From NCBI GenBank assembly GCA_000496135.1, contig KI542674.1:310001-374000 (forward strand): DNA of 64,000 bases. The letters are read 5' to 3'. The position numbers and the translations under genes were made by a program. Below the pieces are notes generated by a model. The model saw nothing but the letters and a program-made list of their open reading frames with translations. It ran no database searches and was not told the origin of the DNA. Below are positions 1 to 64,000 of the stretch, one piece after another. How positions within the stretch are numbered: the stretch's first letter is position 1; each line of letters starts with the position of its first letter. The stretch is from Thermoplasmatales archaeon E-plasma. Its GTDB lineage: Archaea > Thermoplasmatota > Thermoplasmata > Thermoplasmatales > Thermoplasmataceae.

Positions 1-61
1 ATTTTTGCGAATATTCCAGTTGTTAATAAATTATTTATTCAACTGAGTCGAATAATATCAT

Positions 62-214
62 ATGAATTCTTTTGAGAAATGTGTTATTGCAGAAAGTAAA
101 CCTGATACGAATATTAAGGGAATTATAACAAACAAAATTATACTCTTTTTACCTGAAATGGCAGATAATCTTTGTATTCCATTTCCTGACCTTGCTTGTA
201 TTGATGCCTTTTAG
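62..214 (+). CDS. possible small protein, 50 aa, not recognised
   Basis: An ATG-to-TAG frame of 50 codons with three cysteines and no recognised family. I see no strong ribosome site. The rest of the first 252 bases is AT-rich and holds nothing else I can support. It may be chance or a remnant. Confidence 0.2.
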   Translation: MNSFEKCVIAESKPDTNIKGIITNKIILFLPEMADNLCIPFPDLACIDAF

Positions 215-252
215 CATAGTTAAAATTTTATTTTTTATGTGCTGTTTTTAAG

Positions 253-828
253 CTATCGGTTAATTTTATTACATTCAGAAATAAAATTTTCAAACATTTC
301 CTTTCCGAATTCTGTATTCTCAACCTCTGGATGGAACTGAACTCCATAGATGGGCCTTACCTTATGGTAAAAAGCCTGTACTCTGCAGTTTTTGGATGAG
401 GCACACAGTTCAAACTCAGGTGACAGTTCAGTTATCTCATCGTTGTGATTTTCCCATGCCATGGTTTTTTCAGGAACTTTTTTAAATATGCCCCCCTGAT
501 TAAAGAATGACAATTGCGTTTTACCAAATTCAGGAACTTTTGCTCTTCCAACCTTGCCTCCAAAATGAAGTGCTATGAATTGTGCCCCAATGCATATTCC
601 AAAGACGGGTAGATTCAAACTGTCAATATATTTTCCTATGATCCCGAGTTTGTCCATTTCATCCACAATGCTTGGAGCACCACCTGACAGCACTATTCCT
701 GATGCATCGCTTAGAACAGATACGTCCACGTCATTCTGGACGATTTCTGATTCCACTCCAAGTTTCCTCAAAACTTTCCATTCGCGGTGGGTCCATTGCC
801 CACCGTTGTCTATTACATATATCTTCAT
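253..828 (-). CDS. guaA: GMP synthase glutamine amidotransferase subunit
   Basis: This 191-residue class I glutamine amidotransferase releases ammonia from glutamine for amination of XMP to GMP; in archaea the ATP-pyrophosphatase half is a separate protein. The nucleophile is Cys79 in GICIGAQ and the His166/Glu168 pair lies in FHPEVE, so the catalytic triad is complete. The N-terminal IYVIDNGGQWTHR matches the family start. The ATG is preceded by a strong GGAGG six bases upstream. The partner subunit is not in this window. The length is normal for the archaeal two-subunit form. Confidence 0.93.
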   Translation of the reverse strand: MKIYVIDNGGQWTHREWKVLRKLGVESEIVQNDVDVSVLSDASGIVLSGGAPSIVDEMDKLGIIGKYIDSLNLPVFGICIGAQFIALHFGGKVGRAKVPEFGKTQLSFFNQGGIFKKVPEKTMAWENHNDEITELSPEFELCASSKNCRVQAFYHKVRPIYGVQFHPEVENTEFGKEMFENFISECNKINR

Positions 829-832
829 CTTA

Positions 833-855
833 TTCCTCCGGAGGAGATCTCCGCC
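833..855. promoter_or_regulatory. palindromic, two-way Shine-Dalgarno region
   Basis: The stretch holds CCTCCGGAGGAGATCTCCG. Read on the minus strand it gives GGAGG six bases before the guaA ATG. Read on the plus strand it gives GGAGGAGA before the ATG at 856. Both GGAGATCTCC and CCTCCGGAGG are self-complementary, so a transcript could also fold over its own ribosome site. Confidence 0.45.
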
Positions 856-1005
856 ATGAGTGCTTGTATGTATCTGGATTTAAACGATGTATGTTTCGAC
901 TGGATACTTCCATGCCTGCTGAATACATTGATTCTTAAATTACTTCCTGATCCTGAGCTGAGATATGTTCTTATAAAAGATCAAAGATTTATGGTTTTCT
1001 TGTGA
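856..1005 (+). CDS. possible small cysteine-containing protein, 49 aa
   Basis: An ATG frame of 49 codons with three cysteines and a hydrophobic middle (WILPCLLNTLILKLL). It is preceded by a good GGAGGAGA about eight bases upstream and lies divergent to guaA. The guaA promoter must lie inside or beyond it, so the frame could be chance in a 5' leader. I recognise no family. Confidence 0.3.
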   Translation: MSACMYLDLNDVCFDWILPCLLNTLILKLLPDPELRYVLIKDQRFMVFL

Positions 1006-1101
1006 CCATATATCACGAATGGCTTTCGACAAAGCTTTCTCCCATAAATATGAAGTGTGCTTAAGGGTTACAAGCCACATCCGTTTGGAGTGTTATTGTA
1101 C

Positions 1102-2034
1102 TTACTCTAATCCAGGTATATTCAGAACTTTACTTATTTCCTTATATCGGTTTCTTATAGTTACCTCTGTGACACCTGACACCCTTGCAATTTCCTTCTG
1201 CGTTCTGGGCTTTCCGACCAGTACAGACGCAATATAAATGGAGGCTGCAGCTATTCCGGTAGGTCCTTTTCCAGATGATATCCCCATATCATTGGATTTC
1301 CGGACAATTTCTTCGGCCTGCATGATTGCCTGCTTATCCAGCTCCAGTTTACTGCAAAATTGAGCTATATAGGAAAACGGAGTGGTAGGTTGCAGGTTAA
1401 GGGATAATTCCTTGGACAGATGACGATAAGCTTTTCCCACTTTTTTCTTATTTACCTCCGAAGCCTTTGATATTTCGTCCAGCGTTCTTGGTAGATTGAC
1501 CATTCTGCATGCAGCATAAATTGATGCACAAACAATGCTCTCTATGCTTCTTCCTCTTATGAGATTTTTTTCAACAGCCTTTCTATATGTGAGAGCTGCT
1601 GTCTCCTTAATGTCCTTGGGAATCCCCATCTTAGCGCCATAATCATTCATCATTTGCAAAGCAAGGGACAAATTCCTTTCTGCAGCATTACTTACCCGGA
1701 TTCGCTGATGCCATTTCCTGACCCTGTAGATTTGTGCTCTATTCTTATGTGGTATCCTTTTCCCATAATAGTCTTTGTTTGCCCATGAAATTTCAGTGGC
1801 AAGACCCTTGTCATGACTTAGAAAAGTCATTGGTGAACCGGTTCTGGATCTCTTATCATCCTGATCTGTGTCGAATGCTCTCCATTCCGGACCCTGATCT
1901 ATGAATGCATCTTCAACGACCATTCCACAATCGTTACAGATCAGTTCTCCCCTTTCATAATCCCTAATTAAATGTTCTGAATTGCATTCTGAACATCGTT
2001 TCCCAGATTCGTTCCCTTCAACCTTGTCCATCAA
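1102..2034 (-). CDS. tfb: transcription initiation factor IIB (paralogue 1)
   Basis: A 310-residue TFB, which bridges TBP-bound TATA/BRE DNA and RNA polymerase. The N-terminal zinc ribbon uses Cys14, Cys17, Cys33 and Cys36 (CSEC...CNDC). A B-finger/linker region ([16 protein letters not shown]) follows, then two cyclin-like repeats from about residue 110 to 305, each with a glycine-rich helix-turn segment (SGKGPTGIAAASIYIAS). The second Met may be the true start. It is divergent from a second tfb gene 0.7 kb away that is strongly similar along its length. Paralogous TFBs usually give promoter-selective initiation. Confidence 0.95.
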   Translation of the reverse strand: MMDKVEGNESGKRCSECNSEHLIRDYERGELICNDCGMVVEDAFIDQGPEWRAFDTDQDDKRSRTGSPMTFLSHDKGLATEISWANKDYYGKRIPHKNRAQIYRVRKWHQRIRVSNAAERNLSLALQMMNDYGAKMGIPKDIKETAALTYRKAVEKNLIRGRSIESIVCASIYAACRMVNLPRTLDEISKASEVNKKKVGKAYRHLSKELSLNLQPTTPFSYIAQFCSKLELDKQAIMQAEEIVRKSNDMGISSGKGPTGIAAASIYIASVLVGKPRTQKEIARVSGVTEVTIRNRYKEISKVLNIPGLE

Positions 2035-2484
2035 AACACCAGTAACGTTAGTCTTTTATACTACATCTTATGTTATATATAATATTTTGCTAATGTGCAA
2101 ATTATAACGCATTTAAAATTATAAATTAAAAGTATCAATGAAAGATCTAAATTTCCCGCTTTAAAAATAGTTTGTGCTTCACGATATCCTTGAAGCAAAT
2201 AATCAACGATTTTTTTAGCATATTTGTTTCAAGAAAACTTCAGTAAAAAGAGTTACAACACGAATCTCCAAATAGACTGTTTTCAACAAGTTGTTTTAAC
2301 ATATAAAATATCAATTCCAATTCAATCTCCAATATGCTTAAGTCTTAATATCGGATATCGATTTTATTCGCTTCTTTCTTGAAAAATTTAACAATTTTAC
2401 ACGCAAAAGTTAAATTGATTAAGCGAAATGTAATAATAATATTGCGAATATTTTAAATACTTATTAACTATTCAGTTAATATAC
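2035..2484. promoter_or_regulatory. divergent promoter region between two tfb loci
   Basis: About 450 bases without a gene, strongly AT-rich. On the minus side a TATATATAA element near 2070-2082 lies some 40 bases before tfb-1. On the plus side ATATTTTAAATACTTA near 2447-2462 lies about 25-35 bases before the gar1 ATG, which suggests a short or absent leader. I find no RNA gene or long repeat here. Confidence 0.5.
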
Positions 2485-2697
2485 ATGGCTGAAGAATGCA
2501 AGGTAGTTAACTACAAATCTAATGAAGTTTTGATATCTGGATCCAAGAATTTTTCTATTAATTCAAAAATTTACGATTCAAATGGGAAAAGGATAGGTAA
2601 GATTATCAGAGTTCTTGGAAATGTGGATAATCCTTACGCTCTTGCAATCCTGGAGAAACCTTCCAATGAAGTTTCTCTTAAAGCAGTGTTCCTATAG
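2485..2697 (+). CDS. gar1: H/ACA RNP subunit Gar1
   Basis: A 70-residue protein with the Gar1 beta-barrel core: GKRIGKIIRVLGNVDNPYA corresponds to the family pattern G-I-x-x-V-x-G-x-V-x-x-PY. Gar1 binds the Cbf5 pseudouridine synthase in H/ACA ribonucleoproteins that modify rRNA. The gene stands 19 bases before a tfb gene, an arrangement common in euryarchaea, and probably shares its transcript. The protein is minimal, without the glycine-arginine tails of eukaryotes. Confidence 0.85.
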   Translation: MAEECKVVNYKSNEVLISGSKNFSINSKIYDSNGKRIGKIIRVLGNVDNPYALAILEKPSNEVSLKAVFL

Positions 2698-2716
2698 TAT
2701 TTAGGGGTGGACCAGT

Positions 2717-3658
2717 ATGGAAGAAGAAAAAAGTAAGAAAAAGAGTTTTGAACAGATAGAAAAGTGTCCGGAATGTGGATCGACTCAATTAGTCAGAGAT
2801 TACGAAAGAGGAGAATTAATATGCAATAACTGCGGAATAGTTATTGATGAAAGCTTCATTGACCAGGGACCAGAATGGCGTGCTTTCGATTCTGAACAGA
2901 ATGAATCCAGAGCAAGGGCTGGATCTCCTATGACATTTACAATACATGATAAAGGTTTATCCACAGATATCTCATGGAAAAACAAGGACTCATACGGAAA
3001 ATCAATTCCAACCAGAAACAGGGCTCAACTATACAGGTTGAGAAAGTGGCAGAAGAGAATTAAAGTTTCGAACGCAGCTGAAAGAAATCTTTCACAGGCA
3101 CTGCAGGAAATGGAAAGAATGGCCTCTAATCTAAGTATTCCAAATGATGTTAGGGAAACTGCAGCTGTGATTTACAGAAGAGCAGTTAAACAAAACATGA
3201 TCAGAGGAAGAAGCATTGAGGGAGTTGTTGCAGGTTCTCTATATGCAGCATGTCGTATTACCAATGTGCCCAGGACTCTTGATGAAATCTCTGCCATTAC
3301 GAGAGTTAAGAAAAAGGAAATTGGAAGAACCTATAGAATTATGAGCAGATATCTGCAGCTAAATATCATGCCTTCAAAACCGGAAGATTATCTGAACAGA
3401 TTCTGCAGCAGACTAAAACTTTCAATGGAAACAAGAAAAAAAGCAGCTGAGATTATTAAAATGGCTCAAGATGGAGATTTAACATCAGGCAAAGGCCCAA
3501 CAGGTGTTGCAGCTGCTGCAATATATATTGCCTCTATTATCACTCAGGAAAGGAGAACACAGAGATCCGTTGCTGAAGTCGCTGGCGTAACTGAAGTAAC
3601 AATCAGAAACAGATACAAAGAATTAACAGAGAAACTGAGTCTGGAGGTTCAGGAGTAA
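2717..3658 (+). CDS. tfb: transcription initiation factor IIB (paralogue 2)
   Basis: A 313-residue TFB with zinc ligands Cys17, Cys20, Cys36 and Cys39, a B-finger ([21 protein letters not shown]) and two cyclin repeats. The recognition helix of the second repeat ([11 protein letters not shown]) matches that of paralogue 1, so both should read similar BRE sequences. It follows gar1 with a GGGGTGG ribosome site in the 19-base gap. Its stop codon touches the stop of pcc1 on the other strand. Confidence 0.95.
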
Positions 3659-3676
3659 TTAATCTCCTAATTTTTC
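3651..3676. terminator. possible two-way terminator between tfb and pcc1
   Basis: AGGAG and CTCCT flank the eight bases that contain both stop codons, giving a short hairpin, followed by T-rich sequence on the plus side. The stem is only five pairs, so this is a weak call. Confidence 0.3.
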
Positions 3677-3901
3677 CATCTTTTTTATGACGTCGTAGGA
3701 TTTCAACAATTCATCAGCCAGCGAATAAACAGACGTAACTTTTATACTTTTGAAGCTATAAATAAGCAAATCTTCTTCCATGTCAATTTTTACCATATTT
3801 TTATCTTCCGGGCCGGTCGATAAACTTAAATTCCGAAGTATTGTTTTTTCGTCTGAAAATGAGACTCTCATTTCGATATTGGACATTTTCCCTATTAACA
3901 T
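3659..3901 (-). CDS. pcc1: KEOPS complex subunit Pcc1
   Basis: An 80-residue protein with the Pcc1 pattern: an early strand, a middle LSLSTGPEDKNMVKIDMEEDLL segment and the closing SIKVTSVYSLADELL helix that forms the dimer. Pcc1 supports KEOPS in making t6A37 in ANN-decoding tRNAs. The alternative start is Met6. It is convergent with tfb without any gap. The short length and divergence of the family leave some doubt. Confidence 0.7.
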   Translation of the reverse strand: MLIGKMSNIEMRVSFSDEKTILRNLSLSTGPEDKNMVKIDMEEDLLIYSFKSIKVTSVYSLADELLKSYDVIKKMEKLGD

Positions 3902-3944
3902 ATGATAAAACTATATAATTCTCTCTTACAATCAGGGTAACTGA

Positions 3945-4029
3945 GCGGAGGTTGCCGAGCCAGGTTAAAGGCGACAGACTCAAGATCTGTTTCCGTTGGG
4001 ATGCGCCGGTTCGAATCCGGCCCTCCGCA
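3945..4029 (+). tRNA. tRNA-Leu(CAA)
   Basis: The acceptor stem GCGGAGG/CCTCCGC closes with discriminator A at 4029. The anticodon stem ACAGA/TCTGT holds loop CTCAAGA, giving anticodon CAA. The long variable arm and the T arm GGTTCGAATCC fit a type II leucine tRNA. A TATATAATT element lies some 25 bases upstream. Confidence 0.95.
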
Positions 4030-4053
4030 TACCTATTTTGAAATGCATAATTC

Positions 4054-4453
4054 TCATTCCCAGATTACTTCGAGACCGTGTACCTTTCCAGAGACAGGAT
4101 CGTTTGAAATGAGAGCTAAACCTCTCGCGATTGTCTCTACTGCTATCAACCTGTCATGAAGTTCTGGAATATTGAGTGATAGAAAAATATCCCATTAAGC
4201 CTCTGGAAAATTTGATTGCGATATAAAAAATGCGGATCTTATTTGATCCAAAGCTTTCTTAACAGCATTCTTCGGATTGGATAATCTTAGCCTCCCTTTC
4301 ATTCCAATATAAACCAATTCTCCGATTACAATCTCCGGTTGGATAATAGAAGCCTTCCCTCTTTAAGTTAGAGAAAATACATCTGATGGCTGACCAGGCA
4401 AATTATCCTCCGAATATCTGGCTAACCCAACTGTGTCGGTTATGAAGCTTTTT
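4054..4453 (-). pseudogene. vapC: decayed VapC-type PIN-domain toxin
   Basis: Directly after the vapB-like stop, the minus strand reads as a PIN-domain protein: SFITDTVGLARYSEDNLP, then in another frame QPEIVIGELVYIGMKGRL, and at the end LHDRLIAVETIARGLALIS followed by a NDP-like segment. The conserved first Asp and the late HDR...A...LIS.DP motif are visible. The frame is broken by an early TAA, a frameshift and another TAA, and has no standard start codon, so no active toxin can be made. VapC proteins are ribonucleases. Confidence 0.75.
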
Positions 4454-4454
4454 A

Positions 4455-4679
4455 CTACTTCCACTCTTTTCTTAAGTTTTTAATGTTTTTCTCGAATCCT
4501 TCTGTACCCACTTTGCCTTTTAATATACCTCTCAAAGTCCCATTGCCATGTTTGATAATAATGCCTTCCCCGGAATCTGATACGATTACACTTTTTCCAT
4601 AGCTCATGTGGTATTTATCTCTCAAGACTTTAGGAAGCGTAATCTGGTGCTTTGAATTAATCGTAACTTTTTTAACCAT
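4455..4679 (-). CDS. vapB: AbrB/SpoVT-type antitoxin (VapB-like)
   Basis: A 74-residue protein beginning VKKVTINSKHQITLPKVLR, the classic swapped-hairpin AbrB DNA-binding fold. The C-terminal half (TLRGILKGKVG...NIKNLRKEWK) is typical of VapB tails that block a VapC partner. The toxin gene immediately downstream is degenerate, so this antitoxin is now orphaned and may persist as an autorepressor or by lack of time for loss. Confidence 0.8.
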   Translation of the reverse strand: MVKKVTINSKHQITLPKVLRDKYHMSYGKSVIVSDSGEGIIIKHGNGTLRGILKGKVGTEGFEKNIKNLRKEWK

Positions 4680-4813
4680 ATGAAATACATGTGCTTTTTC
4701 CCATATTTGCTTTATTTAAGGTAAAGAATTATTAGTGTAAATGTTGCAATTCCACATATATATTGTCCAGTAGCTGACGCGTTCACTCAAAAAAAAGGCA
4801 ATTCTATTATAAC

Positions 4814-5623
4814 ATTTCAGGATACGATTTTACGTTAACAGACATTCAAATTATTCTGTCCATAATTTCGGGAATTCTTGTTGGATTTTCCCTTGGGTTA
4901 ATAGGTGGAGGAGGTTCAATCCTTGCTATTCCTCTACTTATATATTTTGTGGGATTTGATCACCCTCATATTGCCATAGGAACAACTGCTCTGGCTGTCG
5001 GTGTAAATGCCTACCTTAACCTCATACCGCACACTTTGAAAAAACATGTGGATTATAAGATTGGAATTGAATTCACTTTACCTGGAATTGCCGGAGTTCT
5101 TATTGGATCAGAACTCGGCCTTATGACACCAGGAGATGATCTGTTATTCTTTTTCAGTTTCCTCATGATCGGTATAGCTGTCTATATGCTGAAGAGAAAA
5201 TGTGTTGATATGTCCCAGATCGAAAGGAAGGTTGAAAGGACCTCAAAGTCATTTGCAATCCTGATTTTAACTGGTTTTATAGTTGGATTTGCCTCAGGTT
5301 ATTTTGGTATTGGAGGAGGATTTCTCATAGTACCCGGCCTCCTGTTTGGAGGGGGGCTCAATATTCTTCAGGCCGTGGGCACATCTCTTCTATCTGTGGG
5401 CACCTTCGGGGTAATAACCGCTGGAAGATATGCCATAAGTGGTGATCTCAACATTATAATCGCAGCTCTGTTTGTCGTGGGAGGAGTATTCGGTGGCTGG
5501 ATTGGTTCAAGGCTGGCAGGCATGGTTCCAAAGAGAAGGTTAACCCAGATATTTGCCATAATTGTAATTCTGGTAGCATTTTATATTATGTATCAGAACT
5601 ACACTGTTATATTCCATCTGTGA
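4814..5623 (+). CDS. TauE/SafE-family membrane permease, start codon unclear
   Basis: A sulfite/anion exporter-type permease with about eight membrane segments in two repeats. The repeat signatures are GLIGGGGSILAIPLL near the start and YFGIGGGFLIVPGLL in the middle; TSLLSVG and GGWIGSRLAGMVP also fit. The frame is open from 4778, but the first codon that is ATG, GTG or TTG is GTG at 4949, which lies after the first membrane helix and first signature. Either a rare start such as ATT near 4814 is used, or the 5' end is mutated. The substrate is unknown. Confidence 0.7.
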   Translation: MSGYDFTLTDIQIILSIISGILVGFSLGLIGGGGSILAIPLLIYFVGFDHPHIAIGTTALAVGVNAYLNLIPHTLKKHVDYKIGIEFTLPGIAGVLIGSELGLMTPGDDLLFFFSFLMIGIAVYMLKRKCVDMSQIERKVERTSKSFAILILTGFIVGFASGYFGIGGGFLIVPGLLFGGGLNILQAVGTSLLSVGTFGVITAGRYAISGDLNIIIAALFVVGGVFGGWIGSRLAGMVPKRRLTQIFAIIVILVAFYIMYQNYTVIFHL

Positions 5624-5812
5624 ACATTTCAATATTTCAGGGATATGAATTCATACATATTATCACTGGCAGCGCATCTGTTATGACCAGAATAGGATCT
5701 GCTTCACTGACTTCGTCTTTTTACCAGCCTGAGTTGTTTTATGCCTGTGCCAAAGGATGAGACAAGGTGAACAATAATTGAATCTGTTGATTCTTTTTGC
5801 GTTAACCTTATT

Positions 5813-7930
5813 TTAGGTTCTTTCTCTGATTACAGCCGATGCTCCCTTATTGAGAAGGTAATTTCTGCCATCTATTGATATGGGAAGACCATCAATTGTT
5901 GAGAGATTTGTATCTGCATACAACTCCCATTTTGTGCCATCATCAGGCAGTATAAAATTAACCGGACTGTTTCCTGAATTGAAGAGCAGCAAAAGATCCC
6001 CTCCGGTAAGAAATTCACCTGAATATGCTATTTCACTTGTATAATGACCTGATATCCAGATCATTAGAGATTTATTGTCAGGCCGGTTCCATTTTTCCGG
6101 AGTCATTTTATTTCCTGAGCTGTCCATCCATAAAATTTCCTTGAGATCAGCGTCAGGCAGAGTTTCCATGAAAAAATTTCTCCTTCTCAGAACAGGGTTG
6201 GATCTTCTGAGCATAATCATATGCCTGGTGAATTTTAACAGTTCATTTTTCTCCTGATTTAAAGCCCAGTTGAACCAGTTTATTTTATTGTCCTGGCAGA
6301 ATGAATTATTATTTCCATTCTGAGTCCTGGCTATTTCATCCCCTCCTAAAATCATGGGGACACCCTGTGATACCATTAATGTCAGGATGAAATTTTTCAT
6401 CATTCTGAACCTCTGCCCCCGAATTTGTTCATCGTCCGTATTACCTTCAATTCCAAAGTTCATGCTGAAGTTCTCGTCACTTCCACCCTCAAACCCCTTT
6501 GGATTTGCCTCATTGTGTTTATGTTTATACGACACAAGATCACAAAGAGTGAAGCCATCGTGGCAGGTAATGAAATTGACACTTGCTTTTGGCAGCTTTC
6601 CCTTATCCTTATACAGGTCGGGCGAACCTGAAAGCCTTGTTGCGAAATTGCCAAGCATTCCGTCTTCTCCTCTCCAGAACCTTCTCATCTGATCCCGATA
6701 TTTCCCGTTCCATTCTGCCCACTTTGGAGGAAAATTGCCAACCTGATAACCGCCGGGGCCAACGTCCCATGGTTCGGCGATTAATTTAAGGTTGGAGATT
6801 ATGGGGTCCTGATGAATAGTTGCCAGAAAGGGTGACAGCATATTCACATTATACAGTTCCCGGGCAAGAGTTGAGGCCAGGTCAAACCTGAAACCATCAA
6901 TCTGCATCTCTGTTGCCCAATATCTCAGACTGTCCATTATGAGCTGCAAAACTGCCGGTTGCCTTGCATCAAGGCTATTTCCTGTTCCAGTAAAATCCTC
7001 ATAAAATCTCTTATTTCCGGGTTGCAGTTTATAATACGTAATATTGTCAATACCCTTGAAACTAAGCGTTGGTCCAAGATTATTACCCTCTGCAGTATGA
7101 TTGTACACTACATCCAGAATGATTTCTATACCATTTTCATGGAGCTTTCTAACCATATCCTTAAATTCAACAACCTGCGAACCCGGTGCACCACTGGCAT
7201 ATCTGATATCGGGTGCAAAATATCCTATTGTGTTATATCCCCAGTAGTTAGATAAACCTGCATTTACAAGAAACATATCGTCAACATGATGGTGAATTGG
7301 CATAAGCTCCAGCGATGTTATGCCGAGATCCCTGAAATATTGAATCATGCTCTCTGAAGCAAGTGCGGAATATGTTCCTCTTATCTTCTCCTGTATATCA
7401 TCACGTTGTATGGAAATACCCTTAACATGCGTTTCATATATTACAGTCCCTGCCCATGGATGTTTTGGTTTCTTCACTCCCTTCCAGTCATATTGCGGAT
7501 CGATAACAATGGATTTTGGAACAAATGGACTGCTGTCTTCATTGTTCATTGCCAGATCCTGTTCAGGTGAATCCTGATCATAGGAAAATATGCTCTTGTC
7601 CCAGTTTATCTTCCCTGAGAGTGCCCTGGCATACGGATCTATGAGCAATTTATTCCTGTTGAACCTTAAACCATTTGAAGGATCGTATTTTCCTCCAACT
7701 CTCAGTCCATATAACTGCCCCTTCTTTATCCCGGGAACAAATGTGTGCCATACATACCCGTCATGTTCCTTTAATTCAACCGTCTCTCCGGGATATTTAT
7801 CATTTGCTCCATAGAACTCTATTTCCATTGTCTCTGCATATTCAGAATATATGGCAAAGTTTACACCGTCTTCCCTTAATGTTGCGCCGAGAGGATACGG
7901 TTCTCCCCGGATTAGTTGTTTGTCAGACAT
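5813..7930 (-). CDS. treX: glycogen-debranching enzyme, isoamylase type (TreX/GlgX)
   Basis: A 705-residue GH13 enzyme that hydrolyses alpha-1,6 branches of glycogen-like glucan. An N-terminal CBM48-like domain (about 10-100) precedes the barrel. Catalytic regions are DVVYNHT (272-278), DGFRFD with nucleophile Asp350, IAEPWD with acid/base Glu386, and CHDGF with Asp458. Full length and intact. It is last in the glucan gene run, 42 bases after the maltokinase gene, and would release linear malto-oligosaccharides for recycling. Confidence 0.92.
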   Translation of the reverse strand: MSDKQLIRGEPYPLGATLREDGVNFAIYSEYAETMEIEFYGANDKYPGETVELKEHDGYVWHTFVPGIKKGQLYGLRVGGKYDPSNGLRFNRNKLLIDPYARALSGKINWDKSIFSYDQDSPEQDLAMNNEDSSPFVPKSIVIDPQYDWKGVKKPKHPWAGTVIYETHVKGISIQRDDIQEKIRGTYSALASESMIQYFRDLGITSLELMPIHHHVDDMFLVNAGLSNYWGYNTIGYFAPDIRYASGAPGSQVVEFKDMVRKLHENGIEIILDVVYNHTAEGNNLGPTLSFKGIDNITYYKLQPGNKRFYEDFTGTGNSLDARQPAVLQLIMDSLRYWATEMQIDGFRFDLASTLARELYNVNMLSPFLATIHQDPIISNLKLIAEPWDVGPGGYQVGNFPPKWAEWNGKYRDQMRRFWRGEDGMLGNFATRLSGSPDLYKDKGKLPKASVNFITCHDGFTLCDLVSYKHKHNEANPKGFEGGSDENFSMNFGIEGNTDDEQIRGQRFRMMKNFILTLMVSQGVPMILGGDEIARTQNGNNNSFCQDNKINWFNWALNQEKNELLKFTRHMIMLRRSNPVLRRRNFFMETLPDADLKEILWMDSSGNKMTPEKWNRPDNKSLMIWISGHYTSEIAYSGEFLTGGDLLLLFNSGNSPVNFILPDDGTKWELYADTNLSTIDGLPISIDGRNYLLNKGASAVIRERT

Positions 7931-7972
7931 TTATCTTACCCCATTGTGACCTGAATATTTCAAATGATCTCT

Positions 7973-9421
7973 TCAATCCAGTCTCTGCATAATTTTTAGA
8001 ATTGCCATTGCAGGTATTGCTGACCACTGCGGTCTGTTTGAAATTTCATAATTAAGCTCATACACGGCCTTGTCAAGTTCAAAGAATTCGGAAATACCTG
8101 TAAATGCCTGAAATGTATCAGGCAGAAACTCTGATCCGGATGCTATCTTCCAGTACTCCTCAAGAAATTTTGTTTTCAATTTCAGAGAATATTCCTGTGC
8201 AAGGGCGACGTCATATCCATGCCTTTCTCTTTTAAAATTCAATGCATAATCTATGGACCTAACTATTCCAGCCACATCCTTCACAGGACTGTGCTTCATG
8301 GTTCTTTCCTTTAGTGTGCGCAATGGCTCACCCTCAAAATCTATTATGACCGGTCCGTTATGAGTCCTCAGTATCTGCCCCAGGTGCAGGTCTCCATGAA
8401 CTCTGGTAATTCTGGTGCCCTGGAAATAGCCAAAATTTATCTTTTCCATTAAAGGCTCAAGCTTCTTTCCAAGCTCACCTGTGTCTATAACTTCGTTATT
8501 AATTTCAATATTCACTGTAGAAGCGGAAAGGTTATGGCACATCTGCAGGAATCTTGATTTAATACCGGAAATATATCTCCCGGTGGTTGGTTCCGATGCA
8601 AAATCCTTTCCCTTCAGCATTGAGAGACTTATATGCATATCACCAACCGCCTTTGCCAGTTCTTCAATGCACCCTGTTAAGGTTTCAATAATTTTGTCTC
8701 CAGAGCTTGATTTGTCGCTTCCTGAGAGCAGCTGTTCAGATAATTTTGTAAAGAACTCCCAGTAATCCCCGCTATTTTCAATATATGAATGGATGGACAT
8801 GATAGAATAAGGCTGGTTGTCTCTGTACACCATCTGGCCGATTGGCCTGGGCGTGTTCCTGAATTGTGTTTCGGCATAAAGTTTCCGGGGAATCTCAAAA
8901 TCAGGGTTTTCTCCTGCCTGAATCTTTCTGATGAACTTGCATATGAATCTATGGGCAATTACAAAAGAACTGTTACTCTGTTGAATACTGAGAACCTTAT
9001 ATTCAATATTTTGCAATACGCTATCCCTTAATTCACTTATTGAATCCCCCTCAAAGGTAATCTTTCCATTTTTTCCCCCCTCAAATCCTTTTTCTAAAAC
9101 CCTCCTTATAAATTCCTTAATGTCACCTGATTCTATGGAATCCTGGTTTTCAATTTTATTTTCTTCAGATGGTTCATTTTGCCATTTCAACTTCTGGGCA
9201 AATGAAAGGATGGATTCGGGATTCCTGTTTGATCTCAATAGCATGATAAATGGCTCATTATTCCTGATCATTTCAGGTATTGAGTCCATTATTGTCATTT
9301 CCATGTTTTTCTGATCCTTATATGGATACCATCTTTTATTCAGGGATGATTCGAGAATCATTGAGAGGATGTGATAATTTTCTCTGTCCGTGAGATTTAT
9401 GGTTCCATTATGAATTTTCAT
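7973..9421 (-). CDS. mak: maltokinase
   Basis: A 482-residue kinase of the Mak/Pep2 family, related to aminoglycoside phosphotransferases, that phosphorylates maltose to maltose 1-phosphate with ATP. The catalytic loop is VHGDLHLGQ (341-349) and the metal-binding segment IIDFEGEP (359-366). The N-terminal cap domain is long and divergent, as in the family. It overlaps the 3' end of treS by 14 bases, which suggests coupling. Its product is the donor for GlgE, encoded two genes upstream. Confidence 0.9.
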   Translation of the reverse strand: MKIHNGTINLTDRENYHILSMILESSLNKRWYPYKDQKNMEMTIMDSIPEMIRNNEPFIMLLRSNRNPESILSFAQKLKWQNEPSEENKIENQDSIESGDIKEFIRRVLEKGFEGGKNGKITFEGDSISELRDSVLQNIEYKVLSIQQSNSSFVIAHRFICKFIRKIQAGENPDFEIPRKLYAETQFRNTPRPIGQMVYRDNQPYSIMSIHSYIENSGDYWEFFTKLSEQLLSGSDKSSSGDKIIETLTGCIEELAKAVGDMHISLSMLKGKDFASEPTTGRYISGIKSRFLQMCHNLSASTVNIEINNEVIDTGELGKKLEPLMEKINFGYFQGTRITRVHGDLHLGQILRTHNGPVIIDFEGEPLRTLKERTMKHSPVKDVAGIVRSIDYALNFKRERHGYDVALAQEYSLKLKTKFLEEYWKIASGSEFLPDTFQAFTGISEFFELDKAVYELNYEISNRPQWSAIPAMAILKIMQRLD

Positions 9422-11063
9422 CGGGCGCCTCCATTATTAACCAGAAATATGAGTGCCTTGGTAATGTGAAGAAATAAGGCAGTTCCCCTATATCAGGGAA
9501 TCTCACGGAACTTATTGCTTCCCTGAGATGCCATCCATTGAATTCAGGCAGATGAAGTTCCACATATGACGGACTTCTTGACAAATTGTACACGCAGAGC
9601 ATCTTTTCTTTTCCATACTCCCTGATGAAAGCAAGTATCTGTTTTTGATCGCTCCCGATGAATCTTATGGTGCCTCTGCCAAGAACCCTGGAATTTTGCT
9701 TCCTCACTATGATCATCCTCCTGAACCAGTTTAGAAAAGAAGTGCTCAAACGGGACATTGACTCCACGTTGTTGCTTTCATAGTGGTAATTGGGATTTGT
9801 TATCACTGGAGAATAGAGCTGCTCAGAGTCTGCATGGGAGAAACCTGCATTCCTGTCGAAACTCCACTGCATAGGCGTTCTCACACCGTTTCTATCACCG
9901 AGGTATATATTGTCACCCATGTTTATCTCGTCTCCATAGTAGAATATGGGAGAACCTGGAACACTCATTATGAGTGCATGAAGAAGTTCCAGAATTGAGC
10001 GATCGTTATCAACCAGCGGGGCCAGCCTTCTTCTGATTCCCAGATTTAATCTCATTTTCGGTACCTTGGCGTATTCCCTGAACATCAGGTCTCTTTCCTC
10101 ATCGGTAACCATTTCAAGAGTCAGCTCATCATGATTTCTCAGAAATACACCCCAGTCACATTTTTCCGGTATTGGAAGGGTTTCATTAATTATATTTTCA
10201 ATTGGAAACGAATCCTCTTTGCTAAGTGAAATGAAAATTCTGGGCATCAGTGGAAAATTAAAATTCATGTGAAATTCATCCTGGTTTCCGAAATATTCCT
10301 TTGCATTGTTTGGCCACTGATTTGCCTCCGCAAGAAGTATGCATCCTGGATATTCCTTCTCTATCATGGCCCTGATTTCCTTGAAGTAAGCATGTGTTTC
10401 AGGAAGATTTTCACAATCAGTGCCTTCCCTCTTAAACAGATATGGAACGGCATCGCATCTGAAACCATCCAGACCTTTATCCAGCCAGAATCGGATTACG
10501 TCCTTCATACCCTCCCTGACTTCTTTGTTGTCATAATTGAGATCGGGCTGGTGACTATAGAATCTGTGGAAAAAATACTGTCCTGCCACATGATCCCAGG
10601 TCCAGTTGGATATCTCGCTGTCTACAAATATTATTCTTGCGCCATTGAATTTGTCCGGGGTATCTGACCAGACATACCAGTCTCTCCATTTACTGTCCCT
10701 GGATGAACGGGCTTCTTTGAACCACTGATGCTGATCCGAAGTGTGATTTAACACAAGATCTGCAATTACTTTTATTCCCCTGCTGTGAGCTTCCTCGACA
10801 AACTTTTCAAAGTCTTCGGTGGTACCATATTCTGGAAGTATGGAGTAATAATCACTTATATCATAGCCGTCATCTCTCAGTGGAGATTTATAAAATGGAA
10901 GTAACCATATGCAATCCATTCCAATACTCTTGATATAATCCAGTTTCATGGTTAAACCCCTGAAGTCGCCTATACCATCTCCGTTTGAATCATAGAAACT
11001 TCTAACAGGTACCTCATAAAAAGTAGCGTCCCTGTACCATAATTTTTCATCATCAGTCATCAT
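9408..11063 (-). CDS. treS: trehalose synthase / maltose glucosylmutase
   Basis: A 551-residue GH13 enzyme interconverting maltose and trehalose. The start WYRDATFYEVPVRSFYDSN is characteristic of TreS. Catalytic regions are DLVLNHTS (102-109), DGFRCDAVPY with Asp204, LLAEANQW with Glu246, and FLRNHDE with Asp312. It has no fused maltokinase domain; the kinase is the next gene. The second Met may be the start. It lies two bases from glgE. It links trehalose to the GlgE pathway by supplying maltose. Confidence 0.93.
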   Translation of the reverse strand: MMTDDEKLWYRDATFYEVPVRSFYDSNGDGIGDFRGLTMKLDYIKSIGMDCIWLLPFYKSPLRDDGYDISDYYSILPEYGTTEDFEKFVEEAHSRGIKVIADLVLNHTSDQHQWFKEARSSRDSKWRDWYVWSDTPDKFNGARIIFVDSEISNWTWDHVAGQYFFHRFYSHQPDLNYDNKEVREGMKDVIRFWLDKGLDGFRCDAVPYLFKREGTDCENLPETHAYFKEIRAMIEKEYPGCILLAEANQWPNNAKEYFGNQDEFHMNFNFPLMPRIFISLSKEDSFPIENIINETLPIPEKCDWGVFLRNHDELTLEMVTDEERDLMFREYAKVPKMRLNLGIRRRLAPLVDNDRSILELLHALIMSVPGSPIFYYGDEINMGDNIYLGDRNGVRTPMQWSFDRNAGFSHADSEQLYSPVITNPNYHYESNNVESMSRLSTSFLNWFRRMIIVRKQNSRVLGRGTIRFIGSDQKQILAFIREYGKEKMLCVYNLSRSPSYVELHLPEFNGWHLREAISSVRFPDIGELPYFFTLPRHSYFWLIMEAPDENS

Positions 11064-11065
11064 GT

Positions 11066-12988
11066 TTATTGCCTCTCAAGTATCATAGCACATCGATAAT
11101 CAGGTACAAGCTTTACTGTATTTTTCCCTTTTGCCCATAAAATATTCTCGCCCGTAATTAAATCTTTGACTTCAAACTCCTCTGCTGACGCTTGCCAGTC
11201 TTCAGGCGTTTCAACTGCGGAGGAATGAATTTCATTTGGGTTTATGTTCACTACTATGAGAATTGATGATAATTGTGGATCGGTTCTTGTATATGCCACT
11301 ATATTTGGATTGTCTGTGTGAAGAAAATGCACATTTCCATGTCTTTGCAACTGTTTTTTACTGTCTCTTATTTCGTTGAGTCTGCCTATAAATTCTCTTA
11401 TATTTCCCGGAGCGTCCCAGTTTCTGTTTTTAATCTGAAATTTTTCTGAATCAAGGTATTCCTCCTTTCCAGGTATGGCAGCATTTTCACATAGTTCATA
11501 TCCGCTGTAAATACCCCACAGGGGAGAGAGTGTCGCAGCAAGGGCAGCCCTTAAAACGAATGCGGGTCTGCCTCCATTCTGAAGGACATATGGCAGAATA
11601 TCCGGAGTGTTTGTGAAGAGCATGGGTAGAAAGAATGATGATATTTCCGGATTGCTGAGCTCTGTGAAGTATTCCCTGATCTCCCAGTCGTAATTTTTCC
11701 ATGTGAAATAGGTATATGACTGATGAAAACCTAATTTTGAAAGTTCATACATAACCGAAGGCTTGGTGAATGCTTCGCTGAGAAAGACCACATCTTTATG
11801 TTCATTATTGATGCCGTCAATGAGCCATTTCCAGAAATTAAATGGCTTTGTATGCGGATTATCAACGCGAAATATCCGTATTCCAACGCCGATCCAGAAT
11901 TCGAATATGCTCTTTATTTCTTTCCAGAGCTCCATATAATTTTCGCATTGAAAATTCAGCGGATAGATATCATAGTACTTCTTCGGTGGATTTTCTGCAT
12001 ATCTTATGGAACCATCCGGCCTGTGGTAAAACCATTCAGGATGTTCTTTAACATATGGATGATCAGGTGAGCACTGGAGAGCAATATCCAGAGCTATTTC
12101 AATTCCCGTTTCTGATGCACTTTTTATGAGTTTACGGAAGTCATCCATGGTACCGAGGTCTTCATTAATTGCCTTATGCCCCCCCGATGCATTTCCTATG
12201 GCCCATGGGCTTCCAGGATCACCCTTCCCTGATGGTATGATTCCATTTTTTCCCCTTCTGTTTGTTTTGCCAATTGGATGGATCGGCGGGAAATATATGA
12301 CGTTAAAGCCCATCTCCTTCACATCCGGCAATCTCCCTATGCAATCTCTAAAGGTTCCACTTTTTCCTTCAGATGGAGCCTGAGATCTGGGAAACATCTC
12401 ATACCACGCTCCATAATATGCATGTTCCGGAAGAGCATTAATCTGAAATTCCCTGCTCTTTGCGAAAGACCGTTTAAATGCATATTTCTGAGAAATGGCA
12501 TTTATGCTGTCAATATTGATTGAAGTGATTTCATTGCTGCCTCTGATTGAGTTCAGAAAAAGATCTATCTTTGCAGATTCTGACTTGCTTGCTTTTCGCT
12601 TAATTCCATTCAGAAGAATGATACCGGATTCCAGATCCTGAGTAATGTCTTCTCCAGAATTCATCCATTTAATGAAATTTTGAAACCAGGTCATAATATC
12701 GTCGAACCATGCTTCGATCCTGAATCTGTATATCCCCTGACGCTCAAGCTTGATTAATGCCCTGAAGATATCATTTTTATCAGGATCCATGGGGATTTCT
12801 TTCCATGATTTTTCATTGGGGGGTCTGTACTTAAGCTGGCCCCTGATTACATCCGTTCCATGGGAAAAAATTCTGCAACTGATCTGCTGTGAAAAACCAG
12901 TTTGTCCTCTGGCTGGAATTAACCCCGCCTCAACCACGGGCCGGATGTTGTCTATTTTAATTACGCCTGTTTCATATCCTTTGTTCAT
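11066..12988 (-). CDS. glgE: alpha-1,4-glucan:maltose-1-phosphate maltosyltransferase
   Basis: A 640-residue GH13_3 enzyme that adds maltose from maltose 1-phosphate to growing alpha-1,4-glucan. Family features are the N-terminal beta domain, RVVVEAG-like opening (IRPVVEAGLIPARGQ), PPIHPIGKTNRRGKNG, the nucleophile Asp376 in FRVDNPHTKP and the acid/base Glu406 in FLSEAFTKP. The sequence GVGIRIFRVDNPHTKP is close to actinobacterial enzymes. It overlaps glgB by four bases. Presence with mak, treS and glgB completes the pathway. Confidence 0.94.
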   Translation of the reverse strand: MNKGYETGVIKIDNIRPVVEAGLIPARGQTGFSQQISCRIFSHGTDVIRGQLKYRPPNEKSWKEIPMDPDKNDIFRALIKLERQGIYRFRIEAWFDDIMTWFQNFIKWMNSGEDITQDLESGIILLNGIKRKASKSESAKIDLFLNSIRGSNEITSINIDSINAISQKYAFKRSFAKSREFQINALPEHAYYGAWYEMFPRSQAPSEGKSGTFRDCIGRLPDVKEMGFNVIYFPPIHPIGKTNRRGKNGIIPSGKGDPGSPWAIGNASGGHKAINEDLGTMDDFRKLIKSASETGIEIALDIALQCSPDHPYVKEHPEWFYHRPDGSIRYAENPPKKYYDIYPLNFQCENYMELWKEIKSIFEFWIGVGIRIFRVDNPHTKPFNFWKWLIDGINNEHKDVVFLSEAFTKPSVMYELSKLGFHQSYTYFTWKNYDWEIREYFTELSNPEISSFFLPMLFTNTPDILPYVLQNGGRPAFVLRAALAATLSPLWGIYSGYELCENAAIPGKEEYLDSEKFQIKNRNWDAPGNIREFIGRLNEIRDSKKQLQRHGNVHFLHTDNPNIVAYTRTDPQLSSILIVVNINPNEIHSSAVETPEDWQASAEEFEVKDLITGENILWAKGKNTVKLVPDYRCAMILERQ

Positions 12989-15168
12989 TTTATTTCCTCA
13001 TTTATAAACTTGTAGGCCAGACACGATAACGGCGGCAGCGTGATCTCCATTGACCATGGATAACCATGCATTGATGTTTCGTCTGAAAAAACCTCTCCCT
13101 TGAACTCATAACCACTTCCTCCATAATCCATGGAATCTGAATTGAATATTGAACGGTATTTCCCCTTTTGTGGGATGCCAATACGGTACCCATGCCTTGC
13201 CACGGGAGTGAAATTGAATATATACAATATGACGCTCTTAGAATCACTGTTTTTTCTAAAAAAAGAAATTACAGTATTTTCTCTGTCGTTGAAGTCTATC
13301 CATTGGAATGAATTCTGGTCGAAATCTGTTTTGCCCATGTCGTATTCTTCATAGATTGCGTTGAGCCTCTTCAAAAGGTTCTCCATTGATCTTTTTTTCA
13401 TGGTATCCATATCATTGAAAATCTGTGATTCATAGTTCCATTCTGTTTCCTGACCAGATTCAACTCCCATGAAAAGTAATTTTTTACCTGGAAATGAGAA
13501 CATATAGGATATGAGTAGTCTAAGATTTGCAAGCTTCGATTGGCTGTTTCCAGGCATCTTTGAAAACAGTGAACCCTTTCCGTGAACAACCTCGTCATGC
13601 GAAAGTGGAAGGATAAACTTCTCAGAAAAAGCATACCATAAACTGAAAGTTATCCTGTTCAAATTGAATTTTCTGTATATTGGATCGGCTGAAAAGAATT
13701 CAAGGGTGTCATGCATCCAGCCCATGTTCCACTTGTATTGAAATCCAAGCCCTCCTGACGATATATCTCTGGTTACTCCCGGCCATGCTGTTGATTCTTC
13801 TGCAATCATCATCGTACCTGGAAATCTCTTTGTCACTGATGAATTCAACTTCCTGAGGAAATCTATGGCCTCAAGGTTTTCCCTTCCTCCATACCTGTTT
13901 GGAACCCAGTTACCGGGCCCCCTTGAGTAATCCAGATATAGCATGGATGAAACTGCATCTATCCTGATGCCATCAATGTGAAATAAATCCAGCCAGTAAA
14001 GGCAATTGGAAATGAGGAAATTTACTACCTCTCCTTTCCCGTAATCAAATATCATTGTGCCCCAATCTGGATGATACCCTTTTCTTGGGTCTTCATATTC
14101 ATACAAATGCGAACCGTCAAATTGAATTAACCCGTAGTTGTCCCGGGGAAAATGCGCCGGAACCCAGTCCATGATCACACCTATACCGTTCTGATGAAGA
14201 AGATCCACAAGATAACGAAACTCATCCGGGTTTCCAAACCTTGATGTCGGGGCGAAGTAATTAATTACCTGATATCCCCATGAACCATCCAGCGGATGTT
14301 CCATCAGAGGCATAAATTCAACATGTGTGAATCCAAGATTCCTGATGTGCATGCAGAGCTCCTGTGCCATTTCAGTATAGCTGAGAAAGGATCCATCACT
14401 GTTTCTTTTCCATGATCCCGGATGAATTTCATAAATGGAGATTTTCTCTCTGTTGTAATCGACAAATGCGCGATTTCTCATCCATTTCTCATCATTCCAC
14501 CGGTATTCTGAATCAAAAACAAGTGCGCCTGTTTTCGGTCTGATTTCAGTGTGTACTGCGAACGGATCGGTTTTTTCCAGCACATCACCGTTACGGGTTT
14601 TAATGGCGTATTTATATATTTCACCATGAAAAATATCAGGTATAAATAACTCCCAGATACCGGAATTTCTAACGTTGATCATGGGATGGGAACCATGATA
14701 CCAGTGGTTGAAATTTCCTATGACTGATACAGAAATAGCATTGGGCGCCCATACAACAAATCTTACACCGCTGCATTCAGGATATGTAAGAACATGGGAT
14801 CCAAAAATTTTGTAAGCATTAAGCAGGTTACCGTTTCTGAACATTGTTATTTCGTCATCGGTTATCATTGCTGAAAATCTGTAAGGATCACTCATCCGTG
14901 TAATATAACCGGATTTGTCTGAAAAGCATATTTTGTAATCTCCTGAAAAACCAGCAGGAACGGTACAGCGATACACTCCTCCCAGAATGTGTTCTGCAGT
15001 GAATTTTTTATCGTTTACCTCTATCCATGAATCCACTGCAAGAGGTGTATAGAAATATATTACTGCAGTTTTATCCAATAACTTTGGGCCCAGTATATTT
15101 TCCGGATGTGAAGAATTGAAATCAATAATTCTCTTGATATCATTGAGCTCATAATTTATGGAATCCAT
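12985..15168 (-). CDS. glgB: 1,4-alpha-glucan branching enzyme
   Basis: A 727-residue GH13_9 enzyme forming alpha-1,6 branches. It has an N-terminal extension, a CBM48 domain (VRFVVWAPNAISVSVIGNFN) and a barrel with DWVPAHF, DGIRIDAVSSMLY (nucleophile Asp), MMAEESTAWP (Glu) and LPLSHDEVVHGK. It is the first gene of the glucan operon and precedes glgE with a four-base overlap. Branches it makes are the ends that GlgE extends. The N domain is longer than in many archaeal GlgB, resembling bacterial forms. Confidence 0.94.
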   Translation of the reverse strand: MDSINYELNDIKRIIDFNSSHPENILGPKLLDKTAVIYFYTPLAVDSWIEVNDKKFTAEHILGGVYRCTVPAGFSGDYKICFSDKSGYITRMSDPYRFSAMITDDEITMFRNGNLLNAYKIFGSHVLTYPECSGVRFVVWAPNAISVSVIGNFNHWYHGSHPMINVRNSGIWELFIPDIFHGEIYKYAIKTRNGDVLEKTDPFAVHTEIRPKTGALVFDSEYRWNDEKWMRNRAFVDYNREKISIYEIHPGSWKRNSDGSFLSYTEMAQELCMHIRNLGFTHVEFMPLMEHPLDGSWGYQVINYFAPTSRFGNPDEFRYLVDLLHQNGIGVIMDWVPAHFPRDNYGLIQFDGSHLYEYEDPRKGYHPDWGTMIFDYGKGEVVNFLISNCLYWLDLFHIDGIRIDAVSSMLYLDYSRGPGNWVPNRYGGRENLEAIDFLRKLNSSVTKRFPGTMMIAEESTAWPGVTRDISSGGLGFQYKWNMGWMHDTLEFFSADPIYRKFNLNRITFSLWYAFSEKFILPLSHDEVVHGKGSLFSKMPGNSQSKLANLRLLISYMFSFPGKKLLFMGVESGQETEWNYESQIFNDMDTMKKRSMENLLKRLNAIYEEYDMGKTDFDQNSFQWIDFNDRENTVISFFRKNSDSKSVILYIFNFTPVARHGYRIGIPQKGKYRSIFNSDSMDYGGSGYEFKGEVFSDETSMHGYPWSMEITLPPLSCLAYKFINEEIK

Positions 15169-15188
15169 TCATTGTTAATAGTTAATGA

Positions 15189-15204
15189 AGGTATATATAA
15201 ATTA
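15189..15204 (-). promoter_or_regulatory. TATA element of the glucan operon
   Basis: The minus strand reads TTAATTTATATATACC, with the TATA core 23-35 bases before the glgB ATG. This spacing predicts a leaderless or almost leaderless transcript for the glgB-glgE-treS-mak-treX run. Confidence 0.55.
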
Positions 15205-15362
15205 AGGGATTATTCTTCATCTGAAATTCATCATTTCTAATCTCACAAAAATAAAGCCCGGTTTCATTTTTCTCAGTCAAACAGAGAAGAATTGAATATT
15301 ATTCCTTATGAATATTTCCCGAATGCGAATTATCATTTAATAATAGTTATGCATAGCGTTAT

Positions 15363-15863
15363 ATGAGAATTGAAGACATTGAAGAATCACAGGGATATTT
15401 CACCACTACCGTTGCCCTTGTTACATCAAAAAACAGGGACATTGTAAATGTGATGTCAGCAGAGTGGTCCCTGCGAGTCTCTCTTGAACCTTTTTTGATG
15501 GCAGTATTCGTTGGGTATGAGAGGGAAACTTACAAACTCATTCATGAATCAGGAGAATATGGATTAAGCTATTGCACGGATGAGCAGGGTGAACTGGCTC
15601 ATATTGCAGGAAATTATTCCCTGTCATCGCATAATAAATTTGAGCTGGCAAATTTTAAGACATTCCCTTCCAAATATATTTCTGCACCCCTCATTGATGA
15701 GTGCATTTCAAATTTTGAATGCATGGTAATTGATGAATTTAAGGTTGGTGACCACGCAGCATTTATAGGTAAGGTAATGACAGCATATTATGACCCGGAG
15801 AAGAAACCTCTGGTATTCCACAACGGGAAATTCAATCATATAGGCCCAAAGATGATTCATTAA
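15363..15863 (+). CDS. flavin reductase-like FMN-binding protein
   Basis: A 166-residue member of the flavin reductase/DIM6-NTAB fold. The opening GYFTTTVALVTSKNRDIVNVMSAEW is the FMN-phosphate-binding strand-loop typical of the family. The closing part (FIGKVMTAYYDPEKKPLVFHNG) matches the last strand. Such proteins bind FMN and reduce it or pass electrons to a partner; the partner is not evident here. It is divergent from the glucan operon. Confidence 0.85.
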   Translation: MRIEDIEESQGYFTTTVALVTSKNRDIVNVMSAEWSLRVSLEPFLMAVFVGYERETYKLIHESGEYGLSYCTDEQGELAHIAGNYSLSSHNKFELANFKTFPSKYISAPLIDECISNFECMVIDEFKVGDHAAFIGKVMTAYYDPEKKPLVFHNGKFNHIGPKMIH

Positions 15864-15884
15864 AGCCCAATTTGATTCCCTATT

Positions 15885-16640
15885 TCACAGGAGCTTTCCC
15901 ACATACAGCTTGGTTGTATACCTGATTGTGACCTTCCCTTCCTTCTGATATGTGTTAAATTCATCCTTTAAAATTGAGATCATCTCTTCATATTTGTCGT
16001 CCTGAGGTTTCAGGCTGTATGACGTTGACAAATATCGCCCGATAAGACCTTCCATGTCAAGTTCCTGAAGGTTGGGATACTGGTAATATCCATAGGACCA
16101 GTTGAAAAATTGAGAAATAAGATCATCAGATATGTTAGTGCTTCCCGTTCCGTGATATCCCTTGCTGTATTTTGCAGCTATACTTTCATATTCTGCTGTA
16201 AATATATCCTTGTTATCCCTGTCATTCCATATTAGTGCAACAAGATTTGGACTCTTCAGGATCCTCCTGAATTCTCTTCCTGCTTTTTCAAGATTGAACC
16301 AGTGAAATGACTGCCCTGCACTTATCATATGAACACTATGATCCTGCAAACCTGTGGATTCTGCTGTCCCTTTCATAATTGTTACGTTCTTGTATTCGCT
16401 TAACTGATTCCTGCAAATTTGAAGCATTTCATCATTGGGATCAATACATATGACTTTGTTCTGGTTCTCAAGAAACATGCGTGATAATATACCGGTTCCA
16501 CAGCCTATATCCGCAACCGTCATGGAAGGATTGAAGGGATATTTATTAATCAAAATTTGAAGAATTTCTTTTGGGTAAGTTGGTCTGTATTTCGAGTATA
16601 AATCGCCCTTTCCCGTGAATAGTTTATCACTGTTCTCCAT
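15885..16640 (-). CDS. class I SAM-dependent methyltransferase
   Basis: A 251-residue methyltransferase. The SAM-binding motif is VADIGCGTGILSRMFL near residues 42-57, the acidic ribose-binding residue lies in VICIDPNDEML, and motif III in HMISAGQSFHWFN. The QSFHWF segment is typical of methyltransferase 11 / ubiE-like enzymes of unknown substrate. It is convergent with the flavin reductase gene. No substrate can be named. Confidence 0.85.
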   Translation of the reverse strand: MENSDKLFTGKGDLYSKYRPTYPKEILQILINKYPFNPSMTVADIGCGTGILSRMFLENQNKVICIDPNDEMLQICRNQLSEYKNVTIMKGTAESTGLQDHSVHMISAGQSFHWFNLEKAGREFRRILKSPNLVALIWNDRDNKDIFTAEYESIAAKYSKGYHGTGSTNISDDLISQFFNWSYGYYQYPNLQELDMEGLIGRYLSTSYSLKPQDDKYEEMISILKDEFNTYQKEGKVTIRYTTKLYVGKLL

Positions 16641-16848
16641 GCATTAGGAATCCCATGCAAGTTAAAAAGATGCCTGTTCAGGTATGCTGATTAATATGAA
16701 CCGGTAAACTCACAAGGTAATATTTTTCCAGATATTACTTTGAATGGGTAGAAATTCGTGTATCATATTGTTGCTTCCGGCTAAATAGTCAGTGGAAAGG
16801 TTAAATTAGATTCGGACAATACACGCATACCAAAAAAATGGTGATAAT

Positions 16849-18099
16849 ATGCCAGAAGACCTAGATTCGTTTGACATAGCTGTTAAACAGCTGGAAAAAG
16901 CTGCAAAGGCTATGAAGTTGGAGCCAGAGGCTCTTGAAATATTAAGACAGCCAAAAAGAATAGTTCAGGTAAGTATACCCGTGAAAATGGACAACGGCAA
17001 AACAAAGGTTTTCACAGGATTCAGAGTGCAGTACAACATGGCGAGAGGACCCGCAAAGGGAGGTATTAGATTCCACCCTGCTGAGACTCTATCCACAGTG
17101 AAGGCGTTGTCTGCCTGGATGACATGGAAAGTTGCGGTTGTGAATATCCCGCTCGGTGGAGGAAAGGGAGGAATTATATGCAACCCCAAGGAATTGAGCC
17201 AGGGAGAACTGGAAAGACTCAGCAGGGGATATATCAGAGCATTATACGATGTTCTCGGCCCTGAAATAGATGTCCCGGCACCAGATGTTTATACAACCCC
17301 GCAAATAATGGCATGGATGCTCGATGAATTTGAGACAATAAGAAGACATCCTGCACCGGGTTTCATAACAGGAAAGCCACTGACACTATGGGGTTCAGAG
17401 GGAAGAGGAGATGCAACTGCCAAGGGAGGAATGTATGTCCTGAAGGTAGGAGCAGAAAAAAAGAAAGTAGATCTTTCAAAGGCAACCGTTGCGATCCAGG
17501 GATTTGGAAACGCAGGTCAATTCGCAATGACCCTTGTAAAGGAACACTTTGGATCAAAGGTAGTGGCAATATCTGATACAAAGGGCGGTATCTATTCTGA
17601 GAAAGGCCTTGACTTTGAAAAGGTTCTCAAGCAGAAGGAGACAAAAGGCACAGTTCAGGGGCTGGAAGGAACCAAAAACATAACAAATGAAGAACTTCTT
17701 GAACTCGGTGTTGATGTACTCATACCTGCAGCAATTGAAAACCAGATCACAGGAGCAAACGCTTCCAAGATAAAAGCCAAGATAGTTCTGGAACTTGCAA
17801 ATGGTCCAACGACACCAGATGCTGATGAGATACTCTATAAGAACAACGTTCTTGTATTGCCTGACTTCCTCTCAAATGCAGGAGGAGTTACTGTTTCTTA
17901 CTTCGAGTGGGTACAGAACGAACAGGGATACTACTGGACAAGAGATGAAGTATACCAGAAGCTGGACAAAGTCATGACCGAAGCTGCTAAGGCAGTGCTG
18001 GCAACTTCTGAAAAATATAAGGTCGACCCGAGAATGGGTGCTTATATAATATCAGTAAGAAGAGTAGCAGATGCTATGAAAGCCAGAGGATGGTACTAA
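16849..18099 (+). CDS. gdhA: glutamate dehydrogenase
   Basis: A 416-residue enzyme that interconverts glutamate and 2-oxoglutarate plus ammonium. The substrate-binding GGGKGGI and the catalytic Asp in [15 protein letters not shown] are present, and the nucleotide-binding domain has GFGNAGQFA. The length fits hexameric archaeal and bacterial family members. The ATG follows GGTGATA by about five bases. A strong hairpin with a T-run closes the gene. Cofactor choice cannot be told from sequence by eye. Confidence 0.95.
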
Positions 18100-18118
18100 A
18101 CCATCCCAAATTTTTTTT
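18088..18118 (+). terminator. hairpin and T-run terminator of gdhA
   Basis: GGATGGT and ACCATCC pair around the stop codon, and eight Ts follow after three As. Confidence 0.6.
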
Positions 18119-18224
18119 ATCAATACACTTTTGTTCTTAGTACTTTCTAATGGAATTTTATTTCATCATTGATTTCCTGATTATGAGAAATATATTTAAT
18201 GACAACAAAATTCAGGTTACTGAT

Positions 18225-18296
18225 GCGAGAATAGTGTAGCGGTCATCACAGGGGCTTCCCAAGCCCTTAACCCGGGTTCAAATCCCGGTTCTCGCA
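18225..18296 (+). tRNA. tRNA-Gly(CCC)
   Basis: Acceptor GCGAGAA/TTCTCGC with discriminator A, anticodon stem GGGGC/GCCC(T) with loop TTCCCAA, and T arm CCGGGTTCAAATCCCGG give anticodon CCC. TATATTTAAT near 18191 is a suitable promoter element. Confidence 0.95.
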
Positions 18297-18543
18297 TTTT
18301 TTCCATCACCATGAATAATTTAGCTGAATATTGGTCATATTGCTTATTGTTTACCTCAACAATTACTCTGTTTTAATTTCTTAATATGCTTGCTTTGAGT
18401 GCAAAATTCTATGCTGCAATGTTCCTCTAATGACCCATTGAGGAAAATTTACCCAATGAATAGAAATTTATACCTATAATCCTCGGAGAATATGCATACA
18501 TTAAATCCCTCTTCATATTTAAAAAATAAAAAGTGAAGGAATT

Positions 18544-20148
18544 TTACCGGGAATCATAGTTTTTTATGTCTATATATAGGTTATATACGTTAATAGCGCC
18601 GATGCCTGTATAAGCATTCCAACCCGTTCCAAGATAACTGTCTGAATTAACCCATGGTCCCGGCTCTATATAACTCACGTTAAGATATGGATTCTCACCC
18701 CACTTTTTTCCATATCCTAAATTATATAACATAGGCTGAATCCATCCTAATCTGCCGGTTAAATTTTTATCCGCAGAAATTCCGCTCTCTATGGACGCCA
18801 TCATTCCTGCCAATATTGGAGTGGCATAGCTAGTTCCGCTACCGATGTTATACCCTCCAAATGCAAAAGTAATGAGTTCAGAGGCCGGCATTGCCAAATC
18901 TGGAAGTCCTTCCATGTTATCTGTTCCATTGACCCTGATTGAATAATTTTTCTCATACCCGGGAATCGTAAAGAAGTAGCTTTCTCCTCCCCCTGAACCT
19001 GTTGGTGCACCATACCAGTCTCCTGATAAATTATACCATGCATATTGGTTCACTATTTCTCCCGAGCTGTTTAGTTTTGGATATATGCCCCCCACTGTAA
19101 CAATATATTTCGAACCCATCACAGTCAGATAATTCAAATCATGACTGTCTCCAGACCCGAGAAAAATTGTTACTCCTTCCACAACAGCCTGAAGACCAAT
19201 ATTATTGTAAATATCTGCGAACCCCTGATCATGATGAAATTGAAGTTCAGCCCAACTCCCGCTGATTATGTTAGGATCGATAACATTCAGCATATAATAT
19301 AATTCCAGATTGACAGCGTTATTTCCAATGCCGGTAAGGTTAAATGGTTGCATAACATCATATATTGTTGCGTTGGGAGCCATTGCTCCAGCCCATTCCA
19401 CATCGAGATCAGCTTCGAACCCCTGACTGTAGCTGTTACTTCCAGAAGATGTTAAATTTATCAAATTCGTATTTGGATTGCTGATACCAAACGAATTCCA
19501 GAAATTTATTACACAATTCATATCAACTGATTCTCCTACGCCAAGAATGCCAATCTTTATTCCCTGCCCGCTTGAGCCGTTTTTTGTTAATTTGTTCAAA
19601 TGATAGAAAGAATAAATGTTACCGGGAATGAGAGTGTTTGAGTTTCCTGTTACATTGGCAACGGTTCTGCGTTCCTCTAAACCTAATTTTTCCTGAGATG
19701 GATTGAAGAACCGGTAAAGTGCCGTTGAGGAGTAGCTGAGACCATAAATGTGATAAATTTCAGAAAAGTTTCGGGGAATCCATGGATCTGCCTTATTGGT
19801 TATAAAACTATTGTGGTTTCCGTTAAATTGACAACAATATTCTGTTACATTGAATGCCACTTCTATCAGGGATATGCTCCCATCAATAACTATTATATTT
19901 GGGGCATAAGAGTAATTCCAAACTTTAAAACCTATTTTTTCATAATAATTTTCAATTGCCATGATCTCTTCCTTACTTGGATCAAACTCTTTTCTAAACT
20001 CCTCCGGGGTCAAGTATTTATGAAAATTTATACTCGTTGGATTGTTAAGCTCAAACGCACATTTTTCCAACATACTTATATTTGTATAATTTAGATATAA
20101 TGTCAATGGCAAAGTAAGTCCGCCCGGAGCTTTTTGAAGATTGGACAA
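18544..20148 (-). CDS. sedolisin (S53) acid peptidase, main part
   Basis: A 534-residue pro-peptidase of the kumamolisin/sedolisin type, serine-carboxyl proteases that act at low pH outside the cell. Residues to about 170 form the activation prodomain (APNIIVIDGSISLIEVAF, YGLSYSST). The catalytic Glu and Asp lie in FEADLDVEWAGAMAPNA four residues apart, the oxyanion Asp in GSGDSHD, and the Ser in GSGTSYATP. The calcium-site end (NVYNL) is present. No signal peptide exists in this frame; it lies in the overlapping upstream frame, so the gene is split by a frameshift. Confidence 0.85.
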   Translation of the reverse strand: MSNLQKAPGGLTLPLTLYLNYTNISMLEKCAFELNNPTSINFHKYLTPEEFRKEFDPSKEEIMAIENYYEKIGFKVWNYSYAPNIIVIDGSISLIEVAFNVTEYCCQFNGNHNSFITNKADPWIPRNFSEIYHIYGLSYSSTALYRFFNPSQEKLGLEERRTVANVTGNSNTLIPGNIYSFYHLNKLTKNGSSGQGIKIGILGVGESVDMNCVINFWNSFGISNPNTNLINLTSSGSNSYSQGFEADLDVEWAGAMAPNATIYDVMQPFNLTGIGNNAVNLELYYMLNVIDPNIISGSWAELQFHHDQGFADIYNNIGLQAVVEGVTIFLGSGDSHDLNYLTVMGSKYIVTVGGIYPKLNSSGEIVNQYAWYNLSGDWYGAPTGSGGGESYFFTIPGYEKNYSIRVNGTDNMEGLPDLAMPASELITFAFGGYNIGSGTSYATPILAGMMASIESGISADKNLTGRLGWIQPMLYNLGYGKKWGENPYLNVSYIEPGPWVNSDSYLGTGWNAYTGIGAINVYNLYIDIKNYDSR

Positions 20149-20371
20149 ATTTTGGGAACACGTTGCCGTTGCTAATAATATAAGGAACGTTTCCAGAGAG
20201 CTTAACCATATTTTCTGACTGGAATGGAATTTTATTATTTTGAATGGTATTTGAAGAATGGTAAAAGATTGGTACTACATATACAGACATTAGAATTACT
20301 GCAATAACCAGTGGTATAACCCTCTGCAGATGATATCTCTTTAACTTTTCCCTTGTAAATACCGGAGACAT
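20051..20371 (-). CDS. signal-anchor and prodomain start of the sedolisin, frameshifted
   Basis: A 106-codon frame whose first half has a basic start and a membrane segment (VIPLVIAVILMSVYVVP), followed by KLSGNVPYIISNG, which resembles the beginning of a sedolisin prodomain. Homology fades at about 20150, where the next frame (+1) continues smoothly as LQKAPGGLTLPLTLYLN. I therefore read it as the 5' part of the same gene; the codons below about 20150 are probably not translated in this frame. Confidence 0.65.
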   Translation of the reverse strand: MSPVFTREKLKRYHLQRVIPLVIAVILMSVYVVPIFYHSSNTIQNNKIPFQSENMVKLSGNVPYIISNGNVFPKFVQSSKSSGRTYFAIDIISKLYKYKYVGKMCV

Positions 20372-20624
20372 TCAGATTAGGATGTTGTTCCAGATTAATA
20401 TATTTCCATAAACTAACAATTATAACGATTCGAAGGCGTTCTCTTTCTGTGTCGCCTTAAAGCACTACATAATTCGTTCGGTAATACTTAAGATAAGTTT
20501 ATACAAATATTACTTTGAGCATGAAATGGAACAACTCTTATCTGATTAATTATATATTTGTAAAAGTGATCCAAAACTGTGAGAAGGGTAGATTAATAAT
20601 GAGATTCGCTCAAAAGTATGCAAG

Positions 20625-20706
20625 CGCGGGGAGAGGGATTCGAACCCTCGCTCTCTAATGAGAAATAGCTTAGCAGGCTACCGCCGTACCGCTGGGCCAT
20701 CCCCGC
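20625..20706 (-). tRNA. tRNA-Ser(GCT)
   Basis: Acceptor GCGGGGA/TCCCCGC with discriminator G73, as usual for serine tRNAs, anticodon loop CTGCTAA (anticodon GCT), a long variable arm, and T arm GGGTTCGAATCCC. It begins one base after the stop of the gene upstream on the same strand. Confidence 0.95.
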
Positions 20707-20892
20707 CTATGATGGAAAACGCTCCTGAAGATCGTTCGCTATCTGTTCGAGGACTTCCTCAAAATCATCATTTTCCAGCGTTACGACATCTCCTGAAGGC
20801 AGTATAATTCTAGCTAAATATGTTTCTCCTTCTTTTGAAATTTCAACTTCTGCAAGTCTCTCTGACATGTTATCATCGGTAAATTTCAGCAC
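20707..20892 (-). CDS. small acidic protein, 61 aa, not recognised
   Basis: An acidic protein with SERLAEVEISKEGETYLARI, then PSGDVVTLENDDFEEVLEQIANDLQERF, reading as beta strands followed by one amphipathic helix. Met9 is a likely alternative start. The stop codon touches the first base of tRNA-Ser on the same strand, so both are probably on one transcript. I cannot name a family. Confidence 0.55.
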   Translation of the reverse strand: MLKFTDDNMSERLAEVEISKEGETYLARIILPSGDVVTLENDDFEEVLEQIANDLQERFPS

Positions 20893-21215
20893 CTATATTA
20901 TACTTATTTTGATTTTTTTGAAAAAACAATTGAATAATATTTTTTGATTATTTATACTCAGGCTCTATTCAATTCTTACCATCTCAATACTTACAGAAAC
21001 CTTAGAAACTTCTAAATTTAAACTTTTTTGGTGCGTTGAATGTGGAGAAATTAGATAATTAATGCCCTCAAATCAAAAACAATGGAATACATAACTCTTG
21101 CATTACGAAAGAAGCATCTGATTTCATTTATAATTAAATTATCTGAGGTACTTTCAGCATAAATTAGTTAAATTTATATAACTGTAAATTAATTGGTGTT
21201 CTGGAGGTTTGTATC
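20893..21215. other. AT-rich gap with promoter for the micropeptide
   Basis: No gene longer than a few codons is supported. TTATATAACTG near 21175 is a TATA-like element about 40 bases before the ATG at 21216, followed by CTGGAGGTTT as a ribosome site at 21200-21209. Confidence 0.4.
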
Positions 21216-21278
21216 ATGGATTTCATTGCAAAAAGAAGAGACTACGACGATGATGATGAATATGATGATGACGATTAG
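21216..21278 (+). CDS. acidic micropeptide, 20 aa
   Basis: A frame of 20 codons starting MDFIAKRRDY and ending in a run of nine Asp, Glu and Tyr residues (DDDDEYDDDD). It has its own TATA-like element, a strong GGAGGTTT at good spacing, and T-rich sequence after the stop, so it looks like a free-standing expressed gene. Its function is unknown; a polyanionic tail suggests contact with a basic partner or metal. Confidence 0.45.
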   Translation: MDFIAKRRDYDDDDEYDDDD

Positions 21279-21422
21279 AATTGTTTAAAACCTTTTTTTA
21301 ATTATTTTAAAATTGTAAATCAAAATACATGAATGTTAAATTAGATTTATTGATAAGTTATAAACTGGCAGAGTGAATATGGTGAAGTTATTGTTTTCGT
21401 TTCCTTTTGAAGATGGACGGTA

Positions 21423-24137
21423 ATGAACGCAAGAAATATGCTGATTCAGCCAATAAATAACCTCCTGGATAGATATGGCATCGATCAGCTTACAGAGGCT
21501 CAGGAAAAACTAATTCCAGCCATATTAAGTGGTGAAAATGCTATTCTTATATCGCCAACAGGAAGTGGTAAAACAGAAGCTGCCATATTACCTGTTTTTC
21601 AAAAGATAATTGAAAATTCCCTGTTGCCCATAAGTGCCTTATTCATTACCCCTTTAAGAGCCTTAAATAGAGATATACTTGGCAGACTGAAAGAATATGG
21701 CCAGCACCTTGGAATCCGCATACAGGTAAGACACAGTGATATGTCAGATGCGCAAAGAAAAGAGCTCAGGGATAATCCTGCCAGTATTATTGTTACAACA
21801 CCTGAATCACTGCAGATTCTTCTTAACTCAAAAAAAATGGATGAAAGCCTCAGGAACATTAAATATGTCATTGTGGATGAACTTCACGAACTCGCCCAGA
21901 ATGAGAGGGGTACCCAGCTTTCCATAGGTCTTGAAAGACTCAGAGAACTTAGCGGAGATTTTCAAAGGATTGGTCTTTCAGCAACAATTGGAAATCCTGA
22001 AGAACTGGCACTTTTCCTAAAATCTGATGGATCTGTTAAGGTTCTAAAAACCTCAATGGAAAAGGACATATCAATACAGGTTACAATAGCCGAGAACGCT
22101 AAACCTGAAATTGCCGAAAAAATGGGATGCGATGCGGAATATGCAGGCGCAATCGCGATGATCCATGATCTGGTTAAAAGCCACAATGGTACCCTTGTCT
22201 TTGTAAACACCAGAAGTGTTGCAGAGGATATTGCGTTCAGAATCTCACTGTATTATAAGGAATCACTCCTGAAAGTTCATCATGGATCCCTTTCCAGAGA
22301 GGTAAGAGAAGAGGCTGAAATGCTCTTCAAATCTGGACAGATAAAAGGGCTCATATGCACTTCCTCCCTGGAGCTGGGAATTGATATTGGAAGTGCAGAT
22401 CTGGTTATTCAGTTCAACTCCCCACGGCAGATAAACAAACTTATTCAGAGGACCGGAAGATCCGGCCACTGGATAAAGAAGAGATCGAAAGGCGTAATTA
22501 TATGCAGTGATATCATTGAACTGGAAGAAGCTATGGCCATTGTTGGGCAGGTTTACGATCGTGTACTGGAACCTGTCATCATAAGAAAAGGGTCAATGGC
22601 CACCGTGGCAAATCAGATCATACTTGAAGTTCAGAGATTAAAGGAATTTAATTCAATTAATTTTATGAATGTGTTAAGAAGAAGCTATCCGCTCATTGAT
22701 ATGACCCCGGATCTCTTTGACGAAGTTGTGAATTTTCTTATTGAGACCAGAAAGATAAGATTAGAAGAAAATGTTATAAAGAGAAGAAGCGGAACACTGG
22801 ACTATTTCATAACAAATATTTCCATGATACCCAGCGAACGCAACTTCAGGGTTATTGATGTTATAAACAGAAGATTTGTGGGAACTCTTGATGAGAGATA
22901 TGTCCTGAACGAAATCGAACCTGGTTCATATTTTGTTATTCGTGGTGCTACATGGAGAACTATAAGAATTGAGGAGGAAAAGATACTGGTTGAACCTTTT
23001 GTCACAGCAGCTCTGGCTCCAAAGTGGACAGGTGAAGACATTCCGGTTCTGCCGGATGTAGTGAAGAGAGTATCGGAAAACAGAAAGAACATGGTAATAG
23101 ATGAATGTGTTACCGGGAAATCCAGAGAAGTTTTGAAAGAGTGGTATGAGAGTGAATCCGGCACCTTTGAACGGGTTATCATTGAGTCACAGGGTTCAGA
23201 AATTGTAATACAATCTATGCTTGGAACCAGAGGAAATTTTGCCCTCACTGAAATCCTTGGGGGAATCATAACAACAATAACGGGAGAAAGTGTTGAATCA
23301 GACTATTCGCCCTATCATATATTCTTCAGGGTTTCCAGAAGAATGTCTGCAATGGATATAGAAAAGATAATCCGGGGAATAGAAGAGGACAGGATAATGT
23401 CATATATCGAAGCCAGCTCAAGAAGATCAAGGTTCTTTACCAATGTATTTCTCTATGAGGCAAGGAAGTTTGGCGTAATAAAAAATGATGCTGACATTTC
23501 AAGAATAAGGTTCGATAAGATCGTGGAGTCCTACAAGGAAACCATTCTCTACAAGGATTCTGTAAGAAAAATGATTGCTGACTACATGGACATTGATTCG
23601 GTTGTAGATTTTCTTCACAGGATCAGGAACAATACTGTGACATTTGTTGGAAAAGACAGAATATCAAAGTCCTCAGAAATATTTCTCACCCACTATTCCG
23701 AGAGGATAATGCCTCTCAAACCCACCAGGGCCATTATTGATTCGGTTACATCAAGGCTTATGAACGAAGAGATAACCCTGTTATGCCTTTCCTGCAGGAA
23801 TACAAGAACAATGAAAGTAAAGGATGTAACTGTAACAAGATGCCCCATATGCGGGAGTTCACTTGTTGCAGGCATTTCCCACTATGAAAAGGATCAGATA
23901 ATGAAGGGCATAAATTCAGGGAAAATAGAGGATAAAACCCTGAAAAGACTGAGAAAAAATGCTCATCTGGTAAAGGAACGCGGAAGGAGGGCGATAATTG
24001 CGCTTGCCGGAAGAGGAATTGGATCAGAAACAGCTTCCAGAATATTATCAGTGAGTTATTTCAGCGACGAAGATTTTATTAAGGAAATTCTCAATTCTGA
24101 AATGGAATATGCAAGAAATCGGAGGTTCTGGAGCTGA
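21423..24137 (+). CDS. lhr: Lhr-type superfamily 2 helicase
   Basis: A 904-residue ATP-dependent helicase of the Lhr group, implicated in archaeal DNA repair. Motifs in order: SPTGSGKTEAAI (motif I, about 43), TPLRAL (Ia), DELHE (II), SATIGN (III), SSLELGIDIG (V) and QRTGRSGH (VI). The Lhr winged-helix and beta-sheet region fills the middle. Near the end CLSC...CPIC forms a zinc knuckle, and the last 60 residues are HhH-like (IALAGRGIGSETASRIL). The toprim gene overlaps its surroundings and may be cotranscribed. Confidence 0.9.
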   Translation: MNARNMLIQPINNLLDRYGIDQLTEAQEKLIPAILSGENAILISPTGSGKTEAAILPVFQKIIENSLLPISALFITPLRALNRDILGRLKEYGQHLGIRIQVRHSDMSDAQRKELRDNPASIIVTTPESLQILLNSKKMDESLRNIKYVIVDELHELAQNERGTQLSIGLERLRELSGDFQRIGLSATIGNPEELALFLKSDGSVKVLKTSMEKDISIQVTIAENAKPEIAEKMGCDAEYAGAIAMIHDLVKSHNGTLVFVNTRSVAEDIAFRISLYYKESLLKVHHGSLSREVREEAEMLFKSGQIKGLICTSSLELGIDIGSADLVIQFNSPRQINKLIQRTGRSGHWIKKRSKGVIICSDIIELEEAMAIVGQVYDRVLEPVIIRKGSMATVANQIILEVQRLKEFNSINFMNVLRRSYPLIDMTPDLFDEVVNFLIETRKIRLEENVIKRRSGTLDYFITNISMIPSERNFRVIDVINRRFVGTLDERYVLNEIEPGSYFVIRGATWRTIRIEEEKILVEPFVTAALAPKWTGEDIPVLPDVVKRVSENRKNMVIDECVTGKSREVLKEWYESESGTFERVIIESQGSEIVIQSMLGTRGNFALTEILGGIITTITGESVESDYSPYHIFFRVSRRMSAMDIEKIIRGIEEDRIMSYIEASSRRSRFFTNVFLYEARKFGVIKNDADISRIRFDKIVESYKETILYKDSVRKMIADYMDIDSVVDFLHRIRNNTVTFVGKDRISKSSEIFLTHYSERIMPLKPTRAIIDSVTSRLMNEEITLLCLSCRNTRTMKVKDVTVTRCPICGSSLVAGISHYEKDQIMKGINSGKIEDKTLKRLRKNAHLVKERGRRAIIALAGRGIGSETASRILSVSYFSDEDFIKEILNSEMEYARNRRFWS

Positions 24138-24184
24138 AAGATCCTGAACTGTGCGTCCTGAAGGATAAGGCCATCGAATTGAAC

Positions 24185-24532
24185 ATGCAGGTGCCTGTAC
24201 TTGTAGAGGGAAATCACGATGTTGAGGCGCTTCGGGAAATCGGTTTTAAGGGACATATTATAAAGATTAACAGGGGACTTTCACTGGACATTTTTGCAGA
24301 AAAGATCGCGAGAAATTTTCCGGATGTGATCATATTAATGGACTTTGATCGAAAGGGGAAATCCATAAAGGAAAGGCTGGTTATACTCCTGAAGTCATAC
24401 GGTTGCAATATAAATGGGGATCTGTGGGATTTCATTATGAAAAATTATAACATAAAAAGCGTGGAAGATATTCCATGGCTGGTCAGGAAAGTTTTATCCG
24501 ATTCTGAATTTGGAATAAAGAACAGATTTTAA
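24185..24532 (+). CDS. small toprim-domain protein (UPF0292 type)
   Basis: About 115 residues with VPVLVEGNHDVEALREIGF at the start (toprim Glu) and DVIILMDFDRKGKSIKERL (toprim DxD). Stand-alone toprim proteins relate to primase and RNase M5 catalytic domains; the archaeal role is uncertain. The ATG at 24185 is the best start; a TTG at 24179 is an alternative. It begins 47 bases after lhr and may work with it in nucleic-acid repair, which is inference. Confidence 0.8.
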   Translation: MQVPVLVEGNHDVEALREIGFKGHIIKINRGLSLDIFAEKIARNFPDVIILMDFDRKGKSIKERLVILLKSYGCNINGDLWDFIMKNYNIKSVEDIPWLVRKVLSDSEFGIKNRF

Positions 24533-24537
24533 ACGGA

Positions 24538-25743
24538 TCAGTTTTTTAATTTACCGGCAATAATCATTGAATTGAGTCTTTCAGTTACCTTCGCCCGGAT
24601 ATCACTGTCAGATTTGGGATTTATAACTTCTTTTCCACTTTCATAGACTTTCCTGTTGAGAAGTTCCAGTTTTCCTCCACATTCACATTTTTCAATATGA
24701 AGTTCCGATGGCTTAACTTTCACTTTGTGACACTTATTACATCTTGAAACATCCTTTTTACCGGAATATTTTCCCTTCTTGGTTATTGCAGTTCCGTTAA
24801 TGCTCACTATATCCATGGAAAAATCGATAGATTTTGCTGATGAGATGTATGTTCCAACACCGAATGATTCTGCCCCTGCCTCCCTGAGCTTTGAGACAGA
24901 TTCATAATCAAGTCCGCCGGATACCATTATCTTAATATTGCTGAAGCCTCTAAGATTCAGTTCCCATCTTATCTCCCTTACGATATTCGGGAAGTTACCC
25001 CTTCTGGACCTTGGTGTATCCAGCCTTATATAATCTATACCTGGGAACATTCTGGCTGCTCTCAGCGCACTCTCCTTTTCATCGCTGAAAGTATCTATGA
25101 GAATGGTTCTTTTTCCTTTCGGGAAGTTTTCTGCAATATATTTCCATGCTGCCTCCTCGCCCATTAGCAGAGCCATTGAATGAGGCATGGTACCAACCGG
25201 ATCCATGGATATCCTTTCAGCTCCAAGAATTCCTGATACTCCATATGCACCTCCAATATACGCGGCTCTGTCAATCATTGGAGAGATTGCAGGGTGCATT
25301 CTCCTGATGCCGAAGGAATAGAACGGGGCTGGATAACTTGCCATATATACCCTTGATGAGGCTGTAGAAATACCGGATGACTGGCATATTAATCCAAGAA
25401 TAGCGGTTTCCATTTCCCCAATTTCAGAATACTTCCCTTCTATAGTTATGAAGGGGACCGGAATTCCTCCACTATCTCTTGTTCCTATTATCTCTCCTTC
25501 CTCAAGAGCACTGATTGTCAGATTCCTTGGCTTAAGAAGGGACAGAACCTCCTTTAACCCGCTGAATGTTATCCATTCCTCTTCACTGGAAGAAGTTATT
25601 TCTGCGACAACTTCCTGATCATGGGAAAGTCCTTTCATACTTCTGCTGAAATAGACATCACTTGCCTTTCCCGCTCTTATCTCCTCTTCATCAGCTATGT
25701 AAAATCCAGAATGATCCTTTACCGTATTAATCAACCTCTTCAC
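24538..25743 (-). CDS. pncB: nicotinate phosphoribosyltransferase
   Basis: A 401-residue NAPRTase making nicotinate mononucleotide from nicotinate and PRPP. The type II PRTase barrel is clear (SGFYIADEEEIRAGKASDVYF, IRLDTPRSRRGN, KIMVSGGLDYESV). The last 80 residues hold a zinc ribbon, CNKCHK...CECGG, as in the Thermoplasma enzyme. It overlaps pncA by 17 bases, forming a nicotinamide salvage unit. Confidence 0.92.
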   Translation of the reverse strand: MKRLINTVKDHSGFYIADEEEIRAGKASDVYFSRSMKGLSHDQEVVAEITSSSEEEWITFSGLKEVLSLLKPRNLTISALEEGEIIGTRDSGGIPVPFITIEGKYSEIGEMETAILGLICQSSGISTASSRVYMASYPAPFYSFGIRRMHPAISPMIDRAAYIGGAYGVSGILGAERISMDPVGTMPHSMALLMGEEAAWKYIAENFPKGKRTILIDTFSDEKESALRAARMFPGIDYIRLDTPRSRRGNFPNIVREIRWELNLRGFSNIKIMVSGGLDYESVSKLREAGAESFGVGTYISSAKSIDFSMDIVSINGTAITKKGKYSGKKDVSRCNKCHKVKVKPSELHIEKCECGGKLELLNRKVYESGKEVINPKSDSDIRAKVTERLNSMIIAGKLKN

Positions 25744-26254
25744 TATTTATTATGGTGACACCATAATTCCGTTTCATATCTTCCAGTGCTCTCATATGAT
25801 TTTCCTCAGAAATCGAGGCGCACAGATCCCCGATAACCGTTATGGAATACCCTCTGAAAAAAGCTCCTGCTGCTGTGTGCAGTACGCATATATCTGTGCT
25901 TATTCCAAATAAGTATAACCGGTTAACCCCCCTGGCTCTTAAATAACCATCAAGATCGGAGTCAAAAAAGGCATCAAAGTGCCTTTTTTTAATATGATAA
26001 CCCGAGATTCCATTGAGTGATTCATGAAGTTCTGAACCCCATTGGCCCAGTAAACAGTGTTCACCCCATACCCTGAATTCAGGATCATCCGGGATATGGC
26101 TGTCCATTGTAAATATGATAAGATCATGATTTCTTTCAGAGAGAAATCCGGATGCCTTTTTCGTTACTTCAAGAGCCCTGTTGCTTCCAAATTTACCTTC
26201 AACAAAATCGTTCACCAGATCTACAACAACAAAGGCTTTTTTCTCATTGCTCAT
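25727..26254 (-). CDS. pncA: nicotinamidase
   Basis: A 175-residue isochorismatase-fold amidase converting nicotinamide to nicotinate. The Asp is in VVDLVNDFVEG, the Lys in the KKRHFDAFF region, and the nucleophile Cys in GISTDICVLHTA. It overlaps cysS by 11 bases upstream and pncB by 17 bases downstream, so the two salvage steps are translated in tandem. Confidence 0.92.
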   Translation of the reverse strand: MSNEKKAFVVVDLVNDFVEGKFGSNRALEVTKKASGFLSERNHDLIIFTMDSHIPDDPEFRVWGEHCLLGQWGSELHESLNGISGYHIKKRHFDAFFDSDLDGYLRARGVNRLYLFGISTDICVLHTAAGAFFRGYSITVIGDLCASISEENHMRALEDMKRNYGVTIINSEEVD

Positions 26255-27614
26255 AAAACCACTGACTTCCGTCTTTTCCGTCTTCTATTGTAACCCCTGA
26301 TTCTTTCAGTGCTTTCCTTATCTCATCCGATTCCCGGAACAGTTTCTTCTTTCGAAGGTCTTCCCTTATTGAAAGTAAAGTTTCTACTGTCTGCGAAGAT
26401 ATCTGTTTCGACTTTTCAATGAATATAACTGAAAGGAAACTGTCTGCCCATTTCAATATTTCAATCCCTTTGAGTGCTTCCTCATGGGACAAACTGGTTT
26501 CTTTTTCAACAACCTTTTCTGCGATGTCAAGTATTGATCTTAAGGCACCCCTTGTGTTGAAATCATCATCCATGGATTCCTTTATGCCATCCTTATACTG
26601 CTGAAAGTCTATTCCTGAACCGTTCCCGTTGGCATTTTCCATTATTCTGAGAGCTCTCTTTATATAGTTCAGATTAACCCGGGATTCCTTAAGCAGTTCG
26701 ACGCTGAAATCTGCAATGGATCTGTATTGAGCAGAAAGCATGGCATATCTTATCTCAGAAGGAGAATAATCCTTCAGAAGATCGGCAGGTATGAGGAAAT
26801 TATTAAGAGACTTTGACATTTTCTGACCATTCAATGTGAGCATGCCTGTGTGCATCCAGAAATTGGCAAGACGATCTTTACCGCTAATGCTTCGCATTAT
26901 GGCTATTTCACCCTCGTGATGCGGGAATATCAGATCCAGTCCGCCGCCGTGAATATCATACACATCTCCAAAGTATTCCTCAGTTATTGCGGTGTCTTCA
27001 ATATTCCACCCGGGTCTGCCTTTTCCCCATGGTGAATCCCAGAATGGCTCACCCGGTTTCTGAAATTTCCACAGTACAAAGTCCCCCTGATTTTCCTTGT
27101 CTTCTGATACAGTTGCCCTTATGCCGGATCTCAATGCCTCAGTGTTTTGACCGGATAGTTTACCATAATCCCTGAATTTAGAGATCCTGAAATATATACC
27201 ATCCTCAAGTTTGTATGTATACCCCTTATCTTCCAGTATCTTTATCTGCTCAATTATTTCAGTGATATGAAATGTTGCCCTGGCATAGAGTGATACTGAA
27301 TCTATTGAGAAGGTCTTCATGGATTCCATATATTCATTGAGGAATGATATGGAAAGTTCCAGTGACGAAACAGATGTTTCGTTGGCCCTGGTGATTATTT
27401 TGTCATCGATATCTGTTATATTCTGAAGATAAAAAACTTCATATCCTGAAGATCTCAGGTATTTTGCAACTACATCAAAGAATATGAATGTTCTCAGGTT
27501 ACCCATGTGCGGAGAATCGTACGGGGTTATACCGCATACGAACATCTTCACACGCTTGCCGTTAATTGGCTTGAATTTCTCCTTTGAAGATGTCATGGTG
27601 TTGAATATGAACAT
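26244..27614 (-). CDS. cysS: cysteinyl-tRNA synthetase
   Basis: A 456-residue class I synthetase. The HIGH-like motif is SPHMGNLRTF near residue 34 and the signature KMSKSLNN near 263. Zinc ligands fit CGITPYDS, the inserted GGGLDLIFPHHEGE and the Cys/His pattern, with some cysteines not obvious by eye. The C-terminal helical domain is shorter than in bacteria. It heads an operon with pncA and pncB. Another start is Met7. Confidence 0.94.
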   Translation of the reverse strand: MFIFNTMTSSKEKFKPINGKRVKMFVCGITPYDSPHMGNLRTFIFFDVVAKYLRSSGYEVFYLQNITDIDDKIITRANETSVSSLELSISFLNEYMESMKTFSIDSVSLYARATFHITEIIEQIKILEDKGYTYKLEDGIYFRISKFRDYGKLSGQNTEALRSGIRATVSEDKENQGDFVLWKFQKPGEPFWDSPWGKGRPGWNIEDTAITEEYFGDVYDIHGGGLDLIFPHHEGEIAIMRSISGKDRLANFWMHTGMLTLNGQKMSKSLNNFLIPADLLKDYSPSEIRYAMLSAQYRSIADFSVELLKESRVNLNYIKRALRIMENANGNGSGIDFQQYKDGIKESMDDDFNTRGALRSILDIAEKVVEKETSLSHEEALKGIEILKWADSFLSVIFIEKSKQISSQTVETLLSIREDLRKKKLFRESDEIRKALKESGVTIEDGKDGSQWFYEQ

Positions 27615-27734
27615 GTTTCCATGGCATGCTGATTTACGTTAAAACGGTTTTGACACTAACACAAGCATTTGTGTGTCTTAAAAACGGTCATCATATACCC
27701 AAATTTTTATGATGCCTTATAACCTCTCAATTAT

Positions 27735-28361
27735 ATGCCAAAAGATTCACGGACATTTTACAGTGAAATGGGGGTTCAATGGCTTTCGGACAGAAAAGAT
27801 CCTTTGCATACCGATGAGGAATTGACCTATTTACTGGATGTGCTGAGAACTAAAAATGATGTCCTGGATCTGGCATGTGGCTTTGGAAGATTTAGTATAC
27901 CTCTGGCCAGAAAAGGGTACAATGTAACGGGAATAGATATCACACCCATATTTATTGAACGGGCAAGGGAAATTGCAGATCAGGAAGGATTACAAATTCA
28001 GTTTTCAGTTGGTGATATGAGGAACATTACATATGATGACAGCTCATTTGATGCAGTTATATGTATGTGGAATGCATTCAGCGAGATTGTAGATTCTGAT
28101 GATCAGATAAAGGTGATCAGGGAAATTTACAGAGTTCTTAAGAACGATGGAATGGGTCTAATCGAGGTAAGGAACCACAGATCACCAAAAGCTCTTACCG
28201 AAAATTATATTGATGATCTGGAGGCTATGCCCAAGTTTCAATCACACAAGAGGTACATTAAAAAAGATAGGCAATAGCGGCCGGGCATAGAAAATTATGA
28301 GGTATATCTGGATACTTTCGGCGGAAGGAGAAGACTTTTCCTTAAGATTTTGAAATCATAA
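27735..28361 (+). pseudogene. SAM-dependent methyltransferase with an in-frame TAG
   Basis: The first 180 codons give a methyltransferase: DVLDLACGFGRFSIPLARKG (SAM loop), ITPIFIERAREIA, FDAVICMWNAF and VLKNDGMGLIEVRN. A TAG at 28275-28277 then stops the frame, but the same frame runs on for 27 codons to a TAA with the expected family ending (YEVYLDTFGGRRRLFLKIL). No other change is needed to restore a 208-residue protein. Either the last strands are lost, the stop is read through, or there is a single-base error. Confidence 0.75.
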
Positions 28362-28478
28362 CAGCACGGGAATATTTGTATTCATAAGCTCCCGGTTTTT
28401 CAATGCATTATCAATTGATGATGAACTATTCACGTAAACATTGGTGCAAATAGTAAGATATATTATATTTATAGTAAT

Positions 28479-29438
28479 ATGAGGAGAATGAGCTCTGATG
28501 ACTTTGCCATAGAAGTTAATGATCTGGTAAAGAGTTACGATGGAAAGAGCAATCAGGTTGATCATCTTAATTTTAAGGTTCCATATGGAGAAGTATATGG
28601 TTTACTGGGGAAAAATGGTGCCGGTAAGACAACAACAATCAAGATCCTTACTACTCTAATACAGCAGAATTCAGGTTCTGCAAGTATATGCGGCATTGAT
28701 GTGAAAAAGAGACCAAACAGCGTCAGAAAGATCATAGGTGTTGTGCAGCAGAATGAATCCTTTGACTTCACAACGGTTGAAAAGAGTTTCTATATTTATG
28801 GCCTTTTATGGGAAATACCAAAAAGCACAGTAGCAGAAAGAGCGTCTGAACTGATGGAACTGTTCGATCTAAATGAAATCAGGAACAGAAGAATGTTTGA
28901 ACTTTCAGGAGGGCAAAAGAAAAGAGTTCAGGTTGCAAGGGAATTTATTCATGACATGAAGGTTCTCTTTCTGGATGAGCCCACAGTGGGAATGGATCCA
29001 ATAATGAGGAGAGAAATCCTTAACTATATCCGGGAAAAATCCAGGGATGGTCTTACCGTTCTCTTCACAACGCATATTCTGGAAGAAGCAGATTATCTGT
29101 GTAAAAAGATCGGTATGATAAATAGGGGAAAGATGGTTGCTGAGGGCAGGTCCGAAGAACTTAAGGAAAAATTTGAATCGATGAGAAAGCTTGCAATAAC
29201 CTCAAGAGAACCTTTGGACATGAATATTAGAGACAAATTGATGAAAAATCTCTCACAGGTGCATAACAATATTGAATTTGCAGTTGAAAATAAACAGATA
29301 ACAGTAATAGGAAAAGATATGGGTAAGATTCTACCGGAGGTCATTCAGATCGTCAATTCGTTATCCATTGACATAGATCAGGTTGTTCTGGATAATCCAT
29401 CTCTTGATGATGTTTTTATTGAGGTGATGAAGGGTTGA
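28479..29438 (+). CDS. ABC transporter ATP-binding protein, drug-export type
   Basis: A 319-residue ATPase with Walker A GKNGAGKTT, Q-loop VVQQNESFD, signature LSGGQKKRVQ, Walker B VLFLDEPTVGMDP and switch TTHILEEAD. A C-terminal domain (residues 225-319) fits the DrrA/ABC-2 group. Met4 is an alternative start. It overlaps the permease gene by four bases (GTTGA). Confidence 0.92.
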   Translation: MRRMSSDDFAIEVNDLVKSYDGKSNQVDHLNFKVPYGEVYGLLGKNGAGKTTTIKILTTLIQQNSGSASICGIDVKKRPNSVRKIIGVVQQNESFDFTTVEKSFYIYGLLWEIPKSTVAERASELMELFDLNEIRNRRMFELSGGQKKRVQVAREFIHDMKVLFLDEPTVGMDPIMRREILNYIREKSRDGLTVLFTTHILEEADYLCKKIGMINRGKMVAEGRSEELKEKFESMRKLAITSREPLDMNIRDKLMKNLSQVHNNIEFAVENKQITVIGKDMGKILPEVIQIVNSLSIDIDQVVLDNPSLDDVFIEVMKG

Positions 29439-30208
29439 AACTTCCATCTTTTGTCAGGCTTACAGTAAGAAATATTCGGGTCAACATGGATCCTGGAACA
29501 ATGATGTTTATGCTTGGTCTGCCTGCACTCTATCTTGCAGTCCTTGGAGTTATGTTTGAAGGTCTCATAACCTCGGTCCCCGGACCAAATGGCCCAATAT
29601 CATACATAACTTTTCTAGCACCAGGCATTATTGGAATGCAGGCTCTCACCGCCGGGAATATTGGCGGTGGAATGCTATGGGCAGACAGGAGATGGGGTAT
29701 GTTTGAACAGATCCTGGTTGGGCCTTTTAGAAGGATCGACTATCTTATGGGTATCATGCTTCTTGCAGTGATATTTTCCGTTACCGGAAGCACAATTATG
29801 GCTGCGCTGGCTTTCTATACCTCAGCACATCTTTTTGTCACTCCTGCGAACATTATCCTTCTTTTCATAACACTTGCCATAGGAACTACTTTCTTCAGCT
29901 CACTCTTTCTCATATTCGCTGTTAAAATAAAAAGCATGAATGCCTATAATACAATAACAATTGTCCTCTTCTTCTTCCTTGATTTTGCAAGCCCCTCTTT
30001 TTATCCCATAACCAGCAAAACGCCTGTTGCGTTGAAGGCGTTTATCGATATTAATCCCCTGAGCTATATAGTCTATTCTGCAAGAGATATACTTTCATAT
30101 AACCAGCCATATTCATCACTCGGCCCATTACTTGTAATATTCATAATAACCATGGTTTTTTTAGGACTCGCTGTGAAGTTATACGGCAACGTTCAAACGG
30201 GTGTTTGA
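29435..30208 (+). CDS. ABC-2 type permease
   Basis: A 257-residue membrane protein with six predicted helices, starting at TTG inside the ATPase stop. The conserved ABC-2 region FFFLDFASPSFYPI and NPLSYIVYSARDIL are present. With the ATPase it forms a two-gene exporter of unknown substrate; lipids or drugs are usual for the family. Confidence 0.9.
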   Translation: MKLPSFVRLTVRNIRVNMDPGTMMFMLGLPALYLAVLGVMFEGLITSVPGPNGPISYITFLAPGIIGMQALTAGNIGGGMLWADRRWGMFEQILVGPFRRIDYLMGIMLLAVIFSVTGSTIMAALAFYTSAHLFVTPANIILLFITLAIGTTFFSSLFLIFAVKIKSMNAYNTITIVLFFFLDFASPSFYPITSKTPVALKAFIDINPLSYIVYSARDILSYNQPYSSLGPLLVIFIITMVFLGLAVKLYGNVQTGV

Positions 30209-30294
30209 ATTTAATTAATAAATCATATACCGTACCATTATGTTCATTTTCTAAGGATACCGCATAACTTTCTATATGGAATTGTCCCGAAAAA

Positions 30295-30666
30295 TCATTT
30301 TGCCTTTGACATACTGAAATGGTTCAGGAGATTAATCAGATGATTGAGGCTGAGCCTGTTTATTGAGGACCTCTGGAGGCTCTCCATGTATCTGGTAATA
30401 TATTGAGAATCGGAATCATTCTTTTCCAGTGTATCCTGCATAAATACCATAAGTTTGCCTTTATAGGCAAACCGGTAAATAATATATATTATAATTAAAG
30501 GCCAGAATAGAAATTCATTGATATCTGTAAAAATGGCATTACCTGCAGTTGAATAGAGAAGGAATATTATAATTACTATGAGTATAAATACCTTTAACAA
30601 GAGGAGTATGTTCTTTCCTGCCTGAAGTTCTCTTATTCTGGTATCCCTAAACTGATTTTCTTCCAT
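30295..30666 (-). CDS. membrane protein with two helices, 123 aa
   Basis: The cytoplasmic start is rich in charged residues, then two membrane segments (LLLLKVFILIVIIIFLLYS and FLFWPLIIIYIIYRFAY) and a soluble tail of about 55 residues with serines. No family recognised. It stands alone between the exporter and the MFS gene. Confidence 0.55.
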   Translation of the reverse strand: MEENQFRDTRIRELQAGKNILLLLKVFILIVIIIFLLYSTAGNAIFTDINEFLFWPLIIIYIIYRFAYKGKLMVFMQDTLEKNDSDSQYITRYMESLQRSSINRLSLNHLINLLNHFSMSKAK

Positions 30667-30752
30667 TTTGGTTACTTTTCTCTTAATGACCTTAAAGAAT
30701 AAAAAGAGATTGTGACCTAATATTTTAGTTCAATTTCAATGAGTAAGGTTGA

Positions 30753-31901
30753 TCAAATGCGATTTTCCCTGTATTTCAGGAAAAAAGCCAGATCATAGGA
30801 AATCTTTGTTAAGGCTGCTATGAAGAATACCCCCGCAGGAAAGATTTCCATAACAAAACCTGCAATACCAGGTCCCGGTATCTGCATTCCGTTCCTTACC
30901 CCAATAAATACGGAATTACTGCTTACTCTGGATTCCTGAGGTATGACAGTATTTACAAAACTGTCTCTTGCGGGTACATCCATCTGACTTGTGGTTTGCC
31001 TTAAATAGAGAAATATCTCGCTTACGGCAAGCATATGAAACACAGGTACCATGAAAAGCATGATATTACTGATTATATGAGTATAAACCATTGTCCTGAC
31101 AAGCCCAATGCTTCCTGATATGTATTTTGATGCAATAATGGAAAACGCAGTGATAATATTAACAATGATAAAAATGAAACCAACCTGCGATACATCCAGA
31201 TTATAAACCACTTTAAAGAACAGTGTTATGATGGAATTATTTACAAGACCACCACCAAGGGAATCCACTGAAAAAAGCAAGGCCAGACTCTTCACAAGAC
31301 CTTTTGTTTGCTTATCCTCAATTTTTTCGCCTTTCTTTTTTGGAACAAATTCTGGAAATTTAATAGCCACGTAAATTGCAAATTGCACAAGTGATAAAAG
31401 AACATTTACAAGAAATACAAACTGGAAGGAACTTGGGTTGTACAGGAAAAGAAAAAGTGATGCCATTGCCCCGCTGCCATAAGAACCGAAATTATAAATG
31501 GCAAATATGGAATTCTTCTGATTCTGATTTTCTGTATAAAGGCTCATGGTATACTGTTCTATGGACTGATTTGCCGTAAGATCCCTTCCACTAAGAGAGA
31601 ATCCACCCACTATTAATGCTATAAACAGGAATATTACATTTTCCTGCAGATAAAAAATTGTCAGGGATATGAGAAAAAGTAAAGCCATAAGGAGGAGCTT
31701 TCGCTTTGCCATTATCCTCAAGGCAGTGTATACATACAGAAAAAGTGTTGATATGGCAAGGCTGACAAGAATGACAATACCTATATCTATGGAACTGAAG
31801 TCAAAACTGGAAAGAAAATATGGTATAGTTATTGCAAGGGTTGTGAAAATAAAAGAACGGATAGATTTTGTAAATGAAAGCAGGACGGCTTCAAATTTCA
31901 T
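30753..31901 (-). CDS. MFS transporter
   Basis: A 382-residue carrier with about twelve membrane segments. GGFSLSGRDLTANQSIEQY between helices 4 and 5 and the mid-loop EKIEDKQTKGL divide two six-helix halves. DVPARDSFVNTVIP in the second half is seen in an archaeal/bacterial group of uncharacterised MFS proteins. No substrate can be given. Confidence 0.8.
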   Translation of the reverse strand: MKFEAVLLSFTKSIRSFIFTTLAITIPYFLSSFDFSSIDIGIVILVSLAISTLFLYVYTALRIMAKRKLLLMALLFLISLTIFYLQENVIFLFIALIVGGFSLSGRDLTANQSIEQYTMSLYTENQNQKNSIFAIYNFGSYGSGAMASLFLFLYNPSSFQFVFLVNVLLSLVQFAIYVAIKFPEFVPKKKGEKIEDKQTKGLVKSLALLFSVDSLGGGLVNNSIITLFFKVVYNLDVSQVGFIFIIVNIITAFSIIASKYISGSIGLVRTMVYTHIISNIMLFMVPVFHMLAVSEIFLYLRQTTSQMDVPARDSFVNTVIPQESRVSSNSVFIGVRNGMQIPGPGIAGFVMEIFPAGVFFIAALTKISYDLAFFLKYRENRI

Positions 31902-32120
31902 AAGCTGAAGATTACAGATTCAATTTAACTTTTTCTCATCCTCTTTGGATAAATTTGCTTGTAAAGGTTAATGGTTCCCTTGTTTGTACTAAAAAAGGGA
32001 ACCTAAGGACAATTTAAAATTTATTACCTCTTCTTTCACAATTGGGCCTGGTATGAAAAAGTTCTATTTTTGATGCATAAAAACTATGACTTTTTTATAT
32101 TTTAGATCTATGATTAAAAA

Positions 32121-32194
32121 TGGGGCTGATCGGATTTGAACCAATGACCACCTGGTTATGAGCCAGGCGCTCTACCTAGCTAAGCTACAGCCCC
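32121..32194 (-). tRNA. tRNA with anticodon CAT (elongator Met or Ile2)
   Basis: Acceptor GGGGCTG/CAGCCCC with A73, anticodon arm CCTGG-CTCATAA-CCAGG, T arm ATTGGTTCAAATCCGAT. The body lacks initiator features. A CAT anticodon is also used by archaeal Ile2 after agmatidine modification; the two cannot be separated safely by eye. Confidence 0.9.
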
Positions 32195-32196
32195 TA

Positions 32197-32269
32197 CGCC
32201 GTTGATCGGATTTGAACCGATGACCGCTCGGTTAACAGCCGAGTGCTCTACCAGCTAAGCTACAACGGC
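32197..32269 (-). tRNA. tRNA-Asn(GTT)
   Basis: Acceptor GCCGTTG/CAACGGC with G73, anticodon arm CTCGG-CTGTTAA-CCGAG (anticodon GTT), T arm ATCGGTTCAAATCCGAT. It lies two bases upstream of the CAT tRNA on the same strand, so the pair is cotranscribed. Confidence 0.95.
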
Positions 32270-32653
32270 AGGCTAAACGAAAACGTGGAAAAGCTTTTAA
32301 CTCTTTCGGATCATGGAAAATCTGATCCACAGGTTTCAATTTTTCAAAGTTTGAGCTTTGTAAAGACATTCAAATCTTTTTTATAATATATTAGTCACTT
32401 TTAGAAAAAAATTGCTTTTATTCTTAGAAAAAGGATTTACAGTTTCCTGAAGCGCCTGGAATAAAACAGCGATAATACTTTTCATTTGGTATTACGTTCT
32501 TCTAATTGAATTTCCGGACCCAGCTTTCCAAATTTGCGATAATATCTGCAAATTGAGATATATTGATGGTATCGAAATGCAGAAATTTGCCTAAAACAAT
32601 TTAAAAGTACGTAGAGTTACGGACTGATGGTTATTTGGTGCAGAAACAAACAT
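32270..32653. other. gene-free gap before the insertion sequence
   Basis: AT-rich, with poly-A and T stretches and no supported gene. It presumably holds the tRNA promoter on its left and the original promoter region of the surface-protein gene on its right, now separated by the IS. Confidence 0.4.
32646..32653. repeat. left 8-bp target duplication of the IS
   Basis: ACAAACAT directly before the left inverted repeat; the same eight bases stand at 33919-33926. Confidence 0.85.
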
Positions 32654-33918
32654 GGATCTCTTGAACTCATTGGGGGTAAATTATAAACTCCCAATGAATT
32701 ACATTCTGTGAATTCAGAGGAACTGTTCAGGAAGCTTCTAGGTTTAGAGGAACCGTGGATCATAAAGGAGATCAAGTTCGATCACAAGGAAAAGAGAGTT
32801 GATATTTTCATAGACTTCCCAAGGGGATCAAGATTCCCATGCCCTGTCTGTGGTATTCCTTATGGTGTTCATGACACAGAGGAACGTACATGGAGGCACC
32901 TTAACATATTCCAGTATCCCGCATATGTCCATGCACGAGAACCCAGGATAAAATGCAATGATCATGGAAAGAAGACCGTTGATCTTCCATGGGCCAGAAA
33001 AGGATCAGGATTCTCACTGCACTTTGAGGCGATGATTATGGAGATGGGCAGAGAGATGCCGGTATCCGCTGTTTCCAGAATAGCGGGAATCAATGAGGAT
33101 TCTGTGTGGAGGATCCTGAAGCATTATGTGGATGAGGCCAGGAAGGATATGGATCTTTCAGATCTGAAGGTGCTTGGAATTGATGAATTCTCAGTGGAGA
33201 AACATCATGTGTATGTCACTCTTTTTTATGATATAAAAAACAGCAGAGTCATACACATCGAAGAGGGAAAGGAATCAGATGTGTTTGGAAAATTCATAAT
33301 GAAGCATCCCTTCCTTGATCCTTCGGGAATAGAGCACATCACCATGGATATGTATCCATCATACATATCCGGGGCAAAAGAGTATTTTCCTGCATCTGAG
33401 ATAGTCTTTGATCATTTTCATGTCATAAAGATGATGAATGACACACTTGATAAGATCAGGCGAAAAGAAGCAAGGGAGAATGAGATCCTGAAACACACAA
33501 GATACGACTGGCTGAAGAATTATCCTGATCTCTCAGAGAAGGAAAGGGATCGACTGATGTCTGTGAAATCTTTGGATCTACAGACATCACATGCCTATCA
33601 TTTCAGGATTGCACTCCAGAGATTATGGCAGGTGAATGCTTCCATTGCTGAATCATATCTGATGAAATGGATATAATGGGCATCCAGGTCAAGGATGCCT
33701 GATATAATCAAGCTTGGAAAGACCATGAAGAGACATCTCAATGGCATTCTTGAAGCCATAAGATCTGGAATAAATTCAGCTGTTGTGGAAGGGCTGAACA
33801 ACAAGATCAGAACAGCATTCAAGCGTTCATACGGTTTCAAGGCCCAGAAATACAGAGACACAATAATCTATCTGGTGGCAGGAGGATTGAAGTTACCCCC
33901 AGAATGTTAAAGAGATCC
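32654..33918 (+). mobile_element. ISL3-family insertion sequence, 1265 bp
   Basis: Ends are imperfect inverted repeats of about 26 bases: left GGATCTCTTGAAC...GGGGGTAA, right (reverse strand) GGATCTCTTTAAC...GGGGGTAA. A perfect 8-bp target duplication flanks it, as ISL3 elements produce. A second inverted pair (CATTGGGGG...CTCCCAATG) sits just inside the left end. The single transposase gene is interrupted by a stop. Intact ends and target duplication indicate a fairly recent insertion. Confidence 0.9.
32708..33910 (+). pseudogene. tnp: ISL3-family DDE transposase with premature TAA
   Basis: From a GTG start, an N-terminal zinc finger (CPVCGIPYGVHD), helix-turn-helix region and DDE domain are seen: Asp in LGIDEFSVEK, Asp in TMDMYPSYIS, and the last Glu in NSAVVEGLNNKIRT. 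An in-frame TAA at 33674-33676 splits the 400-codon frame before the final Glu; the frame resumes at once and runs to 33910. One base change would repair it. Without readthrough the product lacks part of the active site. Confidence 0.88.
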
Positions 33919-33926
33919 ACAAACAT
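33919..33926. repeat. right 8-bp target duplication of the IS
   Basis: ACAAACAT directly after the right inverted repeat, identical to 32646-32653. Confidence 0.85.
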
Positions 33927-33952
33927 TAAATAAAGATCGTTAATTGTTTTAC

Positions 33953-34918
33953 ATGGTGTATTGTCCAATAGTTTTCTCTAAAATGAGAAAAGTCCGGTTT
34001 TCTACCAGGGTTATAGCTATAATTCTTTCGCTGATGGTTCTCCTTATTGTTTCTGAAGGGGTCGTTCAATCAGTTACCACAACCGGCGAAATACATTCTG
34101 GAAACCTGAATCGCTTTAATGGAGTGAGCGATTATAAAATTTCTAATAACCCCTACGAAATCACCAGCTATGCTAATTCCACATTATCCGGCCATAATTT
34201 AATCGATCTTAACACGGGTAATTTGAACATTGTAAGTGGAGTTGCATCTCAAATGATAAGAAGCACTTCGCCCAATACGCCCCTGTTTACAAATTACAAT
34301 AATTCAATAATAGAGTCGATCGATTCAAATGCATTTTCAAACGCCACGATAACAACAGGATCACCGAGTGCAGCTGTTTCACTGGCTGACATCTCAATTA
34401 ATTATTCAGGTGGGCAAAGCTTAGGGATCATTAGTAAATGTTTCTTATACGAGGCAAATTCTACCATGAATATGAATTTCAAGGTGACAGTTCCAGGTGG
34501 TTCAATAATTCTGTTTATCAGCAATGGATATACCCAGGTCGCAAATGGTTTTTGCACACTTAATTCGGTTCAGATTAATGGAAATAGCATTAATGGTTTA
34601 ACTGGAACAAGCATACAGGGAATTGGAGGAATATGGTCAAGCATTTGCCCTGCGTATCTACAGGTAAATACAAGTGGAATTTATAATATTACAGCAAATT
34701 TTAAAAGCACAGATGGTGCAATTACAGGTTATGTCTTGGTTATCGGACCACAGCAGCTTGTAAACCCGCCGGCTAATACTAATACTGACAAAACAAATTT
34801 TCCATATATATTATTGTCGGCAATTGCGATTGGAGTGATCATTTCCTCCGTCGTTATAGTTTATACGAATAAAAAAGAGAAAGGGCTCAAAACCCGAGAC
34901 TCCCCTGACGGACCTTAA
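33953..34918 (+). CDS. membrane-anchored surface protein, not recognised
   Basis: About 320 residues: an N-terminal signal anchor (VIAIILSLMVLLIVSEGVV), a 250-residue outer domain rich in Asn, Ser, Thr and Gly with many N-x-S/T sites, and a C-terminal helix (SAIAIGVIISSVVIVY) followed by a short basic tail. This is the plan of archaeal glycosylated surface proteins. ATG at 33953 or 33983 may be the start. The IS lies only some 26 bases upstream, so its promoter was cut off or replaced. Confidence 0.6.
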   Translation: MVYCPIVFSKMRKVRFSTRVIAIILSLMVLLIVSEGVVQSVTTTGEIHSGNLNRFNGVSDYKISNNPYEITSYANSTLSGHNLIDLNTGNLNIVSGVASQMIRSTSPNTPLFTNYNNSIIESIDSNAFSNATITTGSPSAAVSLADISINYSGGQSLGIISKCFLYEANSTMNMNFKVTVPGGSIILFISNGYTQVANGFCTLNSVQINGNSINGLTGTSIQGIGGIWSSICPAYLQVNTSGIYNITANFKSTDGAITGYVLVIGPQQLVNPPANTNTDKTNFPYILLSAIAIGVIISSVVIVYTNKKEKGLKTRDSPDGP

Positions 34919-35062
34919 TTCTTTTAATTTATTTTCATTTTAATATTTGTATGAGCACAACATTGACTATTGAAACAGGAAGGTATTACCAGTAAGTGAG
35001 ATAGAATGTTACGTTGGAACCTATGTTCAATGAGATAATACGATCAAATTTATTTGCACTTT

Positions 35063-36130
35063 TTATTTGTTTATCAGATCCTGACAGATTTCATTTATGC
35101 TTATGCCGCAAATTTTTTCGATCTCGTTGTTAAGCCTGACAATTTTCCCGGAAGCCTCGACCAAATTCTTCCTCTTATAATTTTCAACGACTTCTTCCAG
35201 AGTAATAATTTTATTTCCGGAAACTAAATTATCTGCCTGTGCAACTATTTTTTCTTCTATGGTGACTGGAGTGTAATCTTTGACAGGAAGTCCCAGCTTG
35301 GCGGCTTCCACCTCACTTATTCCAGCTCCTGTATGCCTTTCAACAATTTTCACTATGCTTTCCGAAATTCTTGCAGTTCTCAGAATATCCGCCCCTTTCA
35401 CAGCATGATCAATTCCATTGGTTACGGTTCTTCCTATATCATGAAGTAAAGCTCCAGCCCTGACAAGTTCCATATCGGCATTGCACTTTGATGCTATATC
35501 TGTTGCAAGGCGTTCAACCATAAGCACATGATCCATTATCCTCTGACTGGCATTGTTTCTTTGAAGGATCAGAAGGCATTCCTCTCCATCCGGAACATAA
35601 TCAACTTTCTTCCCCCTTTCCATGGGGACTATGCGCCTCATGCCTTTTATTAAATTCTCCAGCTCCCTGCCGTCAATCAGGCGATCCATAAGAATCGCAA
35701 GTGCGGAAACTTCACTGATTGGCTGGGAAGTTACTGATACATTGAAATCACTGACTTCATATGCCCAGAAAGGTACCTTTTCTGCCCCGACTATTATGAT
35801 TATGCCGTCTCCTGCTTTCAGCTGGGCCTCCTTAATTTTCCCGACTGTATCTTTCAAGGGCATCCCGTACATTGTGAGATGAACTTTCAAAAATCCTTTT
35901 TTTGAGGCAATTTCCTTGGGATTGATACCTGATCTTACAAAGAATTCCCCTCCAAAATTTCTGTTTACACTCTCAATATTTTCTTCAATTACAGGGTCTT
36001 TTGTGTCTATATAAATACCCGTAGCCCCAAAAGCTCTCGCTGTTAAAGCAACGTGAGTTGTTATCCTCTTATCTCTCTCTGGCCGATGTCCAATACGAAG
36101 TATTTCTATTTCCTTCTTTTCGTCCATCAA
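35063..36130 (-). CDS. trm56: tRNA (cytidine-56-2'-O)-methyltransferase fused to an HD domain
   Basis: A 355-residue fusion. Residues 8-180 are aTrm56, a SPOUT enzyme: EILRIGHRPERDKRITTHVA, FLKVHLTMYGMPL and the knot loop IIIVGAEKVPFWAYEVSDFN. It methylates C56 in the tRNA T loop. Residues from about 200 are an HD-type phosphohydrolase domain: RIMDHVLMVERLA, AGALLHDIGRT and VKIVERHTGAG keep the metal ligands. The HD substrate is unknown. The stop is two bases from the neighbouring HTH gene, so they are probably coupled. Confidence 0.88.
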   Translation of the reverse strand: MMDEKKEIEILRIGHRPERDKRITTHVALTARAFGATGIYIDTKDPVIEENIESVNRNFGGEFFVRSGINPKEIASKKGFLKVHLTMYGMPLKDTVGKIKEAQLKAGDGIIIIVGAEKVPFWAYEVSDFNVSVTSQPISEVSALAILMDRLIDGRELENLIKGMRRIVPMERGKKVDYVPDGEECLLILQRNNASQRIMDHVLMVERLATDIASKCNADMELVRAGALLHDIGRTVTNGIDHAVKGADILRTARISESIVKIVERHTGAGISEVEAAKLGLPVKDYTPVTIEEKIVAQADNLVSGNKIITLEEVVENYKRKNLVEASGKIVRLNNEIEKICGISINEICQDLINK

Positions 36131-36132
36131 AT

Positions 36133-36636
36133 TTACTCTGTGTCTACCTTTTCTATTTTGTACCCTTTAATCTGCATCAGAGATGATCTCTTTACCAATC
36201 CCCTGAGAAGAGTTTGTGAAATATCCAGATTTGTTGCGGCATCGCCAAGGAATACACCCTCGTTTCCCTTCATCATTCCTATTAGCTTATCCTCATATTC
36301 GTTAAGCTTCGATTCTGAAATGGTTGTTGCGTATATTATATCGGCAAGTTCGCTCATAGTGCCCATTAGATTGATCTGAACGTTCGTGTAATAAGTATGG
36401 TAGGCCTTTTCCGGACCGCTGTCACCTGTAATCCACTGGCTTTCTATCATTTTAATCTTGTCCAGATAATGTAACGCCTTCTTTCCTTCATTACCGTATC
36501 TCTCCTGAATTACCGGCATTGTGATCCAGCTCATTGATAGATCAAGAAGAAGCTTTCTTTTAACTTCGGAGTCAGCAGCGTGAAATATTGAAACTAATTC
36601 TCCCGGATCATTTACAACCTTAATTCTACTAGTCAT
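36133..36636 (-). CDS. ArsR-like winged-helix protein, 167 aa
   Basis: The start VNDPGELVSIFHAADSEVKR and LDLSMSWITMPVIQERYG describe a helix-turn-helix of ArsR type, followed by a beta-wing (IKMIESQWITGDSGPEKAYH) and a helical tail with a second DNA-binding-like part (FLGDAATNLDISQTLLRGLV). Similar proteins are conserved in Thermoplasmatales. It precedes trm56-HD by two bases. Target genes are unknown. Confidence 0.6.
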   Translation of the reverse strand: MTSRIKVVNDPGELVSIFHAADSEVKRKLLLDLSMSWITMPVIQERYGNEGKKALHYLDKIKMIESQWITGDSGPEKAYHTYYTNVQINLMGTMSELADIIYATTISESKLNEYEDKLIGMMKGNEGVFLGDAATNLDISQTLLRGLVKRSSLMQIKGYKIEKVDTE

Positions 36637-36752
36637 CCAACCTATATAGCATTAGGGTATATTTGATTTAACGGCTGAATCTTTTCATATTAATTTCATT
36701 AAATTCCATTTACCTGCCTGAAACCCTTAAATTATCCATATTCACAAAGCAC

Positions 36753-37199
36753 TCACTGCTTGAGCATATTAATTTTCCAGACCAGAAGCATGCTTACAGC
36801 ATAATTAATTGGTGCCGCTATAATGGAACCCAGTAAATTACCTATTAAAGGAGAAATATTGAATTTGAAGAGAAGAAACAGTTGAAGGAGTACTGATTCA
36901 GCCGACCCTGCTAAATTTATTAATTCAAATTTACCCAACCTCAATAAGAACCCGGTTTTTCCCCCTCCATGCCATCCCTGTCCACTGGCCGTCCATATCT
37001 CATTAAGATAAAAGCCAACTGCCACTGCACTGGCAGTTGCCATGATCTCAACCTCAATGATGTAAGAATAACCTGTAATCAATATGAAGAGTAATAGCAA
37101 ACCTTCGGAAATGAGAAAACTTATGCCTCCTACAATGAAAAATTTGGCACTCCTTTTAGCATTGTTTTCAATAAATTTACCCATTTTAGGGTGCAGCAC
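36753..37199 (-). CDS. GtrA-family membrane protein
   Basis: A 148-residue protein with four membrane helices. FFIVGGISFLISEGLLLLF at the start and the closing GNLLGSIIAAPINYAVSMLLVW fit the GtrA/DPMS family, which helps move lipid-linked sugars across the membrane. It is not beside a glycosyltransferase here. The loop between helices 2 and 3 is glycine-rich. Confidence 0.75.
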   Translation of the reverse strand: MLHPKMGKFIENNAKRSAKFFIVGGISFLISEGLLLLFILITGYSYIIEVEIMATASAVAVGFYLNEIWTASGQGWHGGGKTGFLLRLGKFELINLAGSAESVLLQLFLLFKFNISPLIGNLLGSIIAAPINYAVSMLLVWKINMLKQ

Positions 37200-37481
37200 A
37201 TTGCGTTTAATTAATTGATCTGTTTCTTCGACTAATACAAAGCTTATCTTATTCTCATGGTCAGTAAATTTTTTAATTATTCAGTCCCATGATGAAGAAA
37301 AATTCAATCCGATCAAACAGGTATTCAGTGTAAATAATCAATTATATTTCATGATTTTGAATTCTTTTTTGTAAACCGTTTTGTTAACAAAAAACATTGA
37401 AAAATCCGTATAAAAGGAGCTAAAAAGATTTAATTGCATGAGGGATTACCTTAGAACCCAACTTAATATTTGGTGGAAATT

Positions 37482-39197
37482 ATGGAAGAAACTTTCAAGA
37501 CAGTAAAAACTGATGTTCTCGTTATTGGGGCTGGAGGAGCAGGTATGAGAGCTTCTATAGCCGTGAAGGAAGCGGGACTAGATGTTGTGATGGTTACAAA
37601 GTCCCTGCTTGGAAAAGCCCATACAGTTATGGCAGAAGGTGGAATTGCAGCAGCTCTGGGAAATGTTGACCCTCAGGATAACTGGAAAGTGCATTACGGA
37701 GACATCATCGAAGAGGGAGTATATATCTCAAACTGGAGGATGGCAGAAATTTGTGCAAAGGAAGCACCCGACAGGGTGTTCGAACTTGAGTCTTATGGTG
37801 CATTATTTGACAGGACACCCGATGGGAGAATACTTCAAAGAGCATTCGGAGCACATACATACAGGAGACTTTGCCACGTGGGAGACAGAACAGGTCTTGA
37901 AATAATCAAGACACTGGAGGATCAGATTCTTCATAGAGATGTGAAGTTTTACGATGAAATGTACATAACAAAAATTGTGGTTAAAAATGGAAAAGCCTGT
38001 GGAGCAATAGGAATAAAGATGAATACCGGAGAATTCCACTACTTCCAGGCAAAATCTGTTATTGTTGCCACTGGAGGATGCGGAAGAGTATACAAGGTAA
38101 CTTCCAACTCATGGGAATCGACCGGAGACGGTCTTGGGTTATCCTATGAGGCAGGGGCTGTTTTGAAGGATATGGAAATGATCCAGTTTCATCCCACAGG
38201 AATGGTTTACCCTCCGGGAGTTAAGGGGCTCCTCATAACAGAAGCTGTTAGGGGTGAGGGAGGAATTCTTCTGAACAGCAAAGGTGAAAGATACATGCTT
38301 AGATATTCACCACAGAAGAAGGAACTTGATGCAAGGGATGTTGTGGCAAGGGCCAACTACAGGGAAATTCAGGAAGGAAGGGGAACAGAGCACGGCGGAG
38401 TTTACCTTGATATTACAAGCAAAGGTGCGGATTACATAAAACACAAGCTGCCATCAATGTATATGCAGTTTATGGAATTTGCAGGGGTAGACATAACCAA
38501 GGAGAAAATGGAAGTTGCTCCGACCGTCCACTATCAGATGGGAGGAATCAGGGTAGATCCTGAAACAGGCCACAGTTCACTGGAAGGATTGTTTGCAGCC
38601 GGAGAGGTTGCATCTGGTCTTCATGGTGCGAACAGACTTGGAGGAAATTCACTTGCAGATATTCTTGTATTCGGGAGAAGAGCGGGAATAGGAGCTGCGG
38701 AATATTCAAAGAAGGCAAAAGATATTGATGTTGATGCCAAAGTTATTAATGAAGAAATAAGCAGAGTGAAGGGCTTCCTTAGAAAGGACGGAAAGAATCC
38801 TTACGAGCTCATAGACAGACTTACCACTGCAATGAGTGATCATGTGGGAATCGTCAGAACAAAGGAAGAGATTGAGAAGGCTATTAAGATAATAAATGAA
38901 CTCAAGGAGGATTACAAAAATGTTGGTACTCTGGGTTCATTCAAGTACAATCATGGATTGCTTGGCTGCCTTGAGCTAGGAAACATGCTGATTGCAACAG
39001 AAGCAATTTCCAGAGCAGCTCTTATGAGAGAGGAGAGCAGGGGCGCCCATACAAGAGTAGACTTCCCCAAGAAAGATAAAAAATGGCTGAAGAACATAGA
39101 AATCAAAAAAGCAGATTCTGGGATGCAATTCAATGTGGTTCCAGTAGAGGAAATGCCAGAAGAATACAAGCAATATGCAAAACCGGAGGAATATTAA
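37482..39197 (+). CDS. sdhA: succinate dehydrogenase flavoprotein subunit
   Basis: About 571 residues. The FAD-binding TDVLVIGAGGAGMRASIAV opens the protein; VMAEGGIAAALG carries the flavin-linking region with the His in KAHTVMAEGG; MIQFHPTGMVYP and the active-site arginine in the GANRLGGNSLADILVFG part are present. The ATG at 37482 follows GGTGG at good distance; TTG or GTG upstream are less likely. It is the first gene of sdhABCD, with a one-base overlap (TAATG) to sdhB. Oxidises succinate and feeds quinone. Confidence 0.94.
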   Translation: MEETFKTVKTDVLVIGAGGAGMRASIAVKEAGLDVVMVTKSLLGKAHTVMAEGGIAAALGNVDPQDNWKVHYGDIIEEGVYISNWRMAEICAKEAPDRVFELESYGALFDRTPDGRILQRAFGAHTYRRLCHVGDRTGLEIIKTLEDQILHRDVKFYDEMYITKIVVKNGKACGAIGIKMNTGEFHYFQAKSVIVATGGCGRVYKVTSNSWESTGDGLGLSYEAGAVLKDMEMIQFHPTGMVYPPGVKGLLITEAVRGEGGILLNSKGERYMLRYSPQKKELDARDVVARANYREIQEGRGTEHGGVYLDITSKGADYIKHKLPSMYMQFMEFAGVDITKEKMEVAPTVHYQMGGIRVDPETGHSSLEGLFAAGEVASGLHGANRLGGNSLADILVFGRRAGIGAAEYSKKAKDIDVDAKVINEEISRVKGFLRKDGKNPYELIDRLTTAMSDHVGIVRTKEEIEKAIKIINELKEDYKNVGTLGSFKYNHGLLGCLELGNMLIATEAISRAALMREESRGAHTRVDFPKKDKKWLKNIEIKKADSGMQFNVVPVEEMPEEYKQYAKPEEY

Positions 39198-39949
39198 TGA
39201 CAGATATTAATCTGAAGATTTATAGATTCAATCCAGAGGAGGAAAGTGTAGGAAAGTTTGTGGAGTACAAGGTACCTTATGTTGATGGAATGGTCGTTCT
39301 TGACGCTGTAAGATATGTTCAGGAGAAAATTGATCCAACGCTTGCCATAAGATGGAACTGCAAGGCTGCAAAATGTGGATCATGCTCTGCGGAAATTAAC
39401 AACAGACCATCTCTTATGTGTAAAACCAGAGTGGACAGCATAGGAAACAACATTTCGGTGGCACCAATGGGGGCGTATCCAAACATTAAGGATCTTGTGA
39501 CTGATATTTCTGCCAACTGGTCAATTCTTAAAAAAATACCACCATTCACCCCAAAACCAGGAATGGAAAAACCATGGAGAATTCACCCGGCCGACGTGGA
39601 ACGATCAAAGGAGTTCAAGAAATGCATAGAGTGTTTCCTTTGTCAGGATGTATGCCATGTAATAAGAGAACACAACACCAAATATTTCGGTCCGAGACAT
39701 ATGGTTAAAGCCGCATCCATGGATATGCATCCGCTGGATGTTCTAGATAGATCAGAGTTTCTGGATAACGAGGGAGGTATAGGATTCTGCAACATAACAA
39801 AATGCTGTCAGGATGTATGCCCGGAGCACATACACATAACAGATAACGCCATAATTCAGGAGAAAGAAAGAGCAGCCGATCTTAAATACGATCCCATTGC
39901 TATGATAATCAAAAGAAGAAAGAGCAGAAAGGAAAAGGTGGTGAAATAA
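39197..39949 (+). CDS. sdhB: succinate dehydrogenase iron-sulfur subunit
   Basis: A 250-residue protein. The [2Fe-2S] ligands are in CKAAKCGSCSAEINNRPSLMC, and the other two clusters use CIECFLCQDVC and CNITKCCQDVCP. The extra Cys in the last motif (KCC) is slightly unusual. It starts at the ATG that overlaps the sdhA stop and ends at the ATG of sdhC (TAATG). A longer open frame from 39083 is only a run-in. Confidence 0.94.
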   Translation: MTDINLKIYRFNPEEESVGKFVEYKVPYVDGMVVLDAVRYVQEKIDPTLAIRWNCKAAKCGSCSAEINNRPSLMCKTRVDSIGNNISVAPMGAYPNIKDLVTDISANWSILKKIPPFTPKPGMEKPWRIHPADVERSKEFKKCIECFLCQDVCHVIREHNTKYFGPRHMVKAASMDMHPLDVLDRSEFLDNEGGIGFCNITKCCQDVCPEHIHITDNAIIQEKERAADLKYDPIAMIIKRRKSRKEKVVK

Positions 39950-40692
39950 TGGTTGAAAATGTAACAGCAACAAAAAATACAGGTGAAACAAGAAAACCTC
40001 TTATACCGGTGGAATTAACCGAAGCAAACTGGAGATTCTGGTCTTTTATTTTGCTTGCACTGATTGCAATATACCTCATGACGGAATTTCAGGTACCGGT
40101 GGTTCAGGGTCTAACTGATCCGTTCTATTCTCCAACCATACTGGTTTTGCCTTTGGTGGCAGGATTCAGAGCAACCTGCTATGCATACAGAAAAGATTAC
40201 CACAGACATCTGTTCAATCACCCAAATGCATGCAATATCGATGTGAGAAAAGATTTCAAGGGAAGAAAATACACTGGAGAAACAAGACTTTTCAGACTTG
40301 AAAACTATCACCGGTATTTCTGGTATACTGCAGTTGCAATACTTCCATTCTTTTATTATGATCTGTATATAGCGTTCACATATCAGGCAGGTGAGTTCAC
40401 ATTATCCCTTGGGGCACTTCTCCTGATTCTCAACACTCTGTGGGTTACAATATACACATTCTCCTGCCATTATTTCAGACATGCTACAGGTGGAAACATT
40501 GACTGCTACAGTTGCCCGGTGAACAAGAAAAGCGTCAGAAGGGGATTCTTTAACAAAATATCCGCCATAAATCATCACCACGAAATGTTCGCGTGGATCA
40601 GTCTGGCATCCTTCTTCCTTGTTGATCTGTTCATAAGAGGAGTCGCAGCTGGATTGAGCATTAACCCAATTCTGCTCAACTTTAAGTGGTGA
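39949..40692 (+). CDS. sdhC: succinate dehydrogenase membrane anchor, large
   Basis: A 247-residue membrane protein with about five helices and conserved Cys and His residues: GFRATCYAYRKDYHRHLF, RLENYHRYFWYTAVAI, YTFSCHYFRHATGG and DCYSCP. This pattern resembles the large Sdh membrane subunit known from actinobacteria rather than the classical short SdhC. Paired histidines in the helices could bind haem. One-base overlap with sdhB. Confidence 0.8.
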   Translation: MVENVTATKNTGETRKPLIPVELTEANWRFWSFILLALIAIYLMTEFQVPVVQGLTDPFYSPTILVLPLVAGFRATCYAYRKDYHRHLFNHPNACNIDVRKDFKGRKYTGETRLFRLENYHRYFWYTAVAILPFFYYDLYIAFTYQAGEFTLSLGALLLILNTLWVTIYTFSCHYFRHATGGNIDCYSCPVNKKSVRRGFFNKISAINHHHEMFAWISLASFFLVDLFIRGVAAGLSINPILLNFKW

Positions 40693-40697
40693 TAAAA

Positions 40698-40868
40698 ATG
40701 AAACATATAATGAAAGCAGGATACAGATACCCATTTTTCTTCCTTGGATTGTTCATAATAGAACTTGGGGGTCTGGCATATAAATTCCTCTCGTTCACAA
40801 TTCAGGATGTTGAAATATTTGCAGTTGTGGGATTTTTAATATTTTTATTTTCACTGATTACTCCGTAA
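40698..40868 (+). CDS. sdhD: small succinate dehydrogenase membrane subunit
   Basis: About 56 residues with two membrane helices (FFFLGLFIIELGGLAYKFL and VEIFAVVGFLIFLFSLI). It starts five bases after the sdhC stop behind GGTGATAA and ends at the cystathionine lyase gene on the other strand. The assignment rests on position and topology, since the sequence has no signature. Confidence 0.65.
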   Translation: MKHIMKAGYRYPFFFLGLFIIELGGLAYKFLSFTIQDVEIFAVVGFLIFLFSLITP

Positions 40869-40872
40869 TCAG
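40854..40872. terminator. two-way hairpin between sdhD and the PLP enzyme gene
   Basis: CTGATTAC-TCC-GTAATCAG is a perfect 8-bp inverted repeat covering both stop codons, followed by AAAAACTTTTTT. It can end both convergent transcripts. Confidence 0.6.
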
Positions 40873-42071
40873 CCAAAAACTTTTTTAAAACCTTTTTCTA
40901 GGTCATTTATTAAATCTTCAGGCTCTTCAATGCCAACGCTCAAGCGAATGAGACCATTGGTTATGCCTCTCGATTCTCTTTCTGCCTTCGGTATTACTAG
41001 ATGTGTCATTAAGGCAGGTATTTCAATCAATGATTCAACTCCGCCAAGACTCTCCCCTAATGTGAATAGATCAAGGGCCTCTGAAAATTCCTTTGCCTTT
41101 GGTGAGTTCAAACTGAAGCTTATCATTCCACCATTTCCTCTTGCCTGCTTAGCCTGAATCTTATTATATTCAGTGCCTGGATAACCAGGAAAATGAATGG
41201 TTTCCACCTGACCCTTTTCCTTCTTTTCCATAAGATAGTTGAATATCTGCATTGCATTCTCACAGTGAGCCTTCATCCTCAGGGAAAGTGTTTTGATTCC
41301 ACGGAGTGTGATCCATGAATCAAATGGTGAGGGGACAGCGCCCGTGGAGTTTTGAATGAATTTCAATCTTTCGTAAGTTGCTGGATCATTAAGCATTATG
41401 GCACCTCCTATTACATCTGAATGACCGCCTATATATTTGGTTGTACTGTGCACAACAATATCCGCTCCAAGATCAAGGGGATTCTGCAGGTAGGGGCTCA
41501 TGAACGTGTTATCAACCACAAGTTTAACATTATGCTTCTTTGCAATTCCTGAAATTGCAGCGATATCATAGACTTTCAACAGTGGATTTGTAGGAGATTC
41601 GATGAGAATCATATCATATCTTTTCTTTTCCAGTTCTTTTTCCACATCGCCAACATTTGAAAAGTCTACCATCCTGATACCGACGTTGAAGTTGTTAAGT
41701 ACCATATTGAAAAGTCTGTATGTTCCTCCATAAACATCATCTGAAGACAGTACCATTGATCCTGATTTCAGAAGCATTGATATTGCAGTTATTGCTGCCA
41801 TTCCAGAAGAAAAAGCTAGCCCATAGTTTCCACCCTCTATGGATGCAAGAGATTTTTCCAGTGCCTCCCGCGTTGGGTTAGCTGTTCTGGAATAATCATA
41901 TCCACGGGTTTTGCCTGGAGATATTTGTTTATATGTACTTGTAAGAAAAACTGGAATGCTCACAGCACCGGTATGTTCTTCAGCGCCCTGACCATCGTGT
42001 ATTGCTCTCGTTGTAAAGCCCTTTCCTTTAAAATCATTCTGACTCAAAGAAACCCCTTTTCCTTCATCCAC
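40869..42071 (-). CDS. cystathionine gamma-lyase/synthase family PLP enzyme
   Basis: A 400-residue Cys/Met-metabolism PLP enzyme. The phosphate-binding SSGMAAI, the PLP-stacking Tyr region YGGTYRLF, the Asp in LVVDNTFMSPYLQNPL and the lysine in VVHSTTKYIGGHSDVIGG are all present. With the adjacent CBS/CysK gene it could run transsulfuration in either direction. The 42071 ATG lies inside the upstream gene; a TTG at 42047 that overlaps its stop is another start. Confidence 0.88.
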   Translation of the reverse strand: MDEGKGVSLSQNDFKGKGFTTRAIHDGQGAEEHTGAVSIPVFLTSTYKQISPGKTRGYDYSRTANPTREALEKSLASIEGGNYGLAFSSGMAAITAISMLLKSGSMVLSSDDVYGGTYRLFNMVLNNFNVGIRMVDFSNVGDVEKELEKKRYDMILIESPTNPLLKVYDIAAISGIAKKHNVKLVVDNTFMSPYLQNPLDLGADIVVHSTTKYIGGHSDVIGGAIMLNDPATYERLKFIQNSTGAVPSPFDSWITLRGIKTLSLRMKAHCENAMQIFNYLMEKKEKGQVETIHFPGYPGTEYNKIQAKQARGNGGMISFSLNSPKAKEFSEALDLFTLGESLGGVESLIEIPALMTHLVIPKAERESRGITNGLIRLSVGIEEPEDLINDLEKGFKKVFG

Positions 42072-43051
42072 TCATCGTTAAATACCTTTGACGCGTATCT
42101 TTCTCCTCTGTCAGGTATAATGACAACAACGAGATTCTCCTCTGTAAGTATTTTTGAAAGCTCTAGTGCACCTGCTACTGCAGAACCTGCAGAGCTGCCT
42201 GCAAGAATACCCTCCTCTGATGCAAGTCTTCTTGCCATATTATATGCATCTTTGTCTGAAACTTTCAGTACATCATCGATAACTTCAAGATTCGTGGTCC
42301 CCGGAAGAAAATCCTCCCCAATTCCCTCAGTGAGATAACTTTTGTATGAGTAATCTCTTTTGCCCTCCTTGAGCTCCTTATAAATAGAACCTTCAGGTTC
42401 AATTCCTATGATCCTTATTTTTTTATTTTTCTCCTTCAGAAACTTTCCAATTCCTGTAATTGTTCCTCCTGTCCCTATACCGGCCACGAAATGTGTTATT
42501 TTTCCTTTTGTCTGATTCCATATTTCAGGTCCGGTTGTTTCATAATGTGCCTTGGGATTTGACTGGTTGTAGTATTGATTTGGCAGATAAGCATTTCTCT
42601 CCCTGGAAATTTTCTTGGCCACTGTCATATAGTGATTTTCGCTTCCAGCAAGGGCTTCATCTGGACAAACCACAACTTCTGCCCCATATGCTCTTAATAT
42701 TGATCTCTTTTCCTCGCTGACTTTGTCTGGCATTGTAACAATTAGATTGAATCCAAGTATTTTACATGCCATAGCCATGCCTATACCTGTGTTACCTGAA
42801 GTCGGTTCCACAACATAATCTCCTTTCTTTATGTGCCCTTTCTTTTCGGCATCATTCAGCATTGCTATGCCGATTCTATCCTTCACAGAACCCCCGGGAT
42901 TAAAGCCTTCCATCTTCAGAAGAATTTTGGGCCTTATTCCTGACCCTATTTTGGAAAGTAATATGAGTGGGGTATTTCCTATTGTTTCCAGTATATTTCT
43001 TGAATACTCAACCTGATCCAGAAGATTTTTTGATGGAGATTTTTTAGCCAT
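42044..43051 (-). CDS. cysteine synthase / cystathionine beta-synthase
   Basis: A 335-residue PLP enzyme with NPGGSVKDRIGIAM (PLP lysine), EPTSGNTGIGMAMAC, and the phosphate loop GIGTGGTITGIG. There is no C-terminal CBS pair. The sequence cannot decide between O-acetylserine sulfhydrylase and cystathionine beta-synthase; the neighbouring gamma-lyase favours the latter. The two genes overlap by up to 28 bases. Confidence 0.88.
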   Translation of the reverse strand: MAKKSPSKNLLDQVEYSRNILETIGNTPLILLSKIGSGIRPKILLKMEGFNPGGSVKDRIGIAMLNDAEKKGHIKKGDYVVEPTSGNTGIGMAMACKILGFNLIVTMPDKVSEEKRSILRAYGAEVVVCPDEALAGSENHYMTVAKKISRERNAYLPNQYYNQSNPKAHYETTGPEIWNQTKGKITHFVAGIGTGGTITGIGKFLKEKNKKIRIIGIEPEGSIYKELKEGKRDYSYKSYLTEGIGEDFLPGTTNLEVIDDVLKVSDKDAYNMARRLASEEGILAGSSAGSAVAGALELSKILTEENLVVVIIPDRGERYASKVFNDEWMKEKGFL

Positions 43052-43202
43052 AATGTGCGCCTATCCCTTATGATCTATCTCTTTTAAATATTTCCCAGTA
43101 TGAGAATGCGAAAGAAATATGGTAAAACCATTTACGGTAAACTGTAATATAGAATCAGTCCAAATATTGTTAATTTAATAAATAAAGAGCCCATTTAAGA
43201 TC

Positions 43203-44099
43203 ATGGCAGATGGAAAAAAGGGGAATATAGTCGGGGCAATTGCAGCAATGATAGCCTTAATGATTTCTCTTTTCGTATTTGTTTACATTATTACATTTGT
43301 ATTTCCCATAATCCCACCTGATTTTTCAAGATATGTGAATGCAATTTTTGTTGCGATCATTGTATATATTATTTTGAAGGTTGTTCTCAGCGTCCTTGGT
43401 AAGTACATGTCCAGGTACATGTCTCCGGCGAGAGCCCATCCCATAATGTTCATTATCAGTATTTTTGGCTATTTTATCCTGGGCGTAGCTGTGATGGCCC
43501 AGCTTGGTATTGACGTTTCATCCCTTATTCTTGGTGGATCCATAGTCTCAGTTATAATCGGACTTGCATCGCAGTCCGTTCTGGCAAACCAGTTCGGAGG
43601 TATTCTTCTTACAATTGTGAGACCTTTCAAAATCGGGGACCAGGTGTTTATCAATACATGGCAATATGGCGGGGCTTTTCCAACATTATTTCCAAAATTC
43701 TTTTCCACTGACAGGATTGAGGCAACCGGTTATGGAGGAGAGGTTATAGCTCTGACAATCAACTATACGACTCTGAAGCTGAATTCAGGAGACATTGTGA
43801 GGATTCCCAATGCCATAGTCATTCAGAGTGCCATAGTTCAGAGAAAAGGCGGAGTGATTGTTCAGGCAAGATATGAAATTCCAAAATACATTACCTATGC
43901 TTCAATTGCAAAGGAAGTGGAACAGAGGGTTGTTTCCCTTAAGGATTATGATAACGAATTTTCAATGTATGTGGATGAAACCACAATGAATACGTATATA
44001 TTGATATTGAAGGCCCGCTTCAAGACAATGGAACCAGAACATAAAAGAGGGGAAATTATGCTTGCTCTTATGGAACTTATTGAACCGATGAAATCCTGA
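43203..44099 (+). CDS. MscS-like mechanosensitive channel
   Basis: A 298-residue protein: two or three N-terminal helices, then the pore-lining segment with GGSIVSVIIGLASQSVLANQFGGILL (Ala/Gly-rich TM3), and the beta domain with PFKIGDQVFI and VRIPNAIVIQSAIVQ. An insertion of about 30 residues after KIGDQV is longer than in MscS. It would release solutes upon osmotic downshock. Confidence 0.88.
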   Translation: MADGKKGNIVGAIAAMIALMISLFVFVYIITFVFPIIPPDFSRYVNAIFVAIIVYIILKVVLSVLGKYMSRYMSPARAHPIMFIISIFGYFILGVAVMAQLGIDVSSLILGGSIVSVIIGLASQSVLANQFGGILLTIVRPFKIGDQVFINTWQYGGAFPTLFPKFFSTDRIEATGYGGEVIALTINYTTLKLNSGDIVRIPNAIVIQSAIVQRKGGVIVQARYEIPKYITYASIAKEVEQRVVSLKDYDNEFSMYVDETTMNTYILILKARFKTMEPEHKRGEIMLALMELIEPMKS

Positions 44100-44122
44100 T
44101 TTTCAGGCGTTATTTCCATGAT

Positions 44123-44332
44123 TCATGATTTTCTCCTTGCATGAACCCTGCATATCCCAACCGGCAGGATTATAAATTCTTCAGATTTTTCTGAAGGAAC
44201 TGAAAAAATGTATGCTCCCTGATCAATGCCAGCGAGCACACCCTCAAAGCGTTGCCCCGGAATGAGGTTCTCCTGTCCCTGACCGAGCAGCCATACTGTT
44301 ACATTGCAGCCAAGAAGTTCTGAAATATTCAT
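44123..44332 (-). CDS. small Sm-like protein, 69 aa
   Basis: The order of elements resembles the Sm fold: a short N-terminal helix (NISELLGC), strand NVTVWLLGQGQ, then GQRFEGVLAGIDQGAYIFSV in place of the Sm1 G-x-L-x-G-x-D core, and a closing strand FIILPVGICRVHARR. It lacks a plain Sm2 motif. It stands alone and convergent to mscS. RNA binding is inference. Confidence 0.45.
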   Translation of the reverse strand: MNISELLGCNVTVWLLGQGQENLIPGQRFEGVLAGIDQGAYIFSVPSEKSEEFIILPVGICRVHARRKS

Positions 44333-44421
44333 GTTTATGTATGCCTGTATTAGTTAAAACTTTTGAGTTGTCTCCATGGCTGTTCCTTTGAACGTATGCT
44401 GTTCTGTCTTAGTTTGCTTAT

Positions 44422-45471
44422 TCATTCAATAGAGTATTCAAGAAAATTTTTGAGTAAATCCTCTGCAATTGAGAAAGGATCATCATCTAATCTGTCATGG
44501 CCCATTCCCTTTCCAGAGACATATTCTTCCAAAAGCTTTTTCTTTAATTTACTGGTTATAGTCTCGTTGATTTCATCTTCCAGCGCTGTTTCCAGCTCCA
44601 TGTACCTTCTCTTAACTGAAAGACTGTTGCTCATTTCAAGGTATTTTCTGTGAGAAAGAATTGCATCAATTAGCCCATTATAGCTGTCGTTGTCGTTGCT
44701 GGTAGTTCCAACTACAGGTCTTTTCCAGCCTGAATGATCATCCATGGATACAATATCCTCAATGTCCTTCATGGCAAAATATGCTCCTTCCCTGTCCATC
44801 TTGTTTATGACAAAAATGTGTGATATTTCCATTATGCCTGCCTTAATTGCCTGTATCTCGTCCCCGAGACCCGGTGCAAGAACCAGTACTATGGTATCCG
44901 CAAGATTCATGATGTCAAGATCGGCCTGACCGGCCCCCACGGTTTCTATTATAATTTCCTGATTTCCCGCAGATTCAAGAATCCTGACTGCTCCAATTGC
45001 TGATCGCGAAAGACCACCCTTTTCCCCCCTGTTTGCCAGACTTCTCATAAAAACATGCGATTCACGGAGTTTGTCCTGCATCCTGATTCTGTTACCGAGA
45101 AGTGAACCTCCCGTAAATGGACTGGATGCATCAATTGCGAGAACCCCGTTCGTTATTCCTCTGGCCATCATTCCCGAGGAAAGATTCCCGATCAAAGTAC
45201 TCTTACCAATTCCGGGTGGTCCGGTTATACCGATTACATGAGCCTTGGTTGCAGAGGTACCAATCTTCCTGAGGATATCCTTTCTTAAAAGTGGGTCTTC
45301 ATCCTCCACCATTGAGATTGCCCTTGCGATGCTGGAAAATTTATTTTCTTTAACTCCTGACACTAAATCAGCGATATTCGTTTCAATCCTGCCCCATCTT
45401 CTTTTCTCTTGCTTCGGCAGCTCTTTTCCTGACATGTTCAATAATTGTGGATAGCGGTGTCCCGGGACCAT
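44422..45471 (-). CDS. meaB: methylmalonyl-CoA mutase-associated GTPase
   Basis: A G3E-family GTPase that guards and loads B12 in the mutase. [18 protein letters not shown] is the P-loop, [22 protein letters not shown] and [14 protein letters not shown] are family hallmarks, and NKMD is the guanine motif. The listed ATG gives 349 residues; Met13 or a GTG near 45364 reduce overlap with mcmA2. It is last in the mcmA1-mcmA2-meaB run. Confidence 0.9.
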
Positions 45472-45850
45472 AATTTCCTGTTATTCCCAGTGCCTCAAGT
45501 GCAGGTTTATCTTCTTCCGGTATTGTGCCACCCCCAACAAGGGCAATGTCATCTATCCCTCTTTCCTTCATAAGGTCAGCCACTCTTTTGAATACGGTTA
45601 AATGTGCGCCATTGAGAAGGCTCATTGCTATGACGTCAACATCCTCATTCACGGCTGTATCTATTACTTCCTCAGGTGTCGGGAGAAGCCCTGCGTACAG
45701 AACTTCCATTCCAGCGTCCCTGAACGCCCTTGCCAGTACAAGTACGCCCCTGTCATGCCCGTCTATTCCCGGTTTGGCAAGAAGTATTTTTGGGGGTCTC
45801 TGCTTAGATGATGATTGGTTCTTTCCAGCCGCCATATACCTCCCTTCCAA
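45383..45850 (-). CDS. mcmA2: methylmalonyl-CoA mutase, B12-binding subunit
   Basis: A 155-residue cobalamin-binding domain: [20 protein letters not shown] carries the DxHxxG ligand histidine, followed by MSLLNGAHL and the GGGTIPEED loop. In archaea the mutase is split into this and a catalytic subunit. Met6 is a likely start. It overlaps both its neighbours. Confidence 0.92.
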
Positions 45851-47522
45851 CGTTGCTTATTTCTTCCAGTGTTGCATAAGATTCCACTGCATCAATGAGA
45901 AATGGCATTATGTTTTTGTCCGGATCTTCCATGGCTTTTCTCAGGCGTTCCAGAGTTTCCGCCACTCTTTTGCCATCCCTTGTTGCCTTGACTTCATTCA
46001 ATCTCTTAATCTGTCTTTCCTGAGCCTCTCCGGGAATTCTCAGAATGTTAATGGGTTTTTCTTCGGATTCAACATATTTGTTTGCTCCAACCATTACCTC
46101 CTTCCCTTCCTCGATTCTTTTCTGCCTTCTGTATGATGTTGTGGCAATTTCCCTCTGAATATATCCGCTCTTCACAGCCTCAAGTATTCCCCCCATTGAT
46201 TCTATCTTGTCAAAGTAACGATATGCTTCCTCCTCAATCCTGTTTGTCAGCCATTCAACATAATATGAACCTGCCAGTGGGTCCACAGTATCAGTTACCC
46301 CTGTTTCCTCGGCTATGATCTGCTGTGTCCTCAATGCTACCTTTACGGCCTCCTCTGAAGGAAGTGCCATTGCCTCGTCGTATGAATTTGTATGAAGGCT
46401 CTGCGTACCGCCAAGAACTGCAGCAAGACCCTCAAATGCTGTCCTTACAATATTTATGTGTGGCTGCTGCCATGTAAGTGTGTAGCCCGATGTCTGGGTG
46501 TGAAATCTTAGCATCATTGCCCTTTTTGACTTTGCTCCGTATTTCTCTTTCAAAGCTGTTGCCCAGATCCTTCTTGCAGCTCTCATTTTGGCTATCTCTT
46601 CAAAGAAATTAATTGATGAATTGAAGAAGAATGAAAGTCTCGGGGCAAATTGATCCACGTCAAGGCCCGCTTTCTTTCCCATTTCCACATAATAGAACCC
46701 GTCTGCCAGTGTAAATGCAAGTTCCTGAACCGCACTTGAACCTGCTTCCCGAATGTGATAGCCGGAAATGCTGATATAATTCCACCTTGGAACATTCTCT
46801 GTGCAGTAGATCATCATATCCCGGATTATCCTGATGTGTGCTTCCGGAGGATATATCCATTCTTTTTGTGCAATATATTCTTTTAGAATATCTGCCTGTA
46901 CCGTTCCTCCAATCTTGTCCAGTGACAGACCCTGTTTTCTGGCTATTGAGAAATACATTGCTGTAAGAACTGCAGCAGGAGCGTTTATTGTCATTGATGT
47001 GGTAACTTTCGACAGATCGATTCCGTCGAAGATAACTTCCATATCCTTCAAAGAAGAGACGTTCACACCACACTTTCCTATTTCTCCATCTGCTCTCTTA
47101 TTGTCGCAGTCATATGCATAAAGTGTTGGCATATCAAACGCTATGCTTAATCCTGTTTCTCCATGGCTTATGAGATATTTCAGCCGTGCATTGGTATCTT
47201 CAGGCGTACCAAATCCGGAGAACATTCGCATTGTCCATTCCTTGCCCCTGTACATATTGGGATATACACCCCTTGTAAAGGGATATTCTCCGGGTAATCC
47301 AAGGAACTTCTCCTGATCTTCAGGCAAATCCGATTTTGTATAAACATCCTTGATCTCAATTCCTGATGAATTAATGAATTCCCTGGGTTTGTATCCAGTC
47401 TTCTCTTCCCATGGCTCAAGAGTATTCTTTCGCCATTTCTCCAGACTCTCATCCTTCGATGAAGAATTCCTTTCTGATGCTTCCCTTAACTTGGAATGCC
47501 AGAAACCTTTGTGGTCCTCCAT
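45804..47522 (-). CDS. mcmA1: methylmalonyl-CoA mutase, catalytic subunit
   Basis: A 572-residue barrel subunit. [53 protein letters not shown] and [14 protein letters not shown] are family motifs of the substrate and B12 faces. It interconverts methylmalonyl-CoA and succinyl-CoA, for propionate or odd-chain and branched amino acid breakdown. It overlaps mcmA2 by up to 47 bases. No epimerase gene is seen nearby. Confidence 0.94.
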
Positions 47523-47580
47523 GAGTTCCTTAGTAATTATTACAATATATGCTTTAAGGATGTTTTCTTTATTCTCTTCA

Positions 47581-48378
47581 TCACTTTGAAAAATCTATCT
47601 TCCTGAAAGTGCAATAGATATATCCTGATAACCCTGCCATATTTCTCAGGATCAATATTGGAGATCTAATATGGGTTGTTATTTTCCCTTTCTCCACTTC
47701 TCCCCAAACCTGTCTGTTCTTGATTCTAAGCTGCTTTCTGCCATACCCGTTCCAGAAAGCCTGCTTTATGACTCCCCTTATGCCTTTGCGCGATCGGTGC
47801 CTTACAATACATTCTTCGCATATGGCCCACCTGGCTCCGTTTTGTATCGCCCTGAGATTGAGATCTATATCCTCTGCGGTAACAAATGATTCATCAAATC
47901 CACCCAATCTTTCAAACAGAGATTTTTTGATTCCCAGATTCATTGATGGTAGGGTAATTTCAAAGCCTTTGAAATATAGGGAGACCCTTGGGAGATTGCT
48001 GCTTCCCCTGCCCTCCATGCTCACCGTTTTTCCTGCCACAAGGTCGTATTCATCAAGGGCACTTGCCATTCTCCTGACCCAATCTCCGTCCGGTATTGCA
48101 TCACCGTCGGTAAATATGATATATTTACCCTGAGAAGCACTCACACCTATATTCCTGCCCTGCCCCCTTGAGCAGCCCTGCCTTATGTATTTTATATCGG
48201 TATTTTCCCTGCACATCCTTTCCATAATAGATCTGGTTTCATCATTGCTGTTGGAATCTACAATAATGACCTCAAATTCTCCCTTCTCCTGCCTTAATGC
48301 ATCCATAAGTTGCTGAAGATTCTTTCCTTCATTCTTTACGGTTATTACAACTGATGCAATGATTTCTCCTATACCCAA
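47581..48378 (-). CDS. family 2 glycosyltransferase
   Basis: A 265-residue GT-A enzyme. VVITVKNEGKNLQQLMDAL opens it; EVIIVDSNSNDET and IIFTDGDAIPDGDWV hold the nucleotide and metal (DGD) residues; GGFDESFVTAEDIDLNLRA holds the catalytic ED region. There is no membrane segment. It overlaps the small zinc protein by ten bases. Sugar and acceptor unknown, probably surface glycan. Confidence 0.85.
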   Translation of the reverse strand: MGIGEIIASVVITVKNEGKNLQQLMDALRQEKGEFEVIIVDSNSNDETRSIMERMCRENTDIKYIRQGCSRGQGRNIGVSASQGKYIIFTDGDAIPDGDWVRRMASALDEYDLVAGKTVSMEGRGSSNLPRVSLYFKGFEITLPSMNLGIKKSLFERLGGFDESFVTAEDIDLNLRAIQNGARWAICEECIVRHRSRKGIRGVIKQAFWNGYGRKQLRIKNRQVWGEVEKGKITTHIRSPILILRNMAGLSGYIYCTFRKIDFSK

Positions 48379-48560
48379 TCAGCCCTCTGATTTTTCCTCT
48401 CTTCCTTTGTTTCCTTTTTGAACTTTTTATAATGTTCCTTGCACAGATGGACTTTTGTACTGTCTCCAGTTATTTCAAGAGCTTTCTTTGCCAGAACAGC
48501 ATCAACCGTATGAAAACTTTCCTCCTTACAATCTCTAACCTGACACATCTTTTTTGGCAT
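48369..48560 (-). CDS. small Cys/His protein, 63 aa
   Basis: The sequence has CQVRDCKEESFHTV and later HLCKEHYKKFKKETKEE, giving a Cys/His set that could bind one zinc ion, and a lysine-rich tail. It lies just before the glycosyltransferase gene and next to RNase P RNA. I know of no assigned function. Confidence 0.55.
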   Translation of the reverse strand: MPKKMCQVRDCKEESFHTVDAVLAKKALEITGDSTKVHLCKEHYKKFKKETKEERKNQRADWV

Positions 48561-48605
48561 TATTCAATATATATTATCTATCCTTAAGCTTTATGCGAAA
48601 ATGAT

Positions 48606-48920
48606 GGGACTGCCCGGAGTAAGCCCCCTTCTGTTACCCCTTTCAGGCTTGCAGCATTCGACTGATCGGCCTTTAGCCTTCGTCCTACCTGACCCTCCCG
48701 GTGGCGTCACAGGGTCTGTTTGGACTTTCTCCGGCCAGGATAAGTTCCCATCGCCACCCCCGGAAACATCATGTTTTCCAGTCATATTTTACCGGGGAGC
48801 GTTTATTTCTTTTCTCATTGCCATTCCTCTCGGAATACCGGCTTTGGACGGTTGGCCTCCACCTGCGGAGGGGGGACTTTCCTCACCTCATGGGCGTCAG
48901 CTGCTCTCGGGCTTTCCCAC
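48606..48920 (-). ncRNA. rnpB: RNase P RNA
   Basis: On the minus strand the 5' part reads GAGGTGAGGAAAGTCC, the universal CR-I region, and the 3' part reads ACAGAAGGGGGCTTACT, the CR-V partner that forms P4. The outer ends GGGAAAGCCCG and CGGGCAGTCCC pair as P1. It processes the 5' ends of tRNAs with archaeal Pop5/Rpp proteins. Open frames across this stretch are not genes. The ends are set by P1 and may be off by a few bases. Confidence 0.92.
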
Positions 48921-49091
48921 GATTGATAACACTGAAGGATATTTAAGAGGTATCACCGTGTTGTCTGAGTTTATACATAAAAATAGCTGAATTTCATATC
49001 TAAAATTAAGTCTGTTTCCGCATAATACTTGAATTTTGTGTACTGATCTATTGTACCATAAACTAGTTTATGTTTCTACCAATAGTTAATC

Positions 49092-49484
49092 ATGAACAAA
49101 ACAGCAGTTTTAGTTTTAGCAATATCATCTCTGATGATAATGTCCGGAAGCCTTGCCTTTGCGCAGGGAGTCAATACGGATAATTCCTCCTCAGCGATGA
49201 TAAAGTTGTCTGCATACTCAGTAGGATCTTATAACAGCTTTGGCACACTTAACAATATAACATATACAAGCGGAGAGACTGGTATTCAGACAGAGATAGC
49301 ATCTTCGGTTTATGTTAACGGGTCAGCAATGTCTGTACCATCAAATTCAGGCAATGAAAAGGTTTCTTTTGTAACTGTAAAAAATGAAACACTCATAGGA
49401 ATTACAGAGCCCAAAAGCACTGATAATAGCGACCTCCCCAACATTGCCCAACTCTGGGAAAAGCGACCATTAAATTTGATTTGA
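49092..49484 (+). CDS. N-terminal part of a frameshifted surface protein
   Basis: A signal peptide (TAVLVLAISSLMIMSGSLAFA) followed by about 100 residues rich in Ser, Asn and Thr with N-glycosylation-type sites. Near 49430-49480 the frame loses the character of the family and ends; the -1 frame carries on without its own signal peptide. Together with the following frame it forms one protein of about 610 residues. Confidence 0.6.
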   Translation: MNKTAVLVLAISSLMIMSGSLAFAQGVNTDNSSSAMIKLSAYSVGSYNSFGTLNNITYTSGETGIQTEIASSVYVNGSAMSVPSNSGNEKVSFVTVKNETLIGITEPKSTDNSDLPNIAQLWEKRPLNLI

Positions 49485-50935
49485 CAACAGTGGCTAAACC
49501 CTTTGCTTTTAATCTGAACGTTTCATCAAATGCATCCCTGGGAAGCCTGATTCAGTTTAACACATTCATGAAATTATCAATGAAAGGATATTCAGCCTAC
49601 CAGATTTCCAATGGATCGTTCACAGGATATTTTGTAACTAACGGACAGGTAAACCTGTCATCAAATGGAATGCAGATAACGGTGAATAACAATGGAAGCA
49701 TGATGCTTATTGCCGGCTTTATTTCAAATGGCGGAGTGAAAAACTTACTTGAAAAATATTTCGGTGAGAATGAAAAAGAAAATAGATTCTCCTACAATAA
49801 TACAACAGGACAGGTAAGCGGGAAATTTGTTAATTTCAACTATTCCACATCAAATCAGATCATTTATAACATGTCCGGAACTTTCAGCGGGCAGACCGTG
49901 CCGGTATTTACACATGTAAACGCCTCTGGTAATAGTGTGCTCATAAGTAAAGCCAGTATGAGTTCCATTCCATTGAACAAAGTGATTACAGTGGGATCAG
50001 TGTTCTTCTATGCCAATGAGAGTTTTATATATGTCGTTCACGACACACCTTCTATGCAGTCTGCATTTGCTTTGAGAAATGGAACGCTAAACCTTACTCT
50101 GGCCAGTGGACTGAGCGCATCCATTTTCTCTACTACGTCAGCAAAGGTATCTTATAGTGCATATGCTATTGCCGATAACGAAGATACCCAGAACAGTATT
50201 CTGCTTGGAGTTGGTGGCCATATCAATGCGCAGAGTCAGGCTGTCATAATTACAGGACAAAACTTTACAGGGTTCCTGATGGTCCCGGGCAATGCAAGTA
50301 TAACAATCAGCAATGGAATGATATCCATATCAACTAAAGATGTCGCTGTAATTCACTTCGTTTCCCCGCCAGGCCTGAGAAGCATTGGAAAACTTAACAG
50401 CGATATCAGGAATGCAATAGAGACAGGAAAAATTTCTGACCAGATAGTAATCAATGCTACAAGTGCCGGTCCCAGCTCAAACCTTACAATTGGATTTAAT
50501 GGAACAGTGAACGCCGATGTTTCATCTCAGTCACAGGGAAAGGCAACAGTATCTCTTTCATCAACAAATCACAGGGGAACCACAATAGCAGTTTTCGTAA
50601 CGAAGGAATTTCTTGGAACATCAAACACAGTCTATCTCAAATTTGATGGCAGCGTAATCAACATTACAGGTGCATCTTCAATTTTCAACATAACATCAAC
50701 CACAAATGCATATTATGCGGTAATAAACGAATCATCGGGTGTAATGATATTGATTCACGTACCACACTTTTCAAACCACACAATAGAAATCAGTTCTACC
50801 CCCTATTCAACAAGTACCTCAACACCTACTCCAACCAACGTTCCACTAAATGTTGAATATTTCTCAATTGCGGCTGGCGTCGGGATAATAGCAATAGTTG
50901 GTGTAGCAGCGCTGGTTATGAGAAGAAAGAAATAA
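49481..50935 (+). CDS. main part of a frameshifted surface protein
   Basis: 484 residues, mostly beta-rich and full of N-x-S/T sites, with a Thr/Pro stalk (STSTPTPTNVP) and a C-terminal membrane anchor (FSIAAGVGIIAIVGVAALVM) ending RRKK. The frame is open from about 49431 (after TAG), so the TTG at 49481 is not a real start. The design is that of an S-layer-like or secreted glycoprotein; function unknown. A T-run follows the stop. Confidence 0.6.
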   Translation: MTTVAKPFAFNLNVSSNASLGSLIQFNTFMKLSMKGYSAYQISNGSFTGYFVTNGQVNLSSNGMQITVNNNGSMMLIAGFISNGGVKNLLEKYFGENEKENRFSYNNTTGQVSGKFVNFNYSTSNQIIYNMSGTFSGQTVPVFTHVNASGNSVLISKASMSSIPLNKVITVGSVFFYANESFIYVVHDTPSMQSAFALRNGTLNLTLASGLSASIFSTTSAKVSYSAYAIADNEDTQNSILLGVGGHINAQSQAVIITGQNFTGFLMVPGNASITISNGMISISTKDVAVIHFVSPPGLRSIGKLNSDIRNAIETGKISDQIVINATSAGPSSNLTIGFNGTVNADVSSQSQGKATVSLSSTNHRGTTIAVFVTKEFLGTSNTVYLKFDGSVINITGASSIFNITSTTNAYYAVINESSGVMILIHVPHFSNHTIEISSTPYSTSTSTPTPTNVPLNVEYFSIAAGVGIIAIVGVAALVMRRKK

Positions 50936-51128
50936 CTAACCATATTTTTTTTAAATCCCATTTTTTATTGAATTAGAAATGATTGAATTTAACTTGTTAA
51001 CTTTATTTTATCTGATTTTTAACACATCCGAATATACCTTGTAAATTTGTATCATCATGTTTATGATTCCTTATATTCACAGATTATTACTTTCAGACAA
51101 GCGTGTTCGAATTCTGTTTTCTTCCGGT

Positions 51129-51572
51129 TCATAATTTCTTACTCGTATTTTTTGAAATTTCACTTAAAACATCTTTGCATAATAATACTGCCTTTTTAGA
51201 AGGTTCCATATATTTCAGAGCAATTTTTTCAAGGCTTTCTTCATCTATATTATAATTGAATGTGTATCCACTGGTTTGACGGTTGCCAAGCAGTTCAGGA
51301 AGCAGGGACCTTACCATTTCCTTTATTTTATCTCTATTAAGTTTTGATATTTTTTGGGAATTAACAATATTGTTTTCCACAATTTCAATTATGTTATGAT
51401 TTTTTGGTGGTTCAATACCAAGTGCAAACAGGACAGCTTTGAGAGATATCTCAACAGCCATTTCTTCGCTGTACAAACATGTATTATATACCCCCTCCTT
51501 TGCCATTGTTTCGGCCGTTTTAATCCAGCTTTCTGCTGTCTCCATGGCCTTCTCTGATATTCCTATTCCCAT
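51129..51572 (-). CDS. HEPN-domain protein
   Basis: A 147-residue all-helical HEPN protein: AMETAESWIKTAETMAKEGV, CLYSEEMAVEISLKAVLFALG, and the ending EKIALKYMEPSKKAVLLCKDVL. These are usually RNases or toxins paired with a nucleotidyltransferase. The typical Arg-x4-6-His is not clear (NRQTSGYTFN instead), so the activity is doubtful. It overlaps the nucleotidyltransferase gene by ten bases. Confidence 0.8.
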   Translation of the reverse strand: MGIGISEKAMETAESWIKTAETMAKEGVYNTCLYSEEMAVEISLKAVLFALGIEPPKNHNIIEIVENNIVNSQKISKLNRDKIKEMVRSLLPELLGNRQTSGYTFNYNIDEESLEKIALKYMEPSKKAVLLCKDVLSEISKNTSKKL

Positions 51573-52147
51573 ACGAGCATTTCACCTGATTTTGTATTTT
51601 TACGTTTATGCTTGATCTTTGCAATTTTATCCAGAAATTCAGAAACTGTGCTTCCACGTTGAAAAAGAACTATTCCGTAATCAGCTATTTCAAAGTATAA
51701 CGGATTTAGGACTTCCAGATCTGCAGGCGTCAATATGAGCGGACTTATAAATAGTGACAGGCCTCTTTTTATCAGTATATCCTGATATGAATTTACCTCC
51801 CTTCTTTTCAAATTTAAATACTCCTGGTATTCGATGAATTTAGAGTCTGTTATAATGGCTAAATCAATATCACTAAATTTAGAAAAACTGTTCTTTGTAA
51901 TGGAACCATAAAGTATTACACCCAGTGTGTGAGGATTTTCATCTATCAAGTCCACAAAACGCATTATGTAATTTTTTATATCCTGATCCATTTTCAACAG
52001 GGTAAGTTGCTTCCCTGCAGTTTGTTTTATAACCTCTGTGAAAGAACTTCGTCTGCCCGTAATTTGCTCTATAATTTGCTTAAATTCACTTAGTTCTGAA
52101 TATGCTTCTTCAGTGAGCAGGGTCTGCTTGAATTTTCCCATAATCAT
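51563..52147 (-). CDS. MNT-type nucleotidyltransferase (HEPN partner)
   Basis: A 194-residue protein. Residues 1-55 form a helical region with RRSSFTEVIKQTAGKQLTLL that looks like an antitoxin DNA-binding start. Then VILYGSITKNSFSKFSDIDLAII gives the GS-x9-D-x-D active site. In MNT/HEPN pairs this protein AMPylates and silences the HEPN toxin. Met3 is a possible start. Confidence 0.82.
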   Translation of the reverse strand: MIMGKFKQTLLTEEAYSELSEFKQIIEQITGRRSSFTEVIKQTAGKQLTLLKMDQDIKNYIMRFVDLIDENPHTLGVILYGSITKNSFSKFSDIDLAIITDSKFIEYQEYLNLKRREVNSYQDILIKRGLSLFISPLILTPADLEVLNPLYFEIADYGIVLFQRGSTVSEFLDKIAKIKHKRKNTKSGEMLVWE

Positions 52148-52452
52148 ATGTATGTAGTATACATATATAAAGTGCTTTCAAAGATCAGGTGATTGCTCTG
52201 AGATGGTGTTCATGATGGTGAACAGGATAATTCAACCTTAGGTCGTCAGATTATCTTACATACTGATTTTATTCGGTGGTTTTTTAAGTTGACTAAAATT
52301 TCCTGAATAATGAGTTGTAACTGTATTTACTCCATTGTTCTTTGAATTGTTTCCTGATTCCGCTGGATCAATTCGTAATTCAGCTTTTTCCTGAAGAATG
52401 TCGATTTAAGATGGAAAATGAAATGCCCATAAAATTGCAGTGTGAAAATCCG
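52148..52452. other. gap without a gene
   Basis: I see no supported gene. The only local structure is the inverted repeat GTTCA-TGATGG-TGAAC near 52207-52222. Confidence 0.3.
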
Positions 52453-52662
52453 CTATATTGATATGGCTGATTCTCTCTTCAAGAGAATTTCTACAATATT
52501 CTTTGGCAGATAAATGATGTCATTTTTTCTCAGGTAATAATTTCCATCCTTGAGTGCTATGGGCATGTAATCGACTGTAATTCTAAGTCTTGCAAGGTCC
52601 TCGCTTCTGGCGAGTTGTGTTTTGAGGTACCCCGATCTCCTGTTTGATTTCCGGCTCTTCAT
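52453..52662 (-). CDS. gins51: GINS51 C-terminal (B) domain, frameshifted
   Basis: From about residue 25 this frame reads LARLRITVDYMPIALKDGNY, then YLRKNDIIYLPKNIVEILLK, the beta-rich GINS B domain that normally follows the linker. The first 20 residues overlap the A-domain frame and are likely not translated. It lies +1 relative to the A-domain frame. GINS activates the MCM helicase at replication forks. Confidence 0.75.
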   Translation of the reverse strand: MKSRKSNRRSGYLKTQLARSEDLARLRITVDYMPIALKDGNYYLRKNDIIYLPKNIVEILLKRESAISI

Positions 52663-53083
52663 GGGATTCCTCAGGACTCTCCCTCTCCTGAATCTTGCCA
52701 GGGTCTATGAGAGAATCACGGATTGCCATCATCTCATTATGCATTTTCATAATGAACTCCCTTTCCTGTGGAGTTAAAATGTCGAGCGTTTTTCCTTCTA
52801 TATCATAAAGTGATTCCCGAAGGATCTTCTCATACCTCTTTTGAAAAAAAAGTGATAGTGATTTTTTGATATTTCCTTCTCTCTCCCTTACAGCTATATA
52901 CTGATCAATGTCCCCTTTTGATAATGATTCCTCTGCCATTCCCTTTAAAAAAAGGAGTGCTTCCCTTACTTCCGAGTAGAAGTCCTGATTGATTCTGTTC
53001 AGTGTTACTCCCTTGGATTCGATTCTTGAGTAATCTCTGATTTTTTTGAACAGACGATCAATGTCTGAGGCGTTTAATGGCAT
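52583..53083 (-). CDS. gins51: GINS51 N-terminal (A) domain, frameshifted
   Basis: The helical A domain: DRLFKKIRDYSRIESKGVTL, FYSEVREALLFLKGMAEESL, and ILTPQEREFIMKMHNEMMAI, followed by an acidic linker (ESPEESHEEPEIKQE). The frame then ends in a basic stretch unlike the family, while the +1 frame carries the B domain. An essential replication gene should not be broken, so a recoding event, separate translation or a sequence error is expected. Confidence 0.75.
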   Translation of the reverse strand: MPLNASDIDRLFKKIRDYSRIESKGVTLNRINQDFYSEVREALLFLKGMAEESLSKGDIDQYIAVREREGNIKKSLSLFFQKRYEKILRESLYDIEGKTLDILTPQEREFIMKMHNEMMAIRDSLIDPGKIQERESPEESHEEPEIKQEIGVPQNTTRQKRGPCKT

Positions 53084-53388
53084 TTCATTACACTATTTGC
53101 CTCGAGTATTTTAATTTCTTGAACGCTGTAATGATATTCAATCGGGTTATAGAAACCTTATTTCTACTAAAATGGAAAAGTGTTCTTTTGTTATCAAACT
53201 TAACCATTGGACATCTTACTGCCTTAATAAGCCATAGGATTCTATAAGGTTGTAACATTCAACATTTCTGATTGGGGTGTGGTCTAAAACTCTAGTAAAA
53301 TAATTATATATAAGAGCATCAAATACCTGCTTACTCTCTGTGAGCCTTTACTTATTTACCATAAGCGGCTCCCAATTGGGGTGAAACA
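53084..53388. promoter_or_regulatory. promoter region for rpl41e and tRNA-Trp
   Basis: About 305 bases without a gene. ATAATTATATATAAGAGC near 53302-53319 is a good TATA element for the short ribosomal gene and the tRNA that follows. Nothing else is evident. Confidence 0.5.
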
Positions 53389-53496
53389 TTGAAAAGAAGT
53401 TCAAGGGACTGGAAAAAACGCGGAAACATGCGATGGAAGTGGAGAAAGAAGAGAATCCGAAGGCTGAAAAAGCAGAGAAAGGCTAACAGAACGTAA
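53389..53496 (+). CDS. rpl41e: ribosomal protein L41e
   Basis: A 35-codon frame starting at TTG behind GGGGTGA. The second part, [19 protein letters not shown], is the L41e sequence, a single basic helix at the subunit interface. The ATG at 53428 gives the classic size of 22 residues; the TTG start, favoured by the ribosome site, adds a basic extension of 13. It ends one base before tRNA-Trp. Confidence 0.75.
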
Positions 53497-53636
53497 GGGA
53501 GCATGGGGTAGTCAGGCATCCTATCGGGCTCCAGTCAGGGTATGTTTAGCAACGGGTCATCTGATTCATGATGAGTGACTGGAACTAAGAACCGGGAAGA
53601 GACCCGCAGATCTGGGTTCAAATCCCAGTGCTCCCA
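53497..53636 (+). tRNA. tRNA-Trp(CCA) with intron
   Basis: Acceptor GGGAGCA/TGCTCCC with discriminator A, anticodon CCA at 53531-53533, T arm CTGGGTTCAAATCCCAG. The anticodon stem CGGG/CCCG is separated by 67 extra bases (about 53535-53601), the canonical 37/38 intron position. Splicing leaves 73 bases. The integrase gene overlaps the second half on the other strand. Confidence 0.93.
53535..53601 (+). ncRNA. tRNA-Trp intron with box C/D-like guide features
   Basis: The intron holds CTGA (53561-53564) followed by TGATGAG (53569-53575), an internal D'/C' pair. CGGGTC before CTGA pairs with GACCCG of exon 2, and the fifth base upstream of CTGA faces C39, a position known to be 2'-O-methylated by haloarchaeal tRNA-Trp introns. 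GACTGGA (53577-53583) pairs with TCCAGTC around the anticodon. Outer C and D boxes are not clear. Confidence 0.6.
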
Positions 53637-54548
53637 TTTGGTCGCAACTGCTCCCGCGGGAATTTGATCCTCAAGAGTCATTTTCTCACTGCCACGAAAA
53701 AGCTTCTCGACAGCGAGTTTTCCCTTTTCCGCTGCTTCTTTTGAGGACAGGTGTTCGTATATAGTTGTGGTCTCAATGCGGGCATGTCCCAACAGAATTT
53801 GTACCATCCTTAGATCGTTCGTGGTTCTATACATATTCGTTCCGTAGAAGTGTCTGAACGAATGGGCATGGAGTTCCGGCATCCCTGTCTTTATTCCTAT
53901 CTTCTTGATCATGGTCCTGAGATAAGTATATGGCATTCTTCCTTGATCACTTGTGAAGAGAGATCTCTGATCAGATTGCATTCTGTAATTTTTGATATAT
54001 CCTTCCAACCTATTCAAGAAATCATCTGGAAGAGGAACATATCTATCTCTTTCTCCCTTCTCGGATCTGATATAAAGCATTCCCTCTTTGATGTCTTCCA
54101 TGTTGACTTTTTGCATTTCTCCTATTCTCATGCCTGAATATGCAAGGATTTCGATATCAAATCGGTTACGAAGCCACACCTCTTTATTATGATGGGAGTC
54201 ACAAAATTTAAGGATCCTTTGCAGCTGATCAGTTGTTGGGAGAAATGGATCCGGAGAAGGTTCTTTTTTTAGCCTTGGAGTGGATGTCTGGAATCCAAGG
54301 AAACGATACCAGTATTGCAGGTCCATCATTTCAATCCTCAGAGTCTTTTTCTTTATTCCATCCCTCTGACGTGATTCAATATACGAGTATAAGGCCTTGA
54401 TATCCGGTTTTGAGATATCAATCCTTGAATCAAGGAACCTTATCCTTCTTGCTCTTCTTTCTGCTGTTTGGAGGGCATCTCCTTTTCCTACTCTCTCAAG
54501 GTAAAAATCATTCAATTTTAAATCAAGATCTGGAACATTCTCACTCAT
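53535..54548 (-). CDS. int: tyrosine recombinase (integrase)
   Basis: 337 residues from the ATG that overlaps the upstream stop (ATGA); a further ATG 18 bases up is less likely. The N-terminal part is a SAM-like core-binding domain. Catalytic residues are Arg141 (YSGMRIGE), the HSFRH box with Arg232, His255 (LLGHARIET) and Tyr264 (TTTIYEHLS). The last 33 residues, from WEHWDLNPDLRVSS on, are the antisense reading of tRNA-Trp, and its stop lies in the tRNA intron. The gene is complete in the integrated state. Confidence 0.9.
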   Translation of the reverse strand: MSENVPDLDLKLNDFYLERVGKGDALQTAERRARRIRFLDSRIDISKPDIKALYSYIESRQRDGIKKKTLRIEMMDLQYWYRFLGFQTSTPRLKKEPSPDPFLPTTDQLQRILKFCDSHHNKEVWLRNRFDIEILAYSGMRIGEMQKVNMEDIKEGMLYIRSEKGERDRYVPLPDDFLNRLEGYIKNYRMQSDQRSLFTSDQGRMPYTYLRTMIKKIGIKTGMPELHAHSFRHFYGTNMYRTTNDLRMVQILLGHARIETTTIYEHLSSKEAAEKGKLAVEKLFRGSEKMTLEDQIPAGAVATKWEHWDLNPDLRVSSRFLVPVTHHESDDPLLNIP

Positions 54549-54904
54549 CTCTGCACCCCGTTCCATTTGGGAAGGAATAAACTTCTTCCTTTGGCATACT
54601 GATAACCCACCGATTCCATTTCTTTACACAAATTTTTAAAATCATCTACCTTGGATGGAATTCTTATCTTTTCTCCATCGATTTGAAGATCATATTTTGA
54701 AACGATCGCCATAAGACCTTGATTCGTTCCTTGTCCAGGTTTTTCTTCAGGTTTACCAGAGGTCCACAATCCAAATGGCTGAATTGCTCGATCCATCAAC
54801 AACCTGGTTGCCTCTCCGTTTAATTTTCCAGATGCTTTGATTTTCTCATCCACAGTCTCCATCCTTCCAATCATTTCATCAACCCATTTCGAAAAATCAT
54901 TCAT
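54545..54904 (-). CDS. element protein upstream of the integrase, not recognised
   Basis: About 119 residues from Met at 54904 (54922 is also possible). It reads as helices (MNDFSKWVDEMIGRMETVDE) then DLQIDGEKIRIPSKVDDFKN. Its stop overlaps the integrase ATG (ATGA). No known family. Confidence 0.55.
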   Translation of the reverse strand: MNDFSKWVDEMIGRMETVDEKIKASGKLNGEATRLLMDRAIQPFGLWTSGKPEEKPGQGTNQGLMAIVSKYDLQIDGEKIRIPSKVDDFKNLCKEMESVGYQYAKGRSLFLPKWNGVQR

Positions 54905-54998
54905 ACTCGGATTCACCTTCATAATCGTAATCCATCTCAGATCTGTCAATTCCTAATTCTTCGATTCTGTCTATTCTTCTTTTTTCCGTATCATTCAT
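54897..54998 (-). CDS. small acidic element protein, 33 aa
   Basis: MNDTEKRRIDRIEELGIDRS followed by an acidic EMDYDYEGESEYE end. It begins shortly after the stop of the 50-residue gene and its end overlaps the next ATG (ATGAATGA). The tight overlaps support it; function unknown. Confidence 0.4.
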   Translation of the reverse strand: MNDTEKRRIDRIEELGIDRSEMDYDYEGESEYE

Positions 54999-54999
54999 T

Positions 55000-55152
55000 T
55001 CAAATCTTCTCCATCAATTTTTTATCTCTAGACTTGGTCCAGTATCTTTCTCCATTATCATTCATCTTCAAATTGTCAATGGATTTCACAATCCTAAGAA
55101 TCTGCGGATCTGCTCTTTCCCATCCTTCTTTTGTCAAGTGTGATCCTTTCAT
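55000..55152 (-). CDS. small element protein, 50 aa
   Basis: MKGSHLTKEGWERADPQILR and KMNDNGERYWTKSRDKK; mixed charge, helical. The ATG overlaps the stop of the zinc-finger gene (ATGA) and is preceded by GAGGTATTGAG as a ribosome site. No family recognised. Confidence 0.5.
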   Translation of the reverse strand: MKGSHLTKEGWERADPQILRIVKSIDNLKMNDNGERYWTKSRDKKLMEKI

Positions 55153-55313
55153 CTCAATACCTCAGAATGCTTATGTTTCAGATGATTAGAACGAGATTTC
55201 ACAGTTACTATGTGTTCACAAAAACCACATCTATAATGTGGTTGAGTCTTTCCGTTCTTCCCTGCATAAGTGAAAAAATTGTTTGAGTCAAAATACTTTC
55301 CTTGGTAAATCAT
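55149..55313 (-). CDS. C2H2-like zinc-finger protein, 54 aa
   Basis: YRCGFCEHIVTVKSRSNHLK, then HKH, gives Cys-x2-Cys, 11 residues, and His-x2-His-x-His, the plan of a single C2H2 finger with a basic recognition helix. Such mini-fingers are common on archaeal plasmids and viruses as DNA-binding regulators. Its ATG overlaps the preceding stop and its stop overlaps the next ATG. Confidence 0.65.
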   Translation of the reverse strand: MIYQGKYFDSNNFFTYAGKNGKTQPHYRCGFCEHIVTVKSRSNHLKHKHSEVLR

Positions 55314-55531
55314 TGAGAAACACCTTCGTTAAATCTGATTGGAGATCTTCTTCCAAACTTCCTCAATGTCTTACCTTTCATGTTCCTTGTTGCACAAAGG
55401 TATTTTTCCAGAATATCTGATTCAGGAATCACATTTTTTAGGTTCTCCAGTGTTCTTTCGATTGCTAATAGATCAACAAAATCATGATACGTTCGGGATC
55501 TCTTTCTTTCCTTTCGAGCATTTGGGGACAT
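55310..55531 (-). CDS. basic element protein, 73 aa
   Basis: MSPNARKERKRSRTYHDFVD starts a basic protein with a middle helix (LAIERTLENLKNVI) and the ending RKFGRRSPIRFNEGVSQ. The ATG overlaps the stop of the membrane peptide (TAATG) and follows GGAGG at 12-13 bases; the frame extends further upstream, but that part is the antisense of nothing known and collides with two better genes. Confidence 0.5.
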   Translation of the reverse strand: MSPNARKERKRSRTYHDFVDLLAIERTLENLKNVIPESDILEKYLCATRNMKGKTLRKFGRRSPIRFNEGVSQ

Positions 55532-55638
55532 TAAATTCTGCCTCCGAGAAAAACATAAGACAGTGAACCAACTATGACAACAAACACAGTTGAAACAAGA
55601 AGGAACATCTGCACCATCGATAAAATGAAATTCCTCAT
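55531..55638 (-). CDS. cassette A membrane peptide, 35 aa
   Basis: MRNFILSMVQMFLLVSTVFV and VIVGSLSYVFLGGRI: one hydrophobic helix with a short start and a basic end. The ATG sits in the stop of the RHH gene (GGCATGA) behind GAGGTTGAGGC. First membrane gene of the five regulator/membrane cassettes. Confidence 0.55.
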   Translation of the reverse strand: MRNFILSMVQMFLLVSTVFVVIVGSLSYVFLGGRI

Positions 55639-55793
55639 GCCTCAACCTCTTGCTTGTGAGGGTGCTCATTACAACCTGCATATGCTTTCACGCACAATCT
55701 TACCGCATGAGAGAAATTTGCAGCGGTTCTGCTCTCAACCAAGCCTTTAAGGAATTCAAATTCATCTCTTTCAAGAGAAATACTAATCTTCAT
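55635..55793 (-). CDS. cassette A ribbon-helix-helix regulator, 52 aa
   Basis: MKISISLERDEFEFLKGLVE, then SRTAANFSHAVRLCVKAYAG: beta strand, helix, turn, helix of the CopG/RHH fold, which dimerises to bind operators. The C-terminal HKQEVEA is encoded by the same bases that form the ribosome site and start of the membrane gene. It is divergent to the cassette B regulator 109 bases away and heads the chain that ends in the integrase. Confidence 0.65.
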   Translation of the reverse strand: MKISISLERDEFEFLKGLVESRTAANFSHAVRLCVKAYAGCNEHPHKQEVEA

Positions 55794-55902
55794 CTTCCTA
55801 CCTTCACTTACCAAGTCATACCACTTCCATTAATAAATATTCTTACTTTACCATACTTTAGAGCAAGAATTGAAAAGTATATCCTTTTCCTACCAAGTAG
55901 CA
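55794..55902. promoter_or_regulatory. divergent control region between cassettes A and B
   Basis: 109 bases holding four copies of a TACCA word: TACCAAGT (55809), TACCACTT (55819), TACCATAC (55849) and TACCAAGT (55891). Offsets from the first copy are 10, 40 and 82 bases, near whole turns of the helix. They are candidate RHH half-sites. Confidence 0.45.
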
Positions 55903-56049
55903 ATGAAGAAAAAAGTCTCAGTGGCCATAGACGAAGATCTCCTGATCTGGGTCGAAGACCAGATTCAGAAGAAGCGATTTGCCTCCGTTTCCCATGCAGT
56001 GAATTATTCACTGAATGAAGTGAAAAAGCAAGGAGAGAAACTCTCATGA
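55903..56049 (+). CDS. cassette B ribbon-helix-helix regulator, 48 aa
   Basis: MKKKVSVAIDEDLLIWVEDQ, then IQKKRFASVSHAVNYSLNEV: a complete RHH domain and little else. Its stop overlaps the ATG of the membrane gene (ATGA). Confidence 0.65.
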   Translation: MKKKVSVAIDEDLLIWVEDQIQKKRFASVSHAVNYSLNEVKKQGEKLS

Positions 56050-56369
56050 AGTATCCCGATAAGGTTGCTTTCCTTGTATTGCTTATTGCAGGTTTTCTGT
56101 ATGCGCAGTATCTTATGGGGAGTGCCGCATGGATCCAATTGTTCGGCTTTCTTCCCCTACCATCATCCCAGTATGTAAACGGTTTGCTTCTTGCAATTGC
56201 TTGCATTGTTCTCGTTTCCTTAGATATCATGTCTATAATTGATCCGAATTGGAAATTGTTCAAGTTCATCTTCTTCTCCTCAGAGCAAACCCTGCCTTTA
56301 GAAAGAAAACAACTACCAGGAAAGTCAGGGCTCCCTCCGAAACCAGCGCAAAAACGAAAAAGATCTTGA
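56046..56369 (+). CDS. cassette B membrane protein, 107 aa
   Basis: Two membrane helices (VAFLVLLIAGFLYAQYLMG and YVNGLLLAIACIVLVSLDI) separated by a short outside loop, then a basic tail of about 35 residues ending KRKRS. The last 104 bases are antisense to the 3' end of the cassette C membrane gene. No family recognised. Confidence 0.6.
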   Translation: MKYPDKVAFLVLLIAGFLYAQYLMGSAAWIQLFGFLPLPSSQYVNGLLLAIACIVLVSLDIMSIIDPNWKLFKFIFFSSEQTLPLERKQLPGKSGLPPKPAQKRKRS

Positions 56370-56472
56370 ACTGCCTGACTTCCAAGAGATAATATCCCAT
56401 GTATATTCCCGTTTCCATGCAGAGAATGAACAGGATAGCCCAGTTGTAAGGCCACTTTATTTTCAATCTCAT
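56266..56472 (-). CDS. cassette C membrane protein, 68 aa
   Basis: MRLKIKWPYNWAILFILCME begins the first helix; the second is IFFVFALVSEGALTFLVVVF; the end is FALRRRR. It starts at the ATG immediately after the RHH stop. A longer frame from the preceding ATG (222 codons) runs antisense through cassette B and shows no protein character. Confidence 0.6.
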   Translation of the reverse strand: MRLKIKWPYNWAILFILCMETGIYMGYYLLEVRQFKIFFVFALVSEGALTFLVVVFFLKAGFALRRRR

Positions 56473-56646
56473 TCATGCCTCAACCTCCTTCTTGTGGGGC
56501 TGCTCTTCAAGGGCAATAGACCTGATCTTTTCTCTCACGGCTTCTATAATAAACTCACTACGATTTCTGTATCCCATCTTGCTCTCGGAAATTGCCTTTT
56601 CAACGCTCTCTATAAGACTATGTGGCAATTTGATAGTGTCATACAT
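56473..56646 (-). CDS. cassette C ribbon-helix-helix regulator, 57 aa
   Basis: MYDTIKLPHSLIESVEKAIS, then YRNRSEFIIEAVREKIRSI: a clear RHH protein. Met at 56646 follows GAGGGAAAAAGG; an ATG at 56673 would add nine residues. The tail HKKEVEA repeats the A and E ending. It is close to the cassette D regulator in the second helix (YRNRSEFI.EA.REK.RSI). Confidence 0.72.
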   Translation of the reverse strand: MYDTIKLPHSLIESVEKAISESKMGYRNRSEFIIEAVREKIRSIALEEQPHKKEVEA

Positions 56647-56763
56647 CCTTTTTCCCTCATTGTTGCTATACATTACTAATTCATTCCCCCTATTAAATTG
56701 TTGTCATACATTACAACTGTCTTACTCCCAAGTGTTAATTTCTTTATGGCATAATTGCTATGT
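56647..56763. promoter_or_regulatory. divergent control region between cassettes C and D
   Basis: ATACATTAC occurs twice (56668-56676 and 56706-56714), and the inverse GTATGG/GCTATGTAT lies at the cassette D start. AT-rich elements for both directions are present. These repeats are candidate operators of the two related RHH proteins. Confidence 0.4.
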
Positions 56764-56925
56764 ATGGCAACCCAATACACCACAGTCAAGATTCCTGACC
56801 CTATTCTTGAGCGGATAGAGGAGATTATTCGATCACATCCAGAGTATGCATACCGTAATCGTTCTGAATTCATCGTAGAGGCAATACGAGAGAAGGTAAG
56901 ATCTATTGAATCAAGGGAGAAGTGA
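56764..56925 (+). CDS. cassette D ribbon-helix-helix regulator, 53 aa
   Basis: MATQYTTVKIPDPILERIEE, then YRNRSEFIVEAIREKVRSI. A paralogue of the cassette C regulator on the opposite strand, with the same strand-helix-helix layout. It lacks the EVEA ending. Confidence 0.72.
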   Translation: MATQYTTVKIPDPILERIEEIIRSHPEYAYRNRSEFIVEAIREKVRSIESREK

Positions 56926-56931
56926 TTAACC

Positions 56932-57147
56932 CTGGATGACAAGAAATTACTGAACTTAGGAATAATTCTAATTATTTTAGGTATAATTTTGTTACCCGCA
57001 GGATACTTTATGACTTCATTCCTTGTTTCCATTGGAATTACCTCCTATTTTGTCACTATTGAGGCATTTACTTACCTCGCGGTTGCAACCCTCGTCGTTT
57101 TTGGTTCCTATCTTATTATTGACTCTAAAATCCTCAAGAGAAGGTGA
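56932..57147 (+). CDS. cassette D membrane protein, about 71 aa, non-AUG start
   Basis: In frame with the RHH gene after its TGA, the frame opens with LDDKKLLNLGIILIILGIIL and has a second helix (YLAVATLVVFGSYLIID), ending KILKRR. No ATG, GTG or TTG stands before the first helix; CTG at 56932, six bases after the stop, is the likely start, or the two may be linked by readthrough. The 3' half is antisense to the cassette E membrane gene. Confidence 0.5.
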   Translation: MDDKKLLNLGIILIILGIILLPAGYFMTSFLVSIGITSYFVTIEAFTYLAVATLVVFGSYLIIDSKILKRR

Positions 57148-57381
57148 AGTCTTGATTTCTTTCACGGGACGCAGGTAACTATAATACAAAGAAACTAAGA
57201 TCAAATAAAGAAAAAGCGAAAAAACAAATCCTGCGACAATCTCATAAAAATTCATAGGACGAAATTGATATTTTAAAGGAGAATTACGAGACATCCATTG
57301 ATAAAACAATGAATCTAAATATGCGCCAATATCTGTAAATATAGCAAGAATAAGACTGATGACTAAGATTCTCCGATTCAT
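57016..57381 (-). CDS. cassette E membrane protein, 121 aa
   Basis: MNRRILVISLILAIFTDIGA gives the first helix; VAGFVFSLFLYLILVSLYYS the second; a hydrophilic, Asn- and Lys-rich tail of 50 residues follows. The ATG overlaps the AbrB stop (GGCATGA) behind GGAGGTTGAGGC. The last 132 bases are antisense to cassette D. Confidence 0.6.
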   Translation of the reverse strand: MNRRILVISLILAIFTDIGAYLDSLFYQWMSRNSPLKYQFRPMNFYEIVAGFVFSLFLYLILVSLYYSYLRPVKEIKTSPSLEDFRVNNKIGTKNDEGCNREVSKCLNSDKIGGNSNGNKE

Positions 57382-57563
57382 GCCTCAACCTCCTGTTTGT
57401 GTGTTTTTGTTTGATGATCTGCCGACTCCTCTTCGTCTCCCTTTAAAACCTCCCGAATGTCAACAATGAGTCGGTCTCCTTCATGGATATTCAATTTTTT
57501 ACGAATATCCTGTGGGATTTGCCCTCGTCCGGCTATTCCCATTTTTATTATAGTTTGAATCAT
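57378..57563 (-). CDS. cassette E AbrB-type regulator, 61 aa
   Basis: IIKMGIAGRGQIPQDIRKKL and NIHEGDRLIVDI form an AbrB/SpoVT DNA-binding domain of about 45 residues, then an acidic linker and the tail THKQEVEA shared with RHH cassettes A and C, though the folds are unrelated. It is divergent to the winged-helix gene across a region with a 20-base repeat. Confidence 0.78.
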   Translation of the reverse strand: MIQTIIKMGIAGRGQIPQDIRKKLNIHEGDRLIVDIREVLKGDEEESADHQTKTHKQEVEA

Positions 57564-57574
57564 GGCATATCACA

Positions 57575-57594
57575 TTTGGCAATAATGCCATATG
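57575..57594. repeat. 20-bp palindromic repeat, copy 1
   Basis: Identical to 57618-57637; contains TGGCA-ATAA-TGCCA. Confidence 0.8.
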
Positions 57595-57617
57595 TATAGA
57601 AAGATATAAACTTATTG

Positions 57618-57637
57618 TTTGGCAATAATGCCATATG
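57618..57637. repeat. 20-bp palindromic repeat, copy 2
   Basis: Identical to 57575-57594. A ten-base partial match (TTTGGCAATA) also occurs at 59101-59110. Confidence 0.8.
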
Positions 57638-57685
57638 CCATAATACGTAAAGTATTATACATATTGCATTTTAGTAGAATGTAAA

Positions 57686-58195
57686 ATGGACGTCTTGGAT
57701 CTGAAACATTCTAAATCTCTTCTCATAGAATTGAGACGAATTGGAACTGCTAAGAAATCTGATTTATTTTCGATTGTTAAGAGTCATCATATCCTTGATA
57801 AGGTGTTGAAAGCGCTTGAAGATGGTGGTTTTCTCACCGTTGAAGTTAGGAAACTTGGTCCTCCGGTATATACAATTGCCTTAACAAATAAAGGTAAAGC
57901 TGTCGCTGAACAACTAAAACGAGCTGAAGAGATATCCCAAGGTAAAACTTTCACATTTCCGGATAAATTCGCAATCATTTCTTATTTGTCTGACTCAGGA
58001 CACGTTACATTATCTCAATTGAAGGAACGATATCCGGATGCCTTGGATATCATAAGGGAATTTGAATCAATGAAGGTAATAAGGCAGGAGATCGATAATT
58101 CGAAGCATCCGCCGATTAATCGGATTGCATTAACGGAGAAAGGAGAGAAGATTGCGGAGTATTTGCAGAAGATTGAGGAGATTTTGAAGGGGTGA
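57686..58195 (+). CDS. double winged-helix regulator, 169 aa
   Basis: Two winged-helix domains in tandem. The first: KHSKSLLIELRRIGTAKKSD, wing PPVYTIALTNKGKAVAEQL. The second: KFAIISYLSDSGHVTLSQLK, wing INRIALTEKGEKIAEYLQ. The repeated ending (IALT.KG..(A/I)AE.L) shows internal duplication. It heads a plus-strand run of three genes and faces the AbrB gene. Confidence 0.7.
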   Translation: MDVLDLKHSKSLLIELRRIGTAKKSDLFSIVKSHHILDKVLKALEDGGFLTVEVRKLGPPVYTIALTNKGKAVAEQLKRAEEISQGKTFTFPDKFAIISYLSDSGHVTLSQLKERYPDALDIIREFESMKVIRQEIDNSKHPPINRIALTEKGEKIAEYLQKIEEILKG

Positions 58196-58201
58196 AATGA
58201 A

Positions 58202-58369
58202 ATGGATAAAAAAGAAATAGAATTTGAGTTCGAGAGAGCAACAAAGAATACGTATAGGTTCCAGGAGAAGAGTTCGGGAGAACCGTCGATAGGAACATTG
58301 TATGTGAAGAAGGCAGTCTTTGGAACGAAGGAACCCAAGAAAGTGAAGGTTACAGTCGAGTGGGAGTAA
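58202..58369 (+). CDS. small conserved-looking protein, 55 aa
   Basis: MDKKEIEFEFERATKNTYRF and IGTLYVKKAVFGTKEP, ending KKVKVTVEWE. Strand-rich, resembling a small protein seen in many plasmids and genomes without known role. The ATG follows GGGGTGAAATGAA after the winged-helix stop. Confidence 0.6.
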   Translation: MDKKEIEFEFERATKNTYRFQEKSSGEPSIGTLYVKKAVFGTKEPKKVKVTVEWE

Positions 58370-58372
58370 GAA

Positions 58373-58816
58373 ATGGACTCTGCCTATTCAGGAGAAGATA
58401 AAAAGTCTGCCGGACAAACATTATCTTTCTTTTCTCAGCAAATATGGAAAAATGAGATCAATAAAAGTCACACTGAGATTAGAAATGAAATAATTAATCA
58501 TCTTCAAAAGAACTTAGATCGGAACGATATCGTTTTTGGAAAGTCAGAAAATAATGGTATTTCCGAACACTATGTTAGAATTACTAACAGCAAGGCTCAA
58601 ACAATTGATAAATGGAAGATTATATGCAGTTTCCTTGAACGGAGAATGATAAATTCTTCGGGTAATTCGTATTTGGAAAGCTACAGAATTCTGCTGACCC
58701 TTAAACCTTTTTTTAAATTTGTCGTAGATAAAAGACATTTGGGAAAAAGAGAAAAAAGAAGGAATTATATTCTGAAAACTGAACATCAACGGAAATCTAT
58801 AATGGAACTAACTTGA
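58373..58816 (+). CDS. element protein, 147 aa, not recognised
   Basis: A basic protein starting MDSAYSGEDKKSAGQTLSFF with a helical middle (NKSHTEIRNEIINHLQKNLD) and a Lys/Arg-rich end (KREKRRNYILKTEHQRKS). It begins three bases after the 55-residue gene. A role in nucleic-acid binding is possible but only from its charge. Confidence 0.5.
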   Translation: MDSAYSGEDKKSAGQTLSFFSQQIWKNEINKSHTEIRNEIINHLQKNLDRNDIVFGKSENNGISEHYVRITNSKAQTIDKWKIICSFLERRMINSSGNSYLESYRILLTLKPFFKFVVDKRHLGKREKRRNYILKTEHQRKSIMELT

Positions 58817-58838
58817 GCAGCTCAGGCTCTTCAATTTT

Positions 58839-58994
58839 CTATCCAGATTTGAAACCCAGCAGTGTATCGCAATGCTTACATGAAATCGGTGTAGCCTTAC
58901 TTGCAATTGTGAAGTAAAGAGGGATCATATTCTCGATATCGACTATATAGTCATCAGCTTCCAGTGTTTTTCCGCATTTTGGGCATTTGACCAT
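58839..58994 (-). CDS. zinc-ribbon protein, 51 aa
   Basis: MVKCPKCGKTLEADDYIVDI and ISCKHCDTLLGFKSG give two Cys-x2-Cys knuckles of a small rubredoxin-like ribbon. A TTTGGCAATA half-operator lies about 107 bases upstream. Role unknown; possibly transcription-related. Confidence 0.6.
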   Translation of the reverse strand: MVKCPKCGKTLEADDYIVDIENMIPLYFTIASKATPISCKHCDTLLGFKSG

Positions 58995-59116
58995 GATCAG
59001 GTGAATGTGCTACTTTTAATGAAACTTTCCTTTATTCAAAAATCACAACTATGTTTCGCAAACCATCGAGGACAAGTTTCCGTTAGATCTTAACTGATAG
59101 TTTGGCAATAGTATAA

Positions 59117-59218
59117 TCAAATAAGACCGAATGCCAACATCAGAAGGATTATCCCAGCCGCCATCATAAAATATGACAGCACAAGGGTGTAGTCAATCTT
59201 CTTCTTTGTGGAATGCAT
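59117..59218 (-). CDS. single-helix membrane peptide, 33 aa
   Basis: MHSTKKKIDYTLVLSYFMMA followed by AGIILLMLAFGLI: a basic start and one membrane helix. Similar in size to the cassette A peptide. Confidence 0.45.
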   Translation of the reverse strand: MHSTKKKIDYTLVLSYFMMAAGIILLMLAFGLI

Positions 59219-59238
59219 AGATAATCTATCCGAATGGT

Positions 59239-59522
59239 CTATTTATTCTTTTCTTCTTCCTTGTGGAGGTAGAGAGCAATGCCGCCACTCACCAGGCCGA
59301 CTCCTATCCACGTCTCTCCAGCTGCGATCTGGGCGAACGAGAAAAGATCTATTATTCCAATAGCAGCAGGTATGGAAAATACCTCAAATGCTGCAAGGAG
59401 AGATAGAAGAATTAAAGCAAACCGCTGAGAGCATAGATTAGCATCCCTATACCAATAATCATCATGGCTATGGACGCTATCCCTACATATGGGTTTCTCC
59501 TTTCAGTATTGTTAGATCTCAT
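59239..59522 (-). CDS. small membrane protein, frameshifted or two genes
   Basis: The first frame (59412-59522) encodes MRSNNTERRNPYVGIASIAM and one helix, stopping after 36 codons. The other frame continues from there with LILLSLLAAFEVFSIPAAIG, another helix and the ending YLHKEEEKNK, but has no standard start codon. A single shift near 59410-59420 gives a three-helix protein of about 95 residues. Confidence 0.45.
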
Positions 59523-59547
59523 TAGTTATAGAATACGTGTGAATTTA

Positions 59548-59901
59548 TTAATATTTCCCTCTTGAAAACCAATCGCTAAATGTCATGAATCCACCAATGA
59601 ATACTGCCAAAGCAGCAAGTAGCCACCAAATATCAGCAGCGGATTGCCCTGCATAGTTAAATTGATCCGTAAGAGCGGTTCCAAGAGGAGTGATTAAGGC
59701 AGCTATACCTGCGAGTACTGCTATAAGCAGTATTGTACCATATTTTATGCCGTTGTCTTCAGAATCCTCTTTAATGTAGACTTTCCCTGTCACTTTCTTT
59801 GTTTGAGGACTTTTGACAACACCGCTGTATGTTTTTGGTTTCTTATTACTGCTGCTTTTGGAATTTGTCTTTCCATTTTTCTTATTGCTGTTTCCGCTCA
59901 T
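59548..59901 (-). CDS. two-helix membrane protein with Lys/Asn-rich start, 117 aa
   Basis: The first 50 residues are rich in Lys, Asn, Ser (NSNKKNGKTNSKSSSNKKPK). Two membrane helices follow (YGTILLIAVLAGIAALITPL and IWWLLAALAVFIGGFMTF) and a basic end. Double-helix hydrophobic proteins of this size occur as virion membrane or coat proteins of archaeal viruses, but nothing specific identifies this one. Confidence 0.55.
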   Translation of the reverse strand: MSGNSNKKNGKTNSKSSSNKKPKTYSGVVKSPQTKKVTGKVYIKEDSEDNGIKYGTILLIAVLAGIAALITPLGTALTDQFNYAGQSAADIWWLLAALAVFIGGFMTFSDWFSRGKY

Positions 59902-59914
59902 TTCTCATCCTCAA

Positions 59915-60103
59915 TCATATCTTTGATGAGATCTCATTGATCAACCACCTTGCATTGTTCATGACCCGGTCCAGATTCTCCTTACCCAGATCATTTCCAT
60001 GAGACCTTGCATCATCGAGCCATCCCTTGATGTAAGCACCGCTGTCATCCTTGAAATCAAATCCAAAGTGCGCACCGACAAGGTATGTGGAAAGTTCTGC
60101 AAT
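59915..60103 (-). pseudogene. ardC: C-terminal remnant of an ArdC-type antirestriction protein
   Basis: The frame reads AELSTYLVGAHFGFDFKDDS, then YIKGWLDDARSHGNDLGK and RVMNNARWLINEI. This matches the end of ArdC-like zincin proteins, in which AELxA..L...FG is followed by ...AYI..WL..L. A TAA bounds the frame at its 5' side, and neither the start nor the HExxH part is nearby. It marks the decayed right part of the element. Confidence 0.55.
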
Positions 60104-60317
60104 TTAATTCCTATAGCTTTATTTTATAATGACTTTCAACCTTTTGAGGGACTGACATATAAGCATATGGATACATATCCGCAGCCTTAGTTTCACTTAA
60201 CTAGGCTTGCAAATGGATCATATTACATTGTCTCAGCTACGACATTCTCAAAATTTTGATTTGCTTATAGGGAATTACAGAAAAAATACTTTTCCTTGAC
60301 TACTCTGCTTTGTATCA

Positions 60318-60809
60318 TTAATATTTGTACTCTTTTTCCATTACTAAATCGTCCCCATCAATATGCTTAACTTCGAATCCATTCTTTTTATAAAACGAAA
60401 TACCGATACTATTTTTTTTGTGAACGTATAATATACATTCAACAATACCTTTTTTCTTCATTATTTTCTCTGCTTCCAACAGCAACAATTCACCAATTCC
60501 TCTATGTGTATATTCTGGCTTGAGATATAAGCGAAGTAATTCAGCTCTATAATCACCTATCTTTAATTCAATAAATCCGATAGGTATTGACTTTACAAAA
60601 GAACCAAGGAAAATTATACCATCATCTTTTTGGGACCGTATTATATCATTCAATAGTTTTTCTCTAGAATATTTCTCACTTATCCAGTTCTCTATAAACT
60701 CTTTATTATAGATGTCTTTGTATGTCCATTTCCACGAGTCTCTAGCAATTTCAATAATTGATTCTACATCTTCAGCAGTTAATTTCTTAATCGTCTTGGG
60801 CATTTTCAA
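60318..60809 (-). CDS. GNAT-family N-acetyltransferase
   Basis: A 163-residue acetyltransferase. LLRLYLKPEYTHRGIGELLLLEAEK holds the acetyl-CoA pyrophosphate loop (HRGIGELL), and GISFYKKNGFEV is motif B. Met3 is a possible start. The substrate is unknown; peptide or small-amine acetylation is usual. Confidence 0.85.
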   Translation of the reverse strand: MKMPKTIKKLTAEDVESIIEIARDSWKWTYKDIYNKEFIENWISEKYSREKLLNDIIRSQKDDGIIFLGSFVKSIPIGFIELKIGDYRAELLRLYLKPEYTHRGIGELLLLEAEKIMKKKGIVECILYVHKKNSIGISFYKKNGFEVKHIDGDDLVMEKEYKY

Positions 60810-61963
60810 CCATTAGCCTCCAGATAACAAGCATAATCAACTGATTACAAATGGACTTTATGCTTTAAGAGTAAATTGTTTAAAACCCAAAACCCAAAAC
60901 CCAATATGGAATGTATTAAAAAAGACAAAAAATTATAGAATTAGGTTGTTGAATATGATAGAAATTGATTTCAGAGGATTCTGAGAACTATTCCATAGCA
61001 TATAAATTACAAATAATCGCCGGATATTTTGATTGCGGAAGAGGCTTGGAAATAAAAATATGTTTAAGGACTGTGCCAAAATTAAATTTTCAGTGAAAGT
61101 TGATTCATGACTTCCATCTTTTAATTCCTTTCCTTATCATAGTTTTATTATTATGAATTCAATAAGTTTGTTAATATTGACAAGCTTCTTCTTGATACTA
61201 GTTGCGAATTCGAGAAGGCTAAAGTCAGCGTAGATTGAACCAATAACCAATGGAGTTATAACGAATTGAATTTACTTTCGTTTAGGGAACCTTTAAAGAT
61301 TTTAAAAGAGGCAAAGCAAGGTAAAAATTTAGATTTGTGAATATAGTATAGTTTTACATGCAGCACTCATTTCCTGTAATTTGAAATCTCTTATTCTCCT
61401 TCTTATAACCAGTGATGTTGAAACAAGGGAATTTGATGCTCACCGTGTGATAGTCGAGTGCTATTTAGATAGTTTTAAAAAGTGGTCCTTTTTGATCCCC
61501 AGTTTAACCATAGGTTTGAGAAAACGGATTGCCGTTAAATGCCAAGTAATTGAAGCGCGACATTTTGATGTTTACCTCAGGTAGTAAGGCGTTTGCTTGT
61601 AATGCACCTCTAAATGGAGAAACACGGTATGAATGTTTACAATAGATATTACATTACCTTCATTACTTGCAAACTTACATGGAGTCCGTATACTTTCCAA
61701 AATTGCTACGATTTCAAATCATTCTTATACCCATTGATTCAAAAGTGCCATCAGTGTTTCAGGATTTGACGATTTAAGAAAAACTCGTTCCTACCGCTTC
61801 ACTCAAGGCCTGGTATCCTGGCTATAATTAGTGTTCATTGCAGTGTATTGCGGTAACGATACGCAGAGAATAATTGGTCATATCTACGGTTTGGACCAGA
61901 TTTCTATATAAAGGATAAACTTATTATATGTGTTCTATCTATTCTATAACATAGGTTGTATCA
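60810..61963. other. gene-poor 1.1-kb stretch
   Basis: No supported gene. A minus-strand frame around 61130-61270 encodes ITPLVIGSIYADFSLLEF and a basic helix after an upstream stop, which may be the end of a lost membrane protein. A plus-strand TTG frame at 61381-61584 has no family. The stretch may be the worn edge of the mobile element. TATATAAAGGATAAACTT near 61911 is the probable promoter of the GntR gene. Confidence 0.4.
60882..60902. repeat. three tandem AAAACCC units
   Basis: The 7-base unit AAAACCC is repeated three times without error. Confidence 0.8.
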
Positions 61964-62440
61964 ATGTCAGAATTTGCAAGAAAAGACTTTATAGGACAGA
62001 ATAAAAAAAATGAAGGTGCAAAAAGAATGCATAAAGAAATTGAAGGCTTTGCAATAACTATAGACCTGGCTTCATCTGAGCCGATCTACAGGCAGATTAT
62101 GAATAATATAATTGAGAATATAGCAAGTGGTATATTGGAGGAAAATGATAAACTGCCTTCGTCCCGTGAGCTTTCAGGAATTCTTGGTATCAATTACCAT
62201 ACGGTAAACAAGGCGTATAGTTATCTTGAACAGGAAAAATACATATATATGGATAGACGAAAGAGAGTACTTGTAGGCCGAATCACAAACAAGAGTGATA
62301 ACAACCTTGACGTTGTCTGGGAAACTCAGATGAGAAATCTTCTTTCTGAGTCAATATCCAAGGGATTCTCCATAATTCAAATTAAGAACAGGATAGACCA
62401 GATTTTAGATGACATACTTGGAAAGAGGGGATTTAATTGA
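61964..62440 (+). CDS. GntR-family regulator, YtrA type
   Basis: A 158-residue regulator. The GntR winged helix is EPIYRQIMNNIIENIASGIL, LPSSRELSGILGINYHTVNK and AYSYLEQEKYIYMDRRKR. The short C-terminal helical domain fits the YtrA group, which controls membrane transport genes next to it. Met22 is another start. Its stop overlaps the TTG of the DUF1648 gene. Confidence 0.88.
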   Translation: MSEFARKDFIGQNKKNEGAKRMHKEIEGFAITIDLASSEPIYRQIMNNIIENIASGILEENDKLPSSRELSGILGINYHTVNKAYSYLEQEKYIYMDRRKRVLVGRITNKSDNNLDVVWETQMRNLLSESISKGFSIIQIKNRIDQILDDILGKRGFN

Positions 62441-63534
62441 TATCACTTTTAATTTTGTTGAGTATTATTCCTGCTACACTTTTCATAGGGATAATATTCG
62501 GGCTTATTCCTTATTTCATTAACCCGGAACTTATCTTTGGGCTAAGAGTTCCAGACTACGAATCCCTTGAACCTGAAATAAGCAAAATGAAAAGAGAGAA
62601 TTTTGTATATGATCTGGCAATTTCAATATTCCTAGTTATATTATTTATTGTTACTTATACATATAATCAGTTAATTCTCATCGAGTTTATACCATTGCTC
62701 GAAATATTTTTGATGATTGCCGTCTATTTTTATTTCAGATCAAAAACACGGAAATTGAAAGGTAAAAACATTTCCTCTGAACAACAGCACAAAATATCGG
62801 CTTTCATTCCAGCGAAATCTACAAATTTAAATTCAGTCTGGTATCTTATTCCCTGGATAGAACTAATAATTTTCATAATAGTTGGAGCATTATACTACCC
62901 AAATATACCATCCACTTTTGCCACCCATTATGGAGCCAATGGAAAGCCAGATGCTTATGCTACAAAATCCATATTTTCAGTTTTCACACTGTTAGTTTTC
63001 ATAGCAATTCCATTAACAGTATTTTTTGATGTCATAATTTTTGCCATACGCAGGGTCAGGTCTAATGTGAATGTTTCAACCAGCAAAAAAGCTTCATTAC
63101 AACTAAAAGGATTTAATTCAAAATTAATTCTGTTCATAATTCTCGTTAACACTATCATTACCTTTACTATGTTTCTAGGCTCTCTTTTAACCTGGGGAAT
63201 TATTCCAAACGCCTATTCTTTTGTTGTCGTTCTTCCACCCATACTTATCCTCCCTCTTGTTCTAATATTCTCAGCAAAGATTGGGCAGGGCGGTTGGAAA
63301 TTGTATCCCAATATTAAGGTTGATAAGGAAAGTGATACAATAAGAAATGATGACAATGAGTGGGCAGGAGGTCTTGTCTATCATAACAGGAAAGACAGTT
63401 CAATTTTTGTACCCAAGAGATATGGTGTTGGATATACATTGAATTTTGGAAACAAATGGAGTTTCGTTATTTTGGGAATCATCCTCGCAGTGCCCATAAT
63501 AACAATTATTTTCATTGTTATATTACACAGTTAA
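62437..63534 (+). CDS. DUF1648-type multi-helix membrane protein
   Basis: A 365-residue protein with about eight helices. After the third lies PSTFATHYGANGKPDAYATK, the DUF1648 signature (P.H....G.PD....K). The N-terminal half (LIPYFINPELIFGLRVPDYE) resembles the accompanying DUF5808-like region. It starts at TTG in the GntR stop, so it is surely its partner. Role unknown, possibly peptide or stress sensing. Confidence 0.85.
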   Translation: MISLLILLSIIPATLFIGIIFGLIPYFINPELIFGLRVPDYESLEPEISKMKRENFVYDLAISIFLVILFIVTYTYNQLILIEFIPLLEIFLMIAVYFYFRSKTRKLKGKNISSEQQHKISAFIPAKSTNLNSVWYLIPWIELIIFIIVGALYYPNIPSTFATHYGANGKPDAYATKSIFSVFTLLVFIAIPLTVFFDVIIFAIRRVRSNVNVSTSKKASLQLKGFNSKLILFIILVNTIITFTMFLGSLLTWGIIPNAYSFVVVLPPILILPLVLIFSAKIGQGGWKLYPNIKVDKESDTIRNDDNEWAGGLVYHNRKDSSIFVPKRYGVGYTLNFGNKWSFVILGIILAVPIITIIFIVILHS

Positions 63535-63781
63535 TTATTATAAATAAATTCATTTTTCATTTTTGTATCAAATGTCAAAATAAAATAATGTGGAATTATA
63601 GTGCCTAAAATTGGAGGAGATTAAGTTTATGTCTGAGAAATTACTCTTTTCAGATCCATTTCCCTTTCACTAAAAACAAACGCAAACTGTGCAAGGGGAG
63701 CTTTGAATGTGTTAGGAATGGATTATACAGAATATAGAGTTACTTCCAAAATATTTTTAACCTATTGCTTGTTGTGATTCA

Positions 63782-64000
63782 ATGATAGAACTTGTTCCAA
63801 TGAACGAGCAGGATTTCCAGAAATATTTTGAATTCTCAGTTAAGAATTACGCTGACGAAAAAGTAAAATCAGGAAACTGGCCCCAGGAAGGATCTTTGGA
63901 AAGATCTGAAATAGAATTCAAAAGACTGCTTCCAGATGGCATTAACACTGCTGATAATTACATATTTTCTGCAATAGAAGGTAAGACCAGTGTGGGTATG
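63782..64000 (+). CDS. GNAT acetyltransferase, cut by the window end
   Basis: The first 73 residues: MIELVPMNEQDFQKYFEFSV, KRLLPDGINTADNYIFSAIE. This is the N-terminal pattern of a GNAT group with a conserved LLPDG.NT.....I. The acetyl-CoA loop lies beyond the window. Confidence 0.75.
   Translation, partial: MIELVPMNEQDFQKYFEFSVKNYADEKVKSGNWPQEGSLERSEIEFKRLLPDGINTADNYIFSAIEGKTSVGM

Follow-up and report, generated by a model that had tools for sequence, protein, structure and literature searches.

Stacked regulator and membrane-gene cassettes at a repeated translation-coupling junction in an integrative element of a Thermoplasmatales archaeon, and their possible origin by accretion

The window analyzed here is a 64,000-nt stretch of the genome of Thermoplasmatales archaeon E-plasma (contig KI542674.1, positions 310,001–374,000), and all coordinates refer to this stretch. 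It contains an integrative element of approximately 7.4 kb at a tRNA-Trp gene, which carries all five cassettes described below. The intron-containing tRNA-Trp gene (53495–53636, forward strand), the attachment site at which the chromosomal side ends, was recognized by eye; ARAGORN returned no call for it under the bacterial setting. Its 3′ half is antisense to the C-terminal codons of a tyrosine integrase (53535–54566, reverse strand; PHROGs integrase, E = 2e-35; NCBIfam XerA-like, E = 3e-40, below the cutoff). Two congeners, G294 and G375, have the same tRNA site without the segment, and their flank is near-identical until position 53636. An integrase gene at a tRNA 3′ end together with an unoccupied site in relatives is the hallmark of a tRNA-targeting integrative element, and bears out the earlier proposal that the locus is part of a mobile element. 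The tRNA 3′ end is single-copy in the genome, so that no attR or direct repeat of this end was found, and the right border of the element was not located. An Rfam search of the element gave no match.

The reverse-strand operon that ends with the integrase comprises, in order, genes for a 73-aa protein (55310–55531), a zinc finger protein, a 50-aa protein, A4 and the integrase; judged from its sequence, the 73-aa gene is the probable original head of the operon. The A4 protein (119 aa, 54545–54904, reverse strand) overlaps the integrase gene and serves as a marker of the element family, being present in 9 of 400 genomes of the class; its homologue in element L032 of genome G190 is 52% identical, and a search of plasmids gave no match. 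On the other side of the cassettes lies a winged-helix regulator gene (57686–58195, forward strand; PHROGs transcriptional regulator, E = 1.5e-8), divergent from regulator E across the master control region and 42–59% identical to genes at the same position elsewhere (A2 alignment). Further small genes with transmembrane (TM) segments are found at 59117–59901.

The first-pass annotation, made from the sequence alone, had described five pairs of a regulator and a small hydrophobic frame in alternating orientation, and this layout is real. On the reverse strand are regulator A (52 aa, 55635–55793, tail HPHKQEVEA) with TM-A (35 aa, one TM helix, 55531–55638), regulator C (56473–56673, tail QPHKKEVEA) with TM-C (68 aa, two TM helices, 56266–56472), and the master regulator E (61 aa, 57378–57563) with TM-E (121 aa, two TM helices, 57016–57381). 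The forward strand carries regulator B (48 aa, 55903–56049) with TM-B (107 aa, two TM helices and a basic tail, 56046–56369), and regulator D (53 aa, 56764–56925) with TM-D (56932–57147, two TM helices if CTG-started). The starts face each other in A/B and C/D, and the convergent tails overlap by 104 nt (B/C) and 132 nt (D/E). The pairs had been called gapless, which holds for A, B and E, where regulator and partner overlap by the 4 nt of ATGA, and for C, where they abut, but not for D. With the exception of D, whose membrane frame has no normal start, the DNA-binding gene lies directly upstream of its partner and overlaps or abuts it, as in type II toxin-antitoxin operons. TM-A in turn runs into the 73-aa gene, whose ATG overlaps its stop codon (TAATG).

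The assignment of A to D to the ribbon-helix-helix (RHH) fold and of E to the AbrB fold stands to different degrees. Regulator D scores above the gathering cutoff of Pfam RHH_1, and C (RHH_1, E = 0.011) clears one NCBIfam cutoff (YlcI/YnfO, 31.8 against 30). Regulator B has a weak ParD-type match (E = 0.029). Regulator E is of the AbrB/MazE type (Pfam MazE, E = 8e-5) and stays just below the AbrB cutoffs (TIGR01439, 28.2 against 28.3); five other genomes of the family encode homologues of it, which are likewise divergent from a winged-helix gene. For regulator A no Pfam, NCBIfam or PADLOC model matched, and its RHH-like character is suggested by a lone AlphaFold2 (AF2) model with an N-terminal stretch followed by helix-helix (pLDDT 70), for which a fold search gave no PDB match at E ≤ 0.001.

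A search of 77 genomes of the family gave no homologue of the window's membrane proteins, so that the case for their being coding is made by open-frame statistics and by analogy. When the frames were read from the given starts into dinucleotide-shuffled downstream DNA, their length and number of TM segments were reproduced in 0 of 2000 shuffles for B, C, D (CTG start) and E, and at a frequency of 0.005 for A. The conservation asked of these frames is therefore missing for the window's own, but in three other elements the corresponding slots hold analogous genes, and two of these elements (L032 and L146) have one conserved reverse-strand membrane family in common (36% identical, with codon position 2 changing least). 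Outside these two elements this family (A5) gave weak matches only, within long frames. TM-D continues the reading frame of regulator D beyond a single TGA and has no ATG, GTG or TTG near the regulator D stop, and hence requires CTG 56932, TTG 56989 or readthrough; the TTG start would give a protein of 52 aa with one TM segment. In cassette C, a longer frame starting at the junction (222 codons, antisense to B) was not preferred, as the second ATG yields a clear two-TM protein. An AF2 model of TM-C from one sequence is a single long helix, uninformative on the two TM segments. Comparison of the window's TM proteins with each other gave no convincing similarity, and paralogy was rejected; the "multi-copy" system proposed earlier is therefore multi-cassette, a layout that recurs in other elements, but its cassettes are not copies of each other.

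Each divergent control region contains repeats of its own: CCTTnnC.TACCAAGT, present twice, between A and B (55801–55898); ATTGTTGnnATACATTAC, present twice with an additional inverted copy, between C and D (56659–56771); and TTTGGCAATAATGCCATATG, two copies of which, identical and 43 nt apart, lie in the interval separating E from the winged-helix gene (57575–57637). These repeat words differ among the three regions, with at most one shared 10-nt word. With operator-like repeats private to every divergent pair of regulators, the cross-regulation suggested in the first-pass annotation is not supported; instead, these repeats suggest that each pair probably represses itself.

Regulators A, C and E, which differ in fold, share one ending of 24–33 nt that combines a Shine-Dalgarno sequence, the stop codon and an overlapping start codon. 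This junction (J) is present on the reverse strand as CACAAGCAAGAGGTTGAGGCATGA (copy A, 55635–55658), CACAAGAAGGAGGTTGAGGCATGA (copy C, 56473–56496) and CACAAACAGGAGGTTGAGGCATGA (copy E, 57378–57401), forming direct repeats 838 and 905 bp apart. The three copies in the window are the only ones in the whole genome, none occurred in shuffles, and, the window aside, matches to the pattern in 400 genomes of the class were either chance-like or limited to a single junction. Its occurrence in regulators of different folds argues against simple gene duplication. The similarity is in part functional (Shine-Dalgarno, ATGA), and a junction in G020, from another family, matches copy C at 21 of 24 positions.

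The multi-cassette layout was looked for in other elements of the order and recurs, with an element-specific repeated J, in three of them, from two genera of the same family and one other family. Element L032 of G190 has three J copies, 489 and 563 nt apart; L146 of G375 has two copies of TGTGGGGGTTCAGGCATGAA; and L106 of G158, which belongs to the other family, shows the same anatomy with its own J. Among 4978 coupled-junction pairs from 55 loci, identity of at least 20/24 was confined to these three elements and the window. The mean best match of forward-regulator junctions was 19.2/24 within and 13.9/24 across elements, a difference that was reached in 0 of 20000 label permutations (p < 5e-5). 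In L032 the repeat extends into the next gene as a 58-nt family of 83–88% identity, and its J copies encode MEHKKISE, corresponding to the opening eight codons of the gene originally present in the operon. In L161 the operon gene starts with the same peptide, as it does, with one change, in L030; one of the L032 copies now heads a membrane gene. In the close relatives G228 and G170, 94% identity stops at the regulator stop codon, the payload is replaced, and 90% identity returns at the ATG of the next core gene. An autonomous unit between backbone genes is missing from a relative in three comparisons (L032 with L161, L146 with L124, and G228 with G170). Divergent RHH pairs recur throughout the order; those in L161, L029 and L117, and that of module 1 in L032, have no membrane partner, and no repeated J was found in the stacked elements L029 and L117.

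Based on these observations we propose, with a probability of roughly 0.6, that the locus arose by accretion of cassettes at coupled junctions and consists of privately repressed membrane "moron" genes. The backbone would have been the winged-helix gene, divergent from regulator E, with E followed by J and the operon. Two stacked units would have been inserted at J, each comprising a forward membrane gene (in the sense of the operon), a convergent reverse membrane gene with its regulator, a divergent forward regulator and J. Such insertions would leave the anatomy seen here, with three J copies and TM-A preceding the operon. As J holds a Shine-Dalgarno sequence and an overlapping start, the next gene would stay coupled after each insertion, and the similar stacks in other elements of the order suggest a recurring way of gene addition. 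Private repression would make the membrane proteins separately switched, and the overlapping convergent ends would render forward and reverse expression antagonistic. The payload most likely represents morons of the integrated state; exclusion of, or immunity against, related elements is a weak first guess at its role. More generally, and tentatively, Thermoplasmatales elements might gather foreign control cassettes by recombination at the translation-coupling junction, without a dedicated recombination site, and so stack immunity or exclusion modules against competitors.

Alternatively, the five cassettes could be toxin-antitoxin modules that stabilize the element, with RHH or AbrB antitoxins and small membrane toxins. 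The gene order and 4-nt overlap match type II operons, RHH, AbrB and VapB folds are typical of antitoxins, and the element is mobile. This reading is weakened by the partnerless occurrence of the same kinds of regulator pair; moreover, the membrane proteins searched match no toxin family in Pfam, PHROGs, NCBIfam or PADLOC, and, according to Makarova et al. 2009 (PMC2701414), none of the type II systems detected until then included a membrane component. We consider it unlikely. Somewhat less probable still is that the shared tail is a conserved translation-coupling signal only, the cassettes being independent and never inserted at J. An ending like GAGGTnnnnGCATGA is indeed found on most forward regulators of these elements, and copy C resembles the G020 junction, but the identity outreaches the signal (CACAA upstream in the window, the 58-nt family in L032), is higher within than between elements, and coincides with the breakpoint of the G228/G170 swap.

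The membrane proteins could also be virion or egress proteins of a small archaeal virus, like the two-helix proteins of spindle-shaped viruses. The two-TM proteins of 68–121 aa and the additional small TM genes at 59117–59901 would fit, and CopG-like RHH proteins similar to SSV1 F55 are among those described in archaeal proviruses (PMC4158269). Private repressors on opposite strands are not expected of structural genes, though, and the proteins searched, which represent part of the element's genes, gave no PHROGs structural match; 2.9 million viral contigs contained no relative when queried with the integrase, AbrB, A4 and winged-helix proteins, and we regard this explanation as improbable. 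Integron-like capture of cassettes at J by the element's tyrosine integrase, suggested by tandem cassettes between direct repeats beside an integrase, is very improbable, since the integrase scores 67 bits against an integron-integrase cutoff of 265, J varies by element, and its derivation from the integrase att site was rejected for want of likeness to the tRNA attachment region above that of shuffles.

Searches of the open-access literature turned up no published counterpart of this system. The proposed accreted units resemble phage morons and superinfection-exclusion genes in being independent transcription units between core genes of an integrated element that encode small, fast-evolving membrane proteins; they differ in that each brings a divergent RHH/AbrB regulator pair of its own, on both strands, and leaves behind a repeated translation-coupling junction, and exclusion is here a guess. 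With type II toxin-antitoxin operons (RHH, VapB, MazE) they share regulator fold and size, but the partner is an orphan membrane protein. Compared to integron cassettes, they include their own regulators, and the repeat is a ribosome-binding junction. SSV1 F55-type repressors are likewise small RHH regulators of an integrated archaeal element, whereas here several private divergent pairs are stacked in one control region. Membrane loci of archaeal dark-matter islands also combine variable small membrane genes with integrated DNA, but are ABC-transporter-linked and, in the part of that account concerned with them, come without described RHH pairs or junction repeats (PMC4158269).

Stacked regulators and small membrane genes thus form a recurring layout of archaeal mobile elements, in which repeated stop/ribosome-binding/start junctions would explain how genes enter a tight overlapping operon while translation of the next gene is kept. 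Orphan membrane proteins of this little-studied mobilome become candidates for exclusion, immunity or toxicity. Any genome can be screened for the junction signature; a wider scan added a single locus, L054, in which a zinc-finger gene is inserted with a copied junction.

The first-pass annotation had described five cassettes (A to E) at 55531–57563, in alternating orientation and each composed of a regulator gene (RHH-A to RHH-D, AbrB-E) and a small membrane frame (TM-A to TM-E), and the coordinates and orientations of all ten frames were confirmed. The layout is real, recurrent and more structured than that reading had recognized. The gapless coupling of regulator to membrane gene holds for three pairs that overlap by 4 nt and one that abuts, and is weaker in cassette D, in which TM-D lies in the RHH-D frame after a single TGA, with no ATG, GTG or TTG nearby. 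Frame length and number of transmembrane segments were matched in 0 of 2000 shuffles for TM-B, TM-C, TM-D (from a CTG start) and TM-E, and in 0.5% of shuffles for TM-A. The proposed regulator folds fared unevenly: the RHH fold is solid for D and good for C, weak for B and only plausible for A, and the AbrB/MazE fold of E scores at the cutoff.

The regulator genes of A, C and E share an almost identical 3' end, CACAAnMARGAGGTTGAGGCATGA (junction repeat J), encoding the tail HK.EVEA together with a Shine-Dalgarno sequence and the start of the following gene, which overlaps. J occurs three times in direct orientation, at spacings of 838 and 905 bp, and nowhere else in the whole genome; shuffles contained no copy. 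In the direction of the operon (the genes between TM-A and the integrase end of the element), the order is AbrB-E, J, [TM-E forward; TM-D/RHH-D reverse; RHH-C forward], J, [TM-C forward; TM-B/RHH-B reverse; RHH-A forward], J, TM-A, operon, integrase. Since AbrB and RHH are unrelated folds, the common tail must have been spread by recombination or duplicated on insertion, unless, as the alternative has it, the tails are convergent.

Multi-cassette layouts were sought in other genomes and recur in three other elements (loci L032, L146 and L106), each with its own J. In L032 (genome G190) and L146 (G375), which are among the elements carrying A4 (a 119-aa protein whose gene overlaps the integrase gene) beside the integrase, a master regulator is followed by J, a reverse regulator, a forward regulator and a second J, and then by forward membrane gene(s), a convergent reverse membrane gene, a junction and the operon; L032 has three J copies, inside a 58-nt repeat family (83–88% identity). 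L106 (G158, another family) reads regulator, junction, RHH reverse, RHH forward, J, TM forward, TM reverse with a VapB-type RHH, regulator forward, J, TM forward, operon, integrase, tRNA-Pro. Five family genomes (L028, L029, L030, L031, L033) carry relatives of AbrB-E, divergent from a relative of the winged-helix gene at 57686–58195, and C/D-type RHH genes form divergent pairs about 100–130 bp apart in many genomes of the order. Several elements encode a winged-helix regulator with a fused C-terminal RHH domain (EEYVNEAVRKAIEKWK..HAVG; L029 4108–4506, L030 5421–5813, and 82–501 of the reverse complement of L032 2900–5061). A conserved divergent RHH pair (YKDVKIP/WKDIKIP) without coupled downstream genes is present in several family genomes (L108, L109, L110, L118).

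An unbiased scan covered 55 loci with 4978 coupled-junction pairs, and near-identical pairs were confined to the elements of the window, L032, L146 and L106; extension to all 175 loci added only L054 at a threshold of 20/24. In L054 a zinc-finger gene entered the operon with a copied junction. Genome G059 has two element copies about 17.5 kb apart, with identical match scores (L054, L190, L191), and the zinc-finger gene inside the operon closes with a copy of the codons that end the upstream gene (EFAEVSGE), a case of junction duplication without regulators. Forward-regulator junctions matched at 19.2/24 within and 13.9/24 between elements (0/20000 permutations), a result for elements gathered by homology searches and taken as the given sample, not a genome-wide rate.

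All J copies of L032 encode MEHKKISE, the first eight codons of the operon gene after the regulator in L161; this start is also found, with one change, in L030. A membrane gene of L032 thus now begins with another gene's first codons, implying that the target junction was duplicated. G228 and G170 (L113/L198, L114/L199) share 94% identity over 918 bp of control region, ending with the forward regulator's stop codon. The gene content of the following 0.4–1.4 kb is almost entirely different, and from the start codon of the core gene behind it the two sequences are 90% identical again. This is a natural payload swap between close relatives, and these breaks in identity identify the junctions as payload boundaries. 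An origin of J from the integrase att site was rejected, as the att sequence is unlike J. Stacking with junction repeats is apparently undescribed in the open-access literature searched, from which most subscription journals are absent; its components are individually familiar, and their arrangement is a new variation.

For the membrane proteins of the window, a search of 77 genomes of the family returned no homologue, and none of these proteins could be matched convincingly to a protein family. Conservation of membrane frames in related elements was seen in a reverse-strand family common to L032 and L146 (36% identity), whose codon position changes (42/31/43) are fewest at position 2 of the membrane frame. 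As zinc-finger or hydrophilic genes occupy the same slots in other elements, the membrane proteins represent one kind of payload. The right part of the element (59117–59901) also holds small minus-strand membrane genes (33, 36 and 117 aa); the 117-aa protein has no family match. Our preferred guess is that the cassette membrane genes may serve exclusion or immunity, because they are small, orphan, membrane-bound and apparently separately repressed on an integrated element, a step drawn from general knowledge of prophage morons. The cassettes could possibly be toxin-antitoxin systems, but regulator pairs of these kinds are also found with no partner gene; Makarova et al. (2009; PMC2701414) listed no type II system that includes a membrane component.

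The divergent control regions each carry repeats of their own: two copies of TTTGGCAATAATGCCATATG between E and the winged-helix gene, ATTGTTGnnATACATTAC twice plus an inverted copy between C and D, and CCTTnnC.TACCAAGT twice between A and B, with TTACGCCAT/ATGGCGTAA copies in L106 and TATGTTAC.TGTAACACA-like copies in L032. The longest word common to control regions of the window is 10 nt (C/D and E), and the proposed cross-regulation, though conceivable, is unsupported; most simply, the repeats suggest that each region is privately autoregulated.

In this Thermoplasmatales-type genome, the integrase gene adjoins a tRNA-Trp gene with a long intron (53495–53636), and the integrase C-terminus overlaps its 3' half antisense; ARAGORN in its bacterial setting did not report this tRNA. 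Congeners G294 and G375 align with the chromosome to base 53636 and again from about 61.9 and 61.1 kb, respectively, which leaves about 7.4 kb as DNA of the element. The search for a second tRNA copy found none, and attR was therefore not located. Congener G258 (L150 1–1030, G258:C172) retains only the last part of the integrase (95% identical) beside tRNA-Trp; an IstB-like insertion sequence appears to have cut the gene. Outside the element, at 51129–52147, two small overlapping genes encode a nucleotidyltransferase-like protein (PADLOC PDC-S09 matches) and a partner resembling HEPN proteins; the two may form a classical HEPN/MNT toxin-antitoxin pair.

Follow-up and report, generated by a model that had tools for sequence, protein, structure and literature searches.

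Three small regulator genes of a putative integrated archaeal element, here called A, C and E, end in nearly the same bases, and this identity exceeds what the coupling of a regulator to the gene behind it imposes. The reading to which we lean, with moderate confidence, is that these cassettes are coupled operons of a regulator and a small membrane protein in which the DNA-binding part has been exchanged upstream of a retained seam. Four observations are the basis of this reading: the junction identity beyond coupling, the unrelated bodies of the regulators, the lack of the tail in the proteins most closely related to A and to C, and a recombinant-like locus (L092) in another genus. We infer copying or recombination as the cause, autorepression by the regulators and coupling of the paired genes in vivo.

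Layout of the element and its cassettes

The region under study belongs to a stretch of 64,000 nucleotides that was analysed as a whole (the window) and that sits in contig C2 of a genome of eight contigs and 1.66 Mb. A tyrosine integrase gene at 53535..54566 on the minus strand, recognized by a Pfam Phage_integrase match, marks the integrated element. By eye, the 3' end of this gene overlaps a plus-strand tRNA-like gene that contains an intron; ARAGORN and Rfam reported no tRNA at this position. A second att copy for the element's other end was looked for and not found, and the element could not be delimited on its right side. No DNA match to 53.5-60 kb was found in the phage collection.

To the right of the integrase lie five small regulator genes of alternating direction (A, C and E on the minus strand, B and D on the plus strand), and behind every one of them comes a short ORF of hydrophobic character. 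Regulator A, an RHH-like protein (55635..55793, minus; read from MKISIS, with a TTG start at 55814 as the alternative), precedes a membrane peptide of 35 residues with one TM helix (55531..55638, minus). Divergent from A is regulator B (55903..56049, plus), RHH-like with a weak ParD match, which is without the shared junction and has an ATGA overlap with the next ORF, encoding a membrane protein of 107 residues (56046..56369, plus). Regulator C, a probable RHH protein (56473..56646, minus; read from MYDTIK, with an ATG at 56673 as the alternative), is followed by a membrane protein of 68 residues with two TM helices (56266..56472, minus). Its divergent neighbor and paralog, the RHH regulator D (56764..56925, plus), is the closest relative of C in the genome at 51% identity and ends SREK-stop, without the shared tail; the hydrophobic frame behind D (56926..57147, plus) is D's own frame past its TGA, in which the first standard start stands at 56989. 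Regulator E, AbrB/MazE-like (57378..57563, minus), precedes a membrane protein of 121 residues with two TM helices (57016..57381, minus) and is divergent from a winged-helix regulator that is HxlR-like by Pfam (57686..58195, plus).

Three regulators end in one junction sequence

Junctions A (CACAAGCAAGAGGTTGAGGCATGA, 55635..55658), C (CACAAGAAGGAGGTTGAGGCATGA, 56473..56496) and E (CACAAACAGGAGGTTGAGGCATGA, 57378..57401), all on the minus strand, encode the tails HKQEVEA, HKKEVEA and HKQEVEA, each directly followed by the stop. The 15-mer GAGGTTGAGGCATGA occurs exactly at 55635, 56473 and 57378, each time on the minus strand at the end of A, C or E, and the 24-mer CACAARMARGAGGTTGAGGCATGA, with up to three mismatches allowed, has three sites in the whole of its own genome, all of them at A, C and E, against none for the reversed control. 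The original prediction of a near-identical junction common to the three cassettes is thus borne out. With up to two mismatches, the 15-mer finds A, C, E and two other sites in the genome, against one for its reversed control; across 117 genomes of the order, AAGCAGGAGGTTGAGGCATGA has no site within one mismatch outside its own genome.

At all three junctions, GAGGT stands six bases ahead of ATGA. The membrane ORFs of A and E begin with the ATG of this ATGA. At junction C, that ATG begins a different, non-hydrophobic frame of 222 codons, and the membrane ORF of 68 residues has its start in the next ATG, which abuts the stop (TGA-ATG). Because of this second frame, the proposal that the sequence is stop and start at once applies to two of the three junctions, A and E. 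All three have the geometry of coupled pairs, in which the last codons of the first gene contain the SD and its stop overlaps (A, E) or adjoins (C) the next start. No RNA structure at the junctions exceeded that of shuffles.

Of the proteins that carry this junction, C and E match fold models near the cut-offs. Regulator C scores 16.1 bits against Pfam RHH_1 (cut-off 20.5) and 31.8 against NCBIfam YlcI_YnfO_N (cut-off 30). Regulator A has no Pfam match itself, and its relatives give weak RHH_1 matches below the cut-off; a structural model of A predicts an RHH topology, with two helices after a free N-terminus, for which the best PDB matches are NikR, ParD and MazE-type RHH proteins, none of them significant (no E <0.001). 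Regulator E approaches the cut-offs of MazE_antitoxin (22.9, cut-off 24.7) and of the AbrB model TIGR01439 (28.2, cut-off 28.3). When the last 10 residues are removed, the scores between bodies are reached by 355 of 500 shuffles for A-C, 154 of 500 for A-E and 39 of 500 for C-E; with the tails in place, the corresponding counts are 0, 1 and 21 of 500. Judged by these comparisons, the bodies of A, C and E are unrelated once the tails are set aside, and the claim that unrelated regulators share one junction is confirmed. The membrane proteins likewise have no common sequence detectable by pairwise comparison against shuffles, and those of B, C and E match no model above cut-off and no known toxin family in scans of Pfam, NCBIfam and PHROGs. 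One short sequence therefore lies beside unrelated regulator bodies and membrane proteins without detectable similarity, as at the boundaries of mosaic genomes.

Junction identity beyond the coupling signal

One way to account for this junction is convergence alone: AGGAGGT-N4-GC-ATGA would be the best coupling site of the lineage, reads (Q/K)EVxA-stop, and would have been reached independently by the three cassettes. Part of the evidence agrees with it. The genome has 27 sites of GAGGT-N6-ATGA and 6 of the reversed pattern, and by our reading 14 of the 27 are in-frame gene pairs, namely A, C, E and 11 others (the remaining 13 were excluded, their ORFs being very short or absent). An ATGA at this spacing from GAGGT makes the tail read E-V-x-x-stop, and the 11 other pairs end in EVHQ, EVFQ, EVHQ, EVLR, EVVK, EVDR, EVKR, EVFK, EVNQ, EVEK and EVLE; the coupling scaffold is thus general in this genome. 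The motif also recurs beyond it. In 41 stretches, comprising part of the window and 40 regions that surround related integrases or regulators or clusters of pattern matches, and hence a junction set picked around known elements, there are 31 in-frame E[VA]xA-stop junctions, 3 of them the window's and 28 on other genes, which sit on proteins that by reading are RHH, AbrB, VapB-like and zinc-finger-like; in IMG/VR, a degenerate form is found in 32 stretches at the ends of unrelated genes. On this evidence, the motif as such can arise independently. Even one unlike pair, L074 and L260, is identical at 11 of 13 free bases, equal to A-C.

The identity of the triple goes further. Among the 11 control pairs, none has the hexamer TGAGGC or a preceding CACAAR, so that the objection that the junction is simply the common ribosome site of the genome's coupled genes is right for GAGGT-N6-ATGA and fails for these additional bases. 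Of 15 free positions, 12 are the same in A, C and E, whereas no more than 6 agree in any of the 165 triples formed from the genome's 11 control pairs; under a column-wise model this corresponds to P ~6e-9 for a single triple and 2e-6 for the best of 364 triples. Compared with 26 E[VA]xA junctions, the three are identical at 10 of 13 positions, where the highest of 2600 triples reaches 8 (P ~4e-7). The triple thus lies beyond both null sets. Upstream of the signal, in the 15 bases before KxEVEA, A and C agree in 11, C and L092 in 11 and A and L092 in 10, where 300 other pairs average 4.1. When 406 junction pairs are ranked by identity, C-L092 and A-C come first (19 of 25 free bases) and A-L092 is joint third (18 of 25), and most of the other top pairs join like regulators. 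E is without this upstream likeness (4-7 of 15 bases) and shares only the last 8 codons. Weighing the recurrence of the motif against the identity in and upstream of the triple, we regard convergence alone as unlikely, if by no means negligible.

A general homogenisation of junctions within elements was considered and rejected: sharing within elements gives P 0.005 for same-x pairs and P 0.001 for identity when the window is included, and P 0.10 and 0.21, neither significant, when it is left out. Two cassettes of genome G038, with GAGGTCACAGCATGA and GAGGCCACAGCATGA, are an anecdote only.

Relatives of the regulators and a recombinant-like locus

Relatives of A in five other genomes have other ends, without the tail. 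Several of them are coupled by ATGA to genes that by reading encode an integrase (L151), a primase-polymerase-like protein (L148) and a 222-residue protein (L149). The region of the A-B promoter is conserved with L074 (69% over 261 columns). Two AbrB relatives of E end in RKNEVPS (L095) and QKQEVPA (L096), from which KQEV may be old in E's family. KQEVEA also terminates an RHH protein in L087 and L088, where the partners are soluble; these near-identical RHH proteins, like the A relatives, stand before differing downstream genes, and the tails of the A relatives differ. Viral contigs yielded no confirmed match for relatives of the AbrB protein, of the A-type RHH or of the L092 regulator.

Locus L092 (G111:C176) comes from the same family and another genus. 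Its regulator is VapB-like, with a VAPB_antitox match below the cut-off (E 0.043) and a model with two helices, and it ends in LEEHRQKQEVEA and a stop that is followed by the start as in C (TGA-ATG). The partner is a protein of 88 residues with two TM helices that begins MRL, like the membrane protein of C. The L092 regulator is divergent from a winged-helix gene that shares 45% identity with the gene at 57686 of the window over 77 residues, and so the VapB-like protein holds the place beside the winged-helix gene that E has in the window. The score between the membrane protein of C and that of L092 is reached by 6 of 500 shuffles, which is suggestive of homology; a comparison with 74 small two-TM ORFs from the studied loci did not uphold it, as 6 of them score as high. 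L092 thus supplies one part of the recombinant that the original prediction called for, a pairing of the tail with a third kind of regulator, and not the other, its membrane protein being no closer to that of C than those six ORFs. The accompanying idea, that pairs were copied and then had one half replaced, finds support on the regulator side, in the unrelated bodies, in D and the A relatives, which are without the tail, and in L092.

The exchange may extend to the operator. Two copies of TTTGGCAATAATGCCATATG, identical 20-mers with a palindromic core and a probable operator, lie between E and the winged-helix gene (57575..57637, at 57575-57594 and 57618-57637). At L085, whose AbrB protein is 60% identical to E, a similar repeat pair is found with some bases changed; by eye, no operator palindromes were seen at L092, with its VapB-like regulator. 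Because the probable operator accompanies the regulator in the window and at L085 and is absent at L092, exchange of regulator and operator as a block would fit. A soluble gene taken as the partner of the L085 AbrB protein is probably not real, since the ORF is antisense to an RHH gene. Repeated ATACATTAC sites are candidate sites for regulator C.

The shared tail might instead be a functional peptide that binds or restrains the membrane partner, as the C-terminal tails of antitoxins do with toxins, with DNA-binding domains that are interchangeable. The folds are those of type II antitoxins, the peptide is kept as synonymous bases vary (AAG/AAA, CAA/CAG), and a membrane partner follows in 4 of 4 junctions of the tail group (A, C, E and L092) versus 1 of 27 others (P 1.6e-4; 0.007 with the window counted once, and 0.02 when L087/L088 are added as one tail bearer). 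Set against this are the lack of detectable common sequence among the membrane proteins and of any toxin model that matches them, the ribosome signal, which dictates most of the tail, and the soluble partners behind KQEVEA in L087/L088. On these grounds a functional tail appears improbable to us, and we would give little credence to the fuller version of a modular antitoxin-like system, in which an interchangeable DNA-binding domain (RHH, AbrB or VapB-like) travels with its operator and the kept tail is both a partner-contacting peptide and the coupling ribosome site for small membrane effectors; such a system would be akin to toxin-antitoxin pairs and include a membrane component.

It is likewise improbable that the 24-base direct repeats serve as sites of active crossover, through short homology or as a recombinase site, at which the cassettes still reassort. 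The three repeats have one orientation and are spaced 838 and 905 bases apart, and exchange between them would yield new regulator-membrane pairs; no rearranged version of these cassettes was found among the 117 genomes of the order, and the repeat is, by eye, unlike the tRNA-side attachment region, of which no second copy was found.

A proposed seam that would couple exchanged regulators to membrane genes

For the exchange of DNA-binding parts upstream of a retained seam, we envisage the following arrangement. Each cassette would be a small operon in which a DNA-binding protein of 50-65 residues, probably a repressor of its own promoter, comes first and a small membrane protein second. The coupling signal would lie inside the last codons of the regulator, with (A)GGAGGT as the Shine-Dalgarno sequence and ATGA six bases on, which in the coupling phase reads (Q/K)-E-V-x-x-stop; ribosomes that end the regulator would restart on the membrane gene by way of the SD in the tail. 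Atop this general scaffold, the tail of 8-12 codons in A, C and E would be common by origin, and the DNA-binding part ahead of it would have been exchanged among two unrelated RHH proteins, an AbrB protein and, at L092, a VapB-like one; what stayed would be the tail, the signal for coupling and the position of a membrane gene. Replacing the DNA-binding part in this way would leave dosage control untouched.

In mobile elements, the seams of new regulator-effector pairs have usually faded; the seam of these cassettes is still readable, being at once protein tail, ribosome site, stop and mostly start too. Given these combined roles, coupling to the downstream gene would persist when a DNA-binding domain is joined in frame ahead of the seam. 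Should this hold, archaeal elements would have a simple rule for assembling operons, namely the replacement of domains.

Comparison with known systems

In archaeal plasmids of the pRN1 type, CopG-like RHH proteins are coupled to replication genes. An A-type RHH relative similarly overlaps a primase-polymerase-like protein of 1065 residues by ATGA (L148/L254), whereas the A-type RHH of the window is coupled to a membrane peptide of 35 residues.

According to the account of ATGA overlaps in PMC6728339, archaea and bacteria are both established to couple genes in this way, by termination and reinitiation with the help of an internal SD, and the cassettes resemble these pairs in their ATGA or close stop-start arrangement and in the SD within the upstream gene. 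That account treats the overlap as a coupling device; a near-identical tail on unrelated proteins is a feature of the present cassettes. The boundary sequences of mosaic phages, as presented in the relevant part of PMC3029335, are alike in that a short common sequence marks the place where two genes meet, and the genes to one side of it are unlike. The cassette border differs in lying inside a coding end and in doubling as a coupling signal, and the evidence for recombinants across it is partial.

Type II toxin-antitoxin operons, in the description given by the pertinent sections of PMC2701414, have the same order of a small RHH, AbrB or VapB-like protein first and a partner second, and in this class partners and DNA-binding folds have been reassorted. 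According to the same sections, type II systems with a membrane component had yet to be detected at the time of writing, and such pairs were omitted there. The partners in the cassettes described here, by contrast, are predicted from their sequences to be small membrane proteins.

A fourth junction and an open frame within the element

The GAGGT-N6-ATGA signal that probably couples regulators A, C and E to short hydrophobic ORFs occurs at a fourth junction in the element (GAGGTATTGAGATGA, window position 55149), where it joins a zinc-finger-like ORF to a 50-aa ORF (55000-55313, minus strand); here the upstream protein ends in SEVLR*. Behind regulator D, the ribbon-helix-helix (RHH) paralog of C that lacks the shared tail, the hydrophobic segment continues in the same reading frame (56764-57147, plus strand), split only by the TGA of D, and contains no ATG, GTG or TTG start before 56989. 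This arrangement could represent an RHH-membrane fusion that is broken or read through, or else a frame that uses a non-standard start.

The integrase end of the element

Inspection by eye suggested an intron-bearing tRNA, presumably Trp-like, at 53497-53635 (plus strand), which ARAGORN did not report; the integrase gene (53535-54566, minus strand) overlaps this tRNA with its 3' end, and the tRNA is probably the attachment site. At locus L090 (G070:C172), which belongs to a congeneric species, the left flank is shared with the window (window 48.1-53.9 kb aligned); of the integrase, this site retains a piece covering residues 215-343 with 94% identity, the remainder being absent there. Just outside the element lie two overlapping ORFs (51129-52147, minus strand) that resemble a HEPN-nucleotidyltransferase pair in sequence.

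Junctions and regulators in other genomes

The element of G038 has a near-identical junction of its own, common to two different RHH genes (L074, 2760 and 3309, both minus strand; GAGGTCACAGCATGA and GAGGCCACAGCATGA), one of which is a relative of A. Divergent RHH gene pairs resembling C/D were observed in four other genomes, G021, G078, G040 and G081 (L259, L260, L140 and L141), and small membrane ORFs adjoin those of G021 and G078. In G069:C1, the same regulator and junction matches recur at 1811523/1840954 and 1816040/1845471 with a constant spacing of ~29.4 kb, a repeat that looks like a duplicated element.
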